Shown here one piece after another: positions 1 to 33,041 of a stretch of DNA of 33,041 nt (the first letter of the stretch is position 1; each line of letters begins with the position of its first letter). A program made the translations under genes and the position numbers. The stretch lies in NCBI GenBank assembly GCA_020343675.1, contig CP070806.1, positions 4,267,980-4,301,020 on the forward strand, written 5' to 3'. The notes beneath the pieces were generated by a model. It worked only from the letters and a program-made list of their open reading frames with translations. It did not search any database and was not told where the DNA came from. The stretch comes from Phycisphaerales bacterium. Its GTDB lineage: Bacteria; Planctomycetota; Phycisphaerae; Sedimentisphaerales; Anaerobacaceae.

Positions 1-518
1 TAGTAATAGACGGCGTTGGCGTCGGCGACCTCGATCATGCAGACGGGCTGGTCGATCCCTGGGCCGTACATGTACTTCCTCAAGAGATTGTTGTTCCCAT
101 CGTACTCGGCAATGACTTGCGCCCCATCATACACGTATCTCGTCGAATATCCATCGACTTTTTTCTCGACACGCCGGCCGGTTACATCGTGCTTGTAGTC
201 GATTTGCTGCCATTCCGCCGGATCTTGTTGCGGGGAAGGGCCGGTCCACTGGACGAAGTCCACCCAGCCGGAGTCGTCGCCGTCATAATCGCTGCCATCC
301 TTTTCGTACACCCATTTGAGGATGTGCGTACCTGCCGGGACGGAATAGGACTTGAGCGTCCAGTCCACCTCGCCGCTGATTTCGTCCTTGAGGGTCTCGT
401 CGATGTAGAACTGGAGATAATCGTCGTTCTGCTCGGAGGAGACCTTCCAGTAGAAAGACATTTCATCGCCGTCATAGTGACTGGGCGTGGTATGAGAGTA
501 GCTAATGGAGCTGTCCAT
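1..518 (-). CDS. RHS-repeat protein fragment, runs off the left edge
   Basis: The minus-strand frame is open from an ATG at 518 to the window edge, so the C-terminal part is missing. The N-terminal ~90 residues look like the beta-sandwich (MAM-like) module common in planctomycete extracellular proteins, with the motifs SFYWKVSSEQ and GWVDFVQWTGP. The rest has the RHS/YD-repeat signature, with DVTGRRVEKKVDGYSTRYVYDG followed by VIAEYD and LLRKYMYGPGIDQP. RHS proteins are large secreted or surface shells that often carry variable C-terminal toxin domains; none is visible here. The frame stays open upstream to a stop near 579 and would encode a hydrophobic stretch (LACILFAAAATYFW), so a non-ATG start with a signal-like segment is possible. 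A full-length RHS protein would have a long N-terminal part, so this is probably the 3' remnant of a truncated gene. Confidence 0.75.
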   Translation of the reverse strand, partial: MDSSISYSHTTPSHYDGDEMSFYWKVSSEQNDDYLQFYIDETLKDEISGEVDWTLKSYSVPAGTHILKWVYEKDGSDYDGDDSGWVDFVQWTGPSPQQDPAEWQQIDYKHDVTGRRVEKKVDGYSTRYVYDGAQVIAEYDGNNNLLRKYMYGPGIDQPVCMIEVADANAVYY

Positions 519-634
519 TTTTCGAGTGGGCCAAAAATACGTAGCGGCCGCAGCGAACAAAATGCACGCTAACCGGATATGTTAATCAGGCCGCATGCGA
601 GCCTCTATACGAGTCAATTTCGTCTTCTCCGGAG

Positions 635-678
635 CCCCTGCTTCGATAATTGCCTTCCATCCGAGCAGGGGTTTTTTT
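635..678 (+). terminator. Terminator-like hairpin with T-run
   Basis: CCCCTGCT (635-642) pairs perfectly with AGCAGGGG (664-671) across a 21-base loop and is followed by seven T (672-678), the layout of a Rho-independent terminator on the plus strand. No plus-strand gene ends just upstream, so its client is unclear. The same stem recurs at 12079 and 25017. Confidence 0.5.
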
Positions 679-680
679 CA

Positions 681-702
681 AAAAATACGTAGTCACCACA
701 AT
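681..702 (-). repeat. Dispersed repeat, copy A
   Basis: On the minus strand this reads ATTGTGGTGACTACG followed by TATTTTT. The 22 bases are identical to those at 25337-25358 and 28044-28065. The copy abuts the hairpin at 635-678. Its function is unknown. Confidence 0.8.
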
Positions 703-731
703 TGACCAGCGATGATCTGAGCCTGTATTCT
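702..731 (+). promoter_or_regulatory. Possible sigma-70 promoter for the protease gene
   Basis: TTGACC (702-707), an 18-base spacer and TATTCT (726-731). This would give a leader of about 190 bases before the start codon at 930. The match is moderate and the distance is long. Confidence 0.35.
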
Positions 732-929
732 GCGTACAAGCACAACAGGCGGAAAAGGCATTTTGCGGCATTTTTCGGGCGAGAGTTCTGCGGTCAACAT
801 CTGCCCGGCATGGTCTGTCAGAGGCTCCGGGGTCGTGTTGCCATGGGGTGTGTCTGGCAAATCTCGACGGAGTTGACCTCGGACAGGAAAGATAAACTCA
901 AAACCATTCAACGCGAAAGGAGATTCAGA

Positions 930-1823
930 ATGGCACGGAAGAAAAGTCTCAGGAAGACCGGCAGCGGCGAAGTCCCGGGCCCGACTGTCGAAGGCAACGG
1001 AACGCAATCAGCGGCGGAAGTAGTCAGCGCAGCGCTCCATGAGGTCAGAATCCACAAGAGGCGGATTCTTAATTGCGTTCCATCGCTGAAACAGGAAGAA
1101 GACTGGACCATCGAGACGGCTCGCGAAGCCAAGCTCCTGCCTGCTCGCTTGTTACGACCGGCACGCCGCGACCTACGCGCATCCTGGTGGAAGATTCGCA
1201 ATCAGAGGCAAACCGGTGCCTGTGTCGGCTTTGGCTCCGCCGATGGCGTGCTTCGCTGGCATTATGTGCAGGCCAACCTGATCGCCAGGGCCCAAGAGAC
1301 CTCGCCCCGATTCATCTGGATGGCCAACAAAGAAACGGATGATGTTACCGCTTACCCCACGACCTTTATTGAAACGGCGGGAACGCAGACCAAGTGGGCG
1401 CTTCGAATTGCCCGTAGGTACGGGTGTGTCTTAGAGAGGGACCTTTCGATGCGGAACGGCCTGTACACGGGTTCCACCCTGTCTTTCTACACGATGGCTG
1501 CCAAGCTGCGAATCAAGGCGTACTTTAATCTCGGTCGAAATCTCGAAATCTGGCGCTACTGGATCGGCCTGCAAGGTCCCATCTTGACGCGGCTGAACTG
1601 CGACCGCTCATGGATGAACGCGACCAGAACGAGATGCCATCTGAAGACGTACCCCACCGGCCCTCTCTACGGTGGCCATGCGGTCGCACTTGTTGGCTAC
1701 ACGAGGGACTACTTCATCGTGCGGAACAGTTGGGGCACGGCCTGGGGAGACCGGGGCTTCGTCTATGCGTGGGATTCTTACGCCCAAAACGCATTCACCG
1801 AGGCCTACGGAGTCGTGCTGTAG
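930..1823 (+). CDS. Papain-like (C1 family) cysteine protease
   Basis: This 297-residue protein has the papain catalytic set. The oxyanion-hole Gln92 lies six residues before the nucleophile Cys98 (QRQTGACVGFGSADG). The general base His250 is in YGGHAVALVGY, and Asn266 is in RNSWGTAWGDRGF. The 6- and 16-residue spacings equal those of papain (Q19/C25 and H159/N175). Residues 1-85 are basic and lack hydrophobic signal character, so the enzyme looks cytoplasmic, or exported by another route. Start 930 is preferred because AAGGAG sits seven bases upstream; the frame is open to 702 but that extension has no domain. It stands alone, divergent from the RHS fragment, so a link to it is speculative. 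The enzyme class is secure; the substrate is unknown. Confidence 0.85.
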   Translation: MARKKSLRKTGSGEVPGPTVEGNGTQSAAEVVSAALHEVRIHKRRILNCVPSLKQEEDWTIETAREAKLLPARLLRPARRDLRASWWKIRNQRQTGACVGFGSADGVLRWHYVQANLIARAQETSPRFIWMANKETDDVTAYPTTFIETAGTQTKWALRIARRYGCVLERDLSMRNGLYTGSTLSFYTMAAKLRIKAYFNLGRNLEIWRYWIGLQGPILTRLNCDRSWMNATRTRCHLKTYPTGPLYGGHAVALVGYTRDYFIVRNSWGTAWGDRGFVYAWDSYAQNAFTEAYGVVL

Positions 1824-1953
1824 CGACCGACCCGTGACCATCAAGTTGCTATCAGGGAGTGGACCGTTGCAGCATCGCGGCGGTATGCGGAGGGGCTCTG
1901 TCTGCTTCGAAGCCGGATATTGTGAAAACTCCCCCCAAGTTCATTTCTCGCTT

Positions 1954-2208
1954 TCACGTAGAATGCTGGCGGGAAAGAACGCAAAGATCGTGCGGGAATT
2001 CGTCCTTCACGATGAAAATGGTCGAAATCCCCGGTCCGAAACACCAAGTGAGCTCACAGTCGGGCAGCGAGACGCTCAGGATCGTGTATTTGGAGCCTTC
2101 CGATACGGGGCGTCCGTCTTCCTTACCCTCTTTGAAGGGCTGCTTGCCCCGCGTTTTGACAGGTTTGTCTGAAGCGTACGTATACATAATCCACTCCCGC
2201 AATTCCAT
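1954..2208 (-). CDS. Small hypothetical protein (84 aa)
   Basis: The ATG at 2208 is preceded by a strong AGGAGG (GAGGAGGGCAATG), although with a short spacer. The product begins MELREWIMYTYASDKP and has a central charged stretch followed by a beta-like segment (SKYTILSVSLPDCELTWCFG). I recognise no family. It lacks a signal peptide and membrane segments. It lies tail to tail with the protease gene. The evidence for coding is the ribosome binding site and a plausible composition, so it may still be spurious. Confidence 0.45.
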   Translation of the reverse strand: MELREWIMYTYASDKPVKTRGKQPFKEGKEDGRPVSEGSKYTILSVSLPDCELTWCFGPGISTIFIVKDEFPHDLCVLSRQHST

Positions 2209-2326
2209 TGCCCTCCTCTATATGTATGAAGCGTTTCAGAGAGGCAGAATGTTGACGGTTATTTTCGGAGAATTTTAAATTTTTTTCATTCTCCAAGCTG
2301 CAACGATTGCACTGAGTCCGCTCAGC

Positions 2327-2354
2327 TTGAAAATGGCCTCAAATCTGCTATAAT
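2327..2354 (+). promoter_or_regulatory. Sigma-70 promoter for the DUF2156 gene
   Basis: TTGAAA (2327-2332), a 16-base spacer and a perfect TATAAT (2349-2354). Transcription would start near 2361, leaving a leader of about 90 bases before the ATG at 2450. Confidence 0.75.
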
Positions 2355-2449
2355 GCGGCCATAAATGCCCACAAAGGGGGAGTAGTGCCCCGCGCTGGCG
2401 GGCTGAATCGGACGAAAATAAGTCGAGCGGCAAGGAGATTTCAAGAGCG

Positions 2450-3313
2450 ATGATCGCACAATATCCGGCTTTTTCGGAGATTTCCGCCGACATGCGGCCA
2501 GTCCTGCACCCAATGTTCAAGGCGCTGGCAGAGGGAATTTCAGAATTCACTTTCGCCAACATCTACCTTTTCAGGAGGGCGCACGAGTACAGAGTCTCTG
2601 CGTTGCAGGACGGGCTGGTTGCCATCTTCGGCAGGGATCGCGATGTGCCTTTTTTCATGCTCCCATTCGGATTGCCTGACGAAGGCATTCTCCGCGAGCT
2701 TTTCGCCCATTGCGGGGCCATGAAAGCGGTCAGCGGGTCGCAGGCTGAGAAACTGGCGGTTCTGGGATACCGCGTTTCGGAGGATAGAGACAATTTCGAC
2801 TATCTCTATTCGCGGGCCGACCTCGTGAATCTGACCGGGCGCAAGTTTCATAAGAAGAAGAACCTGCTGAACATGTTTATAAGGAACAATGAGTGCAGAG
2901 CCGAACCGCTGCTGGAAGAATACCGCGATGATGCGCTGCGGATTCTGTACGAATGGAATCGTCGCAACAGCGGGGCGAGCGATTTTTCTGCCGCCAGGGA
3001 GGCGTTGGAGAAGATGTGGCCTCTGCAACTGTGTGGCGGCATCTTTTATATCGGTGAGCAGCCGGCGGCGTATTGCCTCGGTGAGGAGCTGGCCCTTGGC
3101 AAGAGTTTTGTCATACACTTCGAGAAAGCGGTGCTGGAGCCGGAGTTCAAGGGAATCTACCAGTTCATCAACCAGGCTTTCGCGTCAATTCTGCCGGAGA
3201 AATACGAGACGTTGAACCGCGAGCAGGACCTTGGCGAGCCTGGGTTGCGGCAGGCGAAGGAAAGCTATCATCCCGCTGGCTTCGTGAAGAAGTACAGAGC
3301 CTGGCCCCGTTAG
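2450..3313 (+). CDS. DUF2156 family protein (GNAT-like fold)
   Basis: This 287-residue protein matches the DUF2156 family, which has two acyltransferase-like (GNAT) halves and is related to the aminoacyl-transfer domain of phosphatidylglycerol lysyltransferase. Typical segments are FTFANIYLFRRAHEYRVS near the N-terminus, DYLYSRADLVNLTGRKFHKKKNLLNMF in the middle, and SFVIHFEKAVLEPEFKGIYQFINQAFA with LNREQDLGEPGLRQAKESYHP at the C-terminus. No transmembrane segment is seen, so it is probably cytoplasmic. The start has AAGGAG about 12 bases upstream. The real substrate of stand-alone DUF2156 proteins is mostly unknown, and a membrane-lipid or peptide modification role is only inferred. gpsA follows about 100 bases downstream on the same strand. 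Confidence 0.8.
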   Translation: MIAQYPAFSEISADMRPVLHPMFKALAEGISEFTFANIYLFRRAHEYRVSALQDGLVAIFGRDRDVPFFMLPFGLPDEGILRELFAHCGAMKAVSGSQAEKLAVLGYRVSEDRDNFDYLYSRADLVNLTGRKFHKKKNLLNMFIRNNECRAEPLLEEYRDDALRILYEWNRRNSGASDFSAAREALEKMWPLQLCGGIFYIGEQPAAYCLGEELALGKSFVIHFEKAVLEPEFKGIYQFINQAFASILPEKYETLNREQDLGEPGLRQAKESYHPAGFVKKYRAWPR

Positions 3314-3415
3314 GCTGCTCTGTTGCGGCGGGTCCCGGGCTGGCTTTTTGGCCCCGTGTGTCGCAGGGAATATCCGGATTGACATCGCCGGGCGCGGCTG
3401 GTTTAATTGGCCGTC

Positions 3416-4447
3416 ATGTTCAAGAATATCTCCATCATAGGCGATGGCGGGATGGGCACCGTCCTGGGTATGTCACTGTATGACAAAGGCATTGCTGCTC
3501 GCATATGGGGCTATGACCGCGAGCAGCTGGCCCAGATTGCGGCCGATCGTGAGAATAAGAAATTCCTGCCCGGCTATACCTTGCCCGCGGCGCTCGTGTT
3601 TGAGCCCGACGATGAGCGCATCATGGCCGGGGCGGACCTGGTCATCTCTGCCGTCCCGTGTCAGTTCATGCGCCGTATCTGGAGCCGGCTCAGAGACCAC
3701 GTTCCAGAGGGAGTCCCGATTGTCTCGGTGGCAAAGGGCGTTGAGAATGATACCTTGCTGCGCCCCACGCAGATACTGGCGGAGGTTCTCGGGTTTGCTC
3801 AGCATGACAGAAAGGGGCGGGGGAATGCCTGGAGCGACGGATTGGCGGCGCTCAGCGGCCCGACCATTGCGGATGAGCTGGCCAGAAGACTGCCCGCAAC
3901 GGCCTGTGTGGCAACCATGGACCAAGAATTAGCCAAACAAATCCAGCGCACTTTCAGTTTGCCCTGGTTCCGTGTTTACACCAATACGGATATTGTCGGT
4001 GTCGAACTGGCCGGAGCGATGAAGAACATCATTGCCATAGCGGCCGGCATCATAGACGGCACAGGAGCCGGCGACAATGCTAAAGCCGCTCTTCTGACCA
4101 GGGGGCTCGCCGAAATCACGCGGTTGGGGGTAGCTATGGGAGCGATGCCTCAGACGTTTTCAGGCCTGACCGGTCTCGGGGACCTGGTGACAACCTGCAT
4201 TTCGCCCAGGGGAAGAAACCGTTCTTTCGGCGAGAGGATAGGTGAAGGCCAAACCGTGGATCGAGCCCAACATGCCAACGAATCCGTGGTTGAGGGCATT
4301 GCGACTTGCGAATCCGTCGTTGCGCTTGCCCGGCGATACGATATTGAAATGCCGATTACGCAGGCCGTCTATGAAGTCCTGTTCAAGGATAAGCCGGTAC
4401 AGAAGGCGATTGCCGATTTGATGCGGCGCAGGCTTAAGGCTGAATGA
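3416..4447 (+). CDS. gpsA: NAD(P)-dependent glycerol-3-phosphate dehydrogenase
   Basis: It reduces dihydroxyacetone phosphate to sn-glycerol-3-phosphate for phospholipid synthesis in the cytosol. The 343-residue product has the N-terminal Rossmann motif GDGGMG (residues 9-14), Lys107 in SVAKG, the catalytic Lys203 in GAMKNIIAIAAG, the GLGDL motif (253-257) and the substrate-binding RNRSFG (267-272). All are in the usual order, and the length is normal for the family. The ATG at 3416 is chosen over an in-frame TTG at 3407; neither has a clear Shine-Dalgarno sequence. The stop is TGA, followed by about 390 bases before pilM. Confidence 0.95.
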   Translation: MFKNISIIGDGGMGTVLGMSLYDKGIAARIWGYDREQLAQIAADRENKKFLPGYTLPAALVFEPDDERIMAGADLVISAVPCQFMRRIWSRLRDHVPEGVPIVSVAKGVENDTLLRPTQILAEVLGFAQHDRKGRGNAWSDGLAALSGPTIADELARRLPATACVATMDQELAKQIQRTFSLPWFRVYTNTDIVGVELAGAMKNIIAIAAGIIDGTGAGDNAKAALLTRGLAEITRLGVAMGAMPQTFSGLTGLGDLVTTCISPRGRNRSFGERIGEGQTVDRAQHANESVVEGIATCESVVALARRYDIEMPITQAVYEVLFKDKPVQKAIADLMRRRLKAE

Positions 4448-4836
4448 CGGCACGCCGGCGGTCCAGACCCGTCGATTTGTCCTATAAGCCTCCTGTTGAG
4501 TTTTGCCCGTGCGAGAGCTCATGCGCTCCGATCAGACCGCTTGTCGAAAATGACGTCGCGCACGGAAATCCTGGGGCGCTGGCGGGGTCTTCTCAGACCG
4601 GCAAAACGCCGGCATGCCCCAAGTTGCTCCTGTACCCAAAAAGTGCCCCGGCGGATGGGGATCGCCGATTTTATCAGAAGCGGGAGTATCCTTGCGCAGT
4701 CCCTCTCGGAATGAGCGGCCAATATTTTCGCCCCCATTTGGCTCTCTTGGGTTCTGTTTCATATATTTTAGTTGGTGTCGCAATTGTTGTCAGTAATGCG
4801 CAGGTAGATCATTTAGTTGAGGCGGTGAGTAAGACA
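4448..4836. other. Gap between gpsA and the pilus operon
   Basis: The frame of pilM is open through this stretch, but the translation (rich in Pro, Arg and Cys, with a stray hydrophobic patch) resembles no part of PilM. PilM proteins begin at the actin-like fold encoded from 4837. A possible promoter lies at 4738-4767. I see nothing else. Confidence 0.6.
4738..4767 (+). promoter_or_regulatory. Possible sigma-70 promoter of the pilus operon
   Basis: TTGGCT (4738-4743), an 18-base spacer and TATATT (4762-4767). This places the transcript start about 63 bases before the pilM ATG. No sigma-54 -24/-12 pattern was seen here. Confidence 0.4.
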
Positions 4837-5811
4837 ATGTTGGGGCTTCTGAAAAACCACGCATATTCAATCGGTGTTGACGTCGGGTATGACAGCCTGA
4901 GGCTCGCGCAGCTCGGTAGCAACGGCCACGGTCTGACCCTGATCGCCGGCAACCACAAGGACAGGCCCGGGAACGTCAATCCCGCCAGCAGCGACTGGCA
5001 GAAATGGGCGATTGACAGCATGCATTTGCTGGCTGCCTACGGCGACTTTCGCGGCAAAGAGGTCGTCGCCGCGATGCCGGCGAGTGAGGTTTTCATTGAT
5101 CACATAAAAAAGCCCAAGGTCGATGATGGCAAACTCCAGGAGACCGTCTTCTCGAAAGTCAAACAGAAACTTCCGTTTGAGTCTCTTCGAGAGAACACCC
5201 TGATGCAATACATCCTCATGGAAGAAGACAACGTCATGGTTCTGGCCACGGAGCGCAGGAAGGTGGACAGGAATCTGGCGATATATGAAGAGGCCGGACT
5301 CTCGATCAAGTGTATCGGTGTCTGGCCGGTTGCCCTGACAAACAGCTACATCAGGTTTTTTGGCCGGCGCAATTCCGACCTGAACGCGATTGTGATGCTC
5401 CTTTGCATCGAAGCCGATTGCACGAATGTTGTCGTTTGTCGCCACAGCAATCTGCTGTTGGCACGTTCGATCTCCGTCGGGTTCAGACGGTTGGATGATG
5501 AGCAGGCCGTCACAAGGCTGGTGATGGAGTTGACTGCGTGTAAGCGTCAGTTCAGCTTGATGTATCGAAACAGTCGCATAGAGCGTTTGCTTTTCCTTTC
5601 GGGTCGGGCGACGGACAAGGAAGTCTTTGCGACCATAGCAAGGCAATTGGAGATGCCGGCGCAGGTGGGAGACTGCTTGGCCGCCGTCGAGATAGCAAAA
5701 TCCTGTCGCATGGGAGCGGCCGAGGCGGACAAACAGGAGACCACGACTGTCATAGACAGAAGAGATCCGCGCGTCAACTGGGCGGTTGCTTTCGGATTGA
5801 GCCTCTTGTAA
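4837..5811 (+). CDS. pilM: Type IV pilus assembly protein PilM
   Basis: PilM is the cytoplasmic actin-like ATP-binding protein that binds the N-terminal tail of PilN and docks the inner-membrane alignment complex. The 324-residue product opens with MLGLLKNHAYSIGVDVGYDSLRLAQL, the characteristic PilM start in which IGVDVG is the phosphate-1 loop of the actin fold. It then shows VVAAMPASEVFIDHI and the PFESLRENTLMQYIL segment typical of the family. LLFLSGRATD near residue 255 corresponds to the later nucleotide-binding loop. The start at 4837 follows a weak purine-rich site (GAGGCGGTGAG). pilN begins 58 bases after the stop, so they are almost certainly co-transcribed. Confidence 0.9.
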   Translation: MLGLLKNHAYSIGVDVGYDSLRLAQLGSNGHGLTLIAGNHKDRPGNVNPASSDWQKWAIDSMHLLAAYGDFRGKEVVAAMPASEVFIDHIKKPKVDDGKLQETVFSKVKQKLPFESLRENTLMQYILMEEDNVMVLATERRKVDRNLAIYEEAGLSIKCIGVWPVALTNSYIRFFGRRNSDLNAIVMLLCIEADCTNVVVCRHSNLLLARSISVGFRRLDDEQAVTRLVMELTACKRQFSLMYRNSRIERLLFLSGRATDKEVFATIARQLEMPAQVGDCLAAVEIAKSCRMGAAEADKQETTTVIDRRDPRVNWAVAFGLSLL

Positions 5812-5869
5812 GAGCGCGAGAGGGGCCTCGAAGCCGGGGCGACTACCAGAAAAGAGGAGGTAAACCAAA

Positions 5870-6598
5870 ATGGTCGATGTAAATTTTGTTCCTGAAGACT
5901 ATGCTCAAAACAACGAATCCCGCAGGACAAACTTCATATATCTTGTGCTGTTCGCGGTCCTGATGACGGCCCTGGGCGGCTCATTTGCGGCGGTCAAAAT
6001 ACGCCAGCGTGCCTGCATCGCGAATGAAGAGCTTGTCAACAAGAGGTTGGCGGAAATGCAGGAGGCCATAAAGCAATTCGAAGAGCTTCAGGCAAAGCGA
6101 AGAGAGATGATGAAGACGGCGCTGACGACCGCAGAGCTGATTGAGCCGGTGCCGAGAAGCATTCTCTTGGCGTCGCTGACAAATAACCTGCCCACGGGCG
6201 TCTCACTCTCCGATCTGAAGCTCGTTCAGAAACAGATCAAGCAGAACGCCTCCGTCGCAACGACCAGCAAGTACCAGGCGACGCAGGCTCAAAAAAGATC
6301 GCAGCAGGAAGACCAGCAGAATGCGGCGTCCGTGAATCCGGAGAAGCTGGTCGAGACGCATATCAACATAGGAGGTGTCGCCCCGAGCGACCTCCAAGTC
6401 GCGGCTTACATTAAGAGACTCACCGGCTCAAGTCTGCTGGATAACGTGGCCCTTGTGGAGTCGAAAGAATACAAGGTGGAGGCAACCACCCTTAGACAAT
6501 TCAAACTGACGGCGATGCTCCGCAAGGATGTGCATCTTACCAAGGAAGACGTCGAGGGAATCAGGAGCAAAGCGGTCAATAGTATATGGAATTTTTGA
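5870..6598 (+). CDS. pilN: Type IV pilus inner-membrane protein PilN
   Basis: PilN is a bitopic inner-membrane protein; its short cytoplasmic tail binds PilM and its periplasmic domain pairs with PilO. The product (242 aa) begins MVDVNFVPEDYAQNNESRR, matching the conserved VN(F/L)LP tail motif. A single membrane segment follows at about residues 24-43, then a coiled coil (45-85) and an alpha/beta ferredoxin-like region with the strands ETHINIGGVAPSDLQVAAYI. A Gln/Lys-rich insertion (about residues 120-155, QAQKRSQQEDQQN) lies between the coiled coil and that fold. The start has a strong GAGGAGGT. A perfect hairpin follows in the gap before pilO. Confidence 0.88.
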   Translation: MVDVNFVPEDYAQNNESRRTNFIYLVLFAVLMTALGGSFAAVKIRQRACIANEELVNKRLAEMQEAIKQFEELQAKRREMMKTALTTAELIEPVPRSILLASLTNNLPTGVSLSDLKLVQKQIKQNASVATTSKYQATQAQKRSQQEDQQNAASVNPEKLVETHINIGGVAPSDLQVAAYIKRLTGSSLLDNVALVESKEYKVEATTLRQFKLTAMLRKDVHLTKEDVEGIRSKAVNSIWNF

Positions 6599-6612
6599 GT
6601 ACCCGTGCCGCT

Positions 6613-6636
6613 TGGGGGCCCTGTTCAGGGCCCCCA
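6613..6636 (+). other. Perfect 11-bp hairpin between pilN and pilO
   Basis: TGGGGGCCCTG (6613-6623) and CAGGGCCCCCA (6626-6636) are perfectly complementary with a two-base gap. There is no T-run, so full termination is unlikely. A processing site, mRNA stabiliser or partial attenuator that sets pilM/N against downstream expression is possible. Confidence 0.7.
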
Positions 6637-6674
6637 GGGCAAAATGGGTTCATCCTTAAGACGAGGGTATCATT

Positions 6675-7211
6675 ATGACTGGCAATCTCAGAAAAGTTAT
6701 CTTTCTTATCTTATTGGTGGGTGTCGCCGTCGTCGGCTACCAGTATATGATTAAACCGGCGAATGCCCATCTGGCCGAGGCCAAGGGGCGGGTCGATGCG
6801 AAACTGGCCCAACTGGCCAAATTCGAGGAGGCTACCGCCGCCGCAGAAAGCCTGACCAAGCAGCTTGAGCAATTGCAGCAGGCCATGGGATTCTTCGAAA
6901 GTAAACTGCCTCCTACAAGCCAGATCCACGAAGTGCTTGAGCAAGTCACGGTTATCGCTCAGAAGCAAGGCCTCAAGCCCAAGACCATTCGGACCCTCAA
7001 CAGAAAAGACAACAGCGGCTACATAGAACAGCCGTTGACAATGGCGCTGGAGGGCAACTTCAGCTCCTTCTATTCGTTTCTTCTGGAGCTTGAGAAACTG
7101 CCGCGCATCATGAAAATTCGCGAGTTGGATGTGGGGAAGACCAAGGATGACGACGGACAGATAGCGGCTGATTTCACCGTGAGTATATTCTTCCAGAATG
7201 TGAACGGTTAA
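6675..7211 (+). CDS. pilO: Type IV pilus inner-membrane protein PilO
   Basis: PilO forms heterodimers with PilN through coiled coils and ferredoxin-like domains in the periplasm, transmitting between the pilus motor and the outer-membrane channel. The 178-residue product has one N-terminal membrane segment (residues 8-24, VIFLILLVGVAVVGYQYMI) and a coiled coil (about 30-75, rich in AKLAQLAKFEEA-type heptads). It then has a C-terminal ferredoxin-like domain with SSFYSFLLELEKLPRIMKI, the hallmark PilO motif, followed by LDVGK and FTVSIFF. The length is normal for PilO. GAGGGT precedes the start at a suitable distance. It sits between pilN and the anchor protein. Confidence 0.9.
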   Translation: MTGNLRKVIFLILLVGVAVVGYQYMIKPANAHLAEAKGRVDAKLAQLAKFEEATAAAESLTKQLEQLQQAMGFFESKLPPTSQIHEVLEQVTVIAQKQGLKPKTIRTLNRKDNSGYIEQPLTMALEGNFSSFYSFLLELEKLPRIMKIRELDVGKTKDDDGQIAADFTVSIFFQNVNG

Positions 7212-7258
7212 GAGCAGAAACCCAACCTCAATCAGATACGAAATTAGGGAGCCTGACT

Positions 7259-7981
7259 ATGTTGTCTTTCTTACGCGACCAAAACAGCGCGGATTTGCCC
7301 GGGCAAGCATCTTCGACCCCTGTCGGCAAGCCACCGGTGGATGGCGCGGAGCCGTCGCAAGAGCAGCAATTCCTGACCACAGCGGCTCATGGGAAACGAA
7401 CCCGCAAGAGTACGATGTTGCTGGCCATTCTGTTTGTCATGGGTCTGTTGTGCCTGGGGTATATGATTAAGAAGAGCACTCCCCAGACCGCCTCTGCGAC
7501 GACTAACCAGACGGAAGAAGCGAAGGTGGAGGCTGCTCTGGCCCGACTGACCGGCGTCAAATCCGAGATGTTCAGCAAAATGGATCAGATCGTCAAAAAG
7601 TTCTACGAATTCTCCAGCGTGATGCAGGTCCAGGTCAATGAGCTCGCAAAGAATCCGTTCACCCTTGAACTGCTCCTGGCCAACGCGAAGGAAGAGCCTG
7701 TTGTGGAAGAGACCTCCGAGATGGATCTCGCCACGATCTGGCGACAACAGATGAGACAGAAAACCAGAGACATGAGGCTTTTGAGTGTTATGTGCTCCGA
7801 TCAGGGCAAATCGTGCATGATCGGCAACAAGATTCTCCGTGAGGGAGAGTCCATACGAGGTTTCACAATCCGAGAAATCGGCGACAGTTTTGTGAAGCTT
7901 CAGTGGAGCGGTGAACAAGGCAACGGCGCCCTCGGCGCGCCGCCGGACGACATGGAGATTGTACTGAAGCTGTCGGAGTGA
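7259..7981 (+). CDS. PilP/GspC-like pilus accessory membrane protein
   Basis: The 240-residue protein has a proline- and glutamine-rich cytoplasmic tail (1-50), one membrane segment (about 53-68, MLLAILFVMGLLCLGYMI) and a helical periplasmic stretch. It ends in a small beta domain (about 173-240) reading LLSVMCSDQGKSCMIGNK, then LREGESIRGFTIREIGDSFVKLQW and a final EIVLKLSE. That pattern, in which a bound or modified value is followed by a Gly-rich turn and paired strands, resembles the HR/PilP domain that contacts the secretin. Position after pilO is where pilP is usually found. PilP is normally a lipoprotein; here a membrane anchor replaces the lipobox, as in GspC. The assignment rests on fold pattern and context. 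Confidence 0.6.
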   Translation: MLSFLRDQNSADLPGQASSTPVGKPPVDGAEPSQEQQFLTTAAHGKRTRKSTMLLAILFVMGLLCLGYMIKKSTPQTASATTNQTEEAKVEAALARLTGVKSEMFSKMDQIVKKFYEFSSVMQVQVNELAKNPFTLELLLANAKEEPVVEETSEMDLATIWRQQMRQKTRDMRLLSVMCSDQGKSCMIGNKILREGESIRGFTIREIGDSFVKLQWSGEQGNGALGAPPDDMEIVLKLSE

Positions 7982-8037
7982 GTTCACCTGCGTTCTTCTG
8001 GAACAGCATTCAAAAATACTATTGAAGGAAGCATACC

Positions 8038-9144
8038 ATGGTTGACGTGAAAGCGATATTAACAAATGTGATCGAAAACGGCGCAAGCGACCTGCACATA
8101 AACGTCGGCATGCCGCCGATCTTGCGGAGGAATACCGAGCTGATCGATCTGGATTTTCCCGCCATCAGCAATGAAGACGCCAAAGAAATGGTCCTCTCGA
8201 TGATTGGGCCGGACAGGTTCAAGAAATTCGAAGCCAATAAAGACCTTGATTTCTCGACGCACCTCGACGACGGGCATCGCTTCCGCGTCAATGCGCACTA
8301 CCAGCGCGACACGATTGCCATCTCATTCAGGGTCATTCCGAATCAGATTCCCGCCATCGATGATTTGCACCTGTCGCCCATCGTCAAAGAGCTGACGGAC
8401 CTGCCCAGGGGGCTGGTGCTCGTGACGGGTCATACCGGCTCGGGAAAAAGTACAACCCTTGCTGCGATGGTCGAGGTCATCAACATGAAATACCGAAAAC
8501 GTATCATCACGTTGGAAGACCCGATTGAGTACATGATTGAGAACAAAGGCAGTATGATCGAACAGCGAGAAATAGGCTCCGACTGTACGAAGTTTTCCTC
8601 GGGGCTCAAGCACGTGCTCCGGCAAGACCCTGACATCATCATGGTCGGCGAAATGCGAGACCTGGAGACCACGGGTTCGACCATCACCGCGGCCGAAACC
8701 GGACACCTGGTTTTCAGTACGCTTCACACGATCAATGCGTCCCAGACGATCGAACGTATCATCGATATCTATCCTGCGGCTCAGCAGAATCAGATTCGAA
8801 CCATGCTGGCCAATACCCTCCAGGCGGTTATTTCCCAGACGTTGTTCAGACGCGTGGATGAGCCCGGCATGGTCCCCTGCACGGAAGTACTGCTGTGTAC
8901 TTCGGCCGTGAGAAACTGTATCCGGGAGAACAGGATCTATGAGATTCCCAATATTATTGAGACGTCCCGAAGGCTGGGAATGCAGAATCTCGACAACAGC
9001 ATCTCGGATATGTATTTCAAGGGATACATAGACAGGGAGGAGGCCATCATGCGTTCGAGCAACCCGTCGAAGATGGAGAAGCTGCTCGTCCCCGCAGATG
9101 GATTCGAGGTTGTCGAATCACCCGAGGAAGAGGCCGTGGTATGA
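8038..9144 (+). CDS. pilT: Type IV pilus retraction ATPase PilT
   Basis: PilT is a hexameric secretion-family ATPase that depolymerises pili from the cytoplasmic side. The 368-residue product shows ASDLHINVGMPPILR at the N-terminus (the PilT PAS-like domain), Walker A GHTGSGKST (131-139), the Asp box ITLEDPIE (157-164), Walker B DIIMVGEMRD (199-208) and the His box TGHLVFSTLHT (221-231). It lacks the long N-terminal domain and the zinc-binding tetracysteine motif of PilB/GspE, so it belongs to the PilT/PilU branch. It is the only motor ATPase in this operon. The start ATG follows GAAGGAAGC. Confidence 0.92.
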   Translation: MVDVKAILTNVIENGASDLHINVGMPPILRRNTELIDLDFPAISNEDAKEMVLSMIGPDRFKKFEANKDLDFSTHLDDGHRFRVNAHYQRDTIAISFRVIPNQIPAIDDLHLSPIVKELTDLPRGLVLVTGHTGSGKSTTLAAMVEVINMKYRKRIITLEDPIEYMIENKGSMIEQREIGSDCTKFSSGLKHVLRQDPDIIMVGEMRDLETTGSTITAAETGHLVFSTLHTINASQTIERIIDIYPAAQQNQIRTMLANTLQAVISQTLFRRVDEPGMVPCTEVLLCTSAVRNCIRENRIYEIPNIIETSRRLGMQNLDNSISDMYFKGYIDREEAIMRSSNPSKMEKLLVPADGFEVVESPEEEAVV

Positions 9145-9232
9145 TCGGTCGCCGGCACGCTACTCTTGCCGCGCCGGTGTGTGCCGATGAAGGCGCCAAT
9201 AAGACCGGGAATGGAGAACCGAGGAGACAGGA

Positions 9233-10465
9233 TTGACAGACATGTTTGAAGAATCTTCACAAAACAACACAGGGGCAGCGGCTGTTGCGGAACATCGGAA
9301 TCCCGACCGGCCTTCATGGGAACAGGACCAAAGCAACAGGGAGTCGGCATCTTCGTCGAGGTATTCGGCCAGGAGGCCGCAGCAAGGTGCCTGGCAGAAA
9401 GTAAGCCAGTTCAAGGTTGAGTTTGGGCCCAGCCGAAAGGACATTCTGAACTTTACGAACCAGCTTGCGGTGATGATCCGGGCCGGCATCAGCCTTCAGG
9501 ATTCACTCGAGGCCATTGCCGAACAGAATGACAATCAGAAATTCAAGCTGGTCATCATGGATCTGAAGAATCGGATCGAAGCCGGACAGAGCTTCTCGCA
9601 GGCGCTGGCCGAACATCCTCAAGTGTTCAGCGACCTCTACATCAACATGGTGGCCGCAGCCGAAATCAGCGGTTCGTTGAGCGGGATGCTCCAGAAATTG
9701 GCCGAGTACTTAGATTCCGAGGCCGAGACTCGTTCGCAGGTCAAAGGCGCGATGGTCTATCCGATTATCATCGCGGTCATGGCGGTATCCGTGACGATCT
9801 TCCTGCTGTGCTTTGTTCTTCCAAGGTTCACAGCTATTTTTGCGGGCAAAGAACACCTGTTGCCCAAGCCCACCAAAGCTCTGATGGCCACCAGTGCATT
9901 TCTACGGACGTACTGGTACTTCATTCTACCCGCGGTTGGTGCTTTCTTCTGGGGATTCTGGTATTTCATCGGCACGAAGGAAGGCCGGTTGTGGTGGGAC
10001 AAGGCGAAGTTGCGCTTGCCCCTGATCAAGACGCTCTGTCAGAACCTTTACATCACCAGGAGTATGCACACAATGAGTGTGCTGGTTCGGGCCGGAGTAC
10101 CCATATTGAACACGTTGTCAATCACCGCGCAGATAGCCGGGAATGTTCTCTATAAGAACATGTGGCTTGGCGTCTATGAGGAGGTTCGTCAGGGCAAGAA
10201 GATTGCTTCCAGCCTGCACCAATATGCGCTGATGCCGAGCAACGTGGTGCAAATGATACGAAGCGGCGAAGATTCGGGAACGATGAGCGATGTGCTCCGA
10301 GATGTATCGAATTACTATGCCCGCGAGCTCAAAACGGTGATCAAGACGGTCACGTCGATGATCGAGCCGATTATGATTGTGATCATGGGTATCCTGGTCG
10401 GCTTTATCGCGATGAGTATTATTCTGCCGATCTTCAAGATGTCCAGCATCGTGATGGGCAAGTAG
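9233..10465 (+). CDS. pilC: Type IV pilus platform protein PilC (GspF family)
   Basis: PilC is the polytopic inner-membrane platform on which the motor ATPases act. The 410-residue product has two GspF/T2SF repeats: cytoplasmic helices at about 70-170 (TNQLAVMIRAGISLQDSLEAI, AAEISGSLSGML) and again at 275-370 (MSVLVRAGVPILNTL, GEDSGTMSDVL). There are membrane segments at about 173-199, 227-247 and 378-402. The first 60 residues are a disordered, polar extension. The likely start is TTG at 9233, because GAGGAGA lies five bases upstream; the ATG nine bases later would have an over-long spacer. It follows pilT by 88 bases. Confidence 0.92.
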   Translation: MTDMFEESSQNNTGAAAVAEHRNPDRPSWEQDQSNRESASSSRYSARRPQQGAWQKVSQFKVEFGPSRKDILNFTNQLAVMIRAGISLQDSLEAIAEQNDNQKFKLVIMDLKNRIEAGQSFSQALAEHPQVFSDLYINMVAAAEISGSLSGMLQKLAEYLDSEAETRSQVKGAMVYPIIIAVMAVSVTIFLLCFVLPRFTAIFAGKEHLLPKPTKALMATSAFLRTYWYFILPAVGAFFWGFWYFIGTKEGRLWWDKAKLRLPLIKTLCQNLYITRSMHTMSVLVRAGVPILNTLSITAQIAGNVLYKNMWLGVYEEVRQGKKIASSLHQYALMPSNVVQMIRSGEDSGTMSDVLRDVSNYYARELKTVIKTVTSMIEPIMIVIMGILVGFIAMSIILPIFKMSSIVMGK

Positions 10466-10475
10466 ATTCGTCGCT

Positions 10476-10508
10476 CGTGTTCCCGTCGGCTTGGCGCGCG
10501 GGAGCACG
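10476..10508 (+). other. Hairpin between pilC and the first prepilin gene
   Basis: CGTGTTCCCG (10476-10485) pairs with CGGGAGCACG (10499-10508) over ten positions with one G-U pair and a 13-base loop. No T-run follows. It may slow transcription or protect mRNA so that the prepilin genes are expressed at another level than the machinery. Confidence 0.5.
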
Positions 10509-10532
10509 ATTCGCAACCGAGGGGCGAACGAC

Positions 10533-11024
10533 ATGCGAAATGGTAAATGCAGCAGCGGCTTTTCACTCATCGAGGCATTGATCGCAATACTGTTGGTCGG
10601 TATGGCGGTGGCTTCTCTGCTGGCCGCCAACAGTGCTTTCACGAAAGCGAACGGCGCCGGGACGGATCTATCCACCGCCGAGTTTCTTGCCGAGCAAATC
10701 CGCGAGCTGACGGCTCTGTTGCCCGTAATCGATCCGGAGACCGAAGTTGCGGTGTTCGGCCCGGAATCGGGCGAAACACTATTGGACTACGACGATCTGG
10801 ACGATTTCGACGGTTCGAGTTTCTCGCCGCCGATTAGTGCGGATCGAAGCCCGCTGGTCGATTATGGCGCGTTCTCTCAACAGATTACGGTCCAAAACGT
10901 AGATGCATCCAATTTCGAGCAAGTTGTGGTGGATCATGGCAGTTTCTTTGTCCGAGTGACCGTGAGAGTCTATTTGAACTCGAAGGAAATCAGTTCGGCG
11001 AGCTGGCTTCGTGCCCGGTACTGA
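10533..11024 (+). CDS. Prepilin-type protein, PilV/GspI-like minor pilin
   Basis: A 163-residue protein with a class III signal: basic leader MRNGKCSSG, cleavage expected between Gly9 and Phe10, then FSLIEALIAILLVGMAVASLLAA with the invariant Glu at mature position 5. The short leader and the overall size suggest a minor pilin or pseudopilin that primes assembly. A strikingly acidic stretch follows (LLDYDDLDDFDGSSFSPP, about residues 81-98), a pattern familiar from planctomycete prepilins, perhaps for metal binding (inference). The ATG at 10533 is chosen because it begins at the leader and is preceded by GAGGGG. The next prepilin starts 52 bases downstream. Confidence 0.85.
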   Translation: MRNGKCSSGFSLIEALIAILLVGMAVASLLAANSAFTKANGAGTDLSTAEFLAEQIRELTALLPVIDPETEVAVFGPESGETLLDYDDLDDFDGSSFSPPISADRSPLVDYGAFSQQITVQNVDASNFEQVVVDHGSFFVRVTVRVYLNSKEISSASWLRARY

Positions 11025-11076
11025 GAACGACATGGAGCGTGGGTCGCCACATTCAAGCGACGTGCGAAGAATTTAA

Positions 11077-11577
11077 ATGCAGAAGACGACACACGAAACC
11101 GGTTTTACCCTTGTGGAGCTGCTGCTTGCGGTGGCTATAGCCGGGATGCTGCTCGCGGCCGTCGCCGTTGCCTTCAACGCCTCGGCCATAAACTGCCGCG
11201 AGAACGAAGAAATCTTCAAGACAATCAACAACGCCCGACAGGCCATGTTCCGCATGACGAGTCAACTCCGAACTGCGGATGCGGTGGATCCGAATGCGCC
11301 AAATGATGAATGCACTCTGATTACCGCTGCGGGAGAAGATATCACATATCGATACAACAGTGGAGATAACAGGCTCTATCTGGTCACGAATGACGACTTG
11401 TCCGACCCCGACTATGTGCTCTGCGACAACGTGACCGGCATGACTTGCACCAAGAATACAGTGGTCGAAGAGACGCAGGTGAAAGTCAAGAGTGTTCAGA
11501 TTTGCATAACTGTTGCCAACGGCGATATGCAGCGAACGGTTTCGACGGCGGCGGTCATCAGAAGAAATTTGAACTGA
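11077..11577 (+). CDS. Prepilin-type protein, PilW/GspJ-like minor pilin
   Basis: A 166-residue protein with leader MQKTTHETG, predicted cleavage before Phe10 and mature N-terminus FTLVELLLAVAIAGMLLAAVAVAF, including Glu5. The body has short beta segments (DITYRYNSGDNRLYLVTN) and Cys residues at about positions 46, 77, 116, 124 and 147, a pattern seen in GspJ/PilW-type minor pilins. ATG 11077 has only a weak upstream purine site. It ends the pilus operon; tRNA-Val follows on the same strand behind its own promoter. Confidence 0.82.
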   Translation: MQKTTHETGFTLVELLLAVAIAGMLLAAVAVAFNASAINCRENEEIFKTINNARQAMFRMTSQLRTADAVDPNAPNDECTLITAAGEDITYRYNSGDNRLYLVTNDDLSDPDYVLCDNVTGMTCTKNTVVEETQVKVKSVQICITVANGDMQRTVSTAAVIRRNLN

Positions 11578-11592
11578 GATTCGCAAAAATCC

Positions 11593-11621
11593 TTGCTTTT
11601 TCGTTTTCCCCGCCATAATAT
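11593..11621 (+). promoter_or_regulatory. Promoter of tRNA-Val
   Basis: TTGCTT (11593-11598), a 17-base spacer and TAATAT (11616-11621). The predicted start is near 11628, about eleven bases before the tRNA 5' end. Confidence 0.65.
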
Positions 11622-11638
11622 GAGTCAAGCGTCCATGG

Positions 11639-11712
11639 GGGCGGTTAGCTCAGTTGGCTAGAGCGCCTGCTCGACACGCAGGAGGTCACTGGTTCAAGTC
11701 CAGTACCGCCCA
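11639..11712 (+). tRNA. tRNA-Val (anticodon GAC)
   Basis: The 74-base cloverleaf folds completely. The acceptor stem GGGCGGT pairs with ACCGCCC, the D-arm stem is GCTC/GAGC, the anticodon stem is CCTGC/GCAGG and the T stem is ACTGG/CCAGT with loop TTCAAGT. The discriminator is A73 and CCA is not encoded. The anticodon loop is TCGACAC, giving anticodon GAC (valine) but with C instead of the near-universal T at position 33. All stems are intact, so it does not look like a decayed gene. Confidence 0.9.
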
Positions 11713-11976
11713 TTTCCCAGAGCTGTTGTCCTTCGCTCGCCATGCGTTTGCCTTTGTTGGCCAACATCCTTGCGGCCAAAGAGTTGTGTCCGTTAAGCTC
11801 CCGATGAGGATTCTGTGCGCCGTGGGCGCCGTTCAACACGCGGCCCTGCCTGCCGCCAGCTTTTGCCAGTATCACTCTATCATCGGGTATCGGCTCGGAC
11901 GCGAACCCCCAGTTTCTTGCCAGCCCCACTCGTGAGCAAATCCACCTGTTAGATTTTTGCCCCAGAACCGGTAGTT

Positions 11977-12060
11977 TTACGAGGTTGACGGTTTAGGCTC
12001 ATTTTCTATCATAGTTAACAAATGGAATAATACGCGGGTTTCCAAGTGTGCGGTCATCAT
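11977..12060 (-). CDS. Possible micro-ORF (27 aa)
   Basis: A minus-strand ATG-ATG pair at 12060 and 12057 follows a very strong GGAGGAGG site and opens a 27-codon frame (MMTAHLETRVLFHLLTMIEN and seven more residues) ending in TAA. It matches no family I know. It overlaps the candidate plus-strand small RNA in antisense. The ribosome binding site is the only evidence. Confidence 0.2.
   Translation of the reverse strand: MMTAHLETRVLFHLLTMIENEPKPSTS
11985..12012 (+). promoter_or_regulatory. Orphan promoter upstream of a terminator
   Basis: TTGACG (11985-11990), a 16-base spacer and TATCAT (12007-12012). No ORF follows; the next element is the hairpin at 12079-12121. Confidence 0.45.
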
Positions 12061-12134
12061 AGCCTCCTCCATGCTTCGAGCCCCTGCTTCCTTCACCGCT
12101 TGCTCCCGAAAGGCAGGGGCTTTCTCCTTTTTCG
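12018..12134 (+). ncRNA. Candidate small RNA between tRNA-Val and deoC
   Basis: A consensus-like promoter and a terminator-like hairpin bracket about 115 bases with no credible ORF on the same strand. The 3' hairpin has a 25-base loop rather than a tight loop. This is inferred only from the promoter-terminator pairing; no known RNA family was recognised. Confidence 0.3.
12079..12134 (+). terminator. Terminator-like hairpin with T-rich tail
   Basis: AGCCCCTGC (12079-12087) pairs with GCAGGGGCT (12113-12121), nine bp, followed by TTCTCCTTTTT. It shares its stem sequence with the hairpins at 635 and 25017. Confidence 0.55.
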
Positions 12135-12184
12135 TGGTTCCTTCATCCTCACGTCGCGTCCACGCAAGAGGGCTCTGGTCGCTG

Positions 12185-12213
12185 TTGACAAGGCACCGTC
12201 CGTCCGATATGTT
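12185..12213 (+). promoter_or_regulatory. Promoter of deoC
   Basis: Perfect TTGACA (12185-12190), a 17-base spacer and TATGTT (12208-12213), giving a leader of about 80 bases before the ATG at 12299. Confidence 0.6.
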
Positions 12214-12298
12214 CAGGACGTTAGCCTGATTTCCCAGTCTGTTACGGGGAAAAGTCCGGGATGTTCGCGGGCGGCTTGTGTGAAATGTGGAGGTGACT

Positions 12299-12997
12299 AT
12301 GGATTACACGTGTGACGACATCGCCCAAATGATCGATCATTCGTTGCTGCGTCCGGAGCTGACCCGAGAAGGCATCCGCAAGGGGTGCGAGATAGCCCGG
12401 AAGTATAAAGTGGCGACGGTTTGCTGCAGCCCGTCTGAGGTGGCTGTGGTGAGGGAGCTTTTGAGTGGATCGGATGTCAAGACCACGACGGTTGTGGGCT
12501 TTCCACACGGGTACAATGCCACCGAGACAAAGGTGTTCGAGGCCGAGCGGGCGATCAAGGACGGCGCGGTTGAACTGGATATGGTGCTCAACATCGGCAG
12601 GCTTTTGAGCGGCGACCACGAGTACGTTAAGAACGACATCAGCGCCGTGGTCGAGGCGGCCCACCGCCGCAACGTGCTCGTCAAAGTGATTCTCGAGAAT
12701 TACTACCTGACCGATGAGCAGAAGAAGATGGCCTGCCGGCTCGCGGAGCAGGCAGGCGCGGATTTCGTCAAAACTTCGACGGGATTCGCGGCTGGCGGCG
12801 CGACACTCGAAGACCTGCGGCTCATGCGGGAGCAGGTATCTCAGAAAGTTCAGGTCAAGGCGGCTGGCGGCGTCCGCGACTTGGAGATGGCGCTGAAGGT
12901 ACGGCAAATCGGTTGCACCAGGTTCGGGGCCACGCGGACCGAGACGATTATTGAGCAGTGCCGTCAGCAACGCGCTCGAAACGCGGGTCGCGTGTAG
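12299..12997 (+). CDS. deoC: Deoxyribose-phosphate aldolase
   Basis: DeoC cleaves 2-deoxyribose-5-phosphate to glyceraldehyde-3-phosphate and acetaldehyde in nucleoside catabolism. The 232-residue product has DHSLLRPE near the N-terminus, Asp94 in ELDMVLNIG, the Schiff-base Lys158 in ADFVKTSTGF and Lys187 in VKAAGGVRD, all in family order. The length is typical of short bacterial DeoC. ATG 12299 is preferred over the in-frame GTG at 12287, because GGAGGTGA lies directly before it. It stands alone, convergent with the unknown gene downstream. Confidence 0.95.
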   Translation: MDYTCDDIAQMIDHSLLRPELTREGIRKGCEIARKYKVATVCCSPSEVAVVRELLSGSDVKTTTVVGFPHGYNATETKVFEAERAIKDGAVELDMVLNIGRLLSGDHEYVKNDISAVVEAAHRRNVLVKVILENYYLTDEQKKMACRLAEQAGADFVKTSTGFAAGGATLEDLRLMREQVSQKVQVKAAGGVRDLEMALKVRQIGCTRFGATRTETIIEQCRQQRARNAGRV

Positions 12998-13059
12998 GGA
13001 CTCGACGGTATGGAGCGAATCAGGGACGGCGTCATCGGCACGGTTCTCAGAGCCGCGTT

Positions 13060-14184
13060 TCACGCCGTGAGCTGATACGGCTTGGGCTTGGCGTCGAGCT
13101 CGGCAATGAGCCGGTCAAGCTCATCCGGATAGGACCACTCAAGATGGCGCATTGTTGTCCACCGCCCCCGGCCTTTTCGCAGCAGGGCCCTGACCGCTCT
13201 GGCGCATTCTCTGTAGTCCGGAAGCGGCGACAGCGGTTTAAGCAGGTCCGTAACCAGAGAGGCATACGCTTCGAGGTTCTGTATGCACTCATGCTCGGTA
13301 AACGCCCACGCGGCCGAGCCGTCCCGGCGATACGAAGGCAACCTTCCGGTTGCGCGGTCCCAGATTTTGTCCAGAATCCCTCTGTAATTGCTCAAACCCG
13401 TGTTGTTGACGCGGCATTCATACTCGTCGCCATCCGCGGTCTGGAAGGTGAATTCGTGCTGACTACCGCCGTACACGGCAGCGAGCTCGCCCTTGAGCTC
13501 GTCCGAGAGTTTCTCAAATTTGCACTGACTGGGGATCGTATCGGTCCGGCAGGGGCCGCGAACGTGAGCGCCCCAGATAAACTCGACGCGCAATTCTTTC
13601 AGGTACGAACACAACACCTGCAAGCGGAGCGATGCGTGCTCCTCCGGCTCGTATTCCGCAAGTACATCCAGCAAATCATAAAGGAGAAAGCCGCTCAGCA
13701 TCTGGCTGGCGTCTTTGAATTCGATCCGTTTATCCTGCTCTTTGGGCCAATTCTTCTTCTCCTGAATCAGAGAGACGCAGAATTTAGCCGCAGCCTCCAA
13801 TTGGCCAGCTAATTCCAGAGTTTGCCCCCATATCTGTGCGCATCGCTTCAAGTCCTCCTTTGTGGCGAGCGACTCCAGGGCTGACGGATTATCGCTGTCG
13901 AGCTGGGGCAGGGCCCTGAGGCGCTTGGATTTAGCCACGACATCGGGATCTATCTGGGACAGCCGGGCGATCAACGCTGTGCCGCTCACGCATGCGTCCA
14001 GGAAGGCCGGGCGTGCTTCGATTCCAGCCCATGGATCAAGCTGCTCACAGCATGCGACCTGTTTCTCCATGTTCTCTAAGAGTCTGCTTAGCTCTGATAC
14101 TTTTTCTCTTTCCGTCATATTCACCGAAACCTCATACATCTTCAATGTTGCCAAAACGGCGTTGCACCATTGCCTCTCGGTCAT
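13060..14184 (-). CDS. Hypothetical protein (374 aa)
   Basis: I recognise no family. The product is soluble, mostly helical and charged, with no signal peptide or membrane segment. Features are an N-terminal helical part (SELSRLLENMEKQVACCEQLDPW), a central stretch with several Leu-rich helices (SGFLLYDLLDVLAEYEPEEHASLRLQVLCSYL) and a Trp/Arg-rich C-terminal part (RWTTMRHLEWSYPDELDRLIAEL). The promoter (TTGTGA, 17, TATAAT) sits so close that ATG 14184 would have a leader of only a few bases. Either this mRNA is nearly leaderless, or translation begins at the second Met (14118, MTEREK), which would give 352 residues. It is divergent from the oxidoreductase gene. Confidence 0.65.
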   Translation of the reverse strand: MTERQWCNAVLATLKMYEVSVNMTEREKVSELSRLLENMEKQVACCEQLDPWAGIEARPAFLDACVSGTALIARLSQIDPDVVAKSKRLRALPQLDSDNPSALESLATKEDLKRCAQIWGQTLELAGQLEAAAKFCVSLIQEKKNWPKEQDKRIEFKDASQMLSGFLLYDLLDVLAEYEPEEHASLRLQVLCSYLKELRVEFIWGAHVRGPCRTDTIPSQCKFEKLSDELKGELAAVYGGSQHEFTFQTADGDEYECRVNNTGLSNYRGILDKIWDRATGRLPSYRRDGSAAWAFTEHECIQNLEAYASLVTDLLKPLSPLPDYRECARAVRALLRKGRGRWTTMRHLEWSYPDELDRLIAELDAKPKPYQLTA

Positions 14185-14194
14185 CCGAGGCGTG

Positions 14195-14223
14195 ATTATA
14201 AGGTCCTCGACGATCCTTCACAA
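14195..14223 (-). promoter_or_regulatory. Promoter of the 374-aa hypothetical gene
   Basis: On the minus strand TTGTGA (14223-14218), a 17-base spacer and a perfect TATAAT (14200-14195). The start point would fall about four bases from the ATG at 14184. Confidence 0.6.
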
Positions 14224-14278
14224 GCGCCAAAGGCGTGGAAATCCAAGATACCGCTCCCCGCGAAGGCGTTGCTCGCTA

Positions 14279-14307
14279 TTGAATACCATCGGTCGAAGAT
14301 GTATAGT
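14279..14307 (+). promoter_or_regulatory. Promoter of the first Gfo/Idh/MocA gene
   Basis: TTGAAT (14279-14284), a 17-base spacer and TATAGT (14302-14307). It gives a leader of about 40 bases. Confidence 0.6.
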
Positions 14308-14352
14308 GAGCAGCAGCCAGACATGACATAGTCTATTTTTGAAGGGGCAATC

Positions 14353-15735
14353 ATGAAATCACAGCAATCTGAGACATTGACGGCGCCACAGGCAGGCCTT
14401 GAAGAACCCTCTCGTCGGCGGTTTCTCGCGCAAGGGGGGAGAATGGTGGCCGGTTCGGTCCTGAGTGGTGTTGCCTTGTCGCGAATCTATGCCTCCGAGG
14501 ACAATACGATCCGGCTGGCGCTGGTCGGGTGCGGCGGGCGCGGCAGCGGGGCGGCTGGCAATGCTCTTTCCTCGACGACCGGACCGACCAGGCTCGTTGC
14601 GATGGCCGACGTTTTCGAGGATAAACAGGCCAGGTCTTACAAAGCCCTGCGCAAGCAGTTCGGCGAGCGGATCGATGTGCCGGAGGACCGGCGATTTCTC
14701 GGCTTTGACGCCTATCGCAGAGCCATTGATTGTCTGCAACCGGGCGACGTGATGATTCAGGCCACCCATTCGGCCTTTCGGCCCACCCATGTCAAATATG
14801 CCATCGACAAGGGCGTCAATGTCTTTATGGAGAAGTCATTTGCACCCGACCCGGGGGGAACGCAGGATATTCTTCGCCTGTGTCAGGTAGCGCAAGAGAA
14901 GAACCTGAAAATCGGATGCGGCCTGATGTGCCGGCATTCGCACGCGAGGCAGGCCTTAATTCAGAAAATCCGCGAGGGCGCGATGGGCCAGGTCCAGTTG
15001 ATTCGCGCTTACCGTATGGATCCCGGCGCGCGGATGGGGCCGTTCCCGGGCGGCCAAAGCGAGCTGCTCTGGCAGATCAAGCGGCCGTATTTCTTTCTGT
15101 GGGTCTCGTCGGCGTGGTTTATCGAGATGATGATTCATCAGGTGGACGAATGCTGCTGGATCAAGGATGCCTGGCCGGTCTCGGCTGAGGGGCTGGGCGG
15201 ACGCGAACCAGGCAGTGCCGATTGCAGTCAGAACCTCCATACCTATGCCATCGAATACACTTTCCCCGACGGTACCAAAGCGATAGTCAACAGCCGCTCA
15301 TGGCAGAACTGCAAGAATGAATTCGCCACGTTTGTGCACGGGACAAAGTGTGCGGCCCAGTTCTCAGGCAATGTCCACGCTCCGACCGTGCATATCTATC
15401 AGGACCAGCGGACGACGAAGGATGGTATTACGTGGCGCCCGCAGAAGGAGCGAATGAGTCCCTACCAGATCGAGTGGGATGTGCTGCTTGATGCCATCCG
15501 CAAAGACAAGCCGCATAATGAGGCCCGCCGGGCGGCCTATGCAAACCTTGCCTCCATCATGGGGCGCGCCGCGATTCACTCAGGCAAAGTCATTACCTGG
15601 GACGAAATGCTGGCTTCCGATTTTAAGTTCTGCTCAAATGTGGCGGATCTGACATACGACAGCCCCGCACCGGTGAAGGCCGATGCAAAAGGTGTTTACC
15701 CCGTCCCCAATCCGGGAAAGTGGTCGGAGATTTGA
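14353..15735 (+). CDS. Tat-exported Gfo/Idh/MocA family oxidoreductase (1)
   Basis: A 460-residue protein with a twin-arginine signal (SRRRFLAQGG, residues 20-29, then a hydrophobic stretch to about 47). A Rossmann domain with GCGGRGSG (60-66) follows, and then the C-terminal alpha/beta substrate domain. These proteins bind NAD(P) tightly and oxidise or rearrange sugars and sugar acids; planctomycetes carry many periplasmic copies. The usual EKP signature is EKS here (160-162, MEKSFAPD), and the catalytic His region reads MMIHQVDECCWI. GAAGGGG precedes the start. The secreted beta-helix gene follows 63 bases on, so they may form a unit acting on one glycan. The substrate cannot be told from sequence. 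Confidence 0.88.
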   Translation: MKSQQSETLTAPQAGLEEPSRRRFLAQGGRMVAGSVLSGVALSRIYASEDNTIRLALVGCGGRGSGAAGNALSSTTGPTRLVAMADVFEDKQARSYKALRKQFGERIDVPEDRRFLGFDAYRRAIDCLQPGDVMIQATHSAFRPTHVKYAIDKGVNVFMEKSFAPDPGGTQDILRLCQVAQEKNLKIGCGLMCRHSHARQALIQKIREGAMGQVQLIRAYRMDPGARMGPFPGGQSELLWQIKRPYFFLWVSSAWFIEMMIHQVDECCWIKDAWPVSAEGLGGREPGSADCSQNLHTYAIEYTFPDGTKAIVNSRSWQNCKNEFATFVHGTKCAAQFSGNVHAPTVHIYQDQRTTKDGITWRPQKERMSPYQIEWDVLLDAIRKDKPHNEARRAAYANLASIMGRAAIHSGKVITWDEMLASDFKFCSNVADLTYDSPAPVKADAKGVYPVPNPGKWSEI

Positions 15736-15741
15736 AGTCGG

Positions 15742-15776
15742 AGGTCTGTCCTCTGTCCTCTGACTTCTGTCGTCTA
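15742..15776. repeat. Degenerate 7-base tandem repeat
   Basis: Five consecutive heptamers: AGGTCTG, TCCTCTG, TCCTCTG, ACTTCTG, TCGTCTA. The first bases also form an imperfect inverted repeat with the end (GAAGTCGGAGG against CCTCTGACTTC). It lies between the stop of the oxidoreductase gene and the start of the beta-helix gene. Confidence 0.65.
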
Positions 15777-15798
15777 TATTTGATATGAAGGAGATGTC

Positions 15799-17904
15799 AT
15801 GGACAAAACTGTCGCACAGAGATTGAATGGGATATTTCTTGTTGCTATCTTTCTCCTTTTTGGCCCGGTCCTGAAGGCGGCGGAAGGGACTGCATTCTAT
15901 GTTGCGCCCGATGGTAGTGACACCGCTGCCGGGACAACGCCTGAGCGCGCGTTTGCAACAATTGAACGTGCGCGTGATGCGATAAGAGCCCTCAAGAAAA
16001 GCGGCCGCTTCGATAGGCCGGTCACCGTGTATCTTCGGGGTGGAGTACACCAGCTCACCGATGAAGTGGTGTTTACTGCCGAGGATTCGGGCACTCTCGA
16101 TAAGCCCATTACCTACACGGCTTATGAAAATGAAGAACCCATCGTCAGCGGAGGCAGGAGGATTACGGGTTGGAGAGAATTCGAAGACGGATTATGGAGC
16201 GCGGAGCTGCCTGATGTCAAAGCCGGCGTGTGGAGGTTCCGGCAGCTTTACGTCAATGGCCAGAAGCGTTCCCGCGCGAGGATTCCCAATGAGGGCTTCC
16301 TTCGAGTGGCCGGGTTCCCCGACGGGGGACGCGAGGTGAACTACCACACGGATTGCCGACGGTTTGAATTTGCGCCAGGTGATTTGAATCCGGATTGGAC
16401 CAACCTGGGGGATGTCGAGGTAATCGTCTATCACTTCTGGACGGATTCGCACCTGCCGATTGAGTCCATCGACACGAAAGCCAATATCGTGACGTTCAAA
16501 CACAAGGCCGGCAAGGTATTTACAGACGACTTCACGAGCCAAGGCGCCCGCTACATTGTGGAGAATGTCTTTGAGGGTCTGGACCAGCCGGGCGAGTGGT
16601 ACCTGAATCGCAAGGCCGGTATGCTGTATTATATGCCGATGCCCGGAGAGGATATGGCCAGGGCCGAGGTCGTTGCCCCGCAGGCGCCGGCGTTTATGCG
16701 TTTTGAAGGAGAGCCTCTCAAGCGCAGATTTGTCGAGCACATGAACATAAAGAATCTAACCTTTATGTACACGAACTGGGACCTGCCCCCGGGCAATTCA
16801 AATGACAGGCAGGGATCGGCCAGCGTCCCGGCGGCGATTCGTCTGCGCGGGGCGCGACAATGTGCGATTGACCGCTGTGGTATCACGAATATCGGGACAT
16901 TCGCTTTCGAGATCGCCGAGGGCAGTACAGGCAACCGCTTCACGCATAATAGCCTCAGCCATATCGGCGCCGGCGGCTTTCGCCTCACTGGCGGAACGGA
17001 AAAGGACCATCCTCTCGAAAGGACCGGGCATAACGTCATCGAGGATAATGTTCTGTTTCACTACGGCAACGAATTTCCTTCGGCTGTAGGCATCCTGCTG
17101 ATGAACACTAACGGGAATCGCGTTGCTCACAATCACATCCACCACGGCTGGTACACGGGAGTTTCGATAGGATGGAACTGGGGATATCAGCGCAGCCTCA
17201 GCCGGGACAACGTTATCGAATACAATCATATCCACAATATCGGTCAGGGCCTGCTGTCCGACATGGGGGCGGTCTACACGCTGGGCGTTTCCCCCGGGAC
17301 CGTGATCCGCAACAATTTCATCCATGACGTGAATGCGAACCAGTACGGAGGCTGGGGAATCTACAACGATGAAGGCTCCTCCCACATCCTGATTGAGAAT
17401 AACGTCGTCTATAACACCAAGTTTGCAGGCTACAACATCCACTTCTGCAAGGAGGTGACGGTCCGGAACAATATCTTCGCGTTTGGACGATTGCAGCAAT
17501 TGAGCCGCAGCAGGGTCGAGCCGCACAAAAGCGTCTTTTTTGAAAACAACATCGTCTATTGGAAAGAGGGGGTTCTGCTGGACAAAAGCTGGCGCGATAA
17601 GCCATACACATTCCACTTTCATCCCAAGAACGCAGGGGGAACCCGGGAGGTGACCAGCACCTTTGACATGGACTGGAACGTCTATTACAACCCGGCTCTG
17701 AGCCTCGACGACGTTCGGTTCAACGGTCTGACCTTTGAAGCGTGGCGCAAAACGGGTAAAGACGTTCATTCCGTGTACGCGGACCCTCTCTTTGTGGACG
17801 CCGAGCGATTCGATTTTCGACTCAAGCCCGAATCGCCCGCGCTGGCTCTTGGCTTCCAACCCATCGATTTGAGTATCGTAGGACCGCGAGATGTCTCCGA
17901 TTAA
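15799..17904 (+). CDS. Secreted right-handed beta-helix enzyme (GH141-like)
   Basis: A 701-residue protein with an N-terminal signal peptide (about 1-28, cleavage near LKAAEG). It opens with TAFYVAPDGSDTAAGTTPERAFATIERARDAIR, the start seen in pectin-lyase-fold and GH141-type enzymes. A large all-beta region (100-330) follows, and then a parallel beta-helix (about 330-610) with repeated NVIEDN, HNHIHH, NVIEYNHIHN, IRNNFIHD, ILIENN and VRNNIF coils. A small C-terminal capping segment follows. It is expected to act outside the cytoplasm on a polysaccharide. Whether it is a glycosidase (GH141 includes fucosidases and xylanases), a lyase or an epimerase is inference. AAGGAG precedes the ATG. It converges on the heparinase gene 48 bases away. 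Confidence 0.8.
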   Translation: MDKTVAQRLNGIFLVAIFLLFGPVLKAAEGTAFYVAPDGSDTAAGTTPERAFATIERARDAIRALKKSGRFDRPVTVYLRGGVHQLTDEVVFTAEDSGTLDKPITYTAYENEEPIVSGGRRITGWREFEDGLWSAELPDVKAGVWRFRQLYVNGQKRSRARIPNEGFLRVAGFPDGGREVNYHTDCRRFEFAPGDLNPDWTNLGDVEVIVYHFWTDSHLPIESIDTKANIVTFKHKAGKVFTDDFTSQGARYIVENVFEGLDQPGEWYLNRKAGMLYYMPMPGEDMARAEVVAPQAPAFMRFEGEPLKRRFVEHMNIKNLTFMYTNWDLPPGNSNDRQGSASVPAAIRLRGARQCAIDRCGITNIGTFAFEIAEGSTGNRFTHNSLSHIGAGGFRLTGGTEKDHPLERTGHNVIEDNVLFHYGNEFPSAVGILLMNTNGNRVAHNHIHHGWYTGVSIGWNWGYQRSLSRDNVIEYNHIHNIGQGLLSDMGAVYTLGVSPGTVIRNNFIHDVNANQYGGWGIYNDEGSSHILIENNVVYNTKFAGYNIHFCKEVTVRNNIFAFGRLQQLSRSRVEPHKSVFFENNIVYWKEGVLLDKSWRDKPYTFHFHPKNAGGTREVTSTFDMDWNVYYNPALSLDDVRFNGLTFEAWRKTGKDVHSVYADPLFVDAERFDFRLKPESPALALGFQPIDLSIVGPRDVSD

Positions 17905-17928
17905 AGCTCGGTCCATCGGGCCTTCATT

Positions 17929-17948
17929 TCCGGCGTGGAATTGCCGGA
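17929..17948. terminator. Possible bidirectional hairpin between convergent genes
   Basis: TCCGGC (17929-17934) and GCCGGA (17943-17948) form a six-bp stem with an eight-base loop in the 48-base gap between convergent stops. There are no T-runs, so support is weak. Confidence 0.25.
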
Positions 17949-17952
17949 TGGA

Positions 17953-19995
17953 TCAAGGGACGATTTGCTCCGAGAGCGGCTGTTGATATCCGTTCAGGTC
18001 GATGGCACCTGCGACTTCGGTCGTGGCGAACCTGATTTTTACCTGGCCGACCGAGACCGTGACCTGCTTGGCGATCACATCTGCCGTTGCTTCGTCCGCG
18101 GAATCGGTATTTCTATCGGTAGCTGTCAAGACGTGCAGGAAATAATCCCATGAGCTTGGTTCGGGCGGCGAGACCTCAATCCGGCACGCGGGTGCAGGGC
18201 CGGTGTCGCGAGCAGGCAAATAGCTGCGGCCCTCATAACTGTACAGCTCGGGAGCGGTTACGAGCCTCACATCCGGGTTGAACGGAAGCAGTGTCTGGAC
18301 GAACAGGCGGCCTTTGCCGTTGGTGATGATCAAATGCCGGCCATTGTGGGTGGGGGCTTTCATGGCCTGCAGCAGCCAGGTCTTCTTGAAATCCGGATTC
18401 GTGGACTGCACCCGGTCGAAGATGACGAACGTACTTGGCCGGACGAAAACAATCTGACGCGTGAAGCAGCCCATCTTCTCAGGAGCGTAAGCTCGCGTGC
18501 AGTCGCCGGCGACGTATAAATAATCTCCTCGATCCTCGAAAGCCACAATGTCCGCGATGTCATACAGCTCGCGTCCCTCTTGCCATTGGGCCGGATCGGT
18601 GACCGCGCCGTTGTGATGAGGCCAGTTATGGGACTGCCCGCCGTCGTTGCCGGTAACATTACCCGCACGGATGCCGGGCCACGTTTCTGACGGGTTATAG
18701 AGCAGTATCGTGCTGTGGGCGATGGTTCTCAGATGGTAGTTAACGTCGTGGCCGGAGCCGAATGAATCGTAATGTCCGCCGTCGCCGGCTAATTCTTGGT
18801 ATTTGTAGATGAGGAAATGCCCCACGTCCAGATGCTGATGGGCAGTGAATCGGTCGCCGCACTTGAAGAAGAAATACGTCGCATCGTCGTCCCACGAGCT
18901 GCGGGCGTAAACGTAGCCTGGCCCCGGACTGATGTGCGAGCGCTTGAAATTTCCCAGATCGCCCTTTTCGACGGTCGTATCGCGCCAGAGCAAGTCCTTA
19001 TACGCATACGCTCCGACGCTTGACCGCGGAGTCTGCTCGTTGAAGGTGTGCGCCGCCTGGTGGGCCGGGTTTTCCCGGAAGTGGTTCACGAGAATGCGGC
19101 GGGCCGAGAGAACCTTATCGCGGTCGCCGCCGAAGACGCGCCCTCCTCCGTCGCCCATAGGGATGGAACGTCGCGAATGATACGTGCTCAGGCCTGGATA
19201 TGCCTCAAACATGCTTGCCACGGCCCGGTTCTCGAAAAATTTGGGCGCCTGGGCGTAGTAATCGATACCCTCACAGTAGCGGGCGACCTCGCAAAAGAAC
19301 AGCCACTCATACAGCCAGTAATTGATATAATAGCCTTCAGCCCAGCCTCCCCCGTCGCCCGCCAGTTCCAGCGCGGGAGCGGCCCGCGTGCGCCAGTCCT
19401 CTTCCAGCGTCCTGAGAATTTCCGGCGCGCGATCGTTTTCGCAGTAGGTGGCGTAACAAGCCAGCCCGATACCCCAGTGTTTGTACCCGTACCAGCCGTT
19501 GTGAAATACGTGCGTCTCGGAGCGAACGTTCGCATTGACTGTTTCGTTCACATACTTGTGGAACTGGAGTCGCTGCTCTTGCGTCCAGGATGCGTAGCAC
19601 AAGTCATATACAATCGCGCATCGCGCCAGATCATGTGCGAAGGGGGTGTGTCCCTTCTTGGCGGGGGCGTTGATATATTTCATGGCCAACTGCACCGCCG
19701 CTCGGCCGAGCTGTTCATCCCGCTCGATCGCGCAGACCAGCGCCATGGATATCATCTTGGCGTGGTCATCGGCGCGGGATTCGCGAGCGACTTGCACGAC
19801 TCGTTGATAGGCTTCGGCCCGATGAGTCGCCAGAGACTGCAATTGCTCGCGCGAGCCTAACAGACGCGGATGCTCGATGGGTACCGGATGTATTATCTTC
19901 TCCGCTGCAAAAGCCGAGATGCTCGTCAATGCAATACAGAATAGAGCGATTCCGAACATTCGAGTCCGACCGAACGGATGCTTGCTTATCGGCAT
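17953..19995 (-). CDS. Heparinase II/III family polysaccharide lyase
   Basis: A 680-residue exported protein. ATG 19995 has GGAGG eight bases upstream and begins a signal peptide (MPISKHPFGRTRMFGIALFC...SAFA). The N-terminal two-thirds is the alpha toroid, with the conserved Asn/Tyr/His set in HNGWYGYKHWGIG (about 165-177). The C-terminal beta-sandwich has AHQHLDVGHF (385-394) and IAHSTILL, the heparinase II/III signature that binds metal and substrate. Such enzymes cleave uronic-acid polysaccharides (heparin, alginate, ulvan or similar) by beta-elimination; the substrate is not deducible. It lies 34 bases after the DUF4838 gene and is surely co-transcribed with it. Confidence 0.87.
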   Translation of the reverse strand: MPISKHPFGRTRMFGIALFCIALTSISAFAAEKIIHPVPIEHPRLLGSREQLQSLATHRAEAYQRVVQVARESRADDHAKMISMALVCAIERDEQLGRAAVQLAMKYINAPAKKGHTPFAHDLARCAIVYDLCYASWTQEQRLQFHKYVNETVNANVRSETHVFHNGWYGYKHWGIGLACYATYCENDRAPEILRTLEEDWRTRAAPALELAGDGGGWAEGYYINYWLYEWLFFCEVARYCEGIDYYAQAPKFFENRAVASMFEAYPGLSTYHSRRSIPMGDGGGRVFGGDRDKVLSARRILVNHFRENPAHQAAHTFNEQTPRSSVGAYAYKDLLWRDTTVEKGDLGNFKRSHISPGPGYVYARSSWDDDATYFFFKCGDRFTAHQHLDVGHFLIYKYQELAGDGGHYDSFGSGHDVNYHLRTIAHSTILLYNPSETWPGIRAGNVTGNDGGQSHNWPHHNGAVTDPAQWQEGRELYDIADIVAFEDRGDYLYVAGDCTRAYAPEKMGCFTRQIVFVRPSTFVIFDRVQSTNPDFKKTWLLQAMKAPTHNGRHLIITNGKGRLFVQTLLPFNPDVRLVTAPELYSYEGRSYLPARDTGPAPACRIEVSPPEPSSWDYFLHVLTATDRNTDSADEATADVIAKQVTVSVGQVKIRFATTEVAGAIDLNGYQQPLSEQIVP

Positions 19996-20029
19996 AACTG
20001 TCGTCCTCCAAGGCTTCGGTGTCCCTCTG

Positions 20030-22327
20030 CTATCGGGGCACCGTTTTTTCAATAAGTAAAATGGGCCGGACAATGCCGCCCAGAGAAAGCTCTGTGATCT
20101 TTGTATGGTCCACTTTGATTGCCACGATATTCCGCCCGGCCTTCAGGGCATTTGTAACGTCAACTTCAAACGGCTTTCGGCGGGCCTGGGCGCCCAGTGA
20201 TGCCACTTCGTGACCGTTGACATAGACGCTTGCGGCCTGGCCGTCCACCTCGGTGAAGAACAGGCTGAATCCACTCGTCTGATTTGTCCGACGGGTCGGA
20301 CAGGCTATTGACGTGCGGTACCACAGAATGGACTTGATATCGGGCCGTCCTTGTGCATTCAGCGTGTTGGAGTACGTGGCGACCTGCATCCACTTTGAAT
20401 CGTCAAAGTCGGGCCTGTGGTAGCCTTTTGCCATGCCCTCGTCCGCCGGATCGTAAGTTAACTTCATCCGGTCGGGAAGAACCTGCAAGAGTCTATTAGG
20501 CGGCGCCACAGCTTCGGCCCCGGCCAGGATATGTGTGCCCAAAAAGCGTTTGAGGTAGGCCAGCGTATAACGGGTGCCGTACCCTTTGCTCTCTTCGAGC
20601 TCATTGCGGGCATAGAGCTGGTCGTATGTTCTCTTTGCCGTGGCGAAATCGCCTTTGTTCATCGCATTTCGGATCCGGATATACTGTGCGGCGTTCTGCA
20701 AGCCCTGAGCTGTCATTGCGACGCGCGCCGAGTAAGCCTCGTTATTGCCGGTAATATCGGAAGCTCTCTGAACCAGACCGCTCAGTTCTTTGAGCCGCTC
20801 GGGTGTATAGACCAGGTGCAGCGCATAGAAGCTGCCGGATTCGCATTGCATATTGGCGAACGCCTCGTCGATGGTCAGCCAGTACTGTTTCATAAGTGGG
20901 CCGGCCCGGGGACCGTAAAACTTCATGAAATAATCGTCCATCATGGCGTCGCTGTCGGCATCGGGGGCGTAGCCCAGGCGGATGCTCTGGTAAAGATGCG
21001 GGCCGTAGATTTCCCAGTTCACAAGAGATTCCAGATTGATCCCGATGCAGCCTTTTGCTTTGAGATAGGGAATGTCGTGCCTCCATACCGAGAGCTTCGA
21101 GAACGGAACGAGGCACTCTGCGAGATTATAATTGTAGGTGCGATATGCAATCCGTTCGGCCGCGGCTGCCCAGTTGTCTATGGCTTTGGCAAGCTGCATT
21201 CTGCCGGGCGAGCTGGGGCTGCCGATTCGATGAAACCGCGAGTACCGTATCGGCGCAATCCAGGCCACCAGGTTCGGCGCGCGTCGGCGATTCAACGTGG
21301 GCGGCTGCGTGTAATCCGCGTAGCAGTAGAAACTCAAGAGCCACTCGGGATGAGCCTTACCGACTGTGCAGGCCACCTCATCCAGGAAATCCACGTATCG
21401 GTTTGTCACGCTCGGTCTGTTAGAAGAAGGCTCGATGCTGCATGGGTCATCCTGGGCAAGGCAGCGCTCGCACTGACAATATCCGGTTCCGTCGGGCGGA
21501 GAAACGGACGGATTGGAGCCACCCTTTGAGATCACGCCTTCGGCAAAAACCTTGCGCAGCTCAGGGTTGGAGGTGCAGTACCATGCGCCTTTCTTGCGCC
21601 GGCCGTCACGCAGGGCGAAATACTCCGGATGTGTCTCGAACAGATTCTCATCGACGTACCTGGCCCAGGCGTGTCCGGTTGCCATTACGGTGCCCCCTGC
21701 GCCGTTCCAGATTTTCCAAAGACTCTGCCCCGTCCATTGTGAGCCCCAGATTTTGCGCAGCATCAGGCCTGGTTTCTCGGTGATGTTGAGCGGGCCAACC
21801 GTGATAGTCCTGCTCTTTGGATAGACTTCACCCAGCCTGTTATCCATAAAGTATCGGCACCCCAATTCTTCCAGGAACCGGCAAACAGCTTTGACCGTCG
21901 AGGTCGCGTTCTGCCCTGCGATGAGAATCCGGTCTTTTCCATCGCAGACGATATGCAGTCCTTCCTTCGTCGGACTGTCTATGTCGCTCAGATCCAGGCC
22001 CGCGTTTATGGCCGCGGCCCCAACATAGATGGCGGCCTTATTCGTCTGAGGTCGATTCACAATCGCGGGGCGCACGTCGGCGATCTTCTCAATCCAGTCG
22101 GCCAGGACGTTCGCCGCCGTTTGATCGTTCCACGCAGACTCGCGCGCTCCGGCGGCCTGCGATTTCCTGCCCCGACCTCGCTCAATGTTCGCTGAGGCTC
22201 TCTGTGCAACGATGACGGCGCGCACCTGACCGTCCTTGACAACGTCCATTCCTGCGCCCGAGAGCGGCACGCCCGCCATGACAAGAGCTGTACCTCCCAC
22301 CAATATACGGCAGATATACGCATTCAT
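20030..22327 (-). CDS. DUF4838 glycan-processing protein with C-terminal beta-sandwich
   Basis: A 765-residue exported protein. ATG 22327 has AGGAG eight bases upstream and begins a signal peptide (NAYICRILVGGTALVMAG). Residues about 80-190 resemble the alpha-glucuronidase/GH20-type N-terminal domain (ADWIEKIADV, KAVCRFLEELGCRYF). The DUF4838 core follows (HPEYFALRDGRRKKGAWYCTSNPELRKVF, SVSPPDGTGYCQCERC, NRYVDFLDEVA), which is a TIM-barrel-like module of putative glycoside hydrolases. A C-terminal jelly-roll (about 645-765, SIACPTRR...DGQAASVYVNGHEVASLG) resembles the sugar-binding domain of GH2 enzymes. DUF4838 proteins have no settled activity. It is first in a two-gene operon with the heparinase. 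Confidence 0.85.
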   Translation of the reverse strand: MNAYICRILVGGTALVMAGVPLSGAGMDVVKDGQVRAVIVAQRASANIERGRGRKSQAAGARESAWNDQTAANVLADWIEKIADVRPAIVNRPQTNKAAIYVGAAAINAGLDLSDIDSPTKEGLHIVCDGKDRILIAGQNATSTVKAVCRFLEELGCRYFMDNRLGEVYPKSRTITVGPLNITEKPGLMLRKIWGSQWTGQSLWKIWNGAGGTVMATGHAWARYVDENLFETHPEYFALRDGRRKKGAWYCTSNPELRKVFAEGVISKGGSNPSVSPPDGTGYCQCERCLAQDDPCSIEPSSNRPSVTNRYVDFLDEVACTVGKAHPEWLLSFYCYADYTQPPTLNRRRAPNLVAWIAPIRYSRFHRIGSPSSPGRMQLAKAIDNWAAAAERIAYRTYNYNLAECLVPFSKLSVWRHDIPYLKAKGCIGINLESLVNWEIYGPHLYQSIRLGYAPDADSDAMMDDYFMKFYGPRAGPLMKQYWLTIDEAFANMQCESGSFYALHLVYTPERLKELSGLVQRASDITGNNEAYSARVAMTAQGLQNAAQYIRIRNAMNKGDFATAKRTYDQLYARNELEESKGYGTRYTLAYLKRFLGTHILAGAEAVAPPNRLLQVLPDRMKLTYDPADEGMAKGYHRPDFDDSKWMQVATYSNTLNAQGRPDIKSILWYRTSIACPTRRTNQTSGFSLFFTEVDGQAASVYVNGHEVASLGAQARRKPFEVDVTNALKAGRNIVAIKVDHTKITELSLGGIVRPILLIEKTVPR

Positions 22328-22366
22328 CGGGTGTTCTCCTGAGACGGCATTGCTCTGATTAGCCCG

Positions 22367-22380
22367 GCCCCCTGGGGGGC
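22367..22380. other. G/C-rich palindrome in the divergent promoter region
   Basis: GCCCCC (22367-22372) and GGGGGC (22375-22380) form a perfect six-bp inverted repeat in the gap between the DUF4838 operon and the second oxidoreductase gene. It could be an operator or a structured leader of the minus-strand operon. Confidence 0.35.
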
Positions 22381-22561
22381 ATTTTGCAGTCGTCAGGATA
22401 CCAGAACCGAAGCATTTGTTACAGTGTCGGCTCAAGGCAAAAAGGCGAATTGCTTTTTGGGTGGGGATCTGGTAACGTGTCGCATCGTGGTTCGTTGCGA
22501 TATTCTATTGTCCAACAGGGGACGGCTTGTGCCGGAAACCGCAAGAATGGAGAGAACAATC

Positions 22562-23998
22562 ATGGAGCATATAACACGCCGCAGATTTCTGAAAGGTACT
22601 CTGGCCGGGGCCTCCACCGTTGCGTTGGCGCCCTATTCACGCGTTCTTGGAGCGAACGACGATGTCCGCGTCGCAGTTGTCGGCTTTCGAGGCCAGGGGA
22701 GCAATCACATTAAGTACTTCAGCAGGATTCCGGGCGTGCGTCTGGTAGCGCTGTGTGATGCGGACCGGGACGTCATCGACCGCGAGGTGGGCAAACTCAA
22801 AGCCAGCAATCGAAAGGTTAATGCTTATGTCGATGTTCGTAAGCTGTTGGAGGACAAGAACATCGATGCGATTATCACTGCCACGCCCAATCACTGGCAT
22901 TCGCTGGTCACTGTCTGGGCGTGTCAGGCAGGCAAGGATGTGTACGTCGAAAAACCGGTATCGCATAATATCCGGGAAGGCCGCAAGATGGTCGAGGCGG
23001 CGCGGAAATATGGCCGGATCGTGCAGGCCGGTACCCAGCGCCGCTCGGACGAGGGGCTTGTGAAGGCTTTCGAGTACATCAGACAAGGCAACCTCGGCAA
23101 GATCCTTCGCGCGCGCTGCTATTACTTCAGTCCGCGCGGCCCTATCGGCAAGGTCAACGGTCCTCAGGCTGTTCCGGCGAGCATCGATTACAGCCTTTGG
23201 ACAGGGCCGGCTACGCTGATGCCGCTGATGCGCAAGAACCTGCACTACGACTGGCACTGGCAGTGGCCTTATGGTGACGGTGACCTCGGCAACAATGGCA
23301 TTCATTTTCTCGATGTGTGCCGGTGGGGACTGGGATATTCAAACCTGGCGCCGAAGGTGATCAGTTTCGGGGGAAAATTCCTTTGGGACGACGACAGGCA
23401 GACACCCAATGCACAGGTGGCTTACTTCGACTACAAACCGGCACCGATTATCTTTGAGATGCGCAACCTGCCCCGAAAGAAGGGGGACCGAGCCATGGAC
23501 CTGACCTACCGCCGGACGCGGGCCGACACGGTCATCGAGTGCGAGGGCGGCTATTGCGCCGGGGGATGGGCCTACGATTACCACGACAAGAAGCTCCAGC
23601 AATTCAAGGTCACCGGCGGCGGCAGTCACCATGCGAATTTCATCAAGGCGGTGCGAAGCCGGAAGGTGAGCGACCTGAACGCCGATATTCTCCAGGGACA
23701 TCTTTCGACCGCCTTGTGCCACATGGGAAATATCTCCTACCGGCTGGGCCGCACAGCGGGACACGATAATATCGTCCGCTCGCTAAGCTCGAACGAGGTG
23801 GCGCTGGATGCGTACGAGCGGCTCTGTGAGCACCTGGCGCTCAACGAGGTGGACTTGCAAAAGAGTCCGATGATTCTGGGGCCGTCGTTGTCGATGGATT
23901 CCGACACGGAGCGATTTGTCGGTGAATTGAGCAGCGAAGCCAATATGTATCTGTCGCGCAATTATCGGCAGCCGTTCATCGTGCCCGAGAAAGTATGA
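22562..23998 (+). CDS. Tat-exported Gfo/Idh/MocA family oxidoreductase (2)
   Basis: A 478-residue protein with a classic Tat signal (TRRRFLKGTLAG, residues 5-16). A Rossmann domain with GFRGQG (41-46) follows, then TATPNHWHSLVTVWACQAGKDVYVEKP with EKP intact (130-132). The C-terminal domain carries YDWHWQWPYGDGDLGNNGIHFLDVCRW, a pattern of the large planctomycete subgroup of periplasmic oxidoreductases. ATG 22562 (with TGGAGAG upstream) starts directly at the signal; an in-frame ATG at 22547 is an alternative. It is divergent from the DUF4838/heparinase operon, consistent with shared control of glycan use. The substrate is unknown. Confidence 0.9.
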   Translation: MEHITRRRFLKGTLAGASTVALAPYSRVLGANDDVRVAVVGFRGQGSNHIKYFSRIPGVRLVALCDADRDVIDREVGKLKASNRKVNAYVDVRKLLEDKNIDAIITATPNHWHSLVTVWACQAGKDVYVEKPVSHNIREGRKMVEAARKYGRIVQAGTQRRSDEGLVKAFEYIRQGNLGKILRARCYYFSPRGPIGKVNGPQAVPASIDYSLWTGPATLMPLMRKNLHYDWHWQWPYGDGDLGNNGIHFLDVCRWGLGYSNLAPKVISFGGKFLWDDDRQTPNAQVAYFDYKPAPIIFEMRNLPRKKGDRAMDLTYRRTRADTVIECEGGYCAGGWAYDYHDKKLQQFKVTGGGSHHANFIKAVRSRKVSDLNADILQGHLSTALCHMGNISYRLGRTAGHDNIVRSLSSNEVALDAYERLCEHLALNEVDLQKSPMILGPSLSMDSDTERFVGELSSEANMYLSRNYRQPFIVPEKV

Positions 23999-24027
23999 AC
24001 GCTGCGGGCGTGCTGTAAAATCAAATC

Positions 24028-24981
24028 ATGAGAGCGCTGATTTATGGCGGCGGGGCGGTTGGGCTTGGCCTGGCAAGCTGTTTGCTGAAATCTCAGGTCT
24101 CTGTGGATATCATAGCGCGCGAAGGTACCGTTTCGGCTTTGCAGCGGAACGGTCTGGTCAGAACGGGCATTTTCGGTGACTTCCACGCGGGCGCATCCGC
24201 CTTCGGCAGCTATTCGTTGTTGACTGCACTGCCGCCGGGAACGTATGCGTACATTCTTGTCTGCACGAAGTCGTTTGACTCGTTGAATGCGGCGAAGGAT
24301 CTGTCCGAGCACAAATCTTTGCTCGCTGATAGAACGAAAATCGTGCTGTTCCAAAATGGGTGGGGCAACGCCGATGCCTTTCTTGGCTTTTTCGAGAAAG
24401 AGAGAATCTACAATGCGCGGGTTATTACGGGATTCCAGCGGCTCAAGCCCAACGAAGTGGACGTGACGGTCCACGCCGATGCGATTCATATCGGCAGCCT
24501 TTTCGGTGCTCATGGGGCGGCGGTCAACGACTTGGCTGGCACGATAGGCAAGGGGGGCATACCATGCCAGGTAACGAAAGACATCGGCAAGGACATCTGG
24601 GCCAAGATGTTGTACAACTGCGCTCTTAATCCGCTGGGCGCCATCCTCGATGTTCCATACGGGACATTGGCCGCGCATGAGTTCACACGCGCCGTAATGA
24701 ATGGGATTGTCGAGGAGACATTTGACGTGATGAGCCGGGCCGGCTATGAGACGCATTGGCAGTGCGCGGAGGATTTTCTCGATGTCTTTTATGGCCAGCT
24801 CGTGCCCGATACCGCCGAGCACAAATCCTCCACACTTCAGGATATCATTGCCGGCAAACCGACGGAAATCGACGCCCTGAACGGCGCTGTTATCCAATTG
24901 GCCGGGAAGTTCAGCCTGTCCGTCCCATACAACTGCGTTGTACACAATCTCGTCAAGTTCATCGAAGCCAAGAACCGTTAG
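24028..24981 (+). CDS. Ketopantoate reductase family protein (PanE/ApbA-like)
   Basis: A 317-residue cytoplasmic NADPH-dependent reductase of the 2-dehydropantoate 2-reductase family. It has the N-terminal GGGAVGLG dinucleotide motif (8-15), the catalytic Lys in DIWAKMLYNCALNPLGAI (near residue 195), and the family C-terminal signature with SSTLQDIIAGKPTEIDALNGAV (about 270-292). True PanE makes pantoate for coenzyme A. It begins 29 bases after the oxidoreductase gene in the same direction, so it could instead serve sugar-derived keto-acid metabolism. This context makes the family safe and the exact role uncertain. Confidence 0.85.
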   Translation: MRALIYGGGAVGLGLASCLLKSQVSVDIIAREGTVSALQRNGLVRTGIFGDFHAGASAFGSYSLLTALPPGTYAYILVCTKSFDSLNAAKDLSEHKSLLADRTKIVLFQNGWGNADAFLGFFEKERIYNARVITGFQRLKPNEVDVTVHADAIHIGSLFGAHGAAVNDLAGTIGKGGIPCQVTKDIGKDIWAKMLYNCALNPLGAILDVPYGTLAAHEFTRAVMNGIVEETFDVMSRAGYETHWQCAEDFLDVFYGQLVPDTAEHKSSTLQDIIAGKPTEIDALNGAVIQLAGKFSLSVPYNCVVHNLVKFIEAKNR

Positions 24982-25010
24982 ACTTCTGGAGCTGCCCAAA
25001 AACAGGCCGA

Positions 25011-25074
25011 AAGAAAGCCCCTGCCGTTCGGATAGTGTTGAAGACCTTTGAGGAGGAGCTTACTGAGCAGGGGC
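25011..25074 (-). terminator. Terminator-like hairpin downstream of the SYLF gene
   Basis: On the minus strand GCCCCTGC (25074-25067) pairs with GCAGGGGC (25024-25017) and is followed by TTTCTTTC. The long internal loop is unusual. It could end minus-strand transcripts that pass the SYLF gene. It shares its stem with two plus-strand hairpins in this window. Confidence 0.45.
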
Positions 25075-25079
25075 CCAAA

Positions 25080-25109
25080 GGGGCTGTAAGCATCCTTGCC
25101 CACAGCCCC
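25080..25109. other. Perfect 8-bp hairpin next to the shared-stem terminator
   Basis: GGGGCTGT (25080-25087) and ACAGCCCC (25102-25109) are complementary over eight positions with a 14-base loop. Together with the neighbouring hairpin it forms two stacked stem-loops on the minus strand, a hint of a structured 3' untranslated region. Confidence 0.45.
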
Positions 25110-25336
25110 CGTTCCAGAATTTGCCATGGCTCGACGTTTGTTTCTCTATGACGCCATATCGCACTCCAAGCGGCCTTCGCCAGGCCGGCGCGCCGAGATT
25201 TCCCGTGTTGGGCCTGTCTCAGCACTGGATCGCCTGAGCAGGCGGGAATTCGTGGGGAAGCTCGACTCACAGCGTGCTTCTTCACCACTCATCCGCGAAT
25301 GTCCCTTATACTACGGTACTGAGGGTGAAGCCGTCT

Positions 25337-25358
25337 ATTGTGGTGACTACGTATTTTT
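25337..25358 (+). repeat. Dispersed repeat, copy B
   Basis: It is identical over 22 bases to copies A and C (core GTGGTGACTACGTATTTTT), and similarity to copy C continues downstream (CA, an A-tract, then TCTGC and another A-tract), for about 40 bases in all. Confidence 0.8.
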
Positions 25359-25402
25359 CAAGAAAATCGGCGTATTCTCTGCAAAAAACCGTGTATTCTT
25401 GG
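25351..25402 (+). repeat. 21-base phased GTATT array
   Basis: Units beginning GTATTTTTC (25351), GTATTCTCT (25372) and GTATTCTTG (25393) are spaced exactly 21 bases, two helical turns, with A-tracts between. This is a layout expected of curved DNA or of repeated protein binding. Confidence 0.5.
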
Positions 25403-25430
25403 CCAACATCTGAGTTTTTGCATATGGTTG

Positions 25431-26003
25431 TCAGTTGAGCTTGTCGTCTTTCCAGTATTTTGTTCCGGCTACCGTTGCCTGCAGAGCCAGACCGGATTCC
25501 GTCATCGAGAAAACCTCAATGCCCGAGCGGATATCTCCCTCGACGCTTGCCTCGCCGCCGGTTTCGCCGGCCTTCGCTGCCGCATCTGCGTGGGCCCCGA
25601 AGTCCCATCCGCTCTCGACGAACTTGTCCAACGTGGTTTTGTCTTTGAAGATCATCACCACACGATAATCCTTCACGCCCAAGCCAAGGCCGACGCCGCC
25701 CAAGGCCATCTTCATGTAGGTGCGTTGCCCGGTTGCCTTATCCACAACGACGCCGTATCCGCCCCCGGCGCTGGCGAGAATCAGATTGACGTTGGCGTTG
25801 CTGAAAGTCCCGTAGCCGGCGGACTTCTCAATCTTATCTTTGGCCTCGGGAGCTTCTCGGTACAGTCTATCGAGCGTTTCCTTCTCCATATCCATCACGG
25901 CCTGCCGCTTCTCCGTGATCGTGAGATTTCCGCGAGGCCCACAGCCGCTGACGATTGCGATGATCGCCAGAGTGAGAATTGTCAGTATTCGCGCGTTTCG
26001 CAT
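25431..26003 (-). CDS. SYLF/Ysc84-domain lipoprotein
   Basis: A 190-residue lipoprotein. ATG 26003 has AGGGAG eight bases upstream and starts MRNARILTILTLAIIAIVSGC, with a lipobox (VSGC). The rest is the Ysc84/SYLF domain, which binds lipids or actin-like surfaces in other organisms. Typical segments are KSAGYGTFSNANVNLILASAGGGYGVVV, MALGGVGLGLGVKDYRVVMIF and GWDFGAHADAAAKAGE. In bacteria the role is unclear; an envelope-lipid function is an inference. The upstream gap carries an inverted repeat shared with the divergent beta-barrel gene. Confidence 0.88.
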   Translation of the reverse strand: MRNARILTILTLAIIAIVSGCGPRGNLTITEKRQAVMDMEKETLDRLYREAPEAKDKIEKSAGYGTFSNANVNLILASAGGGYGVVVDKATGQRTYMKMALGGVGLGLGVKDYRVVMIFKDKTTLDKFVESGWDFGAHADAAAKAGETGGEASVEGDIRSGIEVFSMTESGLALQATVAGTKYWKDDKLN

Positions 26004-26055
26004 CTTCTTCTCCCTAAATTCACAGCAGTTCGAAAACGACCGGACGACAACCGCC

Positions 26056-26086
26056 GGATATCCCACATATCCTGTCTGTTGGATAT
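26056..26086. promoter_or_regulatory. Possible operator: GGATAT inverted repeat
   Basis: GGATAT (26056-26061), five bases, ATATCC (26067-26072), and a further GGATAT at 26081-26086. The site lies in the 281-base gap between the divergent lipoprotein and beta-barrel genes. I saw no clean -35/-10 pair here. Confidence 0.4.
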
Positions 26087-26284
26087 TGAAATGTCAACTG
26101 CCGTTTCTGCGCCGGATTTCAGATTCTCGATGGTTGAATCCGGCTGCCGTGGAGGTTATCATACGGATGGTCTGCAAATCCGCTGAGGAAGGCAGGCCCA
26201 GCGGGCACGATAAAACCTGAAATGGAAGGCCAATAGGGCCCGGGAGGCATGTAGGACAGCCCGGACAGAAAGGAAGACCATACG

Positions 26285-26956
26285 ATGGGGAAGAGATTAG
26301 AAGTGTTCTCATTATCGTTCTTGTTGGCTCTGCTCTTCTGCGCAATGGGCTGCGCGGATTCCGGCGGATTGGCGGTCTTGGGCAAGGGCGGCACGTTGGG
26401 ATTCGGCGGTGAGCTGGCCACAGGGATTACGTCGGATATCAACGCCCGGCTGGGCTTGAACACATTCGATTACGACTTTGATGAAGAATTCGATGACACT
26501 GAATACGACATTGGATTAAACTTTTGTTCTTTCTCGGCATTGGTTGACTGGCATATTTTTGGCGATTCTTTTCGTGTCACCGGTGGCCTCTTATCCGTGA
26601 ACCATGAACTCGATCTGGACGCAACACCAACGGCTAATGAAAACATTGGTGGCACGGTTTATACGCCGGCTCAAATAGGCACCTTGTCCGGCGACGTTGA
26701 CATCGATGGCGCCGCCCCCTATTTGGGAATCGGCTGGGGCAATCCGCTCGACCGTAGCCGCCGGTGGGGGTTCTACTGCGATCTGGGCGTTGCATTCACC
26801 GATTCTCCCGACGTTGCTCTCTCTGCCAACGGTACGCTGGCATCCGACTCCACATTTCAGGCCAACCTGGCGAAGGAAAGGGATGATATCGAAGACGACC
26901 TGGAACCGTTCAAGTTGTATCCGGTCATTTCTCTGGGTCTCTACTACCGATTTTAG
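26285..26956 (+). CDS. Outer-membrane beta-barrel protein
   Basis: A 223-residue protein starting with a hydrophobic signal (about 1-24, LSFLLALLFCAMGCADSGG; a lipobox-like MGC is present but may be coincidental). It is followed by alternating beta strands such as GTLGFGGELATGITSDINARLGLN, YDIGLNFCSFSALVDWHIFGDSFRVTGGLL and APYLGIGWGN. The chain ends in SLGLYYRF, with the aromatic C-terminus recognised by the BAM complex. The family is widespread as an uncharacterised barrel in anaerobes; no substrate is known. GGAAG lies eight bases before the ATG. Confidence 0.75.
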   Translation: MGKRLEVFSLSFLLALLFCAMGCADSGGLAVLGKGGTLGFGGELATGITSDINARLGLNTFDYDFDEEFDDTEYDIGLNFCSFSALVDWHIFGDSFRVTGGLLSVNHELDLDATPTANENIGGTVYTPAQIGTLSGDVDIDGAAPYLGIGWGNPLDRSRRWGFYCDLGVAFTDSPDVALSANGTLASDSTFQANLAKERDDIEDDLEPFKLYPVISLGLYYRF

Positions 26957-27093
26957 ACTGTTCCCTGCGGCGTTAATCAGAAGGACGCCCTTATTGGAAG
27001 TGCTCTGCGATTCTTGTTTCCTGTTTTGTGTCCCCTGCAAGGGGCCAGGGAATACCCGCCTGGATTCTAACGTGGGATTGTCACGAAAAATGC

Positions 27094-27122
27094 TTGACAA
27101 GTCTCTCAAACGATGTTAGGCT
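27094..27122 (+). promoter_or_regulatory. Promoter of the 252-aa membrane protein gene
   Basis: Perfect TTGACA (27094-27099), a 17-base spacer and TAGGCT (27117-27122), which is a weaker -10. The leader is about 60 bases. Confidence 0.45.
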
Positions 27123-27190
27123 CCAAATTATTCCTGGCGTGGTCATATTACCAACCTTAGCGAAGCTCTTTTCAGAAAGAGAGGTGTAGG

Positions 27191-27949
27191 ATGAATAAGA
27201 CCATTGAGTCACTGGGCTTGGGACTTCTGCGGTTGCTCTGCTATTCCTACGGCGGTTTTCTCCTGGTCGTTTGCGCCGCCTGCTTTTCGGGATCGGAGAC
27301 AAGAGCCGTGATCGATGCGCTACACCCCAGTGTGGCCGTCCTTGCCATCATTGTCATCGGGGCGGCGATCTATGTCTTGCACCGCACTGTAGTCGTGCCC
27401 GTTCACTATCTGCTGCTTTCGGTCTTCTTCAGGATGGGGGACCAGGCTCGAGGGGCCGGAGAGCACGGCGAATTCTCGGCCAACCCAATCAGGTATCTCG
27501 GCGAAGCCCTCGGTGTACCGCTTAGAAAGAGAATCACTGCATATCATATCCTGCGGCGAAGCGACTTCTTCCCCAGCCGGGATTCTCTGGATGTGGCTCA
27601 CGCGGAAAACGGCCTGTTGATCATGACGGGCGTCGGGCTGCTCATCGCAACCGGCCTCGCATTGAGCCAGGGCAAATCGTTCGCCCTGACGGTCACGCTA
27701 TTTGTCTTGTCGCTCGTTTTTCTTGCCGCGTCATTCCGGGCTGAATGGGTTCAGCACTCGGTGGAATGCTCGATGATCAAGGATCACCCTGTGGAGGCGA
27801 TGAAGATCCTCGCAAGGATAGGCATTCTCCGACCGGAAGACGTCGAGGCGACCAGGGAGCTGAAAGATCTCAGGGACGGCGAAGCCCTGGAAATGCTGGG
27901 CGATGAGGAAGGCGACCCTGAACAACCCTCCGCCCATGGCGCCCTGTGA
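27191..27949 (+). CDS. Hypothetical membrane protein (252 aa)
   Basis: No recognised family. It has about four membrane segments at roughly residues 8-32, 47-70 (VAVLAIIVIGAAIYVL), 141-160 (LLIMTGVGLLIATGLAL) and 166-182. A basic loop of about 60 residues separates the second and third, and the tail is acidic (VEATRELKDLRDGEALEMLGDEEGD). The start has GAGAGGTG. It is flanked by the beta-barrel gene and a hairpin-rich gap with repeat copy C. Whether it works with the barrel is unknown. Confidence 0.65.
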   Translation: MNKTIESLGLGLLRLLCYSYGGFLLVVCAACFSGSETRAVIDALHPSVAVLAIIVIGAAIYVLHRTVVVPVHYLLLSVFFRMGDQARGAGEHGEFSANPIRYLGEALGVPLRKRITAYHILRRSDFFPSRDSLDVAHAENGLLIMTGVGLLIATGLALSQGKSFALTVTLFVLSLVFLAASFRAEWVQHSVECSMIKDHPVEAMKILARIGILRPEDVEATRELKDLRDGEALEMLGDEEGDPEQPSAHGAL

Positions 27950-27965
27950 GCATAGTGGGAATAAG

Positions 27966-27997
27966 AAGGGCTGCGAGCCTCCGCGCCCGCGGCCCTT
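27966..27997 (+). terminator. Terminator-like hairpin after the membrane protein
   Basis: AAGGGC (27966-27971) pairs with GCCCTT (27992-27997), with a further GC-rich inner stem. The tail is not clearly T-rich. Confidence 0.35.
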
Positions 27998-28043
27998 CCT
28001 TGGTATCCTGTTCTATTATATAAAATACCTCACCTGTACTGCT

Positions 28044-28065
28044 ATTGTGGTGACTACGTATTTTT
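28044..28065 (+). repeat. Dispersed repeat, copy C
   Basis: It is identical over 22 bases to copies A and B, preceded by GCT and followed by CACAT, an A-tract, then TCTGCG and another A-tract. Confidence 0.8.
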
Positions 28066-28218
28066 CACATAAAAAGTGGATCTGCGAAAAATATCAGCGG
28101 GCCCCGATATCTTGACAACTCTTCTTCAAACAAACGAGGACGCCAGCCTCATTCACTCATAGGAAGGGTCTTGAGCGTGGTTTTATTGCCTCGTTTCGCC
28201 TTTTTCACGTGAATCCGT

Positions 28219-28247
28219 TTGGATTCCTCAGATTGTTCTGCTATACT
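28219..28247 (+). promoter_or_regulatory. Promoter of the STAS gene
   Basis: TTGGAT (28219-28224), a 17-base spacer and TATACT (28242-28247). The leader is about 80 bases. Confidence 0.55.
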
Positions 28248-28333
28248 TTAGTTGAGGGGTCGACTCTCCAAATCCCTTCCGATAATAAACGTGACAATAC
28301 CCGTGAACGCCTGTTCGGGCGGTGGGAGCAGAA

Positions 28334-28693
28334 ATGGGAATTCAGAACTTGCCGAGAGATATCCTTGTAGTGACTTTGCCGGCACAGCCACAATACGGCC
28401 ACGAACTCGAAGATGTCAATGGAATGCTCTGTGAGACAGTTGACCGTGATGTGGCGATCGACTTTGCCAATGTCAGGATGCTTACCTCCGAAACCATCTG
28501 CGGTCTGATGATCCTTGACAAGCTGCTCAGCGGGGCCGGACGTCAACTTGTCTTGTACAATCTCTCGTCAGCCATCAAGCAGATCTTCGTGCGGACAGGT
28601 CTTGTGACGGTTTTCCACTTTGCCGATGATGAGCTCGGGGCTCTGGGACAGATACGCAGCCGGTACCTTTCCTGGGCCGAGACTGCGCGGTGA
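28334..28693 (+). CDS. STAS-domain protein (anti-sigma factor antagonist-like)
   Basis: A 119-residue protein made of a single STAS domain, like the SpoIIAA/RsbV antagonists that bind anti-sigma factors. The strand reading VAIDFANVRMLTSETICGLMILDKLLSGAGRQLVLYNLSS has Ser in the position usually phosphorylated (the TSE of LTSETICG, where the family often has DSSG). The C-terminal helix VRTGLVTVFHFADDE fits. ATG 28334 has GGAG six bases upstream; an in-frame GTG twelve bases earlier is less likely. It stands alone behind its own promoter, and no kinase or sigma factor is nearby. Confidence 0.82.
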   Translation: MGIQNLPRDILVVTLPAQPQYGHELEDVNGMLCETVDRDVAIDFANVRMLTSETICGLMILDKLLSGAGRQLVLYNLSSAIKQIFVRTGLVTVFHFADDELGALGQIRSRYLSWAETAR

Positions 28694-28729
28694 TCGGAGC
28701 AACTGAGCCTGTCGTTTTCCATTCTTTTG

Positions 28730-28750
28730 CCTCTGGCTGAGAGGTTTCTT
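28730..28750 (+). terminator. Terminator-like hairpin after the STAS gene
   Basis: CCTCT (28730-28734) pairs with AGAGG (28740-28744) and is followed by TTTCTT. Short but well placed, 37 bases after the stop. Confidence 0.4.
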
Positions 28751-28837
28751 CCCTGAGCCGGATCATCACGCGTCTGATACACTGAAGAGATGTTCTGTGA
28801 GGATTTCTATGCAGCAGAATAGAGGGGCGGACGAAGC

Positions 28838-30625
28838 CTACGGAGTCTGTGAAGTCGGCACTGATGGTTCCTCAGCCGCGGGTCTCTCGACGGTGGCGGT
28901 GCCGTCTTCGTCATTGCTCGGCAGCTTCTTCTCTTGCCCTGGAACGCGCGAAGGATCTTTCGATTCGGAAGCTACCGTGGACCCGACCATCCGCGGGGGG
29001 CTCAACAGAACGTTCTCACCGACCTCCAGACCGCCGGCAATCTCGACGAAGGTATTGTTGAACGCTCCTGTCTGCACTTCACGTTCCTCCGGACCCCGCT
29101 CGGTGGCGACGTAGCAGACCTTTTTGCCGGCCCGATTTGCGACGACTTGGAGCGGCACGATCTTCACGTCATACAATTGCTCCACGAGAATCTCGACTTT
29201 CGCCGACATTCCCGGCTTGAGAACTTCGTGTGTTCCGTCTATCGTAACCTGCGTGGTGTAAACCTTGACGCCGGGGTCGAACCAGCTATGTTGCGGGTCC
29301 GGCAAAGGGGCGACCTTGAGTACTGTGCCATGAAACAGCATGTCGGGGAGGGCTTCGACCGTGATGGTCGTATATTGACCCGGCAGGACCTTGTTGACCG
29401 AGGACTCATGGACCCTCAACTCAACCCCCATAACGTTGGAGTTCGGAATCGTGAAGATCTTCTGGCCTTTGCGAACCATGTCTCCGACCTCAATCGGATC
29501 CTCACGCCGGGAGTGCCAATCCGCACTGGTGCCGTAGATGATGATCCCGGGGCTTGTCGCTCGGATCGTGCAGGCTGCGATCTGACGCTCCAACTTGGAG
29601 ACATGTTCCCTCTGTAAGTTGAATCTAGCCTCCGTACTTTCAAGTTTGGCCTGGGTTTGGGCCAGTCGGGATCGCGTACGCGCGAAAGTCCGTTCTAATT
29701 CGCGCTCGGCTTCAAAATAGTCACTCAGAAGCTGCTTCGTTTGCTTGGGAAAATCGTAGCGTTTGTACAAATCCAGAGCATCCGAGGCCTGTTCGTGTTG
29801 GATCTTGTAGCTGTTCACGGACAGTTCTTTTTGCCTAACCTCGATTTCAGGGGCGTAATTTGCCTGGAACAGCTTTTTGGTGGATGCGAGCTCGCTCTGA
29901 GCCTGTGTCAGTCTCTCTTCGGCGAGAATGATCGTGTCGTTGAGTTCCTTGAGTTTCTGTTTTGCGCCTCCACCTTCGCCGGTGGGATTATCGAGAAAGT
30001 CCAGAAGAGCTGCCGCATCGATCTGAGTGTTCGGATCCAACTTCACTTGGTCCATGAGTTTCGTAGAAGCCGTTTTTCCCAGGTAGTTCTGCAGATCCAT
30101 CAGACCGAACTCGACGGCCAGTTGCGCCGTGGCGATGTCGGATTCGTTCTGTTTCTTCTGGATCAGGTGAGCTTCCTGAGCCTCCAGGTAGGAAGCCTTG
30201 GCCGAAGAGAAGTCAATCAGTTCACGATTGTAGTAGTCCTGAAGATCCGATGCGTTTAATTCACAGAGAATTTTTCCCTGGGCGACGTCCTCAGGGGTGA
30301 TGACGGTTCCCTCAGGAACGATATTAGCGATTTCGACGCCGCGTCCCTCCACTTCACACATGACGTCCGTGGACTCCTGGGCCTTTATGCTGCCGCTTTC
30401 GGTCACCGTGATGGTCAAATCATCCGTGCGTACCGTGAACGTACTCATTGCCTTATCGGCATCAGCCGCTGCGGGCATTCTCATCCATCCCAATAGCACA
30501 GATGCGGCGGCGACGATGAGCAACAAAGAGCCAATCACCCAGAATCGCTTGCCCCTGCCTGCTCTTGTGCGGCCATCTTGACCGCCTTTTCCATTCTCGA
30601 CTTGCCGTTTGTTGTTCCGTGCCAT
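28838..30625 (-). CDS. HlyD/MacA-type membrane fusion (periplasmic adaptor) protein
   Basis: A 595-residue protein with a basic N-terminal tail and one membrane segment (about 27-47, FWVIGSLLLIVAAASVLLGW). A first biotinyl-lipoyl half follows (SGSIKAQESTDVMCEVEGRG), then a long coiled coil (about 125-345) and the second lipoyl half (CTIRATSPGIIIYG, about 350). Beta-barrel and membrane-proximal domains follow (VGDMVRKGQKIFTIPN, LRVHESSVNKVLPGQ, TTQVTIDG, VLKPGMSAKVEILV). The tail is disordered, acidic and Pro-rich. Such adaptors link inner-membrane transporters to outer-membrane channels; no ABC or RND partner is in the window. It is translated from ATG 30625 with GGTGAG upstream. Confidence 0.87.
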   Translation of the reverse strand: MARNNKRQVENGKGGQDGRTRAGRGKRFWVIGSLLLIVAAASVLLGWMRMPAAADADKAMSTFTVRTDDLTITVTESGSIKAQESTDVMCEVEGRGVEIANIVPEGTVITPEDVAQGKILCELNASDLQDYYNRELIDFSSAKASYLEAQEAHLIQKKQNESDIATAQLAVEFGLMDLQNYLGKTASTKLMDQVKLDPNTQIDAAALLDFLDNPTGEGGGAKQKLKELNDTIILAEERLTQAQSELASTKKLFQANYAPEIEVRQKELSVNSYKIQHEQASDALDLYKRYDFPKQTKQLLSDYFEAERELERTFARTRSRLAQTQAKLESTEARFNLQREHVSKLERQIAACTIRATSPGIIIYGTSADWHSRREDPIEVGDMVRKGQKIFTIPNSNVMGVELRVHESSVNKVLPGQYTTITVEALPDMLFHGTVLKVAPLPDPQHSWFDPGVKVYTTQVTIDGTHEVLKPGMSAKVEILVEQLYDVKIVPLQVVANRAGKKVCYVATERGPEEREVQTGAFNNTFVEIAGGLEVGENVLLSPPRMVGSTVASESKDPSRVPGQEKKLPSNDEDGTATVERPAAEEPSVPTSQTP

Positions 30626-31000
30626 TTATCGCTCACCAATCCCACACCTGAGTTATATGCTCGACCGCCGACGCTTCCACATCTATCAGAATACAACATC
30701 CGACGCGAATTTTCAACTGTTTTTCTCATTTTACGGAATGGCGCGATGCAATGTTCAATAACAGGCGAAATCGTGCGGAATCCACATTCCTTGGCGAGAA
30801 TTGTGCCAAACTCCCTTTCCTCCAGCATTCATGGGAAGTGAAGGGATTCTCGAAAAGACTGCAATAGAATGGCAACTGTAACGTCTTTGGGCTGGGCAGA
30901 ACGGCGAGAATGCCATAGGATAAGGATGATCTCGGGATGCCCATTGGCCCTTGCCGGTCAGAGGGGCCAGACCATTGTCAGGCTGTGTGGGGAATTGGAA
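30626..31000. other. Divergent gap between HlyD and selenoprotein genes
   Basis: It holds the HlyD promoter. Plus-strand reading frames upstream of 31001 lack recognisable features, and I could not pick a convincing promoter for the selenoprotein gene. Confidence 0.5.
30688..30716 (-). promoter_or_regulatory. Promoter of the HlyD gene
   Basis: On the minus strand TTGAAA (30716-30711), a 17-base spacer and TATTCT (30693-30688). The leader is about 55 bases. Confidence 0.6.
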
Positions 31001-32731
31001 ATGAGAGGAATCTTCAGAAGAACTGGCCCAAACATCGCCGGAGGAGTGGCCTTGCTCTGCATTGCGGCTTTGATGCTCATACTCTCCCGGCCTGGCCGGA
31101 CGGCGGCGCGCTCCAGCGGCCGGACGAGGGAATGACCGAGTCGCAGTGCCGACAATCCTCTGGTCAAGCCCGGCGAGTATCCGCCCGATTTCGATCTGCC
31201 CAAGTTGACTCTTACAACCGGTGCCACCGGAAAATCCATCGGCGTCATAAGTGCAAAGGGCAGGATCAGACTCTCTTCGTTCAGAGGCAAGAAACCGGTA
31301 TGTCTGATTATGTCCAGCTACACGTGACCGCCTTTCACGTCCCGCGCGGCGGAGATGGAAAGGTTGTACGCGTCGTACAACGATCAGATAGAGTTTCTTG
31401 TCGTTTATATCCGCGAGGCTCACCCCGAGATGCTGAAAGAGGGCAACAGAACCGGAATCGTGGGCCGGCCCAAGGATTTGGACGAGCGGGTCATCCTGGC
31501 CACCGAGTGTGTGAGCAAGTACAAGCTCACGATACCGATGGTCATCGACGGCATGGAGGGCAAAGTCAACAGCGACTATCAATCCTGGCCCGTGCGCGTT
31601 ACCGTTACCGACATTGACGGCAAGGTTGTGTTTTACGGTGCCCCCGGGCCGTCCGGCTTCAGACTTGCCCCCGTCGAGCGAGTCCTGAAGAAGCTTAGCT
31701 CCAACGGGGGCCGTCTTCCACCGCCGCCGGAGCCGAAATGGAGTCAGGCGGCCAATGGCTTGCGATGCGGGCTCAGCATCGATCCGGAGAACCTGGTCAT
31801 TGGCGAAAAGGTTGCCATCCAGTTGAGATTTGAGAACACAACGGACCGACCTGTTGGCTTCTATTACCGGCCGAGTGACGTCGTCAAGAACATTGCCATC
31901 AACAACGGCGCCGGACAGACTCTGCACGCCGAAGCTCCCGGCGGGCGCCGGTCTCGTATGGGCAGACGGGGCGGTAGTCCGATCCGGAGAATCGCGCCCG
32001 GGCAGACATTTGAAACCGAAATTGAGGGCAGAATCGTTGCTGGTTCCGGCGAGGTGGCATTTGCCGCCGGCCGGTTTGACGCCGTTTATAATCTCGAAGT
32101 GGATGAGGCAACGCTGGTGCAGGCTCAGCTGCGTCCCGCTCAAAGCCTCTGGACAGGCAGGCTAAGTTCAGGCACGTTCACCCTCGACATTGCCGCACCG
32201 CCGCCGGCGGGATGCATGGATTGTCATGGAGACGGAGATTATCATCACAAGGAAAACGAGAACTGTGAAGAGTGTCATGTCGGAGAGGTTGGCAGCGAGA
32301 ATTTCGGAACCAAAGAGGGGTCATGTGCTCGCTGTCACCCGCGAGAGGACGTGTATGGCCGCCGGCAAATCCTTGGGCCGGGTGGAGAATTCGACATGGT
32401 TTCGAAACACTTCTCCGACACGATCGAGGACAAACACTGCTTTTTCTGCCACGATAACAGCCGGCATCGCACAGGCGTGGTGAGCCTGATTGACCCGGAT
32501 TCCGGAAGAGCCAAACCGTGGACGGGCACACGCACCGGTTTTTGCCTGACCTGCCATGATGGCGAGCCGCCCGGTCACATATCTTTCCCGGATAGGTCCG
32601 GCGGCTCCGGCTTCGACAAAATGAAGTTTTCAGGCTCGCGTCTGTCGCAGATTGAGGAAGGTTGCAGTTACTGTCACATGCCTCATGGTTCGCCCTATCC
32701 GTCACTACTGAAGGACCTGCACGGTCATTGA
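31001..32731 (+). CDS. Predicted selenoprotein: deiodinase-like domain fused to six-heme cytochrome c
   Basis: Read through two TGA codons, this is one 576-residue frame. Residues 1-44 are a basic start and membrane anchor (ATG 31001, GGGGA seven bases upstream). TGA at 31133 is codon 45. Residues about 54-230 form a thioredoxin/peroxiredoxin-like fold: KPGEYPPDFDLPKL, then LSSFRGKKPVCLIMSSYT, TGA as codon 109 (31325-31327), then PPFTSR and FLVVYIREAHP (EAHP at 139-142), as in iodothyronine deiodinases where Sec sits before P-x-F. Residues 255-395 are beta-rich. The tail has six CxxCH sites at 405, 422, 442, 480, 515 and 555. The final stop is also TGA. A SECIS-like hairpin follows codon 109. 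It is probably a periplasmic selenol redox enzyme with heme-delivered electrons; the substrate is unknown. The TGA at codon 45 leaves the N-terminus open. Confidence 0.75.
31325..31327 (+). other. In-frame TGA, predicted selenocysteine codon
   Basis: The TGA lies inside SYT-U-PPF, where the deiodinase family has its catalytic Sec or Cys. The frame stays homologous on both sides of the codon, which argues against a true stop. Confidence 0.8.
31331..31363 (+). promoter_or_regulatory. Candidate bacterial SECIS element
   Basis: Starting four bases after TGA: CCTTTC (31331-31336) pairs with GAAAGG (31358-31363). After a bulged A, CGTC (31338-31341) pairs with GATG (31354-31357), with one G-U pair. 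CC (31342-31343) pairs with GG (31351-31352). The apical loop is GCGCGGC, and its first G is 17 bases after the TGA. Length, bulge, loop G and distance all fit the SelB-binding hairpin seen in bacteria. Confidence 0.7.
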
Positions 32732-32839
32732 CAACAGCGGCATCGGGCTTCGCTAAAACCGGTGGGCGTCCGTGCGGGAAGCTCTGATGTTTTCGAGGGC
32801 AGGGACAGAGGTTCCCGGAAAGCTTCTAAATGTCGGTAC

Positions 32840-33041
32840 TCAATGCTCGGCGGTGATTACTGTCGAGCCGATGCCCACCATGCTTCGGCAGCTCCGGCAG
32901 CCACAGGCACCCACTCGTCTCAAGTGGGAAGTCCCTGCAAGGTTCCTGGTAGAGACGACTTTTGCCCCCTTCGCTCTGATCTTACGTATGGCCAGCTTGG
33001 CCTCTTTTCTGTCATGCGAACCCAGGGCGTCCACGACAACC
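32840..33041 (-). CDS. C-terminal fragment of an unknown protein, runs off the right edge
   Basis: The minus-strand frame is open from the edge to a TGA at 32840. It reads VVVDALGSHDRKEAKLAIRK, IRAKGAKVVST and a Cys-rich end (GACGCRSCRS, then VGIGSTVITAEH). The VVVDALGS...A...IRAKGA part vaguely recalls the last helix and strand of isochorismatase-like hydrolases, but the Cys-rich tail does not. No start or promoter is visible. Partial and of uncertain function. Confidence 0.35.
   Translation of the reverse strand, partial: VVVDALGSHDRKEAKLAIRKIRAKGAKVVSTRNLAGTSHLRRVGACGCRSCRSMVGIGSTVITAEH

Follow-up and report, generated by a model that had tools for sequence, protein, structure and literature searches.

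A predicted selenocysteine-containing deiodinase-like protein fused to a hexaheme cytochrome domain, with a candidate long-spacer SECIS hairpin, in a planctomycete genome

We propose that a gene of a Phycisphaerales bacterium (assembly GCA_020343675.1, contig CP070806.1) encodes a true selenocysteine-containing member of the deiodinase family that is fused to a hexaheme c-type cytochrome domain, a reading to which we give a probability of about 0.85. The gene lies in the window, by which we mean the whole stretch of 33,041 nucleotides that was analysed (positions 4,267,980 to 4,301,020 of the contig). The original prediction had described a deiodinase-like selenoprotein there and had omitted the hexaheme fusion, a second in-frame TGA and a displaced hairpin downstream of the predicted selenocysteine (Sec) codon.

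Bacterial deiodinase-like proteins as such, in both Sec and Cys forms, were reported in 2005 from the Sargasso Sea set (PMC1088965). A 2026 review lists the bacterial family with the motif UxxC (PMC13188914), and planctomycete selenoproteins have been noted before (PMC4807772). In the literature searched, no description of a deiodinase-cytochrome selenoprotein was found, and both the deiodinase-hexaheme fusion and the displaced hairpin look new.

Reading frame and gene features

Read directly, the frame runs from the ATG at 31001 to the TGA stop at 32729-32731 (...PPDFDLP...LSSFRGKKPVCLIMSSYT-TGA-PPFTSRAAEMERLY...FLVVYIREAHP) and has 577 codons including the stop, given read-through of the TGA at 31325. 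The full-length gene also requires that a TGA at 31133 be read or be absent, since this codon interrupts the frame between 31001 and 31325. Around the TGA at 31325, which is codon 109, the sequence reads as had been described. The features are as follows.

31001..32731, plus strand: full gene for a predicted signal-anchored deiodinase-like selenoprotein with a hexaheme cytochrome c domain (direct read; full-length homologues L054 and L055)
31001..31132, plus strand: predicted N-terminal signal/anchor (MRGIFRRTGPNIAGGVALLCIAALMLILSRPGRTAA...), its start orthologous to the start in relatives
31133..31135, plus strand: second in-frame TGA, codon 45, in the variable linker between anchor and domain, absent from all relatives
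31277..31696, plus strand: T4_deiodinase (PF00837) thioredoxin-fold domain, residues 93-232 (profile match, E 2e-18; the fold matches Dio2 and Dio3)
31325..31327, plus strand: UGA codon 109, predicted selenocysteine at the Dio Sec170/Sec130 column, S-Y-T-U-P-P-F (homologue alignment, Dio profile match)
31363..31381, plus strand: conserved RNA hairpin GTTGTACG[CGT]CGTACAAC, candidate long-spacer bacterial SECIS (conservation in the order, covariation)
31406..31423, plus strand: codons Y136..E139-A-H141 (VYIREAHP), at the positions of the Dio2 proton-relay residues Tyr157, Glu160 and His162, invariant in 16 homologues
31760..32194, plus strand: middle beta-sandwich-like domain, residues about 254-398 (AlphaFold2 strands, mostly of high pLDDT)
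32213..32677, plus strand: hexaheme c-type cytochrome domain, with CXXCH motifs at residues 405, 422, 442, 480, 515 and 555
30755..32143, minus strand: spurious antisense ORF of 462 aa (ORF list; sense-strand constraint)

Between this genome and four relatives, dN/dS is 0.05-0.19 for the segments before and after the UGA, the middle domain and the cytochrome domain, with the exception of two comparisons to G098 in which dS is saturated; the high synonymous divergence makes these ratios rough. Judged from them, every segment of the gene with computable dS is under purifying selection. The nearest full-length homologues, L054 and L055, show 67% and 66% identity and have one TGA each.

The UGA causes gene callers to truncate or to miss this family. 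Two frames that had been named as possible choices of a standard caller do exist: the ORF starting at 31355 gives 458 aa, and the 462-codon antisense frame can be rejected as a gene, the sense strand being the constrained one.

Conservation of the predicted selenocysteine codon

In the order to which the bacterium belongs, all 17 members of the family (this genome and 16 others) have exactly one TGA at the Sec column of the deiodinases, where the count refers to that column and this genome has the TGA at 31133 in addition; the context is always SYT-U-PPF. In the wider phylum, members were found in 107 of 392 sampled genomes, most with one TGA, and those with a strong match have the TGA at the column in nearly all cases. 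Both phylum members without the TGA that were read have Cys there, namely L110 (NFTCGPF) and L084 (LTCPVAR), the latter a distant member of the same family. The homologues with Sec or Cys that had been expected to align at codon 109 were thus found, and the claim of a true selenoprotein is borne out by this column. From these comparisons, the UGA at 31325 is almost certainly decoded as selenocysteine, and we infer that Sec is inserted at codon 109 in vivo.

In some genomes of the phylum (G314, G217, G303 and others), the number of Sec deiodinase-like genes is between two and five.

Selenium machinery and gene neighbourhood

The sel genes had been expected in the same genome, and the expectation holds for selA (550 bits in the profile search, complete), for selD (365 bits, complete) and for the start of selB, whose GTPase domain follows directly after selA and is cut by a join of 100 N, the SelB C-terminus not being seen in the assembly. 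It does not hold for selC: a tRNA-Sec was not found in this genome by the Rfam search or with the tRNA sequence of a relative as the query, and the sub-threshold Rfam matches that were read are tRNAs for Ser, Leu, Tyr, Trp and Arg. Of 13 selC loci in relatives (L034-L046), 11 have a NapH-like gene 299-380 bp downstream of selC. In this genome, the orthologue of that gene (72% identity) is preceded, at a distance of about 172 bp, by a join of 100 N. Since the contig ends where the relatives carry selC, the missing selC of this genome most likely falls in an assembly gap.

A tRNA-Sec is above the cut-off in 12 of the 16 other genomes with an intact deiodinase-like gene; among the first 59 relatives it was detected in 5/5 genomes with an intact gene versus 9/54 without one, a single match of these nine being marginal and short. 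In G016, which has a decayed copy, it was not found. That copy (L059; G016:C141, about 4760-5444, minus strand) has two TAA codons, a replaced SYTU active site and a shifted frame, and still keeps the hairpin TTGTACGTGTCGTACAA.

The 5.06-Mb sequence of this genome consists of contigs joined by 100 N (for example L018 159-258, 2942-3041 and 5721-5820), partly in falling order of size and steadily so around 1.73 Mb. Gene order across the N runs is therefore not real. The window itself ends exactly at such a join.

In the window, the upstream neighbour of the selenoprotein gene is of the HlyD type and is encoded on the opposite strand. Among relatives, the NapH-like gene directly precedes the deiodinase-like gene in at least seven loci, and in L054 and L055 it is flanked by selC on one side and by the selenoprotein gene on the other, in the same orientation. 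Its likeness to the NapH/MauN family of ferredoxin-type proteins consists in matches of the protein (P0002) to TIGR02163 and Fer4_5, besides Fer4, the score being below the NapH cut-off; in contrast to that family, the linkage here is with selC and the selenoprotein, not with nitrate reductase. The pairing of selC with the NapH-like gene is also seen in genomes of the order where the selenoprotein gene was not found.

Two other readings of the TGA at 31325 bear on this machinery. One is that a Cys codon of an ordinary Cys redoxin appears as TGA through an assembly error or a point error, for which one could cite the Cys homologues in the phylum and the lack of a detected tRNA-Sec in this assembly. 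Against it, the identical TGA recurs within the order in 16 further genomes, each assembled independently, and in most members of the phylum, and SelA, SelB and SelD are present, so that we consider an error at this site to have hardly any chance of being right. The other, to which we give still less credence, is that TGA is reassigned genome-wide, for example to Trp, rather than recoded. Two TGAs would indeed be read in one frame, but the gene's own terminator is the TGA at 32729, the column is Cys or Sec and never Trp in the homologues read, the tRNA-Trp that was found carries the anticodon CCA, and selA, selB and selD are there; on these grounds the decoding of TGA as Trp was rejected. Decoding of the UGA at 31325 as Sec is the reading kept below.

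It is noted that the SelD of this genome (L020:985-2592, minus strand) is extended at its N-terminus by a Cys-rich segment and carries, fused to its C-terminus, a carboxymuconolactone decarboxylase/AhpD-like domain (PF02627, E 2e-15); a gene for a BadF/BcrA-type ATPase adjoins it.

The second in-frame TGA

Codon 45 is TGA only in this genome among the relatives compared, and the codon, if real, would halt translation. A role as a second functional Sec codon is unsupported, as the position lies in the variable linker and the TGA is unique to this genome. An explanation that takes the codon at face value is that the Sec gene family is real while this copy is a recent pseudogene by a nonsense mutation at codon 45. 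The uniqueness of the in-frame TGA agrees with it, as does the decay seen in the copy of G016, and there is no ATG, GTG or TTG start between codon 45 and codon 69 from which the export signal could be preserved. By contrast, the reading frame of 577 codons is free of any other stop or frameshift, all segments are under strong purifying selection, and the catalytic and heme motifs are intact. Moreover, an assembly error of one base is the simpler explanation, given a metagenome-type assembly joined by 100-N spacers. We thus regard the pseudogene as improbable, though much less so than an error at codon 109, and the TGA at 31133 is probably a base error or a strain mutation in an otherwise functional gene.

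The deiodinase-like domain

The match to PF00837 spans the TGA (residues 93-232, E 2e-18, 67 bits against the curated cut-off of 27), so that the claimed pattern with TGA at the Sec/Cys position is recovered by the profile. When a profile of six homologues was searched against the PDB, only mouse Dio3 (4tr3) and Dio2 (9h48) were matched, both with E 3e-19, with the TGA aligned to their Sec column, which is Cys in the crystal constructs; the window protein alone matches Dio3 with E 2e-14 and Dio2 with E 9e-9, both across the TGA. The NCBIfam profile NF038285 (deiodinase family protein) is matched with E 2e-35 over its C-terminal 150 positions, with 122.7 bits and thus below its cut-off of 250. 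AhpC-TSA and Redoxin profiles also match, weakly. A scan of genome contigs gave only one distant thioredoxin-like match, in Methylophaga.

The AlphaFold2 model has high confidence over residues 7-269 and over most of 279-356 in the modelled piece (window residues about 52-401), while in the multiheme part the pLDDT is 30-40 and the model is unusable there. The closest solved fold is Dio2 (9h48; Z 20.1 over 170 residues at 3.1 A), the next is Dio3 (4tr3; Z 19.0 over 172 residues at 4.9 A), and the other thioredoxin folds ResA, AhpE and Prx follow with Z of about 17. The relay residues of Dio2 are Ser127, Thr129, Tyr157, Glu160 and His162 (PMC11592359), and all five positions are invariant in 16 homologues. 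By contrast, the second relay His of Dio2 (His182) and the loop-D Trp167 are not kept, the aligned residues being Pro and a non-Trp residue. There is no resolving Cys of the UxxC type, the motif being UPPF.

The original prediction of a deiodinase-like protein is thus supported for the fold and the catalytic core but not for the activity, and thyroid hormone is not expected to be the substrate of the bacterial protein. As to what the substrate is, an alternative that competes with this part of our explanation only is that the enzyme has the deiodinase fold but works as a peroxidase or thiol-disulfide redoxin and not as a dehalogenase, the likeness to Dio reflecting a shared peroxiredoxin-like ancestor. 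The best matches in both sequence and fold, Dio2 and Dio3, and the retained Ser, Thr, Tyr, Glu and His of the relay argue against this alternative; the weak AhpC-TSA and Redoxin matches, the place of ResA, AhpE and Prx next after Dio in the fold list, the loss of the thyronine-contacting positions (the loop-D Trp and the second His) and the different function that was expected for bacterial members (PMC1088965) argue for the redoxin. We hold the chances of the redoxin to be even. The substrate class is put forward with less certainty than the membership of the deiodinase family.

The middle and hexaheme domains

Six CXXCH motifs lie within residues 405-559, in the C-terminal third of the protein, and all six are invariant in the homologues. 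Paired_CXXCH_1 is over the cut-off in the window protein, and an MtrC/MtrF-like match is below the cut-off in the window protein and over it in L054. For the middle domain, the profile search with the window protein gave no Pfam match. The hydrophobic N-terminal stretch suggests that the protein is exported.

The six CXXCH motifs occur in 10 of 17 members in the order and in none of the 28 members checked in the phylum, so that the fusion is specific to the clade, and the catalytic domain is found by itself as well. Since several members in the order are without the heme domain, the core reaction does not need it.

The hairpin downstream of the UGA

In the published model of the bacterial SECIS (bSECIS), the stem has 4-16 bp, the loop has 3-9 nt with a G in its first two positions, and the spacing from the UGA to the loop is 16-37 nt (PMC13188914). 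All 17 members in the order have a perfect hairpin, YTGTACG[YGT]CGTACRR, with the loop at +44 to +46, 43 nt from the UGA. With a stem of 8 bp and the loop CGU, the hairpin of the window fits the published stem, loop and loop-G criteria, whereas the spacing of 43 nt is outside the published range in 17/17. Outside the order, all 28 Sec deiodinase genes have a hairpin with the loop 17-26 nt after the UGA, as the bSECIS model has it. A proximal hairpin can also fold in some members in the order, including this genome.

Computed on 13 non-redundant members in the order, complete conservation of synonymous codons is confined within the domain to codons +14 to +17 (TAC, GYG, TCG, TAC), and the six-codon window at the hairpin is 4.4 SD above the mean conservation of the domain; the same codons show no excess conservation outside the order. 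In the stem, pair 2 changes from T-A to C-G and pair 3 from T-A to T-G. There are 7 cells with a change on both sides where 2.2 are expected, and none of 500 shuffles is as high, a comparison to be read with caution on account of relatedness.

Elsewhere in the genomes the hairpin motif occurs at about the chance level, being about as frequent as a reversed control pattern. The further copies read within the order sit in ordinary coding frames or have no sensible in-frame TGA, and the hairpin as a general SECIS motif was rejected.

Based on these data, the hairpin at 31363-31381 is an RNA element that we favour, with some reserve, as a displaced SECIS. The hairpin, at +36 to +54, could instead be a different kind of RNA element or a DNA element, or could arise from codon use in the conserved LYxSY peptide. 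Leu-Tyr-x-x-Tyr-Lys tends to yield TGTAC...GTACA, partly similar hairpins are seen in a few members outside the order, and the proximal fold is available in some members within it. It would then be hard to account for the synonymous invariance of codons +14 to +17, which are unconstrained outside the order, and for the covarying stem pairs; moreover, all 28 genes outside the order have the bSECIS-like hairpin at +17 to +26. We consider a non-SECIS origin the lesser of the two, at somewhat under one chance in three, and take the distal hairpin as the candidate SECIS.

Discussion

In the mechanism that we propose, the gene product would be an exported, membrane-anchored selenoprotein. The UGA at 31325 would be decoded as Sec by SelA, SelB and SelD with a tRNA-Sec hidden in the assembly gap, and in this order the hairpin 43 nt after the UGA, versus the usual about 20 nt, would probably direct the insertion. 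The Sec would be placed in a deiodinase-type thioredoxin fold with the core Ser-x-Thr-Sec-Pro, Tyr, Glu and His kept, where it may attack an extracytoplasmic substrate, which would be a halogenated aromatic or a peroxide. Once oxidised (Se-X, Se-OH or Se-S), the Sec would most likely be re-reduced by the hexaheme domain of the same chain, which in turn may be fed by the NapH-like protein, a putative quinol-oxidising Fe-S protein that is encoded adjacently in relatives. Proteins of the NapH type pass electrons from quinol towards c-type cytochromes. On this account, the most economical route would be from quinol to the NapH-like protein, to the hexaheme domain and then to Sec, a route that we put only slightly ahead of its alternatives.

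Compared with the bacterial deiodinase-like selenoproteins known so far (PF00837, NF038285), the fold, the Sec column and the occurrence of both Sec and Cys forms in bacteria are shared, whereas the window protein has in addition the middle beta domain and the hexaheme domain, UPPF instead of UxxC, and the displaced hairpin. With vertebrate Dio1-3 (4tr3, 9h48) it shares the thioredoxin fold, T-U-P-P-F, VYI-EAHP, the relay Ser/Thr/Tyr/Glu/His and the membrane anchor; it differs by the heme domain and by having neither the loop-D Trp nor the second His, and its candidate SECIS is an in-frame hairpin while that of vertebrate Dio lies in the 3'UTR. Multiheme cytochrome selenoproteins, namely ExtKL and the octaheme tetrathionate reductase family (PMC13188914), likewise combine Sec with several c-type hemes per protein. 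However, these are listed as cytochrome families themselves, whereas here the Sec is in a separate deiodinase-like domain.

The fusion of a Sec domain with c-type hemes suggests an electron source for a bacterial deiodinase-like enzyme, which bears on the function of bacterial deiodinases and on the origin of the animal ones. If the SECIS role of the distal hairpin is true, current bSECIS searches would miss genes, because a hairpin beyond the range of 16-37 nt is fixed in a whole order. It would also mean that the spacing between UGA and SECIS can evolve, presumably together with SelB, the outgroups having kept the normal hairpin. More tentatively, and with odds that we put clearly below even, the order may have moved its SECIS about 20 nt downstream, as a long-spacer class with its own SelB, for a quinol-wired (hexaheme and NapH-like) deiodinase of respiratory or detoxifying and possibly dehalogenating function.

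Finally, we note that the middle and hexaheme domains also occur together as a stand-alone homologue (L060/L030; G017:C78:26736-28004), which has its own N-terminal anchor and no deiodinase domain; elsewhere in the same genome a tRNA-Sec lies beside a NapH-like gene.
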